Assembly (NCBI RefSeq): GCF_002105155.1 | Contig: NW_019028988.1 | Coordinates: 62,001-126,000, forward strand | DNA length: 64,000 nucleotides | Direction: 5' to 3' | From: Lobosporangium transversale | Taxonomy: Eukaryota > Mortierellomycota > Mortierellomycetes > Mortierellales > Mortierellaceae | In this document: piece after piece, positions 1 to 64,000 of the stretch | How positions within the stretch are numbered: the stretch's first letter is position 1 | Layout: each line of letters begins with the position of its first letter | Position numbers and translations under genes: made by a program | The notes under the pieces: model-generated | The model's input: the letters and a program-made list of their open reading frames with translations, nothing else | What the model was told of the DNA's origin: nothing | The model's database searches: none

Positions 1-276
1 CCCGTCTCGCCACGAACATTAGTACCCTAATTGATGATAGTAGAGAGTAAAAAGATATACATTAAGGACTACTTTGGGCTGTATCTGGTGTTCTGCGTGT
101 AAAAAAAAGGAGGTGAGGAGAGTGAGAGATGAGGAGGTCAATTAGCTTACCTCCCACCATCCGTCCTGGTAGAGTTCATCTTTCTGGATGACAATAATGG
201 GCTCGCCAATGTGAAAGGAGATTTCATCTTCGGCCTCGGCCTCGAAGTTGTGAATGGCCCAAACGGTCTCGGGCAT
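1..276 (-). CDS. SH3-domain protein, N-terminal exons (partial, runs off left edge)
   Basis: Seen: exon 1 is 151-276 (ATG at 276-274, 42 codons, donor GTAAGC). The intron is 27-150, ending TTAG. Exon 2 starts at 26 and stays in phase to the window edge. The peptide is an SH3 domain starting almost at residue 1: an acidic RT-loop with EDEISFHIGE, then DGWWE at residues 38-42. After splicing comes GTNVRGETG, the usual glycine-rich continuation. SH3 domains bind proline-rich partners, often in cortical actin or polarity complexes. An SH3 at the very N terminus fits Boi-type polarity proteins (SH3-SAM-PH), but the rest of the protein lies outside the window, so the exact family is open. Other acceptors in the intron give early stops, which supports this splice. 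Confidence 0.8.
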
Positions 277-1310
277 GATGTATTATTTAGTCGCGTGGTG
301 ATTCGTTACTTGCGTTTTTTTTGTATGTACTTTGGACTGTTTGTTGTTTCTTTCAACAGTACAGAATAGTAGACTGATGAAGAATAATGATAGTAATAAA
401 AAAGAAAGAGAGCAATTGTGGGAGTGTGTTAGCTGTTATTTTGTATACAGTTACAGACCACAATGTGAAAAGAGTAAGAGAGAAAAAGAGCATAGGGAGT
501 GTTTTGTAGGAAAGAAGGGGGGGAGAACGAGAGCGAACACAGACAAAATGGAGCAGAATCAGCTATAAATGTTGTTTCCCAGCAAACATTGTGGTTCTTG
601 TCTTTATCATCATATTTCAATATGCATTTTGCAATCATTAGAAAAGGAGCGAAAAGTCAAAATACGACCACATTCAGAGAAAAAAAGAAAGAAAGAAAGA
701 AAAAGCTAAAGTGGGAGAGAGAGTCAATAAAGACAAATGACAATGTTGAAGACAATGGCAGAGTTGCGAATTTAGAGAGAAATGCGAGGGCGCCAAAAGT
801 GTGAAGAGTTCTATTGCGAGTATCGTGGTCGGACCAACTCCATGCCATCATGCCATGGTATCCCGTGCTTTCCGTTACATGCATTACTCTCGGAGTAAAC
901 AGGCGATTATCTTGCCTGAAGTATTATTTTATAAATCATGATTGATACATGACCCTTTTTTTAATGAATACTGAAATGGCCCGTTATTGAAGCACACCAA
1001 AACGACGTCAATGAAGAAAACAGTAAAGAGAAAAGGGGAGCAAGCAGGAAGGAGATGAAAATAGAGTATGATGAGACCCCGAGGAGGAGAGGGAGGAATG
1101 ACAATGATATATTGGGCTAAGATTGATAAATGTCAATGTACAGATGTACAGAAATATGCAGATGGGTGCAGAAATGTGCAGTGGTCATTTATCAATTAAC
1201 AGCAAGGATTGCCATACTTTCTTAATTAAATAAAAATGAAAAAGTTGTTGTCAAATTTCTCTCTATTGTTGAAGGGAAAGGGGCATCAATTCGTAAAAGT
1301 TGTTTGGTTC

Positions 1311-1355
1311 GGTCGTTTTTGGTCGTTTTTGGTCGTTTTGGTCGTTTTGGTCGTG
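1311..1355. repeat. tandem repeat, about 5 copies of GGTCGTTTT(T)
   Basis: Head-to-tail copies of a 9-10 base unit, GGTCGTTTT with an optional extra T. It is a short minisatellite with no coding context. Confidence 0.9.
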
Positions 1356-1762
1356 AGGATGGTGGCGTGGAATAGCGAGAAGAGGCGTTAATGAAATGGT
1401 ATAATGAAGAAAATAAAAATATACAGAAAATAAATTAAAGTGACACAGCTTGCAGGGCAAGTGCACGGAAAGGGAAAGGAAAAGGGAATGAGGAGGGATG
1501 GAGATGAATGAGGAAAGGAAAGAAGAAAAAAAAAAAAAAAGGAATGAACCAGCCAGAATGATTGAGCAAAGTAATGATGACTGACTCTTTTTTTTTTTTG
1601 TGAAGTGAGCATAAACACACTCTGTAGGCTTAGTATAAAAGGATAACAAAAGAGAGGAGAGCGCGCGGCAATTGTTTGTTTTGACTTGCAGCGATAATTC
1701 GTTTAATGAGCAGCCTTATTCTTTCACCCCCAAATTTGCAATTGCTGCAATTACAGCAAATG

Positions 1763-1782
1763 AAAGTGTTCCTGAACACTTT
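1763..1782. repeat. perfect 9-bp inverted repeat, 2-base spacer
   Basis: The arms AAAGTGTTC and GAACACTTT are separated by CT, giving a near-palindrome of 20 bases. It could be a dimeric transcription-factor site or a chance hairpin. No gene is near enough to decide. Confidence 0.5.
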
Positions 1783-3691
1783 TAAATTCAGGAACAACTT
1801 CATTTTATACATGTGCCCCTTAGACCTAAAAAAAAAAAACCAGTCATTGTGTTCTTTTAAATCTCTTAATCTCTCTGACCAAAGGGGCAGGGATTGCAAC
1901 AAGAAAGGAGTATCCACAACGCCCATCTTCATGTATTAATACATGTACATCATGTACACTTGGTCTGGTTATCAAATTGCCCTTATTCAGCCAGGATCAA
2001 TTCTACATTGTTTATAGGCCTAAGCGGATCCTTTCTTTCACTCTTTTTTAACTTTATACCACAAAAATACATAACCGATAGAATTATTACAACATCTTTG
2101 AATCCTGGCTCTCATCCGCAGATGAACACAGGGCTCCTCTTTTTTTTTCTCTTCTAGTGACCCTTAGACTCTGCTTGCTGCATGTATGCTTATTTCCAAG
2201 ACTAAGAAAGGAGTGAGAGTATACTCTGCATGAAGCTATTTCTCTGTTCATGTAAAGTAATGAATCTTTTCACATCACTCTTTTTTTTTTTTTCTGCTCA
2301 CTTTTCAATATTCAGTTTGGAGGTCAGAAATCAACCCATATTTCGTTTTGTATCGAATGCCGCCTTTCTGTAGCCTGGGAGCATCGGTCAAGATGTTTTT
2401 GTTTCCTTACAGGTGTATTCATGTATAGTAGCAAGAAATGTTATCATTCTGGATTAGAGTATAAAAATGCCTGACTAGGTGAAACAATTAGCCATATACA
2501 ACCATGTTGGATTGTTAATGCTTAATAAGAAAAAAAAGCTTAAAGTTTCCTTCATCTGTCGGAAGTAGCAATAATTAATCAAAAAAAACCTTTTAATATG
2601 CCATGTGAAGGCCACATTGATGGATTCTACACTATAGTATAATGAGCTGCTCTTCCTTATAAAACAGAGAATACATTCATTTCTAATAGTCTTTTCTTTT
2701 TCACTACATGTACTTCTATCCTCTCTTATTAGAATACGTATTGATGTTGTTAGAAATACAGACATTCATAACGGCCTGCGATGGACCATCCTTCCAAGAC
2801 TCACCTAACCCTGTTTCAGTTTTTAGTTTACATGTACTGCTGCTGGAGCCAAGGTGTCGCATAGTCTTGTATTTATGTCTGTTTTTTTATTTTTGAGAAA
2901 ATTCGCTCAAGAAACCCGTGCGGCATACGGCATGGAGTTTCATCTTTTTTTTTTTTTTTTTCTTCAAGACCCTGTCCTCTTCTTAGCATGTTTGTCAACT
3001 GCAAAAAGAGCTTTCCTTTTTTTTTTTTTTTTTTTTTTTTTTTGTTTTTTTTTTGTTTTTAGTCCTTAATAGTCAACTGATAAGCCAATAGATCAAATAC
3101 TTTTTTTTTTTTTTGCTCATTAGTTTTAATGTTCAACTTTATAAACCGTACACATTGTACAAATTAAATGCAATGTCGCACGAGAGAAACTATGTAACGA
3201 ACCATGCGATAGAAAAGTATACATGTTTACAGCTGTCCGAAACTACCAGTAGAATATTCGATAGCAGGTCTACATTCTCACAATCGCCTCAAGAAAAGTA
3301 AGGGGAATTCAAAGCTGGAGTTGTTCCACTTTTTTTTTTTTTTTTTTTTTTTTTTTTAGCCGCACGAGCAAAGTATCTACTGACATTTCAGCAAATATAC
3401 TTCGCATCTGAAGTTTTCAGATATGAATTTACGTTATCAGCTTTTTTATTCTTTATTTTTAAATCAAAACATCGCTGACAGCATTTTGTCGCTCCTCTCC
3501 TTGTACAATAAATAATGCCATTACCGGACAACTATCCATATACTATTTACAACTATTACCAAAGACCCTTATTTCCGTTACCAAGAAAATAAAGCTTGCA
3601 AAGAAAAACACGTATATATATAATTTATATTACTAGATACATCAATTTATTAATGTTGATTCGCGGCCCTACCAAACAAAGCCCAAACTCC

Positions 3692-3784
3692 AGAAAAAAA
3701 AAGAAAAAGAAAAAGAAAAAAAAAGAAAAAGAAAAAGAAAAAGAAAAAAAAAGATAAGGAAAAAAAGAAAAAGAAAAAAAAAAA
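3692..3784. repeat. purine (GAAAAA) simple-sequence tract
   Basis: Irregular runs of AAAAAG/AAAAAAG over about 90 bases, an A/G-only strand typical of microsatellite expansion. Confidence 0.85.
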
Positions 3785-4027
3785 GATTCTTTTTTTGTCT
3801 TGAAAGTCTCAGTAACCATTAAAGTGCTTGCTCTGCAAAGGTCAGTTCAATTACGATAGGATATATTGAGAACTTGTAGCTTGTTTCCTACAACAATAGA
3901 TACATATTTCTATATATACAACATCCTGACAAGGACGGACAATCATGTCGAATCTCATTACATTGCTCAGATTACTACCTATAAAAATAAGGCTGCTTGT
4001 TCCTCGGAGCATAAGCCATCGTCTGAG

Positions 4028-4044
4028 CAGTGGCAGTGCCACTG
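4028..4044. promoter_or_regulatory. 17-base palindrome upstream of the MLKL-like gene
   Basis: CAGTGGCA and TGCCACTG flank a single G. It lies about 310 bases before the ATG at 4351. A role as an operator-like binding site is only a suggestion. Confidence 0.3.
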
Positions 4045-4350
4045 GGTTGACTGGATATGCGACATGCATAGACGCGCCGCGTTAATGTTTTTACTTTGGT
4101 ACTAAATCGAATTATTTATTGCTCTCACTTTTTTTTTTATTATTATTATAAACTTTCCGACCTCGCCCCACTTCCTCTTCATTTCTCTCTTCTATTCATT
4201 TACAGCTTCATCAAGGCATATTGTCTCCTATCTCTACTCATTACTTCAACCTTTGTTCGATTGCCAAAGACAAGTTACAAAGGAGAACAAGGATAGACCT
4301 AGCTCGAGTTACTTTTTTAAAAGCACAAAAGCATCAAGATCTACTGCGAC

Positions 4351-7300
4351 ATGACCGGGATGTCTCCAAAACCTACCGTGGCTGATGCTGCTAGCATCAA
4401 TAATACAACTAATACTAATGCCACTTACGCAGAGGGACTCAACGAGATCCGGGATCGTATGATGACTGTAGAAAGCCAGCAGAACCAGCCAGCCAGTACC
4501 ACAGCCCGAGGATTGGATACTGCTGGCAACCGTATGTTCGCAGCTGGTAATAAAGTCATGGAGGTTCATGAAATGGGTGCGCTCGGTTTATCGACGGTTA
4601 AGAGGGTCTTGGGTGATAATGCCAAGCCAGTTCTCAATAGCATGATTCAGTTGGCAGACAAGATTGTCGATGTCGGAAAAGTGGTGCCAATCGTAGCCCC
4701 GGTCTTTGTCATCTTGAAGGTTAGTTAATGACTTGAAAAAAGGCTTTTATGGGTACTTGAGCTACTCTGTATGTGACACCGTTTCCTCACCACTAATTTA
4801 ATACATCTGCCCAAAATATGAAATAAAAATAAAAATATTAGATTATAATTGATGCCGAGCAAAAGGCGCGTGATACCGATGAAAAATGTCAGGATTTGAT
4901 GGAGCGTATCAATTTCATGGTTAGTCATCTACTTGTTTTGGAACGCATTGAAGTCATGGATATACTCCGGACAGTCATGCAACGAGTTCAGGATGTGCTC
5001 AAGGATGCCGCGGCCTTGATTGAAGCCTACAGGAAGCAAGGCAGGGTTGCCCGGCGGTTGAAGATGTCTAATACCCAAAACTTTGAGAGCATGGCCGAAC
5101 GTATCTCTAGCTGCTCCTCTGATTTGATGATGAGTCTGCAGATCCAGCAGACGGGCGACCTTTCCGTCCTGAGGAGAGCGGTCCCTAGGGACCTAGTCGC
5201 CGAGAATTTCATTAAAGACCATGGAGGACAAGAAGCCATTAATGTGAGTGCTTTCCCTATTTGTATTCATGAGGAGAAAGGATATGGTGACGAATACTGA
5301 AGATTTTTATTTTTATTATATTAGAACAATCCTACACTTGTCAAAGAGTTTGCAGAAAAAATGCATTTGGCTATGTCAGACCAAGTTATGACTCAGATGA
5401 GATCTAATTTGCAGGAAGTGATGGCTCAGAACCAGCGTCAGATCGAAGAGTTGATTCGCCAGTCCTCTAGCACTAACGTCGCAGATACCATCAAAACTAT
5501 TGCAAATCAGCAGCGAGAATGGGAATCTGAGCGGAAGCTAACTTGTGTGCAATGCAATCAAGATTACAAAATTTCTGCTAACGGTCCCCAAGCATGCGGT
5601 TTCCACTCTGCGGTCGCCAACTATGACCGATACCGTTGCTGCAACCGGACGTCGCCATGTAAGATAGGGTATCATCAGCCAGAACACCATTCTAAATACC
5701 CTTACAGTAATTTTTATCCTTGGTCCTACGGTTTGCTCGGTTATTCGGATACTGTTGACTACTGGGCTAAGCTTATTGAAATCGACTTGGAGGAGGATGA
5801 CAGTACGCAGAAGGTCCGTGTAGGAAAGCTGCTTCGGTGGAAGACTTGGGGTGAGCTTATCCCGATCCCTCTAATGCTTGTCAACATTGGCCACGTCAGG
5901 GATGATCTTCTGCATTATCTTGAAATCCTTGATGCAGCTGGAATAGAGGATGAACGGAAGAGAGTGCTAAGAACCGGTAACACACGTATTTTCAAGAATG
6001 CTCCTGAAGGCGAGACAGAGGCTTATTCAATGGGTGAATGGATTCTGGATCAAGGGACGCAACAAATCACAGGCATGAAACTGACTGTCAAGGTCAAGAG
6101 TAGTAAGGAGCCAACAGTATGTATCTTACCAATCGACCCCAAGGAAGTCAGTATGGCGCCTGGAAAATCCCTCGAATACCTATCTAAGGGAGAATGGCAG
6201 GTTTACAAACCCGAGACGCCCTACGTGTTCCCAAAGACGCTTCAACTAGGCCCAGTTCTGCGGGAGACGCGCCTAAGGGAACCTAGGACATTCAAGACCA
6301 AAGCGCCACACGGCTATCCCGTTATTTTGAGCGCTCCTTCAGAGATGGTGGCTAACAATAACCAATTGGTTTCACGGCGGGATATTGATCGCTTCCTGGG
6401 GCACTGGCGCGCGCTCAATACTGCACCTCTATCGACTCAGAACCAAATTATCTTTTTGTCAGCAAAAGCCGAATTCCGCCTTGTGGGTGAGAAGGAATAC
6501 AAACCCGTCAAATACTTCGGATTACGGCTGAATGCTAAGTTTCCACTTTCTGTGGCGCCGTCACAAGCGATCGACATCCCATTTGAGTTTACTGTTGACA
6601 AGCCGGAAAAGGTCAGAGAGGACAGAGACCACCTGGTCGCAATCAATTTTGCGCATTTGACTATTCATCATCCACTCCGCGTTCGGATCACTTTAACGGA
6701 TATTGGAGGGCAGAGTATTTCACTTGTGCAAGAGTACGTTCACCTTGTCATGGGTATCACGCCTCGCAAAGAAAACGATATTGGTTACTTTTTTGTTGAT
6801 GATATCGATATTAGTCAACGGACTCTTGTCACAATCACCAAGTCGCCTTCCCCTGACTACTTTCTTTCTATCTGTGCCAATCGAGAAGCTCCCATCAAAC
6901 TGACTGTGACAGACCTTCACAAGATTGTATATAAGGCGCAACAGACGGGCGTCACTCAAGTTGATATGAAGTTGGGCCAGCATAACCTAGGAATTAACTG
7001 GACGATATGGGCTCTTGTGGACTTGAACTGTAGACGGGTATACGGGTTTAAGGTTCTGGTGTACCATGGCAAGAAGACTCCTGTTAAAACTTCGGCTTGT
7101 CTAGGATACGCGCCATGCCCACTCTATTGCGAAGATGATATGGAGACACGTCCGATCCAGTATGCCGAGGAGTCCAAGATTGTGCCTCAAGTTACTCATC
7201 GTGATAATGTAGTTGTAGTCGAGGATGATCCATACGATGACGATGTCCCTCCAGCCCCAGCCCCAATTCCAGCTCCAGCTCCAGCTCCAACTCCAGTCCC

Positions 7301-7802
7301 AGTTCCGGCCTCAACTCCTCTCTCAAGTTTCGCACCAGTTCATATTCCTGCTCTTGAGCCTATTATAGCTTCTGTCCCTCCACCCGCTGCAGCTACCGCG
7401 CCTTCCCTGTCTACTCCGTCCATTGTTGCACCGATGACTCCAATCCCAGAAGCAATATCATCTGGTGCGCCAGTGCCTGGAATGACCTCTATCCAGATTG
7501 CCACTGCCCCTTCTATTGATGCTCTCCAAGCCAAAGTTGCTGCTCTTGAGGCCCGCCTAGAAGCCGCCGAACGCCATGATGCGCTTATGACTAAGATCCT
7601 GGCGCTAGAAAAGCGATTGGATGCAGCTGCAGCTGCACCAGCAACGCCTTCCGAGCCCGACAGAGTCTCAGTACTAGAGAATAGATTAGCTTCTATGGAC
7701 CAGAAGCTGGATTCTATGAATATTAATTTGAGATTGTTGGATGGTAATGCATCCAGGTTAGCCATGTCGCTTGAAAAGATTGCTAACCTCCTGTCAAGTT
7801 AA
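4351..7802 (+). CDS. MLKL/HeLo-like four-helix adaptor protein with novel C-terminal region
   Basis: Three exons, 4351-4719, 4842-5243 and 5325-7802, all joined in phase 0, encode 1,082 residues. Residues about 60-260 are helical. A hydrophobic stretch VVPIVAPVFVILK is followed by helices with conserved Cys and Leu spacing, and by the segment QIQQTGDLSVL. This resembles the N-terminal MLKL-type domain (cd21037) also found in fungal cell-death proteins. In that family the bundle binds or disrupts membranes when an attached sensor triggers it. The C-terminal part has a CxxC...CGFH pair and further Cys/His, likely a zinc site (about residues 330-365). A beta-rich region without a recognised family comes next, then a Pro/Ala-rich linker (about 885-960) and a final coiled coil (about 985-1080). 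No kinase or NLR domain is present. The cell-death role is inferred from domain resemblance only. Confidence 0.8.
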
Positions 7803-8229
7803 AATGCGGATGACAAATAGATAAAAGAGAGGCAGTGATCAATGCAGCAAATACTTTTCGGCTACCAAACATAGTTCGCCAAGGATGCCTTTGAATGCTA
7901 AACCATACATCACTGCTCTTAATCAGTAGTGGTTTATTCAGATATAAGTAAGAGAGGGCTACAATGATGTCGAATAAAATTGTTAGACAGATGTTATAAC
8001 CATCCCCTCCAGTAGGTAGCATCCAAAAATTTAGACATTTTGTCAAGATGCACTTAGAGGGATCGGAGCGAGTCTATTTCAGCCTATGAATTGACAATGT
8101 AAGGCATGCTTCAATGACATCAGCAGTACTTTGAGGAGTGTTTGGAGTAGCGAGTGCGGTCAAGGACTTAAAGGATTTTGTAAATAACAAGGCCTACAAC
8201 TAATTTATGGCAGATCAGACTGCCTAATC

Positions 8230-8302
8230 AGCGTAAGTGAATCGGATGAAATTTTACTATGGTCGAACAAGAATTGGAGGCAGTTAACTAAAGGAAGCTG
8301 GA
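8230..8302 (+). repeat. short dispersed repeat, copy 1
   Basis: Shares GTGAATCGGATGAAAT and the loosely matching 55 bases after it with 12054-12126 on the same strand, about 70 percent by eye. Probably an old transposable-element fragment. Confidence 0.55.
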
Positions 8303-8707
8303 AATCAACATTCCAAACTTTCAAATATAAACCGAAACTTTATTCCAGGGCAAGGGGCACCCGTCTATTTTTGTTGCCATGAGAGATGTTACTCCATTCT
8401 CTTGCTGCATGCTCAAAACCGACTGGGTGGAGAGAAATAGCTGAATGAACATAGCAATTGTAATAATGAACAGCATACACAATTTTGGGACCCAATATCA
8501 TTGCTTCTGGTGTCAATACGATCATTAAATGACAATCGAGCCATTTTGTCAATTGTATTGGTACTCTCTAGTAGTGTTGTATCTGTAGGCAACCTATATA
8601 ATTAGTGTTTTGTATGCTTTCCTTTGACTTTGTAGGCTGCCTGGTGCCCCTTTGACACGCTCTCAATCAGTTTATGACAGGCCTCTGATAGAATCGCGTA
8701 CAAGGTT

Positions 8708-8832
8708 GAGTGAAGTCAACAGAAAGCTCCTGGAGCAGCAAGGAACTATAAGCGAGCAGTGTCTTCCTTTGGTCACACATGAGGTGCCTACGCCCATTGT
8801 AGCAAAGCTACCGACGCCCTACGTGGCCAAAG
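8708..8832 (+). repeat. duplicated coding-like fragment, copy 1
   Basis: Aligns without a gap to 9800-9924 at roughly 84 percent identity by eye. In the same frame both copies read LSEVNRKL.EQ...ISEQCLPL and then HEV..PIVA. Frame-preserving divergence over 125 bases suggests remnants of one translated sequence, perhaps a retroelement or a decayed multigene family. The source is unknown. Confidence 0.75.
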
Positions 8833-9478
8833 TTCAAAGGACTAGACAATATTCGAGATCTTATCGGGAATAGCTCCTCTATGATATACCTGGAAGATAT
8901 CCAATTAGACATAGTGAAGAAGGAAGAGCGTGCAGGTCGAAGAAGCCACCCCGCTGTTATTTTACCCAAGAACAGGGTAGTGTCTCTGGTATCGAGGCCA
9001 CCGTCATATTATCCTAAGCATATTACCAACCGCCTTGGGTGCTTACCACGACATAGACCCAAAAGTAGGATAAAGTTCTACATGGATGACTTAAGGAAAA
9101 TGACACAAGTCCTGTCATATCTTCATTGTTTAGATACCAGCCTTCCCTTATATACCACACGTCTACAAAGGCTCTTCCTGCTCTATATCAGCCCAAAGGC
9201 TGCTTTAGCATAAAGAGTTCATTCTTCAATGAAGCGAGAAGTGACTTAATTCTTTTGGCCACCCTGGTTAGTGTTATCAGCGTCGCCACTTTACAAACCT
9301 TTTCCCCTTCAAACCATGCAAAAGCAATAAAACAACCACACTTGGTATGGAAACACGACTGAATAGGCTCTTAAGGGGATCAACAATGGTGATTGGGTTA
9401 TGTTGTATCTATCTCTAATTGGCTGTTGCCAATGTTACCTTTCCCTTCCACATTTACTTTTATTCCTACAAAATTTGG

Positions 9479-9555
9479 CCTCGGTATGGTTGTAGAGGTA
9501 GTGTAGTGCAGACATGTGCGAACTACACAGGAACACTGTCCTTTTATGCGGCACA
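9479..9555 (+). repeat. dispersed inverted repeat, arm 1
   Basis: Nearly identical (about 90 percent by eye) to the reverse complement of 15158-15237. A shared core is GCAGACATGTGCGAACTAC. It is followed by a hairpin-like segment in both copies. Likely an old mobile-element end or MITE-like sequence. Confidence 0.8.
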
Positions 9556-9799
9556 ATCACATCCCTTTGTTAGGGAGATGTTGATCATATAGCACTGCTT
9601 TTGTGGGCGGATATGTCCATATACTTGTATGGAGTGCCTCTGAGGAAAGCTACTTCCTGGCCACAGGGTCCCTAGATGCTTCTTTTCGGATGTTGCAGGT
9701 TGTGAATAAGGACGATCAATATCGGCATCGCTTGAAGTGAGGCACTAGACAAACGGTCATTAACGCTAGTAACGTCTGTATTCAAGATGAAAGTGGGTT

Positions 9800-9924
9800 G
9801 AGTGAAGTCAACAGAAAGCTCCCGGAGCAGAGAGTGGCTATAAGCGAGCAATGTCTTCCTTTGGCCGCACATGAGGTGTCTAAGCCCATTGTAGCAACGC
9901 CACCAGTGCCCTACGTGACCAAAG
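9800..9924 (+). repeat. duplicated coding-like fragment, copy 2
   Basis: Second copy of the fragment at 8708-8832, same strand, 1.1 kb downstream. The frame stays open to a stop near 9995, adding a tail that ends DRFKDNELEE. No start codon or promoter is convincing. Confidence 0.75.
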
Positions 9925-11307
9925 AACCCCTAAGCAGACCACCACTAAGACCCATCATTATAGACAGGTTCAAAGACAATGAGTTGGAGGAATAGTATGC
10001 CAGGCGGATCGATCAAAGAATACCGCTTTAAATGCAATGTGTGCAGCGAATGCACTTTTGCACGTGTCATTTCTTGCAGAGCTGCGACTAGGGAGAACAA
10101 CAAGTAGCATGCGATTGAGAGCATCAAGTTAAAGACTAAAGCGGGAGGTGTTAGTTAGTTAGTTGCCATAAACAAGAGAATAATGTGCCATGTCCTTGTA
10201 TAAGCTAGTACGCGTCAAGAGCAGTAGTGTACACATTAATTATCAGCCTCTGCTTTTATTCAATATCTCCGTGCAACTCTGCATGGCGTCTACACGTAGA
10301 AGGTATTCTTATATATTCCTCTGGATAAGGCTACATTCTGCTCACACAGTATATACAACAGCTCAGATATGCCTCGTAATATGGATCCACATCCGTAGTT
10401 CAGCTGATTGATCGGGATGAACCTCCATTCGATTAAGTTGTAAGCCACCATCTTTGGCATACATTTCGTTCCTTCCAGGCTTGATTTAAAAATCGCCGTT
10501 GTGCTTTTTCAGCGTCCCTTCAGTAAACAGACTTCTGATGCGTATGCTTTAGAGGATAACAAAAAAAAAGCTCAGACTTTGTTTTATCGAGAGGAGCCGT
10601 TCCTGAGGATGATGGTGGATATCAAAGCTTTTTTGATTTTTTGTGCGTGTTATCGTTCTGTTAAATTATTAGTTGCGATGTTTAGATGATTGCCTCTTTC
10701 TGCTCCACAAAGTCACGCATCCTGTATGATATTTACTTTCCATTGGCTTTTGCTCACGAATGGCCAGGCTGGATTTGAATGGTCGCCAATAAGAGCAATC
10801 GTCATTTTTTTCTTAATCTAAGACAGGTTTGTCTATTCCAGCCAGAGAGTGAATAAGGTAACGCAATTTAAAATAAAAGAGGACATGAAACGCTTTCGTA
10901 TACATTTATCTTACCAGAGAGTAAAGATAGGACGAGAGGCCTTCTGCTATCCAGCACGTACCAATCTTGGATGCTTCGACCCCATGCTTAGGGATTTTGA
11001 CATTCTATAGGCTAGTATGCTCCACTTTTAGTCCCTGGTCCGGATCCTGTAACTTCTCGGTCAACATTGCTATTGCCATTCTGACTTATGCTGTCACACA
11101 TTGGCTGCTATTGGCTCATCATCGTCATCCGTTCGTTAGTGAGCCACAAAGGGGTGAGTTATTATTGATGTGAGCTTACATTAAGATCGATTGGTAGTAG
11201 TTATTATTCCCATGAATGATAGTCAGTGGTAATCATTATTCTCATGAAATGATGCTAATGAAAAATAGATCAACACAGGAACCTCGTTCGCTTACCTTAT
11301 CGTCTAT

Positions 11308-11314
11308 TATAAAA
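11308..11314 (+). promoter_or_regulatory. TATA box of cysteine-rich gene A
   Basis: TATAAAA, 134-140 bases upstream of the ATG at 11448, followed by a pyrimidine-rich (TTTCTCTTTCTC) 5' untranslated region. Confidence 0.6.
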
Positions 11315-11447
11315 TCCCTTGCAATTGTTTCTTCAGTATCATTTTATCCATTATCTTTTTCTCTTTCTCTTTCTCTTCCTTTCTTTCTACTCCTTCTCTG
11401 CCTCTCAAGGAACCTTCGACATCCATCAAAAGTCATAAAAAGATCTC

Positions 11448-11804
11448 ATGAAGCTCTATTCTGCAATCGCTCTTGTAGCTCTTACAAGTCTGGCCTTGAC
11501 TTCTAAATCTGCACAGTCTGCTCCCCTGAACAGTTGCATGACGTGTCTCCAGAGCTCTCTCTCATCTTTATCTGACTGCAAGGGTCTTGATATCCAAATC
11601 GGTAACTTGAATCCTGGCAACAACCCTTCGGCTTTCGCAACCTGCCTCTGCTCTTCCTTGGATGCAGCCTGGGTCGATGCCTGCACTGGTGCAGAGCACT
11701 GTGATCAAGATATCCTGTCATTCAAGAACACATATAGCGAAAACATTCAAGCGGCAGGATTGTCTTGCCAACCCACACCGGTCTTTTTACCTGCAAAATT
11801 TTAA
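11448..11804 (+). CDS. small secreted cysteine-rich protein, paralogue A
   Basis: Single exon, 118 residues. An N-terminal signal peptide (about residues 1-24, ending ...SAQSA) precedes eight cysteines in the order C-x2-C-x10-C-x21-C-x-C-x10-C-x5-C-x21-C. A tryptophan sits six residues after the C-x-C pair (SSLDAAW). Unlike its paralogues it ends soon after the last cysteine and has no C-terminal hydrophobic tail, so it should be released from the cell. I do not recognise a named family. Function is unknown; a wall-associated or effector-like extracellular role is a guess. Its closest relative is the next gene, with which it shares CSSLD.AWVD and the GLxC ending. Confidence 0.85.
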   Translation: MKLYSAIALVALTSLALTSKSAQSAPLNSCMTCLQSSLSSLSDCKGLDIQIGNLNPGNNPSAFATCLCSSLDAAWVDACTGAEHCDQDILSFKNTYSENIQAAGLSCQPTPVFLPAKF

Positions 11805-12053
11805 ACAGCAGTGATAAAGGAAATAGCAAAGCAATAATAAATATACATGTATATATATAAAAAGAATATTGGAAATGTCCCAATGAGATTACCAAATTCA
11901 GTACCCTTCTTCCTTTATTGACTGTCGTTTTAGTACCATGGAAAAGCGTCCATTAGATGCGCTTGCCGGTGGTCTAGCGACATCAAAGTATTTATTAAGA
12001 ACTAAGCAAGATCTTCTTCTTCGACCGTTTATATCAGAATAGGTTGTAAAGCC

Positions 12054-12126
12054 AGCATAGGTGAATCGGATGAAATATTACCATTGCCCAACCAGAGTTA
12101 AAGGGCAATTAGTTAAAAAGAAGGCA
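12054..12126 (+). repeat. short dispersed repeat, copy 2
   Basis: Partner of 8230-8302. Both contain GTGAATCGGATGAAAT followed by a weaker match. Confidence 0.55.
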
Positions 12127-12487
12127 GGGGTCATAGCGCATCGTTCTCTCACCATCTTCATATTTTTCTCCACAATTTGATTACATGGTCGATATATAAA
12201 AAAGACAGCTCCTGACCTAATGCAATGATATTGGAGCTCATTTCTCCTCAAGCACAAACAAAATGATCAAATAATCAAAAACAAAGAGATGTGCTTTAAT
12301 GAAGACGGAAATGCGAATGCCTATTTTGTAACCCTTTCATGAGTTTGAGAGAAGAAAGTACATGTATATATATATTAAACACTTGCAATATGCCGCCGAT
12401 TTTGTTTGAGCTGGGCACTGTTGCACAAATAAAGAACATTGGGCAAAGGCGAAAGTGACATGTGCTGAGTAATAATAATTATAAAAT

Positions 12488-12494
12488 TATAAAA
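12488..12494 (+). promoter_or_regulatory. TATA box of cysteine-rich gene B
   Basis: TATAAAA about 180 bases before the ATG at 12672, within an AT-rich stretch. Confidence 0.5.
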
Positions 12495-12671
12495 CTTGGA
12501 TACTCTCCACTTTGTTTATACCTTTGTCATACCATGTTACTGGTGTTGGAGTAAGGATCACTAAAGTCAAGTGTTCTTCCTCATCTCCATCCTCCTCATT
12601 TTCATCTCCATCCTCATCTCCAAAACCTCATCTGTCATCACGTTTCTCCAAGACCTATTAAAAGAACAGTT

Positions 12672-13205
12672 ATGAAATTCTCAGTTGCTCTGATCATTGC
12701 ATTCGCGTTCACTGTATCCTCAGTTTCGGCACAGAATGACGGCAACAATACAGATGGAGCTATATGCACGACTTGTCTCCAGGATTCACTTCGTGCTCTT
12801 CCACTCTGTAAGGATCTCAATATCACCATGGGAAGCTTTAATCCAGGAGAATCTGTTGCTTATGCTGCATGCATGTGTTCTTCCTTGGATGGAGCATGGG
12901 TTGATCTCTGCAAGGATCCTTCAAAATGCGGTCCTGACGTCGAATCTTTCAAGGGGACATACGCCGCCACGATGGAGCAAGCTGGATTAAGATGCAATGG
13001 AACGACGCCAACTTTTATTCCTCAACCCACAGACCCTGTAGAGCCTAGCTCTGCACTTCCAACTGCCTCCGGTAGTGGGCCTTCAATGGCTTCCCCTAGT
13101 GATAAGCCATCGTCCAGCATCGTTGGCGCAATGCCTTCGACATTTTTCATGCAGCTTATGGGTGCTGTGTCAGTTGCTGTTGCTATTGGAGCCAGCTTTA
13201 TCTAG
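12672..13205 (+). CDS. GPI-type cysteine-rich surface protein, paralogue B
   Basis: Single exon, 177 residues. The signal peptide ends near residue 20 (SSVSAQ). The eight-cysteine frame is C-x2-C-x10-C-x20-C-x-C-x10-C-x5-C-x21-C, and the Trp block CSSLDGAWVDLC matches paralogue A. After the cysteine module comes a Ser/Pro/Thr-rich stalk (about residues 118-155). The hydrophobic end FFMQLMGAVSVAVAIGA looks like a GPI-attachment signal, so the mature protein is probably tethered to the membrane or wall. Two or more N-x-T/S sites are present. It is the clearest tandem duplicate of A, 870 bases away on the same strand, and A probably arose by loss of this tail or B by gaining it. Confidence 0.85.
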   Translation: MKFSVALIIAFAFTVSSVSAQNDGNNTDGAICTTCLQDSLRALPLCKDLNITMGSFNPGESVAYAACMCSSLDGAWVDLCKDPSKCGPDVESFKGTYAATMEQAGLRCNGTTPTFIPQPTDPVEPSSALPTASGSGPSMASPSDKPSSSIVGAMPSTFFMQLMGAVSVAVAIGASFI

Positions 13206-14609
13206 AGAAGGGAAATTATAGTAATAGTTTATTAAAATTACATCGGCTCTGGTCCTTTTTTACAATGATGGAGAGGAAAACATGTACATCTCAATTATAA
13301 TGCATACTTCTTGGACGCGATTCATTTCCAGGGTTCAGTCTTCGTTACATTGTTGTATACATGTGCATGTCTATTTATCTACTAGAGAAAGTCGACAAAT
13401 GTTATCTGAATAGAGAGTACTTTATCCACTTTAAATCCTTGAAAAGATATTTGTCAACGACTTTCTAGCGAGGACTCTACTACGGCAATTAATATAGGCT
13501 TGATTGGCTTGTCATTCTAACTGCCTTGTTCTTCCTACATCGTTTGCAAGTGTATGTCAAATATAAACTTTTACCTTTCAAATTAGGAATATACAGTATA
13601 GAAAAGTGCACTTGGTTGCTATAGCTGCTGGCGCAGTTGCTATACAAATGCAGCCACTGGCTGACAACTTATTATTTTAGGGTGGCTCAATCAAATATCG
13701 CTAGTAGCAGACGTGTACAACAGTGTCAAAGGGAAAGTGACTAGTCTAGCCTAGCCTGTCCATGAATCGTTAGGTGTGAGGGCATTTGAAGTTTTTGTCC
13801 TACAGCCAATTAATGTAGTTACGCTTTGCTTGGAATTTGAGACTTTGCATGGACACAACAGAGAGAAGGTGGCTGAGGACAAAGTAGTGTGCACACGCGC
13901 TTTTTATAAAGATGTATTAATCCGAAAGTCGTTACTTCAGAAGAACTTGGAGTGGATTGCTTGTTTGGAAAGGGAGGACACCTTTCCACAAGTAAGAACG
14001 CTTGAGTCCAAGATTCATTCTAGAATCAGCATGTGTATCAATGTGTACAGTATTTGAAGGCAGAGGCAGGATAGCTGTCTATTTTTATCGACATACAAAA
14101 AAACGAAGAGGAACGTGCAAAGTAAATGAAATTGTCCACAGACAGAGAGAGAATTTTTATTTGTTTCTCTTTATTCCAATTAAGCTCATGCTTCTGAGCA
14201 TTTAGCCCTCACTACACTGCCTCACTTTTCTCCCATTGTTTGTATGTCGACGGTTGGTGAAGGCTCTTTATTCGTCTACCTGTGCTCTCTTTCTTTTATT
14301 TTATGCTCTTCTTAAGACGCCGGGACTAAATTACTCTTAGCAGATCGCTCTCGATTGAACAGTAGAAAGCCGACCATGGTGCATATTTGCTTGTTGTTTT
14401 TCGTATTTAGAGTTGTTGGTGGCAAAAAAACAATGGCGTTGTTTATCTTTTGAAGAGTTCCTTCAACTATAAAAAAGAGACAAACGTCTTGCTTCTCCCA
14501 CCATCTTCAATCATCTCACGTCAACTCCACCGCTTCCTCACAGACGCCTTTCGTAAATTATACGTTCACATACACATACACACCCATACATATATAATAA
14601 CATCACACA
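13206..14609. other. intergenic region between paralogues B and C
   Basis: No convincing gene. A 93-codon open frame at 13776-14057 lacks recognisable features. A TATA box at 14468 and a CA-rich leader (ACACATACACACCCATAC) serve paralogue C. Confidence 0.65.
14468..14474 (+). promoter_or_regulatory. TATA box of cysteine-rich gene C
   Basis: TATAAAA 136-142 bases upstream of the ATG at 14610, the same spacing as in paralogue A. Confidence 0.6.
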
Positions 14610-15026
14610 ATGCGCTTCCAAAACGTCGTTGCCTCTATCCTGATCGTGGCTCTTGCCTCGTCTTCGTCCATGGTCGCTGCTCAGGCTGAAATGTCCGAAG
14701 CCTGCGGAAACTGTTTGACCAAGAGTGCCCAGAGCGTCAAGGCTTGCAACGGTTTTGATCCCAACATGGATCCCGCCAAAGCGGCTGCAGATAAGACATG
14801 CTACTGCACTATGGCCTCAAACACCGCATGGGTCGAGAAGTGTAACAGTGATTGTGGTGCAGATTTCACCAGTTTGGTCATCCAGGGTTTCAAGTACGGC
14901 AAGGATACTTACTGCAAGGGTGTCGATGTTAGCGCAAATGGTAATGCTGGATGTGCCCTCAGCGTCTCCAAGTCTGCCGGTGTTGCCATGGCTTTGGCTG
15001 GTGTCTTTGTCCAGGCTATTTTGTAA
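14610..15026 (+). CDS. GPI-type cysteine-rich surface protein, paralogue C
   Basis: Single exon, 138 residues. The signal peptide ends near residue 25 (SMVAAQ). The cysteine module is C-x2-C-x10-C-x17-C-x-C-x11-C-x3-C-x19-C, with the Trp block TAWVEKC. A ninth cysteine (NAGC) lies beyond the module. The C terminus AGVAMALAGVFVQAIL is a short hydrophobic tail preceded by small residues, suggesting a GPI anchor. It shares the x11/x19 spacing and the C-x-GVD motif after the last framework cysteine with paralogue D, and a variant (NVD) with E. These three therefore form a subgroup distinct from A and B. Function unknown. Confidence 0.85.
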   Translation: MRFQNVVASILIVALASSSSMVAAQAEMSEACGNCLTKSAQSVKACNGFDPNMDPAKAAADKTCYCTMASNTAWVEKCNSDCGADFTSLVIQGFKYGKDTYCKGVDVSANGNAGCALSVSKSAGVAMALAGVFVQAIL

Positions 15027-15131
15027 AATACATTCTAATTAATAATAAGAAATGTTCTTCGTACACCATGCCTGAACGAACCATGCTTTGGGTGCTGACT
15101 GATGGATGTGCCGAGCGATGTTATCTGACTA

Positions 15132-15153
15132 ATATCTCTTGATAAAGAGATAT
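15132..15153. repeat. hairpin, 9-bp stem and 4-base loop
   Basis: ATATCTCTT, loop GATA, AAGAGATAT: a perfect stem directly beside arm 2 of the dispersed repeat. The other repeat copy has a weaker but similar fold at the same place. Confidence 0.6.
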
Positions 15154-15157
15154 AGCT

Positions 15158-15237
15158 GCGCCGCATAAAAGGATATTGTTCCTGTGTAGTTCGCACATGT
15201 CTGCACCACCACTACCTCTACAACTATACCGAAGCCA
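15158..15237 (-). repeat. dispersed inverted repeat, arm 2
   Basis: Reverse complement of 9479-9555 at about 90 percent identity by eye with one small gap. The 5.6 kb between the arms includes paralogues A, B and C. Confidence 0.8.
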
Positions 15238-15410
15238 TGTATTAAATGTTTTAGCTGTCATTTGGGTAGTACAGGAGCATTTGTCTTTATTTCAGCAGAT
15301 GCCACATGAGGCTAATGACAAGTACATACAAAGAGATGGAAACGAAGAGATCGATGAGTATATAAGGAAGTCCATATATGGGGGAGAGAGCACTCTGATC
15401 AAGACGATCG

Positions 15411-15441
<31 letters not shown>

Positions 15442-15954
15442 ACAAGAAAAAGCGGCGCATTCTTTTTCACAACACAACAGGGCCGGAAATGTCTTTTTTT
15501 TTTTTTTTTTTTTTTGGCAGAACCAAGTTGATAGTAGGAAATAATTGCCTTATCACTAGTTCTTTTCTTATCTTTTTTTTTTTTTTTTTTTTTTGTCTGT
15601 TTTGATGGGCTGAAAGAGTTATCCGTAATGTATGGGTGATGCGCCTTTAGGAAAGACATCCTTAAAGACATTAGAAATGGTAAAGAAAAAAATTGGACAG
15701 AGGAGCCCAGGATGATTTGCACCGCCCAACCATGCCTAAGTCCTTTCTAACTCTAAATACAATCAAAACTAAGAAATGAACCATGGAATGCAGGCCACAT
15801 AAATGTTCGCCGTCCTCCACTCCCCTTCCTTTTCAGATCTTTTACTTCAATCTTCAACCTTTTTTCCCCTTCTTTTAATCATTTTGTAGTAGATCCTGTC
15901 AACCAAGTACGTCGCATTTTTTTTTTTTTTTTTAGATATCATTTGAAATCGTTC

Positions 15955-16401
15955 ATGCGTTATCAGTCCTTTTTCACGTCAATACTTGTCCTTGTCGCTG
16001 CTGTCGTCAATGCCCAAATGAACCCTGCTATCCCCTCACAAGCCTGTAACGACTGCATCAATTCCAATATTCGTTCACTCTCCCCTTGTTCCACGATTGA
16101 ATACAGTGGCAACTATGCAGTTCCAAGTACACTGGATGCGGAAAGCAAAAAATGTGCCTGTGTTCAGGCATCGACAACCTCATGGATCACCTCTTGTCAA
16201 GGCGAGAGTAAATGTTCTAGTTCCTTTGTCCAAACCATTTTGCAGTCTTATGAGGTGGTGAAACCAAAGATCTGTGAAGGCGTTGATATCAATTCGTTAA
16301 ACAATCCCAGTAATACGGCACATTTATCTACTACTCCTTTTAATATAGCTAGAGCCACTGCCCTTGGGGTCACTGTGGTGGCCATTGGCCAAGTGCTGTA
16401 A
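15955..16401 (+). CDS. GPI-type cysteine-rich surface protein, paralogue D
   Basis: Single exon, 148 residues from the ATG at 15955. The signal peptide is MRYQSFFTSILVLVAAVVNA. The module is C-x2-C-x10-C-x21-C-x-C-x11-C-x5-C-x19-C, with the Trp block TTSWITSC and EGVDI after the last cysteine. The end ARATALGVTVVAIGQVL is hydrophobic and suits GPI attachment. A T-run followed by AG lies 20 bases upstream and could be a 5'-UTR intron acceptor, but no coding upstream exon is needed. No clear TATA box is visible, unlike A, B, C and E. Confidence 0.83.
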   Translation: MRYQSFFTSILVLVAAVVNAQMNPAIPSQACNDCINSNIRSLSPCSTIEYSGNYAVPSTLDAESKKCACVQASTTSWITSCQGESKCSSSFVQTILQSYEVVKPKICEGVDINSLNNPSNTAHLSTTPFNIARATALGVTVVAIGQVL

Positions 16402-16566
16402 AGTATAAATAGTAATAACAATAATAATATACCCCATTCAAGGCAGAAATGATGTTTCTATTCTTATTGCTATTTCAGCTTTTTTTTTCTTTTCTTTTCT
16501 TTTTTTTTTTTCTTGATTCTTCTAGTTCTATATCACTATGTAATAAATCATTCACATTCACATTCA

Positions 16567-16669
<103 letters not shown>

Positions 16670-17357
16670 TTTTCTTTCAAAAATACAACTTATTTTAATC
16701 GAAGAAAAAAAGGGTACTGTATCTTGAGGCTTGAGGCTTGGTTTCATACGAATTGTAGGGAAAATATATTTGATTGAACATGTTACATGTAAATAGCGCT
16801 AGGGTGTCAAGTTCTCAAGGAGTGTTAGTATGGTCTGACATGTTCTGTGGAGACCAGAAGGACAATTACAGCAATAGGTACAGTAGCGACAATAGCAACA
16901 GCGGTGCCAACGCCCGAATTTTACAAATGAAAACAAGCCAAACAATGCATTCACCTTAAACCCCCTATCCGCTTCCAGAGTTGCTATACTTCTTCTTGGT
17001 ATTATGGCGACTCGGATGATGGTTTAAGAGAGTAATTCATTTTTTATCTCCATGTCCGTGGATGTCAGATAGTTACTTTCTTCAATTCAATAAAAGTGTT
17101 CTCGGTTGAACTATACGCATATGGTTTAGGTCAAATGTATAAAGGAACAGTCAGCAATATGGGCTCTCTACTTTCTGCTTTGACGCGCAACGATGTCATT
17201 TTTTTTTTCTGGATCTGAACAAACACTTAGGAACTGTTTGTGCAACGTATATTATCTATGATGCTGTTAAACCGGCCGATCGGAAGCCATGCCCCTTTCA
17301 TGTGTTTATGGAAGAAAGTGAAATCATAATGATGGCCTTTAGGATTGGCGTTGAAGG

Positions 17358-17364
17358 TATAAAA
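17358..17364 (+). promoter_or_regulatory. TATA box of cysteine-rich gene E
   Basis: TATAAAA 77-83 bases upstream of the ATG at 17441. Confidence 0.55.
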
Positions 17365-17440
17365 AGATGCCTTGAGCAAGGTCTAAACCAAGCCTTTAAT
17401 TTTCTTGTTTAACATATTTTATCCTTTTCTAAACTTCAGC

Positions 17441-17899
17441 ATGCATCTCCGATCCCTGTTCATTTCAGCAACTGTAGCAGGCATTACAGCTGCACAGTCA
17501 GCACCATCCGCACTACCACCGTCGCCTATGTCCCCAGCGCCTACAAGTACCCCAGCGCCAGGCGCCCACAATAAGGAATGTGCAGAATGTCTTCGGAAGA
17601 ATATCCAGTCAATCTCCAACTGCGCGAGCTATAGTGAGGTACCTGGATCCAATGCGACAGATTCAGGGGCTAAGAGATGTTTTTGTGCATTAGCATCATC
17701 CTTTCATTGGCTGACATCATGCCAGAACGACCAGAGTGGATGCCCAGCAGCGTATGTAGAGCTTAGTATGGATGCGTATAATAAGACCAAGGGAGCGATG
17801 TGCGCGAATGTTGACATGGAGGGTGCAGGAAGAACAGTCATTACTTCAAGTTTTGCGGTGGTATTAGTTTTTGTTACAACCTTAATTGTAATTATGTAA
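17441..17899 (+). CDS. GPI-type cysteine-rich surface protein, paralogue E
   Basis: Single exon, 152 residues from the ATG at 17441. An in-frame extension upstream has no ATG. The signal peptide ends near residue 19 (GITAAQS) and is followed by a Pro/Ser/Ala-rich spacer (about residues 20-45) not seen in the other paralogues. The module is C-x2-C-x10-C-x18-C-x-C-x11-C-x6-C-x19-C with Trp block SFHWLTSC. The hydrophobic end VVLVFVTTLIVIM suggests a GPI anchor. A polyadenylation-type AATAAA lies at 17935-17940. It is the last member of the tandem block; the next gene is the unrelated AMMECR1. Confidence 0.84.
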   Translation: MHLRSLFISATVAGITAAQSAPSALPPSPMSPAPTSTPAPGAHNKECAECLRKNIQSISNCASYSEVPGSNATDSGAKRCFCALASSFHWLTSCQNDQSGCPAAYVELSMDAYNKTKGAMCANVDMEGAGRTVITSSFAVVLVFVTTLIVIM

Positions 17900-18132
17900 T
17901 TTTGTAATTAAAGCATTCAATTATCGAGCTATTCAATAAAAGAAAAAGCAGTCCTATCCTTTTCTTTTTTCCGCCCATTTGGGCTTTGCCACTGTTCTTT
18001 CTTTCTTTTTTTTTTTTTTTTTTTTTCTTTGTCTCTTCCCTTCTCTTCCCTACTCCTTCTTTCATACCTGGATAACTTACATACCAACATCACTCCCGAA
18101 ACATACTCAGCCTTATCTGAACCAACTCTGTC

Positions 18133-19563
<1,431 letters not shown>

Positions 19564-19942
19564 TCAAACAGGATGATGATTCAGGATGTTTCTCCTCCCA
19601 TCATTCTTTCTTTTCATTCTTTTTTTTTTTTTTCTTATATTTCCTTTTTAATAGACTCAAACATCCCGTCCCTGTCTTACATTCATTTTTAGTCTGAATG
19701 AATGAATAACCAGAAAAGATAATTGTGGATGTTTATACTCCCAATAATTGAGGATACGCTGCATGAGCATGCTTCTAATTGAAGAGGCAAGGCCACAAAG
19801 ATCTAGAAGCCGTTGTATCCTTTTAAATAAAACTATGATTTAGCATTTAGGACGCGTCGCACAGTCACAACTTTGTTTTTTAAAAAAAAGGAAAGCTTTA
19901 ACATTCTTTACTTCCTCCTTACATTTCAACGAATTGTCTACA
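19564..19942. other. intergenic spacer AMMECR1-ANAPC15
   Basis: 379 bases between co-directional genes. It contains a T-run near 19619-19632 and a palindromic TGAATGAATGAAT stretch. No separate gene. Confidence 0.7.
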
Positions 19943-20108
19943 ATGTCGTCCCGTTACCCACCTCAAAGTAGAATGCCAACTTTGGTGCCACAGAGAACAG
20001 AGAGGTTATGGTACCCTCGACAGAATGGAGTTGAGCACATGCAAGATGAATTACAACAAGAAGAACTGGCCTATCAACGTTTGGTTAGGGCACATTTACA
20101 AAATTAAA

Positions 20109-20146
<38 letters not shown>

Positions 20147-21013
20147 TGAGGTGTAAAAGAACTAGGATCATTTTTACTTTTTCTTTTTTCTTTCTTATTT
20201 GTTAGCAAAAAAGTATACAGAAATCAGGAACGCATTTCATACCTCCAGGCTTATCAAAACCATTTGTGGTAATGGAATGGGTTTTTATTGAATTGTGTTG
20301 TATTGTTTTATTTTTTAACTTTTGTACAAGACATCATCCTGATCATTTCTCTTTCTCTCTTTCTCTCTTTCTCTTCATCTCTCTCTCTCTCTAATTTGAT
20401 CTATTAGGACCTTGAGGAAGAGCAGGAGGAAGATGAGGAGGAGGAGGAAGAAGAAGAGGAAGAAGAAGAGGAAGAAGGGATAGAGTATGAGGAAGCACTT
20501 GATGGATATGACAATGGCGATGGCTACGGTGATGGCTATGGTGATAGTGATAGTGCATTGATACAAGATTTGGATCAGACTCTAGACAATGAGGATTTCC
20601 AGGACTTGGATCTGGACCTAGACCTTGATAACCTGGATATGGATATGGATATGGACTTGGGGCTTAATCATGAGCATCTTCAAGTGGATTATCTTAGAGA
20701 ACCTATATCGCCGTCTATGATATCGACAAGAGTAACAAGAGCAACAGAAGCAATGGCAACAGGATCAGCATTACCGTCAGTATCAGCAACAGTGCAGTCC
20801 CCAAATTCCCCATTTCCTTTAACATCCTTTGCGGACGAGTTGGATCAAGATATCTTGGACATTTTAGACGACCAAAGTGAAGCCGAACAAGAGGATTCTG
20901 ATCAAGCAGCCATGATGTTGATGATGGATCGTGATCTGGATGCTGAGGTAGAGGAAGCGGACCTTTATGCAACTGATAGTGATCTTGAACATCAGAAAGA
21001 TTCATCATTATAA
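19943..21013 (+). CDS. ANAPC15: anaphase-promoting complex subunit 15-like protein (APC15/Mnd2)
   Basis: Three exons, 19943-20083, 20206-20268 and 20408-21013, all phase 0, encode 269 residues. The N terminus matches the APC15 signature in order: LVPQRTERLWYPR, a Gln/Glu-rich helix (ELQQEELAYQRL), then SIQKSGTHFIPPG. After these comes a run of acidic residues (about 69-92). APC15/Mnd2 sits on the APC/C ubiquitin ligase and governs Cdc20 turnover in the mitotic checkpoint; the acidic tail is a family trait. Human APC15 is about 121 residues, so this protein is roughly twice as long, with an extra Asp/Leu-rich and Met-rich tail. Exon 2 is only 21 codons, so automated annotation may miss it. The short conserved region limits certainty. 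Confidence 0.85.
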
Positions 21014-21205
21014 ATACACCATAATATATATATATATATTTTTTAAAAAAAAAGTAAAATAATAAAACATGCCTTCTCTGCGACCTCTTTCTCCCTTTCT
21101 TTCTTTTTTTTTTATTTTATTTTTTTTATTGTAACATCTTTATTTTTGTGTTTCTTTGTAAGGTTGCTAATAGACAAAGGCGAAGGGGGTTTTTTTAATG
21201 TTGTT

Positions 21206-22453
21206 CTATCCTCTAATGGTGATTGGCTTCTCGGGTAACAAACGATTGCTCCTGCTAGTCTTGTCAACATGATCCAAACCAATAAAGTCTCCAGATACAA
21301 TTTCCGCTTCGCTCAATATGTCATCTAAATGCAGCAATAGCGAACATAAAAATAAAAGTTGAGTATTAAGCTTATATAAATACATGCATTTTTTTTTTCT
21401 TTTTTTACAAGGCATACGATGCTCATGAAGTTGTTAAAGCTTACCGTCGTTCAATACATTAAGCTTGCCACCCTGATATAAAACAAACTTGATCTTGGCA
21501 AAGTCCTTCTCATTCATGCCCAATCGTGCCCGCATACGCACTTTCATCTCTGCAAAAGGTTCGTTCTGGAAGGAAGGAAAAAAAAAAAAAAGTTAATAAG
21601 CAAAGAAAAATGAGAGATAAACTGCACAGATATGAGAAAAGCGAAAAAAGTGTTTTACCTCCTTGATAACCATCCGGAATGGGATGCCGTGTGTTCGTGT
21701 AATATCATTGTGGAAGTGGGTACATGGAATGATAACATCTTCTTCCTTGCGGTCAAGCTCCGATACTGGAACTTCCTCCACATAAATTGACAATGAATCG
21801 TGGACGCTGCTAATTGGGTCCATAACCCCATATTCTTTGATCAAATTGCCATTAAACACTGCAAACATACGAAGCTTCTTGCTTCCTTCTGGCGCCAGTT
21901 TGATCTTAGGTAACAATGCATCCACAACCGCACTCATGGTACTGGTCTTTAGCAATAATAGCTCATGGGTCGACTGGTCGCTCAGGGCGGGGCCAAGCCA
22001 TGTGACCTTAATCAACCGTTTGCTCTCCAGTTCTACAATGCTGATGCTCAATTTCTCATAATAAATCACACTCAATCTTCCTACTCCAGCACCATTCATT
22101 CCAGCAAGCGCCTGTGGATTATGCAATTGTTGATGGTGATGATGTTGGATATATCCGGGAGCCAACATTTCCTGTAGCTGCATATTCGGTATACGCTTGA
22201 TAATTGCCTTTGGAAGGCCACTGGGTGCGCCTGCAGATGTAAATTGAATATGTAATGGATCTGTTCCTAATTTTTCCGCAAGTTTGGACGCTACTTGATC
22301 ATATGTGCTCTTCTTGCTAAGCTCAATAGAGTATGTCTTCAATGAGGGATCTTCAGTATTCTTTGGCTTGAAATCCACCACAATTCGGTTGCAAAGATAT
22401 TCATAGTAACTCGGAATAAGCGGCTTTGCATTCGAAGCTGTGAGCTCGGATAT

Positions 22454-22491
<38 letters not shown>

Positions 22492-22540
22492 AAAGAAAGG
22501 AAGGACGAATGAGCCAATTTCTGTAATTCCAAAATAAAAC

Positions 22541-22571
<31 letters not shown>

Positions 22572-24693
22572 CCAGCAAAATTTAACATACTGCCTTGGTG
22601 TCAATTCTTCTTGGAAAACAATAATATCACCTCCCTGAATCTCGCTGTGTTGAAATGATGACTTCATCTTCATTGGCTCAATCATAGTGGGTTTGATTTC
22701 CTAGATATGGAAAGGACGTTAGAGGTTATGTGAGCAAAAAGATTTTCATCATAACAAAAAGTCGTTAAAACTATGAGCAAAGAAGCTGCTATATAGCAGT
22801 TTTTTTTTTTTTTTTTTTTTTTTTGTTTTGCTTTGTTTGTTTTTACCTCAAAGAGTAGCAATTTTGTACCAGGCGCAAAGCCCTTTTTTTCATTGAGAAT
22901 ACCCACAATGTCGCCAACCCTGTTGGCCTTTTGAACATAAATTCTTCCTACTCCCTCCAGTTTGGAGGTGTATGGATCGTAAAACTTTGTAAAGATCATG
23001 ATAGTACCACTGGCACCCTCGTTTGGGGTGGGAAGCGTCTTCGCACCTCCGGGACTATCCGCAAATTCGACATAGCATTTCAGATCCGCCTGAGTACGCG
23101 TTCCATATCTTTCCTTGATTACATCCATTGCTTAGAGCATGAAAAATAAGTTGTTTTTTTGTCAGTGTTTAAGGCACGTCACAAAAAACAAAAAAAAAAA
23201 AAAAATAAAATAAAAAAAAAAATGGAGTTTGCAGTTTCGACTTACTCAAGTTCAAATCCGTATCTGGGATAGGGGTGTCCGTGCGAACAGTATCATTCTG
23301 ACGCTTTACTAGAGTCCAAATTCGAATCTGGTCCTCCGTCAATCCATAGGTATTAGCGACAACTTCCTTGAACTTGGCAAACGTGTCCTGCTTCCTGACT
23401 TTGATCAGCTTACCAGCTGTAGGATTTAATGGGTTAAAGAGATCAAATCCATCATGTTGCTTCACATCTGCTTCCGAGATCACTCGGGCATTGTAAAACA
23501 ACATCGATTCTTCTCGGTCTTTACGTCTGTTTTCCAATGCAATTCGTTCATCATCCAGCCGGCGCTGCAGATGTTCAGGAATATCAGCAGCAGTCAATGG
23601 TTTTAATATTTCATCCATGGCATTGTCCTGAATATAGACCAACATGTAAGCGTTCGTGAAACGTTTGTGTCTATTCATCTGCCGCATTGCCAGTGTCATG
23701 CTCGCCAGATTCTCTAAAGGCTCTCCTCCTCCATAGTTCTCGTCCAACACTTCTTTCATAGTCGCTATCGTCACACGGTCGTCATCAAAGCGATACCACT
23801 TGCCGTCGCGCTCGGGTTTGAGAAGCGCAAAGTAATGGCCTCCATGCAAATCTCCAGAGTGAACCAGTACACTATATGCATTAAGGACAACAATAGCAAT
23901 GAAAAAAAAAAAAAAATCAATATTTGACGAGGAAAAAAAATAGTGAATCATAAGCTTTTTTTTTTTACTCTTGTTGTTGTTAGTCATACCCATGTAATGT
24001 GTATTTGAATCCATCGGGTCCAGCCTTTTGCTTTTCCTCACTGTCCTCGACAAAAGGAGCTAGATCGATATTAAGCGGGAACTCGTGTCGGTCATTGATC
24101 TTAACCATCGCATCCCGTTCAATATCGTACTCGAAGCGTTTCAATTGAAGATGAAGGACTGGCGGCAAGGTCTCAAAGATCACTCCCTTCTTTGCATCCT
24201 GAAGCCCATGACCTTCTGCCATGTACTTGTTGTCACCATCAAGAGTCTCAACGTCAATATAATTGGCAAACGAATCATACAGCGTTTTGCACCCCTTAAC
24301 ATTGAGCTGAATATCTATGATATAGTAGAGCAGGATATACAGGATATTTCAATATAGCGAATAAGTAAGCAGGTTCGCTCCAACAAATGTCTGATAAAAA
24401 AAATAAAATAAAATAAAATAAAATAAAATAAAATAAAAAAAAGAAAGTGAAATTCCGTCATTCTTCTATACCATAAAAGTTCTCAACTCTAGACGATTCG
24501 TATTCGACATTGATACATTTGATGTAGCTCTTCATCCTGCCAACGAATAATTTCTGAATAGCGCCTTCAGCCGCTGTGCCCTAAAAAAGGAAAAAAAAAG
24601 ATTTTCATTAGTCATCGTTCATCGTAGGCGGTCATCCATTGAATCATATACAATGATAATGCGTCATACAGAGCATTGGCAAATTGTATCTGT

Positions 24694-24728
<35 letters not shown>

Positions 24729-26612
24729 AATGGCATGTGTGTCTATCATTATACCTTCATCTTGCCCTCCAAATTATCTTGCAGGACACGATTAAATTCC
24801 TGGACATCATGCTGCATAAAGCTCTCTAACGAGTTCCATCCAAATGATTTTGTCAGCTCTGTGGTCCCGACAGAGTTATTGCTTGTTGCTAACTGATAGA
24901 AAACACGTTGAAGGGCTAATGATACGGACTTGGAAGGTTCATCTTCTGCTGTGGGGATGTTGAAGACAGCTTTGCGGAAATAATTGGTGAAGAACAAGGA
25001 CTGAAGAAGCGAGTTCATATAGCAGGTTGCTCCTTGGTTTTTGAGACCCACATATCCCGTCATCACCTTGGAATCATAGTCTATAAAATTGTGCCAGAGC
25101 ACTCCTGTTGGATCGTTATACACTCGTACATAAGCCGTGATTACAGTATGACCCTTGTCAAGCAGTGGCAGTCCTCGGTGATCAAGTGGAGTTTCCAGCT
25201 TTTTGATCTCTGTAAAGCGAGTGAATCCCCAATCAGCTTCCTCAATCGTGAACCGGTGCTGAGCATCTAGAAAAAGGGAGAAAAAAAAAAAAAAAAAAGA
25301 TGAGATGGCTTGCTTTTAACAAGAATGTTTTTTTTTTTTTTTTTTTTTTTTTTTTTGGAATCAAACCGCAGTCCAAAGTAATAAGACACTCTTCCTCCTA
25401 TGTTTTTGCTCCCTTACTATTTGCAATGTAGACTGTTGGATTATGTGGGTTGGACATCAAAAGTGCAAACTGAGCGCAGACATGCCAGTGAGGATCAGTC
25501 TGGTCCCTGGGTTCCGCAGAGTCCAGATAGAGAGCTACACTTTCAGGTGCATTGTTGCCTTGAGGAAAGAGGAGAATGCGCCTGAATAACAGTTGGTTGA
25601 TCAGAAATAACAACAACCAAAAAGATTAAAAAAAAACTTGATTAGCAATTTTTCATCTGTGGGCAAAAGGAGATGTGACAAGTTGACAACCTTTACGATT
25701 GATGATGAGGCAGATTGTGAATATGAATATAAAAGACAACAGAATATCATCATCGTCATCATCGTCATCATCAAGAAGAAAGGTTTTTTTGATGCAATTT
25801 ACCATTTGTATCCTCCAATCTCAAACTCAGGCCCTGTCACTCGCTTGTCCAGAGCTTTCCAATCGGTAATATGCCATTGGAACATCCCACATGCACGTTC
25901 TTCAAGGTCCGGATGAGTAGGGATCAATGTCTTGGTCATCCATTCCACTAAAGGGAGTCGCGAGTCAACAGTAAGGGGAAAATACAGAAATATATGAGTG
26001 ATCCTTTTTTTTTTTACTAGTGGCTTTCTGATTCAGTTGCCGCACGCAAAAGAACAAAAAAAAAAACTTTAAAGATATATGGATCATATGCATACGCATC
26101 CTTCACGTTACCATCATCGACCGAATGATATTCCTGAACAGCTGGTTTTTCTTCTATGGGTGACGCACGCTTCGGTCTGGTGTTGGGATGTCCTTCCTAT
26201 AAAAAAAGTGGTTTCATGGAACATGTTTGAATGACGCCATTGAGCAAATTTGTAATGTGGTACCTGAAATCGCCCGCTCATGCACCATTTTCTTATTAAT
26301 GTTCCGATGGGGAGATAATCACGTCTCCACATGGATGGATGCATACTTTTTTTTTTTTTTTTTTTCTTTTTTTTTTTTTTGCACGATGCACATATTGTGA
26401 ACGCAATGTATTTAACGTTGATTTTAAACACATTCATGAAATAAATAAAAAAAATTTATAGACAAGAGCGGAACGTGTGAGTGATAGGACAGTATTGACA
26501 TCAGAACGTACCATATTGCGGGGGAGATATTGATAGGCGAATACGAAGAGGCAGAGGAGGACAAGGACTTGAGGACTGAGGTAGGCAAAGACGAGGTGGA
26601 GTAGGGCGTCAA
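21206..26612 (-). CDS. USP7: USP7/Ubp15-type ubiquitin carboxyl-terminal hydrolase
   Basis: Fourteen exons (minus strand, 5' to 3'): 26612-26512, 26345-26264, 26196-26112, 25947-25803, 25581-25418, 25266-24755, 24580-24472, 24314-23990, 23871-23246, 23130-22847, 22700-22591, 22454-21659, 21565-21445, 21324-21206. Phases agree throughout and total 1,192 residues. Layout: MATH/TRAF domain (about 70-200, with FQWHITDW and WRILLFPQG), USP catalytic core, then C-terminal ubiquitin-like repeats and the family-typical ending [10 protein letters not shown]...EKPITIRG. The catalytic triad is intact: Cys274 in NQGATCYMN, His520 in GDLHGGHY, Asp537 in RFDDD. It removes ubiquitin from many nuclear and peroxisomal substrates; Ubp15 is the yeast form. 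The start is the least certain part: in-frame ATGs also occur in exon 2. Several introns carry 20-30 base A or T runs right at splice sites. Confidence 0.93.
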
Positions 26613-27199
26613 TGATGGATAGATTTGTATTGAGTTATTGAGTCTTTTTATTTTTTATTTTTTTTTTTCTTTTGTTGAATGTTAGATAAAGTTGGTGATA
26701 TAGTTGGTTATTGTTGATGGTAATAGTCAAAGTGGATTGTAATAGAAGTAGCGATGATGGTTGTAGTGAAGAAGTGAGAGAAGTAGAGAAGAGAAGTAAT
26801 AGGGTGTGAAGTGAATATCAAACGTGAGGTTCTCTATTTTATTTTATTTTGGCGGCAGAAACAAAAAAGGGTTTGAAAGAAAAGAAGAGAAGAGTGAGGA
26901 AAAGAAGAGCCGACCGAGCACCCTTTTATCAAAATCAGTCCAAAAGTCCTCGCGTTGTTTTGTTCGCATGTTCGCACGCACACCTTGGCACATCCAGCAC
27001 ACTGACACACAGACAGTAAAAAAAAAAGTGGAAGAAAGAGATTTACATTTACGTGTTCTGTGCCAAGGCATCCTGCGTCGTATCACCTGACGAATAATCG
27101 ACTGCTTTTTTTTTTTTTTTTAGTGACGCTCCATCTCTCTTGAAGTAAGCTCTTTACTTTGCTTTTTTTTTTTTTTTTTTTTTTTTTTGTTGTTTGGCA
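26613..27199. other. divergent promoter region, USP7 / WD40 gene
   Basis: 587 bases between two divergent starts. AT-rich with T-runs (27104-27121, 27162-27188) just before the plus-strand ATG. No gene seen. Confidence 0.7.
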
Positions 27200-29605
27200 A
27201 TGTCAGCAACAAGCGCTGCTGGACATCAGTCCCACCAGCCTTCATCCTCATCCTCTCAACAGGTCGACCCCGCCATCGAGAAACTCGTTCGTGAAACCAA
27301 ATCGCTCAAGCAAAAGATCGACCTTCTTGAAGCAGAAAATAAAGCACTCAAAAAATCACTTTTCGAGTTGTCCTATATCTACTCCTCACAGTTAGGACAA
27401 GAAAAGGCCCATTGCTGTCAGGATATACAGAAGTGCCATCGTTATAGTAATAATCATACCCATCACCAACAGCAGCAACCACAACAATATGGACATAATA
27501 ATCATCATACATCAGCAACAGCAACAGCAACAACGGACGAAGGAGATTCATCAGGAAATAATAGTATAACAGGAAAGGGTACAAGCGCCAATCCAAGTTC
27601 AGGTCAGAGCACAGTTGGCTTTCAGAATGATATGGCTCAGCTTTTGGATCAACTCCTCTCAAATATGACGATTACACAACAAAATCAAAACAAAGTCGAT
27701 GCAGGAACAACCAATCCTATCAGTAGCTCCGATCCTACCCTACGAAATGTAGAAACACAATTCAAGAATGCAGCAGATCTGATCAAGGCAGAAGAGGACA
27801 ACGTGCGGCGGCTGAATATGGGCAATATCGGTAAAGCAAAACAAAGCAAAGCAGGGCAAGAAGAAAATGAAGTTGAAAGAAGAAGAAAAAAATGTCGTCC
27901 AGGTTTCAAAAAAAAAGAGGCGAAAAGGATTAATTTACACCTTCTTTTTTCCTTTATTTAAATTTATTCCACAGTGTCGAGACAAGATGGATCTTCAAAA
28001 TCAGATGGACGACAATTCTACTTGAAAAACGACTTGAAGGGTCATCAAGGAGCTGTCTATGCTGTACAATACTCTCCTAATGGCAAATTCCTCGCTACCG
28101 GCTCGTTTGATAAGACTGTGAGGATTTGGGATGGCACAACGAATCAAAATGAGTTGTATGTTCTCAAGGGGCATGGACTCAATATATCGGATTTGGCATG
28201 GGGATATGATTCTACTGTTCTGCTTTCAGCTGCCTATGATAAGACCTGCAGGCTCTGGGAAGTCGAATCAGGAAAACTTTTGGATAATTTTGACCACGAT
28301 GGCTTTGTACAGTGTGTACGATTTCATCCGCAAAGTAGGCTAAAATATTTTATGATCATTATTACTATTCAAGGGAAAAAGAAAAAAAAAAAAATGCTTC
28401 TCCAAGGACAAGGATTGCAGATGGTTCTATAGCATCATTGCTAGAATTAATGCTCTCCTTACAAAAAAATTTAAAAATATATAGATAACAATATCTTCTT
28501 CAGTGGAACAACACGCAACCTATTAAGCATGATTGACATAAGGAGAGACAATAGTGGCGCACCTGCTACGGCGATCAAGAACGACACAATGGTCAACTCA
28601 ATGTAATTTTGCATACTAAAGTACTCGAAGTTTCTTTTGTCAACAATAGTCTTCAAAAAAATATCCGCAGCTTAACGAATTCCTCTTGGATGATTTGAAA
28701 CAAACAAATAATAGCTATGTATACCATGACGGTCTGACCGTCATATCCGGAGATTCTTCCGGATATCTGAAAACTTGGGACATCAGGATGGGTCGAGTAT
28801 TGCAATCCATTTTGAACGAGCCCACAAAAAAACCTATTTCTCATATTGCAGTCTCAAAGCAGCGTGGAACTTTGGATGGCATTGATAGCGTTGAGAATGA
28901 AGAGCCGGAATCCCGCTGGCTCGCTGTGAATAGCTATGACAATGGTAGAGCATGATTTCCGATTACAGACGGATTTTTTTTTTCTTCCTTTAGTTCAGAA
29001 ATGCTTATATATATGTTTTAAATACGCTTTTATATATATTTTCAGTAATTCGAGTTTATGATAGGGGATTCGAGCCACCAACGACAATACCACGTCTCAT
29101 CCATTCACTGAAGGGCTACAGGAATAAACATTGGCCTATCAAAAGCGCCTTTTTCCATGGACAAGAATGTACGCCGCTTACTTTTAGTGTGTATTTATGA
29201 GTTCCAGATTATCTAATTCATCTTATTGACGCACTTTTTTTTTTTTTTTTTTTTTTTTTCCTGCTTGTTTCATGTGTGATGCTGACAGATATTGCTGGTG
29301 CGGCGACTAGACGGCCAGGAAAAGTGCGAGGTGCTGACGGAGATGAAGAGCCCCAGTCGATTCTTTCAGACAAAGATATGCCTCTAGAGTCTAGTCTATT
29401 GCTTGCTTCAGGAAGCATGGACCCATACGTGTATCTGTTTGATGTTAGTGCAGGGGATGGACAATATGAACTACTTCAAAAGCTGCCTGGACATACGGAT
29501 CGGGTGTATGATGTGGACTTTCATCCGATTGATCATGTTCTCGCCTCAGGATCCGCAGATTTCACCGTTAAAGTTTGGGGTCGTGCCTCAAAGAGGAAGA
29601 AATAA
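27200..29605 (+). CDS. coiled-coil and WD40-repeat protein
   Basis: Six exons, 27200-27902, 27975-28334, 28485-28602, 28715-28944, 29046-29168 and 29289-29605, encode 616 residues with consistent phases. Residues about 25-70 form a leucine-rich coiled coil (KLVRETKSLKQKIDLLEAEN). A low-complexity His/Gln/Asn/Ser region and a basic KAKQSKAGQEENEVERRRKK stretch follow. From about residue 247 there are WD40 blades: LKGHQGAVYAVQYSPNG, TVRIWD, LKGHGLNISDLAW, GYLKTWDIR, and finally LPGHTDRVYDVDFHP...FTVKVWG. I count about seven, enough for a propeller. WD40 propellers are scaffolds; the coiled coil suggests self-association. I cannot assign an orthologue. The exon 3-4 junction was chosen at 28714/28715 because the nearer acceptor gives a frameshift and stop. 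Confidence 0.88.
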
Positions 29606-29735
29606 TCGTAGGAAGAAGAGCTCCATAAAGTCTTTTTTTTTTTTTTTTTTTTTGACAGTAAAATAGAAGATGGCTGCTTTGAACCATGTTGATTGTCTTT
29701 ATTTTATTTTTTATTTGTCATTTATTTATTTGCTT

Positions 29736-30510
29736 CTACAGCTTTCCGAGGCGAACAGCACCATCAATGCGAACGATTTCACCGTTCATCATTGGGTTCT
29801 CGATAATAGCACAAGCCAGGTGTGCAAATTCACTGGGCTTACCCGCACGGTAAGGATGAATCATGTGTTTTTCCAACACGGATTGCTTGATTGAGTTGCC
29901 CATAGGCGTGCTAAAGACCCCTGGGGCAATGGTGCAGACACGGACATAGCCTGCCAAGTCACGGGCCATGGGTAGAGTCATGCCAGCAACACCACCTTTG
30001 GAGGCAGAGTAAGCGGTTTGACCAGATTGTCTGAAGAAAAGACAAAAGAAAAAGGTCAATCGCAGTATTTTATTTGTCAGTTTGAATTTCAAACTGACAG
30101 TTTCAAAGAAAATAACTTTTTTTTACGTCTTGGATTTTTCTATTATTGTTACGTACCCTTCTGTATAAGCAATTGATGCGACATTAATGATGATACCAGG
30201 GTCCTCTAACGAAAGAAAGAAAGAAAAAAAAGTTTGTTGCTATTCGCGTTGCCACTGCCGATACATATTGAAATTGAGTAGAATGAACCTACCATCTTTC
30301 TCAGTCTGCTCTTTAACGTTAGCAACAATATGTGCAGCAATCAATCTGCAAACGTTGAATGTGCCAATCAAGTTGATCCTAATGACTTCCTCAAAGATAT
30401 TCAATGACTGTGGTTCTCCATTTCTGAACACGATCTAAGAGAACATTAAAAAAGAAAAAAGAAGTAGAAGGGCAATAGTATATGAATATATCGTGTGAAC
30501 AAAGTTGCAA

Positions 30511-30543
<33 letters not shown>

Positions 30544-31059
30544 GCTTTGTTTTTAGCTTTTTGTTTTTGCTTCACCTTTTGAGCCATGCCTATGCCTCCA
30601 CAGTTAATAACGCCCGAGAGATTGCCAAATTTTTGTACACCCTTTTCGATCGAAGACAAGACTGAATCCTCACTGGCAACGTCAGTTGCACCAGGCCAGA
30701 GGACGGTATCCGGGTATTCTGCAGCAATGGCCTCCCCACGCTCCTCATTGATGTCGAAAATCACAACCTTGCCGCCCTTTGCTACTATAGCGCGAACTGT
30801 CGCCTCACCTTGTTTGGAAGAATAAAAAAATGGTGAGCCGAGCTGTATAAATTAAACAGTTGACAAAGTGGAGGAAAATAACTGCCATACCAAGCCCGGA
30901 GCTACCGCCAGTAACAACAAATGCTTTCCCCTGGATATGCCTTAATTATTCAAAGCAAGCCTGAGCATTAGTATGTTTATTACTTTTGTCGTTTGGAGTT
31001 GAATTTTACATTATATTTTTTATTTTATTTTAATTTCACTGGTTTGTTTCCACCTACAT
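29736..31059 (-). CDS. HSD17B10: HSD17B10-like short-chain dehydrogenase (start codon split by intron)
   Basis: Six coding exons: 31059-31058 (only AT), 30940-30891, 30808-30576, 30434-30293, 30205-30157 and 30030-29736, total 256 residues. HSD17B10 enzymes are about 260 residues. Motifs: cofactor site TGGSSGLG (residues 10-17), NCGG, INVASIA with the catalytic Ser, YSASK with Tyr and Lys, then APGVFSTP and ENPMMNGEIVRIDGA, all in the order seen in type-2 3-hydroxyacyl-CoA dehydrogenase. That enzyme oxidises 2-methyl-3-hydroxybutyryl-CoA and related substrates in mitochondria. The start is unusual: no ATG precedes HIQGKAFVVTGG in frame, but AT at the end of an upstream exon joins G at 30940 after removal of 30941-31057, making ATG. 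The donor GTAGGT and acceptor TTAAG are canonical. Its 3' end converges on the WD40 gene, 130 bases apart. Confidence 0.9.
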
Positions 31060-32043
31060 TGTTTTGAATGTATAAAAAAAGTGAGCGCGTGAAGATTGAT
31101 GGAGAGAGTGTACAAAGAATAAAAGAAGAAGAAAAAAAAAAAAAAAAAAAAAAAAAAAGAATGAAAGCTAATGTTTAATGTAGATGGTGAACCGGGGGCT
31201 ATGACCCTGTGTGCTGTCAAAGTAAACGGTATTTAGGAGGATCGGGCTTGAATATGGTTTGCACAACACGAGTCTCACCAAAGTTCAAGACGCGACGAAA
31301 GTGAGTCGATCAGAAACACCCTGTTGCAAGAAACCAAGGATCATGATATCAACAATCATCATCTGAGGCCCTTTTCTAAACCTCTCCTCTCCCGCATGTT
31401 TTTTTCTTGAAGCCGCGCTTAACACTCTTGAGCAGATTTCTCTAGGGACTGTTATACTTTCAACTTTTTCTTTGTTTCTCTTTAGGACAAGGATTCATTT
31501 TATAAAGATATAATTTACAAGTGCAGGCCTACTGTTTTTTCTATGCACGACTTGAGCCTTGCTTGATCGCTAACTTGGAATTAACAGCTTCATGTAACAA
31601 GCAACTTTACGTGATAGACACCCTGTTTGATATCATGTCCAACTACAGGGTATTCACCCCATGGTAATTACCGCAAAGCTTCTCACGTTTATGCATAGAG
31701 ATAGAGTTTCCTCGGCGGAAGGGATACGGCCATGGTTCACCCTGGCTAGTCCTTAAATATTACGGATTGGAGGACATGGCGAGTGCTTTGAAGGAGTCCA
31801 TAGTCTCAATAGCTTGAGAGAGAATCGATTGCCAGTCACCCACACACGGGGACAAAGGGGAAGAAGTGAGTCAAGATGTATTTGTTTTAATGAACTCAGA
31901 CAATATCTTCAAACACCCACAAGCTACTTCACCCGCAGTTGCTCATCCTCCCTTTTCCTTTCCTTCTTCCTTACTCACCTTTTCTGCATTTCCTATACCT
32001 CAACTCTCTTTCTTCATCTCCCCCCTCTGTCAACTGTATAATC
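31060..32043. other. divergent promoter region, dehydrogenase / HIS5
   Basis: 984 bases with no gene seen. Contains a 26-base A-run (31133-31158), a Gcn4-type site (31867-31873) and a pyrimidine-rich leader before HIS5. Confidence 0.7.
31867..31873 (+). promoter_or_regulatory. Gcn4/CPC1-type response element TGAGTCA
   Basis: Perfect TGAGTCA, 171-177 bases upstream of the HIS5 ATG. In fungi bZIP factors of the Gcn4/CpcA class bind TGA(C/G)TCA to induce amino-acid biosynthesis on starvation. Position and target gene both fit. Confidence 0.65.
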
Positions 32044-33450
32044 ATGGCTGCATCATCTCAGTTCTCTATCAAATCCATTGTTCGTCCTAATATCTTGGCC
32101 CTAAAGCCATATCGTTGTGCTCGAGATGACTATTCCATGGGTGTACTTCTCGATGCCAACGAAAATGCTTATGGCCCCGCGTTGAACCCTCTTTCAGATG
32201 CAGCAGTTACCAGTTCTGGACTTGATATCAATCGTTATCCTGACCCACACCAGCATGATCTTAAGAATTTGATCGCCAAATTCAGGAATATCCCCAATGC
32301 CACTCCCGAGAACTTCTTTTTGGGTGTTGGTAGCGATGAAGTGATTGATATGGTCTTCCGGGTCTTTTGTGTCCCTGGCAAAGATGCAGTCCTAATCACT
32401 CCTCCGACCTATGGCATGTACTCTGTCTGTGCGCAGATCAACGATGTGGAGGTTCACAAGGCCACTCTAACCCTTGATGGGCGGTTTCAATTGAACGTTG
32501 AGGAGGTACTATTTTGTTGTCATAATGATCTTATTTACGGATTTTATTTTAGTTAAATCAATTAAAGAGTGAAATCGTAGCTATTTCAAACTGATTTTTT
32601 TTTTTTTTTTTTTTTTTTTCAACATTCTCTAGATCGAAAAACAGGTCGAGGCTCACCCTAATATCAAGGCTATTTTCTTGTGCAGCCCAGGAAACCCAAC
32701 TGGATCAGCATTGACACACGAGAGTATTCGTCGGGTCCTAACCTTGCCTAATTATAAGGGTGTCGTTGTTGTGGATGAGGCATATGTGGATTTCATTGAT
32801 GCCAACAAAGAAGGCACCACAGCTACCTGGGTTAATGATTATCCCAATTTGATTGTGATGCAGACCATGAGCAAGAGTTTTGGACTTGCAGGAGTTCGGT
32901 ATGTTTATTTTTTTAGAAAAAAAAAAAATGCTTTGAGATGATAAAGTTTATTTACTGTCTTTTTTTTATTTTTATTTTTTATTATTATTATTAATTGACA
33001 ACCTCCAGCCTGGGAGTTGCGATCACTACACCCGAAATAGCTCACTACATGAATGCTACAAAGGCACCCTACAACATCGCTAGTACGACCTCACGAGTAG
33101 CTCAGGAAGCTCTTCAGCCTAAAGCATTAGAAATCCTTCGTCAGAACATTGCAGTCATGGTTCAGGAACGCACTCGACTGTTGGAGGCATTCAAGTCTAT
33201 CTCAGGACTGGGTCGTGTTTTAGGTACCAACGATGCCAACTTTGTGTTAGTAGAGGTGTTGGACAAGGATGGCAAACCCTGTAATGAGCGTGCCCACCAT
33301 ATCTATACGGACATGGCCAAAAACCAGGGACTGGTTGTTCGATTCAGAGGCACAGAGATTGGATGTGAAGGATGTTTGCGCATCACTGTCGGTACACCTG
33401 AGGAGAATGATGTAGTCATCAAGAGGTTGACGGAACAACTTTCTGCATAG
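32044..33450 (+). CDS. HIS5: histidinol-phosphate aminotransferase
   Basis: Three exons, 32044-32505, 32633-32898 and 33009-33450, encode 389 residues, the usual length for His5/HisC. It is a fold-type I PLP enzyme converting imidazole-acetol phosphate plus glutamate to histidinol phosphate in histidine synthesis. Seen: LDANENAYGP near the N terminus, RYPDP, LGVGSDEVID, SPGNPTGS, VVDEAYVDF, the PLP-lysine block QTMSKSFGLAGVR (Lys before SFGLAG) and a C-terminal FRG...CLRITVGTPEEN. Exon joins fall at phase 0 and phase 2 and restore VRLGVAI across the second intron. Intron 1 ends in a long T-run before CTCTAG. A Gcn4-type site upstream suggests general amino-acid control. Confidence 0.97.
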
Positions 33451-33914
33451 AAACAACACACCAATGTGTTTATTTCACGAAAAAAAAAAAAAAAAAAAAA
33501 AAAGCAATATAGATCTTTCATTGAAATCAATATGTAAAAGTAAAAAAGAATGAGCCCCATATAGTCTTAATCATGTTCCCACTATTGCATTAATTATAAT
33601 GATTTTTTAAAAAAAAAAAAAAAAAAAAAAAATACCGTGTGTAAGGAAATACAAGAGGGAAGAGGCGTCTATGGTCGCGTTGCAAAGATGGCATTGATGA
33701 ATTGTCAATAAAAATAGGGGGAGGCTCTCGTTGGAGGCAGGGTGGAATAGGACTTTTAATTTTTCCCCTGATGCATTCCGCACAAAAAACTGCCACGTTG
33801 ACTCCTGGACTTCTTCTTCCTTTCCTTTCTTTCTCCTTCCCCCTTCCAATTTCCTTTGGGCACCAACCACCATCCGCATCATTATCCTTATCATATCATC
33901 TCTTCTTTCCCACC
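33451..33914. other. intergenic HIS5 - paralogue F
   Basis: 464 bases. Two A-runs (33481-33503, 33609-33631), then a CTTTCC/TTCCTT pyrimidine leader typical of the cysteine-rich family genes. No gene seen. Confidence 0.7.
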
Positions 33915-34427
33915 ATGACCCGCTCTTTACGCATACTCTTCATAATTGTACCATTGATCCTTGTTGTGTTATCGACTACTGACCGAGTCTCGGCTCAATT
34001 CGATATCTCCATTCCCTGCAACGACTGCTTGGAGAAACAAATTGTGACTCTTCCTTCTTGCGCAGGTGTCAACCTGTCAAACCTTTCAGACTATTCGAAT
34101 CCTCAATATAGGACCTGTCTCTGCGAGTCAACCTTTGATTACAGTTGGCTACAGCCATGCTCCACCAGTTGTCAGCCCAAGGAGCTTACGGATTTTCAGA
34201 CGAATTTCCCCGAGTTAATTAAGACCACATTCAACCTGACCTGCGTCAAACCCACACCCTCGTCTTCATCCTCTCCTTCACCTTCACCCACATCGAGCCT
34301 TGCACCCAACAGTGCTGTAGGACATCAACTACGATGGGGTTGGGGTAATCTAGATTCGAAGATGATCTTGGGATGGATTATAGTATTGATTTCATCCACT
34401 GCATTAACTATGGTGTCTAGTCTTTAG
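33915..34427 (+). CDS. GPI-type cysteine-rich surface protein, paralogue F (dispersed copy)
   Basis: Single exon, 170 residues from the ATG at 33915 (context CCACCATGA). The signal peptide is about residues 1-27 (ending RVSAQ). The module is C-x2-C-x10-C-x18-C-x-C-x11-C-x3-C-x23-C, with Trp block DYSWLQPC. A Ser/Pro stalk (SSSSSPSPSPTSS) follows, then a hydrophobic C terminus (MILGWIIVLISSTALTMV) consistent with a GPI signal. It has the same framework as the five genes at 11-18 kb but lies 16 kb away between HIS5 and an unrelated gene. It therefore represents an older or transposed duplicate. Function unknown. Confidence 0.84.
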   Translation: MTRSLRILFIIVPLILVVLSTTDRVSAQFDISIPCNDCLEKQIVTLPSCAGVNLSNLSDYSNPQYRTCLCESTFDYSWLQPCSTSCQPKELTDFQTNFPELIKTTFNLTCVKPTPSSSSSPSPSPTSSLAPNSAVGHQLRWGWGNLDSKMILGWIIVLISSTALTMVSSL

Positions 34428-35114
34428 ATCTACTACACTCTTTCACTATCTTATTTCACATAGAAACTCATACACATCTATATCTCTCTGTTTCCCCACT
34501 GTCAATTCGATCTATTCATTAATAAATACACAAGAATCCTCCCAAGAATGAGGGCTACAATCATGATGTCGGTTGGGTGGGATGAAATATTTGGCAAAAA
34601 AGTAAATAAATAAAGACACAGGAACAAGTGCAGGATGGCTCAAAAGTCCTAGACTGGTGCTTGTTATGCCTATTCAAAGCTTTCACGTACGACTGTGCAA
34701 TTGTAGTCTAGACTGCTTATCTATTTTACTGTTTTACTGTTTTAAAGAGACAGAGTTTCTCTGCGACGAGAGGTCGACCCATTAAAAAAAGAAAAAAGAA
34801 AGGCCAAGACAAATTAAAATTATAGCCAGTCTCTTGGCATTTTCTGTGAGTGCTTATAAAAAGTAGTGTCCTTTCCCATTTTACTTCCTCACTTTTTTCT
34901 TACCTCGATTCAACAACTTCAGTACAGGACAAAGACAAGAAAAAGATAGGACGAAACACAAACAAGTTTACACAGAAAGCCAAGAAAACAAGGAAGATCA
35001 ATCTCTATTCACACCCACACACTCTTTCCTTTCGGTCGAACAAAGCGCAAACGTAAAACGTAACAACACTCAACGCAAAGCACACAGAAAAGCACCTGCA
35101 CAAAAGGACACACC
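34428..35114. other. intergenic spacer
   Basis: 687 bases between co-directional genes. No gene seen. The last 150 bases are CA/AAAC-rich leader of the next gene. Confidence 0.65.
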
Positions 35115-36485
35115 ATGTTTGCATCTCTTGTAGGACTCATCCATCAACCCAGCATTGCAATCCGGGTCCCTAATGACGACTCGACCTTCAATCCAAAGGA
35201 ATACCCCAGTCTCAGCTTCATTGCCACAGGAAAAGTCCAGGGTAAGATCCGACTTATCCATGGAACTGAGGATGATTCCAACCTTGCGATGATCTCAACT
35301 CGCATTTGGGTCACCAAAGAGAATGATAAAGATGAGGTTGCAATCAAGCTAAGCTTTGATAATAAGACACATGTGTTCACTCTTGAGGTAAAAAAAACAA
35401 AAAGAAAATTGTATTAGGATTTATACTTTGAGAAACAATAATATTGATTGGATAACATTGATAGGGACCAACACGGTTTGGAAGCTTCAACATTTATCAT
35501 GAGACGACCATCCAGATCCCTCGGTCATTCCAGCATCTTGGATCTCTGCGTCTCAAGGCACCCAACACATCTTTCTCGGCCGAAGGCCTTGATCATCTCC
35601 TTTGGACATCTGTCCAGACAGAGCTATCCAATGCAGCCATCGCACTTCAATACCTGGCTGCTGCAGACTCCATCGCCCTCCGGACCAGCAACTCAAGTAT
35701 CTCTGGTGTCTTCTCTGCAGGACATATTGATTTGACAACGTCCAATGGATCTATCTCTGCGAAACTCCGGGTCGAAGATGCACAGGATGGTCGACAATCA
35801 ATTGTGATGACAAAGACATCGAATGCTTCGATTCATCTACATGTGGATGCTACAACGACACGACAGGGTATTTGGATGGAGAACACAACCAAGAATGGCA
35901 AGATTGTGATTGGTACATTATTGGGCCCCAGTGAGAAGAGCTCAAACATTAGCACAACGACCTCGAACTCCAAGATTGAGTTCAATCTGGATGCTTCACA
36001 GACGGGACAGGCTTTGGAGGTGACTAACAAAACATCCAATGCCAGTATCCTGTCTTCTATCATGGTGCCGCCATCCCAATTTGTCAAATGCCTAGCACAG
36101 TCGGCGGATGGCTCCGTAACTGTGAATCTGGTAAGTAGTCGTGGCAGCGGAATAGGCTGTTAAAAATCGTGGAATGAAGGAAAACAAATCAAAGGTCCTT
36201 GATCTTTAACATCTGTTGATTATTGATAATATATTTATATATTAAAATATATAGACCGACGATTTCAAAGGCTGGTTCGACCTGGAGACAAGCAATAGTT
36301 CTACGACAGTCGAGGGATCCCATTTGATGTTTGAGACAGAAAAGAAAAATACTAAGCGTGGATATCACGACCAGGGTGAGAGTCAAGTCAAATTGTTGAC
36401 ATCGAACAGCTCTGCAAAACTGAACTTCTATTCTGCGGGAGCAAGCCTTGCAGCAGATGTCCTCGCCAAGCATGAATATTTGTAA
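35115..36485 (+). CDS. beta-repeat protein resembling DUF7330/DUF4097 adhesin-like domain
   Basis: Three exons, 35115-35387, 35465-36130 and 36255-36485, all phase 0, encode 389 residues. There is no signal peptide or membrane segment. The second half is a series of short beta-strand repeats built on the motif TSN(A/G/S)SI followed by a hydrophobic strand: RTSNSSISG, TTSNGSISA, KTSNASIHL, TTSNSKIEF, KTSNASILS, LETSNSSTT and LTSNSSAKL. This pattern is typical of right-handed beta-helix domains such as DUF4097 and fungal DUF7330. The family function is not established. The N terminus (FNPKEYPSLSFI) is unfamiliar. An AATAAA follows at 36529. The assignment rests on repeat texture, so the family name is tentative. 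Confidence 0.82.
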
Positions 36486-36713
36486 ATTTTAAATAGGCCA
36501 TGATGTTTGTGCGTGGAAATAAAAAAGAAATAAAGTCTGTTGCCACAACATTGACCAATGCAAGGGTGTGATTTTGAGCACTTGACTGTTAAATGAAAAA
36601 TGACTGTGCCTGAAACAACACAAAACCTTAATTTTTTTTTTTTAGTTGAATCAGTTCAACAATTCATTTGTTCAGAACATTCATCCACTTTATTGCATTA
36701 TTAACATTCAAAC

Positions 36714-37124
36714 ATGGATCACTTCACACTCGAGTCGCAGGTAGCCCTGCCTGGGCCAAGTCAACCCATTCCTGTGGTAGTTTATAAGCATATCCATACC
36801 TCCATGCGACTTGTCTTTGTCGATATCCCTGGTCCACAGGCCACAGCCACTATCATTGTGCCCACCATTGTTAAAGACTCGCGTGGTCTACCTCATACTC
36901 TGGAGCACCGTAAGTCTCTAATGGCAGATGTTGCTGGATTTTTCCTTTTCTTTTTCCTCTAATTACTTCAATTTGCTAACATTTAGATGAATTATCTTCA
37001 TAGTGGTCTTTTGCGGATCAAAAAACTACCCTAATAGAGGATACCTCGATTCATTGGCCAACAGATGTCTTTCCACTGGTACCAATGCATACACTGTACG
37101 CTTTACATGTCTGGAAACAAGAAC

Positions 37125-37163
<39 letters not shown>

Positions 37164-40100
37164 TTTCATGTTGATTTACTTTCGCTTCTCCTTTTTTCTT
37201 TCTTTCTTTCGAATAGACAGAAGACTATACAGGATATACAATTGCAACAGCGGGTCGGGATGGAATGGCAGAAATTCTACCAGTATTTTTAGATCATGTA
37301 CTACATCCAACTCTTCGTGATGATCAGTATGTCACCGAAGTTTATCACATTGATGGCGAAGGAAAACAACAAGGCGTTGTCTTTTCAGAAATGGCTGCAC
37401 GTGAAAACTCGGAGGCTGATCTGGTAATGAGATAGTCTCAACAACAACAGCAAAAAAACTGAAGACTTGATCAGCAGAAAATTTGGTTTTAATTTTTTTT
37501 TTTTTACAAACGACTTGATACAACAACAACAACAACAAAAAAAAAAAAAAAATAGCTAGATCTAGGTCTTCGTCGTTTATTGTACCCAAAATCACAAACA
37601 TATTATTACGAATGTGGAGGTTTAACGGCTGAGATTCCCAAGATGACTAATGACGATATTCGAGAATACCATAAAAAATTTTATAACCCCTCCAACATGA
37701 TAATCGTTGTCGCAGGTGATGGACTTCAACCAGAGCGGATATTCACTACCTTGATCCAACAACGTATCCTTTCAGATGGTACTAGCACTGGGATTGATGG
37801 CGATAATATAGTAAACTTCGATATCATTCAGGAGATGGATATCTCAAGGGGTCGGGAAGATGCTCCCATCATGATGATTCAGAATCAAGAACAAGACCAG
37901 GACCAGGGCTCAAAAAAAGAAAAAAGACTTGTTTCTCGCACAATTCATTTTCCATCTGCAGATGAAGATGTTGGATCGATCGGATATGGATGGTTGGGAC
38001 CAGGGACCTCTGACCTTCATTCTATGGTTGCTCTTGATATTTTATTCCGGTTCCTGCATGAGACTTCGGCTTCACCATTTGCACAGGCCTTTGTGGAGCG
38101 TCGGAACCCTATGGCGAGCCACGTGGATTTTGATGTGAAGGGCTGTATTGATAGCAGCTTGCTGCTATTGTTCTCAGGAGTACCAATTCGAAGAAAGGAT
38201 AATAGTCAAATCAATCAGAGGAGCGAGTCACCAAATTCTGGAAACTATAATAATACAGACACTGAAGAGAGTTCGAGTGACATTGAGCAGGATGATGATG
38301 AGGACCAGTTAGATGATGATGACGATGATAAAGATAGCAATGAAGAGGGGAATGTAGGATCTGAGGATGAATATGGATCCGAAGATGATAGAGATGATAA
38401 CGATAATCAACATAATGAAGTCAATGATAGTGGTGATGACCTTCAAGCAGAAGCCCAAGATCTATACGAACCAGGATACTTCCATTCGCAGGTGATGCAT
38501 GTTCTTCAGGATTTCGTTGACCATGGGCTCATGTCTGATCCTACAGAGATGTCTCGGATTATTGCTCGACATCGTACCAAGATTTATGAATCGATCGAAG
38601 ACGACCCACATGAGGCAGCGACAGCATATTTGGTTCCCGATATCCTCGCTTACGCCTATTTAGAAAAAGACAAGACAAAACCTGCAGCCATCGGAACACG
38701 AGGCAGTATCTTTGCAATTATTGACGAGCTCGAGACCAAGGAACCTTCGTTCTGGAGGAACCTTGCCAAGAAGTGGTTATTGGACCCCGCTATGGTAGAA
38801 GTCTGTATGGTTCCAGATAGTAAACTGGGCAAGACAATCAAATCGATGGTATCCAAAACCCAGAACGAACTCATGAATCTGTTGGGTGAAGAAGGCCTCA
38901 GAAAACAAGGACAGATGGTCGTGGAGGCAGTAGAAGCAAACAAAGTCAATCTAACGCCAGAGATCATCGCCAAGATGCCTCCAATTTCAGACGCATCCAA
39001 GGTCCCCACGATCCCTATCCGCTCACGATATGAACCTACAGGAATAGAGAGCAAAGATGATGCAAGGCCATTTAAATTGGTCCAGGTGGTTGAAACAAAT
39101 ACATTTTTCACGCATGTTAAACTATGTCTGCCTTTGACACACCTGGACGAAGACCTGCGTCCTTACTTGGTTCTTTTCCAAGAACTTATCTTCCAATCTT
39201 CTTGCACTATGCCTAAGTGCCTTGTCAATGATGATGGCTCAAAAGAAATTGTCTTTGAGCCTTTAGATTATCAGTCTGTGGTAACCTTAGTCTCCAACAC
39301 GTTTGTTTCGCACGAGGCAGCCGTTGGTTTTGGGAACGATATCTTTGCATGCTCCTGGTTGTCAGAGCTCTTTGTCTTCGCCTGTTCAGCTGAGAGATCC
39401 AAGTTCAAGGAGCAATGCGAGCTTTTACTACAAGTGCTCATGTTCACCCAGTTCACTGAGGACCGTGTCCTCACCGTGGCTAAGAACCTGATTACCCAAA
39501 TCATGGAGCTCAAGCGAGATGGCGGTGATATGTTGGCGATGGTCAGTACACGTATGACAACGCCTGTCCGTGGTTATGAGACTGCTACAGCATATTGTAA
39601 AACTCTCCATACTCCCATTGGTCTTACCCAGGCTCGACTCCGATATCCTGCTCATTTGGAATCTGTGACACCGGTCTTGGGCAATGATATGGCCATCTCT
39701 ATATTCCGTCAAGAACCATTCTTGAAGAAGCTGGTTCAGGAAATGAAACAAAGGACTGATCAGGTCCCTAAGATCATACAGAAATTGGAGTGTATCAAAC
39801 AGGCTCTGCTACAGTCCATGTCAGAAATCATGATGAACTCGACTAGGAACGGAAATACGCCTGTAGTGGGGTTTGCACAAATTGGGGTCCCTATTGGCTT
39901 TAGCGGTCATGGAGCTTCTGGCACAAGTGGTGACAGTTCAGGAACGAAAGATCCCGTTAGGATGCTCACAGATATCTGGGACCGCACATATGAGCTGTAT
40001 CAGGCTACATCAGGATCCTCATTGAGGAACAACGGCGCTATCATATCTTCAGAATCACTCAAAAGCTCCAAAAAGCGCAAACCATCAGAACCGTTCCACC

Positions 40101-41474
40101 AACAACAGGAACAACCTAGCGTGCGCATCTTAAAGGATGAAGTCGAGACAACCATTAAGACTTCACACCTGACACTCAAAGAAGATGGGTTGAATAATAC
40201 TAATAAGTTTATTATCAATAACAATAACGAGACTCGTGCCTCTAATATTGTTGACGCTGCTGTGGCATCGAATAAGACAGGATCATTCGTACCAGGGTCC
40301 ATTGGACTCCATCCTTTCCCTTTCCCTAGAACTCCTTATCGTCCCCTGGTAACAGCGGCACATGCAGATGATGATCATGATATGCAACAGGACTCCAGCC
40401 ATTCATCGTCTGTGTCTAGGTCAGGGCCTGCGCCTAACAGTGTCTTGATCCCTCTGAAATCCATCACATCCTCATACTTGGTCTCGATCGTGCCTTGTGA
40501 CATTGTATACGATCCTACAACAGCTTCAGAGGAGACCATTATGGATCAATACGCAACTCTTCTGCTCTGTGAGGTCTTGTCTCGGAGTGAGGGACCTTTG
40601 TATTCTGCGATTCGTGGACAGGGATATGCCTACGGATGCTCCATTTCTGTATATTTATGGACGGCTCAGATGGCGTTTGAGGTCCGAGATGCTATGGACC
40701 CGATTAAGGCTTATGATGCATTTTTAGATATCATTCGTAGAATGGATACGGATTGGGAACAGGTAGTCGGGACAGTGTTTGAGATGGAGACCGCCATGGC
40801 CTCTCAGGCATATCAGACATGTATGGAGCGCGCTACTGCAGGTGGGGCCTTATCTTGGGTCCTTCGAGGAGCTATTCGGGTAAGAGCTTATTTGTGTTTA
40901 AGCATTTATGATATGTCGTCTTCTGCTTAAATCACATATTTATGTTTGATTTGGCTTGTTTTTCTCTCTCTCTCTTTCTCTCCATATCCCAGGGCTATAC
41001 ATCATTGGAGGAGCTGAGCATGAGCGGCAACTACCTCTATAAGGTCAGTGCCCTAGATCTGAAGCGTGTTTATAGAAAGTACTTTAAGCAATTCCTGAAT
41101 GGCCATGAGGGGTAAGTTTTTTTTTTTATTTTTATTTTTTTTTTTTTATTTTTATTTTTTTTTTTTAGTTCACTTGCCAGATTCTTTTTATTTGATTTGA
41201 TCTGATTATGATTCTTTCTTTTTTTTTTTTTTTTTTTTTTTTTTTTCTTAGATTGACTACCGTTTTGCTGACTCCTCCTTCGCCTCCAGAGTCAATCAAA
41301 ACTCATTTTGCTCAATACGGTATCGATTTCAAAGAAGCGACGCTTAAAGATTTTGAAATTGAACCAGCATTTGATTTTGTCCCGGTCAACACTCCTTCTT
41401 CCTCCCGAATCATTTCGCCTGCAGGGACCACTCCTGGCTCCCCATTATCATCCTCTTCCTCATCCGTTATTTAA
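36714..41474 (+). CDS. M16-family zinc metallopeptidase (Sdd3/YOL098C-like)
   Basis: Six exons, 36714-36909, 37004-37095, 37217-37423, 37556-40879, 40993-41111 and 41252-41474, encode 1,386 residues. The inverted zinc motif HTLEH (His61, Glu64, His65) is followed by LVFCGSKNYP and by GVVFSEMAARE, where Glu154 is the likely third ligand, as in presequence-protease-type M16 enzymes. SLANRCLSTGTNAYT and TEDYTGYTIATAG also fit the uncharacterised yeast YOL098C (Sdd3) group. Two half-domains span most of the protein. Extra segments include a very acidic Asp/Glu-rich insert (about residues 390-450) and a Ser/Asn-rich insert (about 1000-1120), longer than usual. Intron 1 splits the codon right after the HTLEH motif. 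No targeting sequence is obvious, so a cytosolic enzyme is likely. Polyadenylation-type AATAAA at 41622. Confidence 0.9.
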
Positions 41475-41621
41475 GATGAAACTATAATAGATCTTGTTTT
41501 GTTTTTCGACTATAGTCAAAGCGAATACAGCATTTCCTCGTGATTTTTTTTGCAAAAGTTTGTTTTGTACTGAACGGTGGAGTTGAACACAGACAATGTA
41601 TTATATTGAACGAAGTGACTG

Positions 41622-41627
41622 AATAAA
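41622..41627 (+). terminator. polyadenylation signal of the M16 gene
   Basis: AATAAA 148 bases after the M16 stop codon, in an AT-rich context. Confidence 0.5.
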
Positions 41628-41696
41628 GCGAAGCAAAATTGATAAGATACCCCCTACTTCATACTAGCTGTGGAGACACGGCGGACATCAAACTGG

Positions 41697-41825
41697 TCAG
41701 GGGTAAAGGACCTTAATCTTCTTGCCCCACAGGTATTGAAGTTGTTGATGTACTTGCTCATATCTCCGCCAAACTATATACTGTGCATGTGCAGCAATTT
41801 CATCCTTGTGGAGAAGCACATGCAT
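41697..41825 (-). pseudogene. possible 42-codon ORF or coding remnant
   Basis: ATG at 41825, stop at 41699-41697. Two overlapping frames (containing IVWRRYEQVHQQLQ and FTPDQFDVRRVSTA) both read like protein, which suggests decayed or frame-shifted coding sequence. No homologue is recognised. Confidence 0.25.
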
Positions 41826-42844
41826 GTATTAATTGACTTTGTATGTCGCTGATTCGTATGAGTGGCTCATTCCTCCGTGTACTACTTGCTCATTTTGCTT
41901 TTGTACAACTGCTTCGCCCGCGGGGAGAGAGAGCTCTGTGCGAATATATGACACTTGGACCCCTAAAAATTTAGAGCCTGTAGTTTAAAAAAAAAAAAAA
42001 AAAAGCCAAACAATGCAGTACGAAATAAACAAAGGCCCTTACGGACTATGAAATGATAGGCTTCTCACAAGTTTGTTGCCAAATCAGCTTATTAACACAC
42101 CTTGATAAAAAAAGCTCCTTCACCAATTGTAACAAACATTTTTCATATATACAATGGCAATCACTTGTATGTCCCTTGACTTGTGCAACCATCACTGCAC
42201 CGTTACACCTTGCGTCTAGTGCGCGTCAATTCCATAACAGATCCAACAAGTTGCTTTCACGAGATTTTTTTTTATTTTGTTGCAATCCAATAATGTAAGT
42301 GTAACAATCTGTGTATGCCCCTGTACCTCAGCTTTGTCTTTTCCCCAAAAGATCTTTTGCCTCTATTGCCTCTTCTAAAACCAACTCCGGGCTATGTAGT
42401 ACGCGCTTGTTTGCAATAGCGCCAAAGCGTTTTCTTTAATAGGAATGGACGTATTAAATATGTCCCTGCTCACTGACATTACCGACTATTGATAACAATG
42501 TTTGAGCTCGGCTTTAACATGCATTAATGAGGACAGTTGCCGTCCCTGGCGAAGCCTAATATTGTTCAGGAACCCCACCGAATGTTTTAATTAACTTTAT
42601 GCGCTCTGATTATTTGCATGAGATCCAAAAGATACGCTGATCTCCTCATGGTCGACACCGTTGCTACTATAATAGATGTCAATGCAGTGTATCCAGCCGA
42701 CTTAGAAAAAGTACAAATAGCGAGATAAATCTTTCTGTTTTTTTTTTTTTTTTTTGTTTGAATATCATCATCCTCCAAGTTATCTTTTCACGACACCAGC
42801 ACACTCACTCACTTCCTCTACGGATCAAAGAAATTTAAGCAACA

Positions 42845-43921
42845 ATGAAGTTTACTATCTCCTCCGTCATTAGCGCTGCCGCCACCGCCCTGGTCCTTTC
42901 TCTTTCGGCTATCCAAGTTCAATCCCTTCCAGCTGATCCCGCAAGATCTGTTGCACTTAAAAAACGTGCGATCGAGGGCTTGAATAATTTTGACTGCAAG
43001 TTAACCCCTGCTCATCCTCGTCCTGTGATCCTGGTTCATGCAACTCTACTCACTGTCGATTCTTGGTCCACTTTTGCGCCCGAATTGGCCAAGCGCGGCT
43101 ACTGCGTCTTTGGTCTCACCTATGGCAAATACAAGAAAATCCCCGAGTTTGGAGGTCTTGCTCCGATCGAGGATTCTGCCCAGGAGCTTGCCAATTTTGC
43201 AGACGAAGTCATGAGCAAGATGAAAGTCTCCCAAGTTGATATTGTTGGGCATTCGCAAGGTGGTATTCTGGCGAGATACTGGATGAAGTATCTTGGCGGA
43301 GCCGGCAAGGTTTACAGACATGTTGGAGTTTCTCCCATTAATCATGGTACAACTCTGAGCGGAATCACGACACTGACTAAGGCTATGAAGATGTTCGAGC
43401 CGTCCCAGCCCACCTTCGACTCGTTCGCGCCATCATTTTATCAAATGGTCGTGAACTCCACTTTCATGCAAAAGCTGAATGCTGGAGGTGACACTGCTCT
43501 TGGCGTCATCCATTCCAACATCGCTACCAAGTATGTCTTTTTTCGATTATAAACTTATAACGCATAATCTGTCACAATACTCTTTGACACTTTTTTTTTT
43601 TTTTTTTTTTTTTTGCTAATCTATTCACAATCAATAGATATGATGAAGTCGTTACTCCTTGGGAGACATGCTTCCAGGAGGGCCCTGAGATCACAAACGT
43701 TTTACTTCAGGACCTCTGCGCTTTGTCAGTGAACGAGCATCGTAAGTCACTGTTTGTTTGTAAGGTTAAGATGTAAGAACACGAGAAAAGTCCAGTGGTT
43801 GATTTTTGTATTGTTTATTTTATTAGTTACCATGGTCAATACCAAGGTTGTCCTTCAGTTCGTCCTCAACCAGCTCGATCCAGCCACTGCTAAGACTGCG
43901 AACTGCTTGTCGATGTTCTAA
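42845..43921 (+). CDS. secreted alpha/beta-hydrolase, lipase class 2-like
   Basis: Three exons, 42845-43530, 43638-43741 and 43827-43921, encode 294 residues. The signal peptide is about residues 1-27. A Lys-Lys-Arg site at 39-41 (LKKRAIEG) could be cut by a Kex2-type protease to remove a short propeptide. The lipase core starts at PVILVHA (oxyanion region), then GYCVFGLTYG. The nucleophile elbow GHSQGG has Ser137. The likely acid is the Asp in YDEVVTP and the likely His is in SVNEH, both split over exons 2 and 3. Cys pairs (FDC, ETC, DLC, ANC) fit extracellular folding. The family (lipase class 2, EstA type) hydrolyses triacylglycerols or other esters outside the cell. A 25-base T-run lies in intron 1; AATAAA is at 44098. 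Confidence 0.92.
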
Positions 43922-44285
43922 GTCAAGGGTAGAAGGATAGGGCTGATTTCCTTAGGGAATTAATAGCCTTCGACCTACGGCTTTTCAGCTAACGTCTTAT
44001 ACTTATACACAACGATGCACTCGTACTTTACTGTTGGTTCTTTCATAAATGACGCAGGTCGTCTACCATGATTGTATTGATTCAGATTATAGTATTCAAT
44101 AAAGCTTTCGATAAACTTTCATATTTGGATCCTGGTGAGATGCATTATAGGATCTACATGATAGATGCCTCCAATTTTTCGGTTGAATTGCCGCTTTTTA
44201 TTGTTTTCGTCTTTTACCACGAACGTCTAGCAGAAAAGAGAGCTGGAGCGCTGAGGCTATCTCAAAGACATCTAATTTACTGTAC
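43922..44285. other. convergent intergenic spacer
   Basis: 364 bases between the 3' ends of the lipase and the next gene. Contains AATAAA at 44098. No gene seen. Confidence 0.7.
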
Positions 44286-47200
44286 TCAATGATTTGCAAG
44301 CAAAGTCTTGACCCTTGTCCAATATGGTCCTTGGATGCTACAGGGACGGTTTTCCGCAATGGTAGTCACATCATTATCTACCTCCATCTGCGTTTCTTCT
44401 CCTCTCTCTCCTCTTCGTAGTCCGTCTTCAGGGCTAGCCTTCGTTTGTTCGTTGGTAGCAGCATTCTCTCCCTTCCCTCCTCTCATGAGATCACGATGTG
44501 CCCGCTCTACATTCTCCATTGCAGTTCGAACAGGATCATACCCTATTCCTTGAGCTGTTAAAAGAACAGCGAGCAATCGAAGTAATTCCTCCTCGAACAC
44601 TACAACATCTCCAGAGTCATATCCTGCAGCTACAGCAGCTTCACCAACTGACGTCGATGATGATGAAGTCCATGGTGAAGTTAGTGCCACGGCTAAACAG
44701 CATAGCATCCACTCAAAATACTGTATCTGCAGTGCTGGTAATGTTGCAGACAGGGCATCCGTAATCCATGAATCCAGGGCCCCAGATTGGTTAGCTCGCG
44801 TTAAGTACTGCAAAATAAACATTAATACATTGAGAGGCGCCTGGCACACTATACGAGATGCTTCCACCTGTCTAGCCAGCTCTAAGGCCTCAGTATCATC
44901 CTCTTCATCATCATGCGGCTGATGATTCGGCGGTGAATCAGGAGCGTCTTCATCTCTCTCAACACCACCTATACTCTGTGCCCTATCTTCATCCTTATCT
45001 TTTTCTTTCTTAGCTTCATGGTCACCATCTTTTGTTTTGTCGCTCTGTTTGCCATTCTTAGGCAACACACTACTATCCGATCGCAGGCCGCTGAAGCCTG
45101 CTAGTTGTGCCTCCACATCCGCTGCCTGCTCATCCAAGTCCATCTTGGCTCTTCGGTCAATCTCTTCCTCTGCATCTAAATCTTTAATACTGAAATTGCT
45201 CGCTCCTCCACTGCCTCCACTACTCCCTCCGCCTCCTAATATGGTATTTCCTTCACCGTGGACAACCCTTCCTTCCATCTCCATTTTTTTCAGTAACTTG
45301 AGTTGGACTTTCTTCTCGCGCTTTTTCAACTTCTTTGCCTTTTTTCTACGGTCCATTTTGGCCACCATTGGATCAGGCTCTTCCAGCTCATTCAACATTA
45401 GTTTAGGTGCTGCATTTGTGATCGAGCTAGTTTCACTGACTTGCTTCAAAAGTTCCTGTGCATCCAGCCCGGCAACTCCGCCGGCACCGGAGTCTGCAAT
45501 GCCTCCTGCTCCTGCGCCAGCCAAGTCGTCTGGCAAATCGTCCCCACTCGAGTAGATCATCCCGCTGATTCTACCCACAACGCGTTTTGTTTGGAACATT
45601 GTCAGCACTGCATAAAATGGACTCACTCGACGGTTATACAAGTTACGAACACGACGCTTTTTGGTGCCTCCTAACGCTGCAGATGGACGTAATATGGATA
45701 CTGTGCCAGCAGCTGTATTTGATGATGCCATCGCACTACCATCCCCTGCATTTTTTACAGTATTATTACCACTAGTGCCACTAGCTGTGAAAGTATCGGC
45801 TGGAAACTCAATTGGCTCTATCCATTTTTTAGACCCAGGTTCTAGGTAGGAACTGCTCTCCTCTGGTTTAATTACGAGACCCACTAACGCACTCATGATC
45901 ATTTCCATGACCCATTGTCCTGTCTTAATATTTGATTTTGTTTTCATTGTTAACGCCCCTGTTGCTGATGTTGTTGATGTTGCTGTTGCCATCGTTGCTG
46001 CGTCATTATTACTGACCAATCCTTCCTTCAAGTACTTTGCTGCTGAAAAAGCCAGCCCTTCCGCACCAAGCTCTCGATCTCGATCACCACCAATGCCACC
46101 GCTACTACTACTGCCACTATTACTACTACCACTTCCATCCCAACACATAAAATCAATCAAGATCTGGTCTAACAGGAACTTTTGGTCGCTTGGATAAACT
46201 GACTTGATCAACCCAACCAGCTTTTCAGAGAAGACTGCCCCATCCATATGCCCTAGCAATGTGATCCACCGCTCCAGTTCGGAATCCGCCTGAGCAGCAT
46301 ATTTGGTTGGTAATTGTGGTAGATGAGTCAAGCCCATGATCGGAGACCATAGTGGGTTCGAGAGTTTGGCCTGTTGATGAGCACTCACGCTGCTTGCAAG
46401 AGTTGAAGTGGATGGCAGGTGTGTAGATGGTACAAAGCTACCGCCGGCCCCTGTTCCGGCTCCAACTCCAACTCCAGTTCCAGCACCGCCAGTAGCAGAC
46501 GATGTTTGTGAGGCAAGCACGGATGCATATCCTGTCATCGCCTGGTCCACAAATTGAGAGGTGGTCTTAAACGGCTTTGTATTTGTTTTATCGCCTCCAT
46601 TGTTGCCGTCGGCGCTATTATCACGTGACGCCACAGTTGTCAACGGGGACGCAGGTGAGGGCTGCTGTCCTAATACCCCTGTTGGTGTTGATAAAGAAGA
46701 AGAAGGGCTGGACGCTGCTGTCGGAGACAATGTTGACGAGACTACACTGAGTGATCCCCCTGTCTCGGTTCCTCCAGTACTTTTGAGACGTTTCCTTGAA
46801 ACAGGATCTAGAGGATCCGATCCATTGAAGCCGCTACCAACACCACTTGCCCCTCCTCCGACGAGTGGTCGTTTGATACCTCTGTCCAGCCCAGATCCAG
46901 ATCCACCTCCACTGACGCTAGTGCCGATGCCACCAACATTACTACCCGCACTACCACTAGATCTTGATTGCATTTTGGCATCCGCTGCGGTTTCTTGTTG
47001 ATACAAAGCTAAAAGCTTTGGAAGATTCCGTCCACGTTCTGTCTCAAAGAATACTTCCAGCGCTGCACATGCTTCCGCTAATAATAATGCTAGCTGATGG
47101 CAAGCCTGGTCTAATTCCTGTTGTTGCTCATCAAACTTGTTAATATCAACCCCTGTCGCTGCTGTTGTCGACCCAGCTTCTGTTATAACAGTCATAGGCT

Positions 47201-48251
47201 CAGCAGACGAACCTTTTTTCCGTCCGAGTACCCCAAGGACGAGCCCTCTAGCGGCCGCCGCCTGCTTTGAATCACGATTATGATTCTTTGCATATCGGCG
47301 ACATGAAATTAGAGTCTGAATCAATGCCAGCACGGCTCTCTTGGATGCTTTTGCCGCCACTGTTGCTATTGCTGCCGTCTCTACTACTGTGGCAGCACTG
47401 GTTTCTGTGGCAGCTGTTGATAATGATGATGACGATGATGGTGATGGTGATGACGAACGCCATTCATAATCTAGAGCTTCAATCAAGTCTATAGGAAGAT
47501 CACGCTCGAAACCGTGTCGTGGTCCGTGTTCTAAAAACGTGTCCAAAAATACCTGGATCACCAATTCAGGACATCCAGATTTTAGAAATTCAAGTTGCCA
47601 GGGTGAAAACTGAGGCTGATGATGATGGCGATTATTCTCTGAACCTCCTGGAATCCGTCTCTTCCCTTTACCATTTTCCTTGAGTGCTGATGATAGTGGC
47701 GACGTCGATGAGCAATGTGTTTTATAAAACTCATAAAGGTCCCATAATGCTGGTCGTGTCTCTGTTGCAGCACCCTCCTCCTCTTCTTCTTCTTCCACTT
47801 TTTTGTCTTCTCCAGATATGCTCCGGGCACTTTTTTGTTGCTCTTGCTCTTGCTGGTATTGTTGATATTGTCGTCTTCGGCGCTCAATGGTCTTCAGGAT
47901 CCTAGGGATTCCGTTATCGGATAGTAAAGCTGCAGCTCTGGCTGCAGTTGCCGCGGTTGAGAACATGGAAACGGAAGATGCAGCTGCAGGTTTGGCCCCC
48001 TTGATCGCCACTGCTGCTTCCGCTGCAAATCCTGAATTGTGGCATTCAGATCCAAGACGGATCCAAGTCGAACGCGGGATCTGTTTAAGCCAAGACCTAA
48101 GAATCCGAGGATCCAAAGATGTTGTTGTGGTTGTTGAGGTAGATGGGGTTTTTTTGGATGGTGATGTTGGGATCGGCGACTGAATAATAGAGTTGTCAAG
48201 GAGCAGCGCGGAAATCGAATCCGGCAAAAGTGCTAAGATGCTGGACGACAT
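44286..48251 (-). CDS. large intronless protein of unknown function
   Basis: One uninterrupted exon, 1,321 residues, ATG at 48251. I do not recognise it. Conserved-looking helical blocks alternate with low-complexity linkers. Blocks include SWLKQIPRSTWIRLG near residue 55, SPWQLEFLKSGCPELVIQVF, RWITLLGHMDGAVFSEKL, NRRVSPFYAVLTMFQTKRVV and the C-terminal LNVLMFILQYLTRA with LQIQYFEWMLCCLAVAL. The linkers are Ser/Thr/Gly/Ala-rich, with Gly repeats such as GTGVGVGAGTGAGG, and there is a strongly basic RRKKAKKLKKREKK segment (about residue 1000) resembling a nuclear signal. Ordered helical segments between disordered linkers suggest a nuclear scaffold subunit, but that is inference. It has no intron although most neighbours of similar size have several. 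The antisense strand is also open over long stretches because of codon bias. Confidence 0.85.
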   Translation of the reverse strand: MSSSILALLPDSISALLLDNSIIQSPIPTSPSKKTPSTSTTTTTSLDPRILRSWLKQIPRSTWIRLGSECHNSGFAAEAAVAIKGAKPAAASSVSMFSTAATAARAAALLSDNGIPRILKTIERRRRQYQQYQQEQEQQKSARSISGEDKKVEEEEEEEGAATETRPALWDLYEFYKTHCSSTSPLSSALKENGKGKRRIPGGSENNRHHHQPQFSPWQLEFLKSGCPELVIQVFLDTFLEHGPRHGFERDLPIDLIEALDYEWRSSSPSPSSSSSLSTAATETSAATVVETAAIATVAAKASKRAVLALIQTLISCRRYAKNHNRDSKQAAAARGLVLGVLGRKKGSSAEPMTVITEAGSTTAATGVDINKFDEQQQELDQACHQLALLLAEACAALEVFFETERGRNLPKLLALYQQETAADAKMQSRSSGSAGSNVGGIGTSVSGGGSGSGLDRGIKRPLVGGGASGVGSGFNGSDPLDPVSRKRLKSTGGTETGGSLSVVSSTLSPTAASSPSSSLSTPTGVLGQQPSPASPLTTVASRDNSADGNNGGDKTNTKPFKTTSQFVDQAMTGYASVLASQTSSATGGAGTGVGVGAGTGAGGSFVPSTHLPSTSTLASSVSAHQQAKLSNPLWSPIMGLTHLPQLPTKYAAQADSELERWITLLGHMDGAVFSEKLVGLIKSVYPSDQKFLLDQILIDFMCWDGSGSSNSGSSSSGGIGGDRDRELGAEGLAFSAAKYLKEGLVSNNDAATMATATSTTSATGALTMKTKSNIKTGQWVMEMIMSALVGLVIKPEESSSYLEPGSKKWIEPIEFPADTFTASGTSGNNTVKNAGDGSAMASSNTAAGTVSILRPSAALGGTKKRRVRNLYNRRVSPFYAVLTMFQTKRVVGRISGMIYSSGDDLPDDLAGAGAGGIADSGAGGVAGLDAQELLKQVSETSSITNAAPKLMLNELEEPDPMVAKMDRRKKAKKLKKREKKVQLKLLKKMEMEGRVVHGEGNTILGGGGSSGGSGGASNFSIKDLDAEEEIDRRAKMDLDEQAADVEAQLAGFSGLRSDSSVLPKNGKQSDKTKDGDHEAKKEKDKDEDRAQSIGGVERDEDAPDSPPNHQPHDDEEDDTEALELARQVEASRIVCQAPLNVLMFILQYLTRANQSGALDSWITDALSATLPALQIQYFEWMLCCLAVALTSPWTSSSSTSVGEAAVAAGYDSGDVVVFEEELLRLLAVLLTAQGIGYDPVRTAMENVERAHRDLMRGGKGENAATNEQTKASPEDGLRRGERGEETQMEVDNDVTTIAENRPCSIQGPYWTRVKTLLANH

Positions 48252-48958
48252 TTTTTTTTTTATGCGTATATGTTTTGTAACAACAACAACAACAACAATA
48301 ATAATAATAATAATAAGCCCTGATTCTTGTTTGCCCTTCTGAATCGAGAAAGCCTTTAGGGTATGCCTGATAAAGGATTTTATGCTGCCAAAGCCAACTG
48401 GCTAAAAGTATATATGAAAGGAGTGTTTGATATTAGTAGGGTATATGTAATGAAAAAGTTCTTGGTATATTAGGTTTAAAGGATCCCAAAGTGGAAAAAA
48501 AAAAAAAAAAAAAAAAGATGGAAACTCTCCTACTTGTCACTCCACTAAAAATGGTAAAATAATACGATAGGGTTCAACACGCTTCCCAGGAAGGTATATC
48601 CACAGATGAAGTTTATAGGCTAATGTGCAAAACTTTGCCAATCACTTCATTGAAATGCAAGAAAAGATGAATGCGTCAGGCAACATCAAAGAGAGACACG
48701 ACTCACACAACTTTAATGATTTTTATTACGGGGCCAAAGTCGTTTTGTTCTCACGTGGTATGCATGATCTATTTGGTGGCGTACAAATCAAAATCTGTTA
48801 TCAAAGAATGAAATTGAATGTCAAAGCCCAGCCTTTTTTTTTTTTTTTTTTTTTTTTTATTGTTATTATGATTACTATTCATCAAACTCAGTATCAGAAG
48901 AAGCTTTCTTTTAACATGGTATGAGAACAGGCCTTAGGTATTGACAGCAACAAGCTGT
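48252..48958. other. intergenic spacer, upstream of the large intronless gene
   Basis: 707 bases: promoter of the intronless gene on one side and 3' flank of the eIF4E gene on the other. CAA/TAA triplet repeats at 48280-48315, an A-run near 48495-48516 and a T-run near 48833-48858. No gene seen. Confidence 0.7.
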
Positions 48959-50527
48959 TCACCTGAACACATCCGTGTTCCTGAAGCTGGAGTTATCCTT
49001 GAGTGCATCATTATGTGTCTTATATTCCATAATCGTGTCTGCAGGTAGATTCAGTACTCGCTTCATTGTGTCCCTACAAGATCGAGCGTCATTTTTTTTT
49101 TTTTTTTTTTTTTTTTTTTGTTTTTGTTTTGTGGTTGTTTTTTATACGAGAAAATAAGAAGATTGTTAATATTTCGTTTCTAGATCGTCTTATTTCGAAT
49201 ATCAGCTTGTATCCATGTAAGAGTTACCTAATCTTCAAGTTGATACGCCCTTCGTGTGCAGACTGGTTCCATAGCGAAAGGATGTCCTCGCCTCCACGGA
49301 TCGACAACACCGCGCCACAGATTTCAGATCCAACATCAAACTGGTCTCCGATTACAGCCATCACCTTCAAAAAAAAAAAAAAAAAAAAAAAAAGGCGGTT
49401 AGCAAGAGACGCACTATATCGGATTCGCAATAATTAAAAATTAAAGATGGGTATTGAGTTATGTACCAGATTCTCCCAATAACGGCTCGCTAGTCCCTTC
49501 TTCAACCGGACAATCCATTTGCCTCCATTAATATTGGTCGCATCTTCCCACACAGGTCGCACACCTTGTTTGAACAAGTGATAGTCGCTTACAGTTGGTA
49601 ATTCATGAGGTCGTTTTAGATGCGAATATACAGCCCAAAAGTCCTCTACCTATCATCAGAGACATCCAATCACCCAATAAATATATTAAATGGAGGGAAG
49701 AAAGAGTGGGTGAGTATTTGGGGTTTGCTTTAAAAAATAAGAAAAGGATAAACAACCTTTTAAATTTTCTCAAACCTGATTATAATAATAATAACGCTTC
49801 ATACCGATCCAAAGGTGGCGATCTTCTTCATTGAGCTTTCATAATTCACAATTTTGCTACCAGGAGCACGATGCATGAACCAAAACACCCAGTTGAAGTG
49901 CAATGGGTGCAGTGATCCAGTGCTTATACCAGTCAAGGGGACAGCAGTCGATTTTGAGGTTCCTGCAACAGTGGATCCCGCTGCAGATGTACCTGTTCCC
50001 GATCCTGATCCAGATGATTCTACGCTGCTGCTAGAAACTCCACCTGTGACAGCAGGAGGTCGACTTTGATTCCCTGAGATACCGTGAGCAAGTTTGGAAC
50101 TGTAGTGAAGTTGCCCTGATTCGCCCCGAACACTTCCACCACCACCACTACCGCCACTAATACTGCCGCCAAAATCCAATGCACCTCCAGAGATCGTGGG
50201 TCCATTGCTGGCCGCGCTGGATGATGACGCCGGACCCGAGGTAGATGCTGCCAATCCAAGTCCAGCAGAAGAACTCTGCCTCTGCAATTGCACTAGTTTA
50301 GAGCTGCCTCCGCTGCTACCTGTCGTGGATGCATTTCCATCGCCTTGAGTGCGAGTTCTATATCGAATGGAGTGAGAGACAACACCCAGGCGATGGTTTA
50401 AAGTTTGGGTCGAAATTGAGTGATCAGCTTTTTGAGTTCAAAAAAGCACGATAATACACGAGACAAAAAAAAAAAAAAAAAAAGCAAAGAAAACGTACGA
50501 CTTGCGAGTACCCCAAGCAGATTCCAT
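48959..50527 (-). CDS. EIF4E2: eIF4E-family cap-binding protein (4EHP/eIF4E2-like)
   Basis: Five exons: 50527-50499, 50357-49805, 49649-49467, 49364-49228 and 49073-48959, total 338 residues. The conserved core starts at HPLHFNWVFWF (about 160-170). It continues EDFWAVYSHL, PVWEDATNINGGKW (cap-sandwich Trp228 and Glu229), KKGLASRYWENL, GDQFDVGSEICGAV, and ends near RVLNLPADTIMEYKTHND. Wording such as KGLASR.WENL and ICGAV matches 4EHP, a translational repressor that binds mRNA caps. The Trp equal to mammalian eIF4E Trp56 is Tyr182, while the Trp43 equivalent is kept (Trp166). Before the core lies a Ser/Gly-rich low-complexity segment of about 140 residues, absent from typical members. Exon 1 is only 29 bases; the splice to 50357 is the only one that keeps frame and phase. 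Confidence 0.92.
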
Positions 50528-51176
50528 GGGTTGATGTAGATATGTTTGTCTTTAGTTTCTTCCTTTAAAAAAAAAAATAAAAATAAAAATAAAAAAAAAA
50601 GTCAAGAGACAAAGGCGAAAATGTGAAAATATAAAGAATATAAATTGATGTACAAGATGCTGATCTGTGCATGAACACGAAAAAATGGTCAGATCAGGTC
50701 CAGTTTATGGGTTATTCAGTTACGACGCATACTCTCTTCTTGACTGACAGATGCATCTCAAGTAAAAAAAAACAGAAGCCCCCTTCTCCTCTTACCTCAA
50801 AAAAGAACTAGAAGCCCTACGAGGCGATGAATGCAAAACGTGGGTAAGGGAAGGAGAAGGAAAAGAAGGGAAAAGAAAAGGGGGAAACGGATGGAAAATG
50901 GTAAAGGATCTGATTTAGATGTCACGAATGTTTTGAAATCAATCTTTCTCTCTTAGTATTATCCCTCTTGTCTTGAGATTATATTTTGTATTTCAAGGAG
51001 AACAAGTTTGTCAGGAGTTGCAATAGAAGAAGGCGACAAGCGCTATTCTGTTTGCTGTTTGTGTTGGAGTGATGAAGACATTTCTTCTGAAAAATCTCGT
51101 GGCTGATCACATGATCATATGTCTCAGTTTGTAGAAAAGCAAATAGTTAAATACATGTATCCTGATGGACCTTTAT

Positions 51177-51212
<36 letters not shown>

Positions 51213-51223
51213 TATTTGTATTC
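50528..51223. other. intergenic spacer
   Basis: 696 bases upstream of the eIF4E gene and downstream of the dehydrogenase. AAATAAAAATA repeats near 50565-50600 and a 32-base A-run (51178-51209). No gene seen. Confidence 0.7.
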
Positions 51224-52257
51224 CTACAGATCCTGGTCTTCCATAAAGCCGACAGCCTTGTTGCTATACCTCATCAACTCCTTCTGAAGATTTAAATCAT
51301 TAGCTACAGGGTTACGCTGTCGGATTCGTTCATCAAACCAAAACTCTCCAGAGATCCCTTCGACCTCTTCACTCAACGCAAGATACAAGACTGTTCTCGC
51401 GCCCCGTGTTGGTGTCCTCAACAGATATTTGAAGCCGAGTCGTGTAATAATGTACAATGTCCAGGAATAGTTGAATAGCCCTGTGTAGCACACGCCAGGG
51501 TGCAGGCAGTTTACGGTGATATTAGGATGTGTCTTAGCAAGGCTACGAGCTAGATGACGGACAAACAGCACGGTTGCCAGCTTAGATGAGCAATAGTTAT
51601 GGATACGATCATAATACTTGGCAGATGTAATGCCACGATAATTGATCTCAGTCGCCCCATAGTGCGCTGATGATGTCAGCATCACAATGCGGGCCTTAGG
51701 TGCTTTCTTGACTAAGGGTAACAGCAGATATGTAAGGAAATAGTGCCCCAAATGATTGATTCCAAATTGGCTGTCATGACCTTCAGCCGTGGGCCGGAAA
51801 TTTGGTAAATCCATCACGCCAGCATCTAATGGAAGAAAAGGAGAAAATAAAGCGTTAATTTTATGGAAGGGTTCTTCTTTTCTTCATTTTTCTTTGCCTC
51901 CTTGGCCAAAGCTGATATACATACTGTTGATAAGAAGGTCAACAGCAGAGGTGCGCTTGGATACGTTCTGCACAAAGGCCTGTACGTCCTTGAGGGAACC
52001 GAGATCAAGATAGAGGAACTCCACGTTCATGTTACCCGTCTTGGCTTTGATTGATTTAACCGCTTGAATACCAGCTTCGGTCGCCCTATCGCCTTTTATA
52101 GTACATTCAAATGTCAATGAATGTTAAGGATCGCGCGTTATATTAGTTTTTTTTTTGACAAGAAATGAACATTCTATGCACTCACCAATTATCAAATGGT
52201 AATTTGCCTCGGCGAGAGCCATCGCGGTTATCAATCCTATTCCGTTTGCACCACCTT

Positions 52258-52288
<31 letters not shown>

Positions 52289-52735
52289 AAGGCATGAATA
52301 TAAGAACGTTTAGTTTTTTTTATTTTTTATTTTATTTTTTATTTTTTTATTACTTTTTAGATTACCTGTTATTACAGCTACCTTGCGTCGTTCGCCTTTG
52401 GAAACTGCATCTGCAATCACCACTTTGCTGGAGGCGATAGAACTTGCAATCCGCTTTTCGACTGGAGGCACGTTTGGCAGGCCTTTCTCTCCCAATATCC
52501 ATTCAGGTATATTTAGTATGATGATTTCTACCATCAAAATGCATATTTCCACAAGACGTTTCGGGAAGTAGCGCGATGCCGAGAGTCGAACCACTGTCCT
52601 GTCAAAGAGTTCTCCGCCAAATTGCGTTCCTGGTGTCGCAGGGATGTACACTACATTTGTTATTGCTGCTGTCACTTCTTGTTGCTTTGGTTCGGCTGTC
52701 CTATTGGACATTGACGCTGCGCCTATATCCTTCAT
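51224..52735 (-). CDS. membrane-anchored short-chain dehydrogenase (retinol-dehydrogenase/WWOX-like)
   Basis: Four exons: 52735-52366, 52254-52186, 52092-51925 and 51825-51224, total 402 residues. The first 100 residues include a hydrophobic helix (LVEICILMVEIIILNIPEWIL) that should insert in a membrane. The SDR core follows with GGANGIG (NAD(P) site), DLGSL, NNAGVM (formed across intron 3), the active-site SSAHYGA Ser and NYCSSK with Tyr and Lys, then LHPGVCYTG. The ending SGEFWFDERIRQR is like retinol-dehydrogenase/WWOX-type oxidoreductases in fungi, which are probably lipid or sterol-related enzymes. Substrate cannot be told from sequence. Upstream 622 bases are shared with the divergent membrane-protein gene. 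Confidence 0.92.
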
Positions 52736-53357
52736 ATTGAGGCTTCAGAATTAGGAAATGGATAGAAGTTGAAGAGAAGAGAAGAGGAAAGAGAAGAGAA
52801 GAAGACAAGCGCGCGAGTGGAAAGTGTCAGCCGAGTGAATATAGTCAATATTTGTTTACATTCGAAGTACTTGTATGACTGGATTGCGACGCTTCTTCAA
52901 CCGAGCTCTGAACCAGACAAACAACAAAAAACATGGCTTCTAGTATATATCCTCTTCCTCAAATAAGTGGAGGAAACAAACTCTGACGAACATCCAATTA
53001 AGGACATATTATTAAAGGATTTGTTCTAAATTTCCAAACACATATGCATGTGCATAAATGTTGGGTTGGCTTTATTTGTAACATTGGCATTGTAAGCGTT
53101 GCATGACATTCATTCATGCAAATGCTATATCTTTCGGCTCGGAAGAGTGACAGTAAGTGAACAACTACAGGATTCTAAAGAGGTGAGATCAAGCAATGCC
53201 GAGAAAGGTCTTTTTCTTTTTTTTTTTCTGGTTTTTTTTTTTTTTTTTTTTTTTCCTTTATCCCATCCCTCATTTACCTTCTCTCGCTTTCTACTGATCC
53301 AGAGGACTTAACAATATAACTTGTTTCTAAAGGAAAATAAAAAAAAAAAAAAAAGCC
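52736..53357. other. divergent promoter region
   Basis: 622 bases between the dehydrogenase and the membrane-protein starts. GAGAA-rich near 52765-52805, T-runs near 53217 and 53232-53254. No gene seen. Confidence 0.7.
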
Positions 53358-54567
53358 ATGATTGAAGTCGATGTCTTTTGGAGCTTCTCTTTCGGAGCCG
53401 TCTTTGCCGCATGCTCTGCTGGATCGATCTCCAAAAATATTGCCTTTCAAACTCCCTTCTGGTCCGCTCCTTCTTTTGTTTACACCCTCCTATTCCTATC
53501 CTTGATCTTTGCTCCCTCTGGCCTCTACCTCCTCTGGGACAATCCCGGCTGGGAATCCATGTTTGTCCTTGGTGATAAGAACGAAATCCATGCAATCTTG
53601 CCGACTCTCTTTGCATTCACCAATGTCCTGCTAGGCATCATTGGTTACTATGTTACCTACTCTAAAATAAGATCTCTAACCTTGAAAAGAACTCAATCAA
53701 AAGAATCATTGCCAATGTCTTACCACAAATATTGGATTCATGCCTACACTTGCTTCTGTGCAATCTTGGGTATGGGCTATAATCGTTTTATGTACCCAAG
53801 CGATTATGTTGCTTGGCGAGCTGGTCTCCAATATCCATTGACGGATTTCTTCACATCCAGGATACTCTTTACGCTTTTGAGTATGGGTGTCATCTTGCTT
53901 CCGGTAAATTTATTAGAAGAGTAAAAGGTTTTCGTGGAAAAAAAAAAAAAAAAAAAAAACTAACAGTTAAAACAAATCCATCATCAAAAGGCTGTCTATA
54001 TCCCAGTCTATGTCTGGTTGAAGGGTACATTGATTAGGCCTGGCGACAAGTCCCGTCTCACCTTGACCTGTATTTTCTATATACTCCAGGGTGTCTCTGT
54101 TGTTTCCACCTGTATGTATTCAACCAATACCTCTTTTATTATTAGCATTATTACATATTCTAATTTTCATACTTTAACTACCCTTCTTAATATATGTAAG
54201 TGTTTGGTGCCTACATCGTCAGGTACCACGAAAACGACCCTAAACAAACATTTATTCAGAACCTTTGGGCCTTGTTTGACAATGGAAACATCCTTAGCCG
54301 AGATAGTAAATGGTCGCCTTTGCTTGGCTTCTGGGTTGCAGGTAAAAATAAAAAAAAAATAAAAAAAAAAATAAAAAAAATAAAAAAAAAAATAAAAAAA
54401 ATAAAAAAAATAAAAAAAATAAAAAAATAAAATAAAACCTTTCTGGCACAACTAAAACTCACACAACTTTAAATGTCTTAGAAACCGCTGTCATGCTCCT
54501 CGTCTATGTGCCCATTCTCTTCGTTCCCTCTATCCCCACTATTGCTGCTACTCACAAGTCTCAATAA
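53358..54567 (+). CDS. multi-pass membrane protein, unknown function
   Basis: Four exons, 53358-53903, 53991-54111, 54201-54341 and 54482-54567, encode 297 residues with consistent phases. About seven hydrophobic segments are visible, among them VYTLLFLSLIFAPSGLYLL, ILPTLFAFTNVLLGIIGYYV, YWIHAYTCFCAILGMGY, ILFTLLSMGVILLP and a C-terminal MLLVYVPILFVPSIP. It has no signal peptide beyond the first membrane segment and no recognised family motif. Charged loops include HENDPKQ and DKSRLT. Intron 3 is composed largely of A7-8T repeats (54347-54436). It converges on the PP2C gene, 142 bases away. A transport or sensing role is possible but not shown. Confidence 0.87.
54347..54436. repeat. A(7-9)T repeat array inside intron
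   Basis: About ten units of AAAAAAAT-like repeat forming most of the last intron of the membrane-protein gene, directly after the donor GTAAAA. Confidence 0.85.
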
Positions 54568-54709
54568 AAACTAAACACATATTTATTGTGAACGCGGATA
54601 TCTTTGTATTAGCATTTTTTATTACAGAAAAAAGAAAAAAAAAAAAAAAAAAGTACTGTACAGGGATTTAATTTTGTATTGTTTGTGGATATTTGTCTTC
54701 TTTGCATCA

Positions 54710-56935
54710 TCAAATGTCAATGTCTTCGGATGAATTGCGTGCTGGGCTTGCAATCGGATCTATAACTTCATCCATATTCTGGTCTTGGTCCTGAGACGGC
54801 GATATATCTAGATCTGTCGACATATCGTCGAGATCAACGTCCGTTAGAGTTGACTCAGGACCGGAATCCTCACCCTCGTCAATATCCATCCGTTCCACTG
54901 AAATATTTGTCTCAGCTTCAGAGCTCCGTCTAGGAAGATGTTCAGATATAGATGATTGTAAATTCTTGGGAGATATAGGCCCCATGTCCTCGTCCGCTTG
55001 CATTGCTAAAGTCTGTGGTTGCTCAGCCTCATTGTTGGCAGGTTCAACATCAGATGATTGCACTACTACAGATTCACCTCCATTTATCGCTGGTGTATCC
55101 TCTTGTTGGTGCTGCTCCTGGTGACTAAGGAATGCAGTCTCGGAGGCTTCTTGCTGAGCTGATTCACCCTCCGGTTCTGACTTTTTCTCTAAACCTTGAG
55201 TCCCATTCTGTTGGGTGCTGTTAATGGTTACTAAGATGGCAGTAAAGTCATCATATTCCTGAATCGAATCCGTGTACAGCCCCGTCATTCCTTCGCGATC
55301 CGATAATGTACTGACAATTCTCTGGTGAGTCCAACCTCGATCAATCTTGTCTCCCACAAATTGGGAGACTGCAGCGTTCTGGTCCTGCATTTTGCCTCCT
55401 CGCATCACATAGTCCCACAATCCATCGGATGCCATCAGTAAATAACCATGCTGAATGCTAGAGATATCGATGAACGTAATATCAGGTTTACTGCTCAGAA
55501 TCGGCTTGACAGGGTCCAGCTTGTACAATACATCGCCAATGCAGGCCCCCAGGTTGATCGAGGCTGCTTGTCCATTCCTTGTTCGGTAAGGAATACCATA
55601 AAGATTTGATGCACCATTCTTGACTCGTATCCGTGCTTCTTTTAGTGACTGTCGATGTTTTTTATCGTTTTTGAAGTTGGGATCAAACCTGATCACCTTA
55701 TCGTCGTGTGTCACAAACTCGCCACCATTAGCATAGATTGTCTGTGCAAGTCGTTCCAGTGATGGGGTGTGGTCCTCACTGGAGAAATCCACATTCCATC
55801 GTCCTGTCATGTCTCTGGTGCTTAGAATTGTTCGACTGTCGCCAACGTTCACACAGATGAGCCATTTGTCGATGAATATATTAACAATCAACGTCGTACC
55901 ATCACTGCCAGGATCGTGTTGGAGTTTTTTGGCCTTGTAAAGCAGATATTGCTGTTTCTTATGATCAAGGTACTCCTTATCAATCAGCCGGATTGCCTCT
56001 GTAATACGTGTTTTCACAGTCTCCTGGACATCAGGCAAAGACAAATCCTCGGGTTTGTATTTTCCCAAAATCACCTGCATTACGCCAGGTATCGTCGCGA
56101 TTACAAACGATGAGCAAGCCCGTCCACCATGACCATCAGTAATACAAAACAATCGCCCCAAATACCCTTCACTGTGCTTCAAATCAGCCACTGCATATCC
56201 ATCCTCACAGTCTGGTTTAGTTAGCCTCTCACGTCTGCTAGTCCTTAGTCGAGGATAAGTATAACCAGTTTGCTGCTCCACTGCAAACCACATTGGCTCC
56301 TTTGTAAGATCAACACCATATTGTGACCGCTTGTCAGGATACTCAATTTCCAATAGTGCCTGTTGACCTCTAATACAAAAAAATAAATAAATAAATAGCA
56401 AGATAATATTAATGAGTAAAATCTTATATCACCGGTTGTGTCATAGCTTTGGTGACATCCCCAAAGATCCCTGGTAAAAAAACATACTTCAGATGCTCCA
56501 TGAACTCCCCAGTTTGTGTAGGATTGATAGATAGGTTCATAAGTGCTGATTGGTTGATATCTGTGTCATAAACATAACCCTTTGGTAATTTTTTGAGGCC
56601 ATTTGGCATATCTTGCTTAGCAAGAATCTTTTGTTGCATAGGAGGGGAATCTGTTCGCACTCGCTTTGAAGATGGCTTTGAATAGCCGTTTGAGGACCTG
56701 TCCTCATCATCATTGTAATCCTCCTCCATGCTATCTGAGTCCGAAGTGTCTGATGATGGCGCCACAGGTTTGCGTTTTTTTTTCCTTCCCGCTGGTTTTT
56801 TTTTACGTATGGTTGATGTAGTTCTAATTTTTGTATCTACTCCATAACAAAAAAAATTATGCAAGTTAGTTGATCATTGTGTGAATACGTAAACTGTGGT
56901 ATACAGCACCTATTAGATACAAATTTTTCGCTTTT

Positions 56936-56968
<33 letters not shown>

Positions 56969-58181
56969 ACACGTCTTACCATTTCCGGCTTCAAAAGACT
57001 CTCTAGCATCTGATGATGGCTCTTCCAGTACTCTGAGATCCATTCGATAATATGTTGTACTATTCAACCGCAACTTTTCAATTGGCTCAAACGTTTTGAG
57101 AGCTTGTGCTAAAGCCAATCCTGTCGATATAGCGCCTTGTATAGTACCCTTTGGTGTCCGACCACTAGATGCATCGTGCAAGTTTCGTCAGTCCATTAAC
57201 ATAGTTTTTTTTTAAAAAAACAAAAAAGCCCTCTTTCATGCTTCGACATCAATCAATAGAGTTCATACCCAAGGCTTGCAAGACCGAAATGCCGCACACC
57301 ATCTAATAGTAATCAACAAATATATAAGCATACATGAGAGAAAACCAAAAAGAACTTAGAATGCCATCCTCGATATTTCCGTGCATAACCAATGAAAATT
57401 ATAAAAAAGCATCACAGACGCGGTATAACAAGAACTTACCGACTAGATCCATGGCGCTCTGCCAATGGTTGCCATAGACAAGTAAAACTTTACAGATCGC
57501 GACAAACAATGGGTTTTTAGTCTGCTCTGCCCTCAGGTTGAAATCCTCAAGGTCTGGTAATTTGGTGGATGCTGGTAATGCTGCGAGGGGTTCTGGGAGT
57601 TGAGATGGTGACGCAGCAGGTCTGCCTCTTTTCTTTTTTGTAGGCTTTGGCTCTGTAGACTCTGCTTCTTCATTTGCTAGCTCTGTTGTTGTTGCTAACG
57701 CCTCGTTTCCAGGCAACTGTACTGCTTCTGCTTCCTCTATTCCCTCTGCTCTCTCTATTCCTTCTGCACTTGATTCTGCCTCCATTGGTGCTGCTGTTGA
57801 CTCACCATTGGTACTTTTCCCATCCACAAATTCGTTTAGCGTTGAGCTGATGACTTTAGGTGATGTAGCCGTGGCATTCTCGGTGGCATTATTAGTTGTG
57901 GCTGAATGTTCTGTAGGCGATGCTAGAGTCGAGTTCGTTCCAAGTAATGAAGTTGCGGAATAATTAACAGCATTGCTGTCACTACTGTTTGGAAGCGCCG
58001 AATTTGGTGTGGATGGCTCCATTCCAAGGGTTGTAATGGTGGTACTTGTTGAGATCGATTCTTGATCAGGTTCCTGATTATCTTGACTTGTCGAGATGTT
58101 ATCGCGTACAAGAAGAGAGGGTGTGGACCGATGTTGTTTTTCCTGGTCCATAGCGGTGTTCATGCTATCCACAAGGTCCAT
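54710..58181 (-). CDS. PP2C-type phosphatase fused to winged-helix and AT-hook region
   Basis: Five exons: 58181-57440, 57302-57269, 57164-56980, 56839-56433 and 56359-54710, total 1,005 residues, phases consistent. The N-terminal 185 residues are Ser/Thr/Glu-rich and disordered. An AT-hook (KKKRGRPAAS) comes next. A helical block (NPLFVAICKVLLVYGNHWQS with SLGGRTPKGTIQGAIS, about 222-285) resembles the winged helix of fungal Gds1-type DNA-binding proteins. A basic/acidic linker (KKKPAGRKKKRKP) follows. The PP2C domain (about 457-880) has DGHGG at Asp531, SDGTTLIV with NVGDSR, ASDGLWDY and YDDFTAI, so the metal-binding aspartates are present. PP2C enzymes remove phosphate from Ser/Thr. The combination suggests a chromatin-bound phosphatase. 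The last acceptor (CAACAG) was chosen because the nearer TTAG is out of frame. A two-gene model would need an internal start in the phosphatase part. Confidence 0.83.
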
Positions 58182-58664
58182 GCCTGATAAATTTTGTTGG
58201 GGAAGAGTGTTTTTAAATCGTTCGAGATTTTCTTATTAAGAGACGAAGATTAATGCTGAAGAAAGAGTGTGGATTAATGGCGAGGATGTGTTGCAAGGAT
58301 AAAAACAAGCCATCACCTCTAATTAGGGACCTTCGCAGCTGCTCTGACACAAAGCAATGTCTAATTAAAACAGGAACGAGAACGATGTCCTTGGACAATT
58401 ATCCTTTCTCTCCTTTTTTCTCCTTGTAAGACCAATTATAATGGTGAAATGCCTTTCGGATCCACCTAAATTAAAGAAGAGCTGATGCGGCGGTTAAAGA
58501 CGAGAATAATAATGGAGAAGAAAGAAAAGAAAGTTTAACAGATGCAGGGTTGTGACCATTACTTACTAAGCCGCAGAGGTAACGAACAACGAACAATTGC
58601 CTCATCACTTGCAAAGTACCGCGGCAACCTCTAGTAAATTGGGAAACAACTTGACAGAAAGAAC
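58182..58664. other. divergent promoter region, PP2C / CDK11
   Basis: 483 bases between two divergent starts of nuclear regulators. No gene, TATA box or long homopolymer stands out. Confidence 0.65.
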
Positions 58665-59322
58665 ATGGAGCACTCTGCTGCTGCATCTAAATGGGCTCGG
58701 GAGCCATCAAGCGATGAGGAAGAGTCTTCAAGACGAAAGCGGAGAGAGAAACGCTTTAAAAAGTCAAGAGACTCGCCTGCATCTCGCGAGGGTAGTCGAA
58801 CACCCACCTCAACCTCTTCTGGTCGTCTCTTATCGCGGGATACAGATCTCCAATATCAACAGCACAGTCGAGATTCTGCACTTAAGCACGAGATCACAGC
58901 TCAAAAATATGAATCTAGCAGCGAATCTATTGATTATCAGCAAGACTGGAGTCGAGACCACTCATCCTTATCCACACTTAAGAACCCTGACCACCATCAA
59001 CACCACCAGCAAGTACCAGAATATCGCATTAAAGTGCCGGATATACCACAACATCCCGTCCTCACAGGGTGTCGTAGCGTTGAGAATTATGAAAAATTGA
59101 ACAGAATTTCTGAAGGAACGTATGGAGTCGTCTATCGCGCCAAAGATCGCGTGACAGGTGAAATCGTAGCTCTTAAAAAGCTAAAGCTAGATCAGGAGAA
59201 AAATGGCTTTCCAATTACAAGCTTACGTGAAGTCTACACGCTCCTCTTAGCAAAGCATCCGCACATTGTCAATGTGCGTGAGATCGTTGTAGGTGACAAG
59301 TTGACTCAGTAAGGGACTTTCT

Positions 59323-59356
<34 letters not shown>

Positions 59357-59720
59357 TAAGGAACATATGGCAACATTTTTCTATAAAAACAAAAAAGGAC
59401 TGACAATTATCTACTTTCGCTTATCATATTAGGATCTTTATTGTCATGGACTTCATTGAGCATGATCTTAAGGAATTGATGAGCGGAATGAGAGCGCCTT
59501 TTTTGCAATCTGAAGTTAAAACGCTTATGCTACAGTTATTATCTGCGACAGAACTACTGCATGAGAACTGGATATTGCATCGTGACCTAAAGACTTCGAA
59601 TCTTTTGCTCAACAACCAAGGCGAGATAAAAGTTGCCGACTTTGGGTTGGCAAGACGATATGGAGAACCACAAGATCAGATGACACAACCTGTTGTCACG
59701 CTCTGGTACAGGCAGGTGTA

Positions 59721-59753
<33 letters not shown>

Positions 59754-60627
59754 CGTCGATGTGATGAGTCAATAATAGGATGCCTGGATCATATTACAAC
59801 TAACAGGACAGACACACCTTTTAAACGCCTTTTTTTTCTTGAGAGAAATAGAGCACCAGAGTTACTACTCGGATCAAAACACTATACTACCGCCATTGAT
59901 ATATGGTCTATAGGATGCATTTTTGCGGAATTTGTTAATAATGAACCACTCTTACCTGGACGAAGTGAAGCGGAGCAGTTGGAAAAGGTACGATATTCCT
60001 CGTGAACTTTGTCCATGAAATGATGTGAAAGAAAAAAAAAAAAAAAAAGAAAAAAAAGAGCTGACCGCAGCTTTTATTTTTTATTTTTTATTTTTTCATC
60101 CTACTAAGATCTTTAAGCTTCTTGGAATGCCTAATGATAAAATCTGGCCTGGATACTCAAAACTACCTTTTGCCAGTCATGTCCCCAATTTTGTTCAACC
60201 TTATAATTTACTCCGGAAACGGCTGCCCTACTTGACTGAGAATGGGCTCGATCTTATGTCAAGAATGTTGACCTATGACCCCGCAAAGCGAATCACCGCT
60301 GAGGAGGCTCTCCAGCACCCCTATTTTTCGTAAGTTTACACGTATTTCAAAGAAGAAAAAAAAGCCTACCTGCTTTTTGCATCTTACTTTGCATCTAAGC
60401 TGATAATGAGCACATGTTTTTATCATTCACATATTAGTGAGGCTCCGCCACCAAAACATCCATCAATGTTTCCAACCTGGCCATCCAAAGGTGAAAGGGC
60501 AGCAAGACGTAATGCTTCACCAACTGCCCCACAGGCAGGGCATGGTTACGGGCAAGATGACGATGAAACCGGTGGACTGTTTAATTTTGCAAACCAAGAG
60601 TCCACTGGTTTCCGACTCAAGGTCTAA
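58665..60627 (+). CDS. CDK11: CDK11 (PITSLRE) cyclin-dependent kinase
   Basis: Five exons, 58665-59308, 59433-59711, 59852-59987, 60109-60329 and 60438-60627, encode 489 residues. The N terminus is Arg/Ser/Glu-rich ([17 protein letters not shown]), typical of splicing- and transcription-linked kinases. The kinase domain (about 145-430) has the loop [16 protein letters not shown], the exact signature PITSLRE in the C-helix, [26 protein letters not shown] and DIWSIGC. CDK11 with L-type cyclins phosphorylates splicing and RNA polymerase II factors and acts in cell-cycle control. Intron 2 is a GC-AG intron: the exon ends TACAG at 59711 and the intron begins GCAGGT. Only this choice gives WYRAPE. 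Long A and T runs lie in introns 1 and 2. Confidence 0.96.
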
Positions 60628-60807
60628 TTCAACTCATCAAATAATATCTTTAATCCATTAACCATTATTTGCTGGGATAGGGTGTTCCTTATAACAGGAA
60701 TCGAATAAAGAGACAGACCCATCATTTCAGTAATTCAAACAGTGACTCTATATTAAATATTTATAAAAAATAACACTCTATAATTTTTAGTCAAAAGAAT
60801 GGGTATA

Positions 60808-60935
60808 TCAAGGGATCACAGCAGCTGCAAATCGTGAATCGCCCAGAGCAAAGAAGATTGGATGTTCATGGGGAACTTTGTGAGCAGCCGCAAGCAGAGA
60901 GGCTCTAGATACTCAGGCCTATGAGATCATGACAG

Positions 60936-60966
<31 letters not shown>

Positions 60967-63139
60967 AAAAACGTATTCATCTGAATCTGACGTTAGTTTA
61001 AATTGACTTTCATATTCCTGCTTGTCTCACCTCATCCATGGCGCTTCGACCTCAACCTCAACCTCTGCCCCAGGCTCTATTCCCTCTTCTTCCTCCGGAT
61101 GCAAAGATGACGCATCATCCTCTTTCGTGCTGAAGATAGGGGCGGTTCTTGTGACATGAGAAACTTCTGAAGTTAACAAAACACTGCTGACCATCGATGT
61201 GCGGTCATCAAAATCATCCATTCTCCCAGCAGATATCTCACTATGAGTACCGTTATTAGGAATAGTCCGCGGTCTGATAGGAGTATTAGCTTGTTCCTTT
61301 TCATCCTCTAATGCATCTGCGTTATCACTCTCGTCTTTATCGTTGATCTTTTCATCATCGTCTGCGCCTTCTTCATCTGCAGCTTCGGTATCCCCACGTT
61401 GCTCCACGATCTTCTTGCGGGTTTCCTCCAGTAGTTCTGCAAGACGCTCTTCAATACGGTCCACCACCTCGAACGGTGCTAAGGGTGCAACCTTTGTGAT
61501 CGAATCCAGTAACAGTTGTACAAATTCCAGGTGGTGTGGTCTCTTTAATGCTAGCTGTAGGACTTGCCATAAAAACTCCATAACTAATGTCGACAGCGCG
61601 GGATACTCCTGGTGTTGTGCAACCCCAGCATCTTTACTCTTACTCTTACTCTTACTCTTCGGTTTTTCCCGGAGTGGTGGAAGATCTGTTAATGAGGTAA
61701 CACCATATGAGATCATGTTCAATAGAGATCCTGAAGCGCCAGGGTTGCGGAACGATTCCAGTGTAGGGTCCTGGAAGGCATGTAAAAGTCCATCCGCTAT
61801 ATAATTGACCCCTTGCAAGTAGACATCGCCATCACTGTTCGTTGCGAACTCTCCAAAATATACATTATTGCGAGAGTCTGAGTTCTCATCCACAGCGTCC
61901 TTGAGCAATAAAATGATCAGCTCAAATGGCGCACAAACCTTGATCACCTGATCCATGAGCCAATGATATCCTGTTGTGAATGCAATCCTGTAAAATGTAG
62001 GAATGTTTGGGTCTCGGGCGGCTACCTCACTTGGGCCATCATCATTAGGAATTACATAGTACTCGCGTTTTCGCAAGGGTCGCTGTGAATTATAGGCAGT
62101 ATAATAATCAACGACTTGACGCAAGGCCTCGACATTGGAGGCTCTGCATGGATGCAGAGGCAAGGAAGGTGCACCTTTCAATAAATAAATAGATTCCTGT
62201 CCTCCAGGTGGAAAAATGTACCCAGGTCTGAGTTCCGATAACTGAACTGTAGCCTTAGAGCAAAAGTCGCGAAATTTCTTAGGTCCATACAAATTCCGTG
62301 CAATGGCTATTTCGCAGTGATCCCTGATCTCAACCTTAGTTACTGCGACTCTGCACATCTGCTGTAATGCATCCTTCTCAAACTTTAGGATCGCCTGGTC
62401 GTCCTCACGGTCTTCTGCTCTCAATGATCTGCTAAGCTTTTCCATTAGCTCCGGCTGAGTCTAAAAAAAGAAATAAAAAAGGACACATACATTGTAAATG
62501 AATAATATTCATACATGTAGTTTGTCCAGGATTTTTTTTTTTTTTTTTTTTTTTTATTTGTACCTGGCACATTTGAGTGATCTCCTCTTGAAGCAAAGCA
62601 GTGGTAGTTCCTTTGAGACCGAACCTTGCTGCTTGCTTCATAACATCCATGCCACGCCTAATGCGAGCATTTAATGAGCTTATCTGGAGATCACGATCGG
62701 AGCACCAGTTACCGGTATATAATAGCCGCAGTGAAGCCTCAATCGCATAAAGCTCTAATGCATCAACACATTGAATCTCTATAACCTGGGAATCATTGCT
62801 GTCTCGGTCATCCAATAAAGTAATGGTCTTTTCATTTAGATCCTTCTTTCCTGCGAAGAGCGACGCAAAGAAATCGCTCTCTTTGCTGAGGATACGTGAG
62901 TGAAGGCTCAGTGTCCTTTTGAGTGATCCTGGGACCTGTAGAATGGCCGTGACATCGCTATAAAGGCCCTCTTCGAACAGAACCCGGCTAGCGCTGAGGT
63001 GCGGCATAGGTGCGACAGCAGGCTCCGGACTTGGTACAGGACTATTGCTAACAGGCGAAGAGGCACTCATAGAAGAGACTCGCCTTGAATTGGATCTTGA
63101 CGGCGGAAAAGACGGAAGGAAAGAGCTGAACTCCATCAT
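60808..63139 (-). CDS. BTB/POZ-domain protein
   Basis: Three exons: 63139-62564, 62460-61031 and 60904-60808, total 700 residues. Residues about 55-150 are a BTB fold: EEGLYSDVTAIL, LHSRILSKESDFFASLF, then ALELYAIEASLRLLYTGN. A BACK-like helical part follows (MKQAARFGLKGTTTALLQEE). The long C-terminal region carries an acidic stretch (DEEGADDDEKINDKDES) and a Lys-Ser repeat (KSKSKSKSK). BTB domains dimerise and often act as Cullin-3 adaptors, but no Kelch or MATH partner is seen. The last exon is easy to miss: the frame of exon 2 reaches a stop 2 codons after the donor (AG|GTGAGA), while splicing to 60904 adds ASLLAAAHKVPHEHPIFFAL and ends at 60808. That tail is well composed and phase-consistent. 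Confidence 0.88.
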
Positions 63140-64000
63140 GTACTTCCTGTTAATAACGAGAAATAAACAAAATAATGAAAAGAAGTGGAGTAGAGTGGAG
63201 AGATAGAAACAGGAGTAGATGAAAGGAGTAAGGAACGAATGAATGAATGAATGAATGAACGAATGAATGAATGAATGAAAGAGAAAGAATGGAATTATGG
63301 ACTAGATGAGCAAAAGACAGAGAGTTGTAGTGAACGACCTGTCTTTGTGTGACCTTTCGTCTTCACAACGGTTCCCCTGCCTGTTCCTTGTGCACTACGC
63401 CCGGGAAAAACTAAATTGTTTGACCAAACTCTGTTGCCACAGTCGGCATGAATTTATTTATTATTTTTATTTTTTTGAGACAGAAGGAAAAGAAACCAAG
63501 GTTTGGCATTCGACTCGTGTTTTGTTGCAACAGTTGCGTCAAATATTCTTGATCTCTGTAACACCGTGGCATGTCTGTCCTTTTGCCTATCCTCAACCTC
63601 AACATGTCTAGCAAATTTGTATCCAGCGTGGTCTTAGGCTAATAAAATCTGCAATTGGAGGGATCGAAAGATCAGATTATGCAGATGAAGGACAAGCCAC
63701 ACTGCCATAAGTTCAATTGCTGCAATTGCTTACCGGTAGAACTATTGCAATACAACAATAGGACAATAAGGACAATAGGATGAAAACAGAGAAGGGGGGG
63801 AAGAAACCCAGGGAAAGTTTGTAATGTATTTGTCTACTTGTGAATACCTTAGTCTATAAGTAAGCGGATTAAGGTATGAGAGAAGAAGTAAAAACGGAAT
63901 CGACGCTTTCCCAACCTAGCCTCTGTCTGTGACATGATTTGCGCACATGCAACATTTGCACAACCATCCTCCTTGTAGGCTAAAATGAACAGCAAAAGAT
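63140..64000. other. right-edge non-coding region
   Basis: Upstream flank of the BTB gene. It contains a GAAT tetranucleotide array (63237-63279). No gene is supported up to the window end; the longest open frames lack features. Confidence 0.65.
63237..63279. repeat. (GAAT)n microsatellite
   Basis: About ten GAAT units with one interruption (GAAC), about 100 bases upstream of the BTB start codon on its 5' side. Confidence 0.9.

Follow-up and report, generated by a model that had tools for sequence, protein, structure and literature searches.

An eight-cysteine module in apparently free and anchored proteins of Lobosporangium transversale and other Mortierellaceae

CFEM proteins and six eight-cysteine genes of L. 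transversale

The closest described systems are proteins with the CFEM domain (PF05730), among them yeast Ccw14/Ssr1 and Candida Csa2, Rbt5 and Pga7. Excerpts of PMC8867779 and PMC4530338 give the domain as PxC[A/G]x2Cx8-12Cx1-3[x/T]Dx2-5CxCx9-14Cx3-4Cx15-16; in the former, CFEM domains are found mainly in GPI-anchored wall proteins, and the excerpted survey in the latter lists 64 ascomycete and basidiomycete species with CFEM and none among the 36 from Zygomycota, Chytridiomycota and Microsporidia. The proteins described here match CFEM proteins in the order of their eight cysteines, of which 4 and 5 form a C-x-C, and they are likewise small, with secretion-type N-termini and many GPI-type tails.

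We analyzed a 64-kb stretch of the 42.7-Mb L. transversale genome, bases 62001-126000 of contig C2, referred to below as the window. A preliminary description of this DNA had proposed that six genes share a framework of eight cysteines and a tryptophan, and this was borne out: the framework was found in six ORFs (A to F), all present and uninterrupted, a count over the six frames of the window gave exactly 6 occurrences, each within one of these ORFs, and none appeared when the window was shuffled 100 times in trinucleotide blocks. The genes are as follows, with gaps counted in residues between successive cysteines.

11448..11804, plus strand: gene A, 118 aa, hydrophobic N-terminus, module 11535-11768, free type; gaps 2,10,21,1,10,5,21
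12672..13205, plus strand: gene B, 177 aa, module 12765-12995, Ser/Pro/Thr-rich stalk, GPI-signal-like hydrophobic C-terminal tail; gaps 2,10,20,1,10,5,21
14610..15026, plus strand: gene C, 138 aa, module 14703-14915, hydrophobic tail; gaps 2,10,17,1,11,3,19
15955..16401, plus strand: gene D, 148 aa, module 16045-16275, hydrophobic tail (protein database entry P0001); gaps 2,10,21,1,11,5,19
17441..17899, plus strand: gene E, 152 aa, Pro/Ser-rich linker, then module 17579-17803, hydrophobic tail; gaps 2,10,18,1,11,6,19
33915..34427, plus strand: gene F, 170 aa, module 34017-34244, Ser/Pro stalk, hydrophobic tail; gaps 2,10,18,1,11,3,23

All six positions had been given correctly, except that the start of F was moved: the open ORF has its first ATG at 33771, and the most likely start is at 33915, because the database protein P0002 begins at that Met. 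The invariant first 10-residue spacing was likewise seen in all six, as was the Trp, which lies 6-7 intervening residues past the second Cys of the C-x-C. The five hydrophobic tails that had been described were also present, with B to F continuing for 31-69 residues beyond the last Cys to a hydrophobic end (13-residue Kyte-Doolittle maximum 2.1-3.2) and A ending after 11; signal peptides and GPI anchors are assigned here on hydropathy and layout. In single-protein searches, E matched D with an E-value of 1.2e-11.

Other features of the window lie between or beside these genes. A long simple repeat, readable as poly-Asn or poly-Leu, occupies 16475-16747 between D and E, and between E and F, at 21593-24014 on the minus strand, a USP7-like ubiquitin protease is present in pieces (Pfam UCH, USP7_ICP0_bdg, USP7_C2). 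Upstream of F and on the same strand, 32044-33450 holds two class I/II aminotransferase gene pieces (Pfam Aminotran_1_2), which we take to be of the histidinol-phosphate type.

Paralogues, relatives and the two types

Searching the genome with each single protein from A to H, which yields lower bounds for the counts, revealed two more intact paralogues outside the window. G (contig C33, 112 aa) has no tail, and H (contigs C54 and C62, 152 aa) has a tail and carries Phe in place of the Trp of the others. The two H loci are 99.7% identical over ~5.6 kb, with an extra match of 2.7 kb that is inverted in order and 99.0% identical, and from their sequences they would be either a recent duplication or one locus assembled twice. 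Near 898 kb on C62 there are three degenerate H-like stretches, two with in-frame stops and the third out of frame relative to the first. Two weak matches, one interrupted by stops on C34 (E 0.31) and one on C53 (E 0.26), lacked the cysteine pattern and were rejected.

The ~5.6 kb at C54:170143-175719 and its C62 counterpart (L051-L054) hold, together with gene H, a 106-aa ORF in which no Pfam match was found. At C62:897695-898731 (L047-L049) the degenerate copies stand beside a relative of this ORF, and the start of the upstream ORF occurs there in both orientations within ~1.5 kb, an inverted duplication.

The profile search that had been suggested for the family was run on protein databases. 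A profile of the six members retrieved 39 proteins, 4 encoded by the window and 35 others, 33 of them with organism names and two without (P0034, and P0037, in which the start of the protein is short). A second profile, built from C, D, E, F and H, retrieved 4 proteins among the best 7993 candidates scored; the single one new outside L. transversale, P0041, is a relative of F in Entomortierella lignicola. All 34 named proteins among the 36 further ones belong to genera that NCBI places in Mortierellaceae, a restriction that rests on searches requiring shared 5-residue words. No orthologue of C, D or E was found in other species by the two profile searches, whose sensitivity is limited, and neither search returned C or E themselves even though both had gone into the query alignments; they may be missing from public gene models.

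The resulting set of 44 modules (8 own, A to H, and 36 others) falls into two types. Nineteen modules are tail-less, the protein ending 9-17 residues past the last Cys, and in the other 25 the chain runs on for 31-76 residues past C8 and closes with a hydrophobic stretch (13-residue maximum 2.1-3.2). In the tree, which is unrooted and gives no order of the tailed and tail-less types, a branch supported at 96/94 (in bootstrapping, 94% of 200 trees) separated the 19 tail-less proteins (A and 18 others) from all the rest; after shuffling, the mean was 14.6 changes. Because of this branch, A is assigned on its sequence to an old tail-less lineage, shared with other Mortierellaceae, with no recent loss of an anchor. 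The suggestion that A had lost its anchor or never had one was therefore right as to the missing tail and is to be amended as to a recent loss.

The members differ widely in divergence. A- and B-types have in common CLCSSLdGaWiD, a Di..fK..Y stretch and PT(F) after C8; those of other species are 45-60% identical to B, and in four other species the two types have consecutive locus tags (BGZ83_011427/8, BGZ51_005008/9, EMPS_09006/7 and BG015_005996/7). Divergence is much greater in C, D, E and H, with very long end branches for D, E and H and a long inner branch that sets C/D/E/H apart.

These branch lengths bear on the earlier suggestion of a birth-and-death surface or effector family. That the members are effectors or recognition proteins turning over by birth and death under diversifying selection is a reading we judge unlikely for the family as a whole. 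Besides the long branches, the duplication of H with its broken relatives and the failure to find C/D/E relatives in other species speak for it. The conservation of A- and B-types across Mortierellaceae genera is unlike an arms-race family, and the hydrophobic tail after 25 of the 44 modules fits surface display over release. The effector reading is thus weak for A and B, and it is possible for C, D, E and H, given their strong divergence and gene death. Birth and death likewise finds support in the fast branch only, from the H twin, the broken H-like copies and the lack of C/D/E orthologues among the proteins that the two profile searches, of limited sensitivity, retrieved.

Comparison with the CFEM domain

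Another reading that we consider improbable is that the module is a true but diverged homologue of the CFEM domain of Dikarya, has a longer loop between C3 and C4, and serves in ligand (possibly heme) capture or in wall structure. The equal cysteine order with C-x-C at 4-5, present in 44 of 44 modules (C C C CxC C C C), argues for such homology, as do the mainly GPI-anchored wall setting of CFEM domains in the PMC8867779 excerpt and the names of 8 of the 10 UniRef-sourced family proteins, which begin 'Extracellular membrane' (one is legible to '...protein CF'). Against the published motif, gaps 2, 4 and 5 were inside the range in 44/44 modules and gap 6 in 14/44. Gaps 1, 3 and 7, in contrast, were outside it in every module: the family has C-x2-C where CFEM has C-x3-C, 16-22 residues between C3 and C4 against 5-10, and 19-23 between C7 and C8 against 15-16. 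The family also has a conserved Trp and does not conserve the Asp of CFEM; an Asp 2-5 residues ahead of C4 was present in just 14 of the 44 modules, at a varying distance of 2, 3 or 5.

Profile comparisons gave little that would join the two beyond their cysteines. In a Pfam scan, none of 33 members matched PF05730 at E<=10, while the positive control, yeast Ccw14, scored 1.7e-12; the pattern had been said to fit no named family, with a CFEM match as the refuting test, and that statement is supported as far as the catalogued domain models tried are concerned, none of which matched. A six-frame search of the genome also gave no PF05730 match, but 0 of 14 control genomes passed its cut-off, so that it has no positive control, and a PDB sequence search fails for true CFEM too. 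With a CFEM profile of the Ccw14 type only (38 proteins), hhalign gave 0.2-0.3% at default settings, and its score of 10.4 was not above those of permutations keeping only the cysteines in place (median 11.0; 40 of 60 at >=10.0). Without compositional correction it returned 51% with an E-value of 1.5e-4 over C1-C7, which favors homology, yet this score of 25.3 was equalled or passed by 7 of 100 such permutations. Since the Pfam, motif and Asp tests failed, the family, judged by its sequences, cannot be filed as CFEM.

Predicted fold and proposed role

AlphaFold2 modeled full-length B (33 sequences) with uncertain protein ends; within the module the pLDDT was mostly around 90, falling to 72 between C3 and C4, and helices lay at 27-41, 62-70, 75-80 and 87-103. 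The model was built on alignment A4, in which the last Cys of C/D/E/H is misplaced. The C module (22 sequences) had a mean pLDDT of 88.5 and helices at 5-16, 34-45, 48-51, 54-57 and 59-76. In both models C1 and C2 sit in the module's first helix, the C-x-C in its second, the Trp in a short helix and C8 past the last long helix. Because the helix order, which is what was compared, is equal in these diverged members, one fold is likely across the family, in line with the preliminary description. The models resemble Csa2 (4Y7S), a helical basket according to the PMC13030711 excerpt, in being helical. Structure searches run without a positive control gave no credible solved-structure or library match for either model.

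These observations probably reflect a Mortierellaceae family of extracellular proteins that is built on one predicted helical eight-cysteine module and occurs in free and anchored forms. As the layout suggests, an N-terminal signal would direct the proteins to the ER, and the eight cysteines may pair into four disulfides. A and G would be released, whereas GPI anchoring would let B, C, D, E, F and H present the module at the membrane or wall, on a Ser/Pro stalk in B and F. Since free and tethered copies of the module are encoded side by side in several genera, A and B might cooperate at the cell surface by binding a small ligand or a wall partner, as CFEM proteins do, and the modules may work like CFEM wall proteins. 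A precedent is the C. albicans relay of Rbt5 and Pga7, in which, according to an excerpt of PMC4183699, related extracellular modules differ in attachment within one species; heme binding there needs the conserved Asp, which the family does not conserve.

The tails, together with the stalks of B and F, would suit structural wall glycoproteins in which the module is a stable spacer with no specific ligand. We regard this as possible though doubtful, as A and G have no tail at all and A- and B-types conserve residues other than Cys, such as CLCSSLdGaWiD and the PTF after C8. More speculative, and in our judgment very unlikely, is that the family is an early-diverging CFEM homologue with a fold predating Dikarya, in which the products of the neighbouring and conserved genes A (free) and B (tethered) would act outside the cell as a relay of two parts, capturing a ligand with no need of the CFEM Asp.

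The preferred reading, free and anchored forms of one extracellular module, describes a family that is real and well defined, has no Pfam model and is ordinary in kind, being one of small cysteine-rich, apparently secreted fungal proteins. It is of some interest in that it may bear on how CFEM originated, where an older relative and a convergent eight-cysteine design are at issue. The 44 modules, two of them modeled, provide a domain definition for Mortierellaceae proteins that are now mostly called hypothetical.
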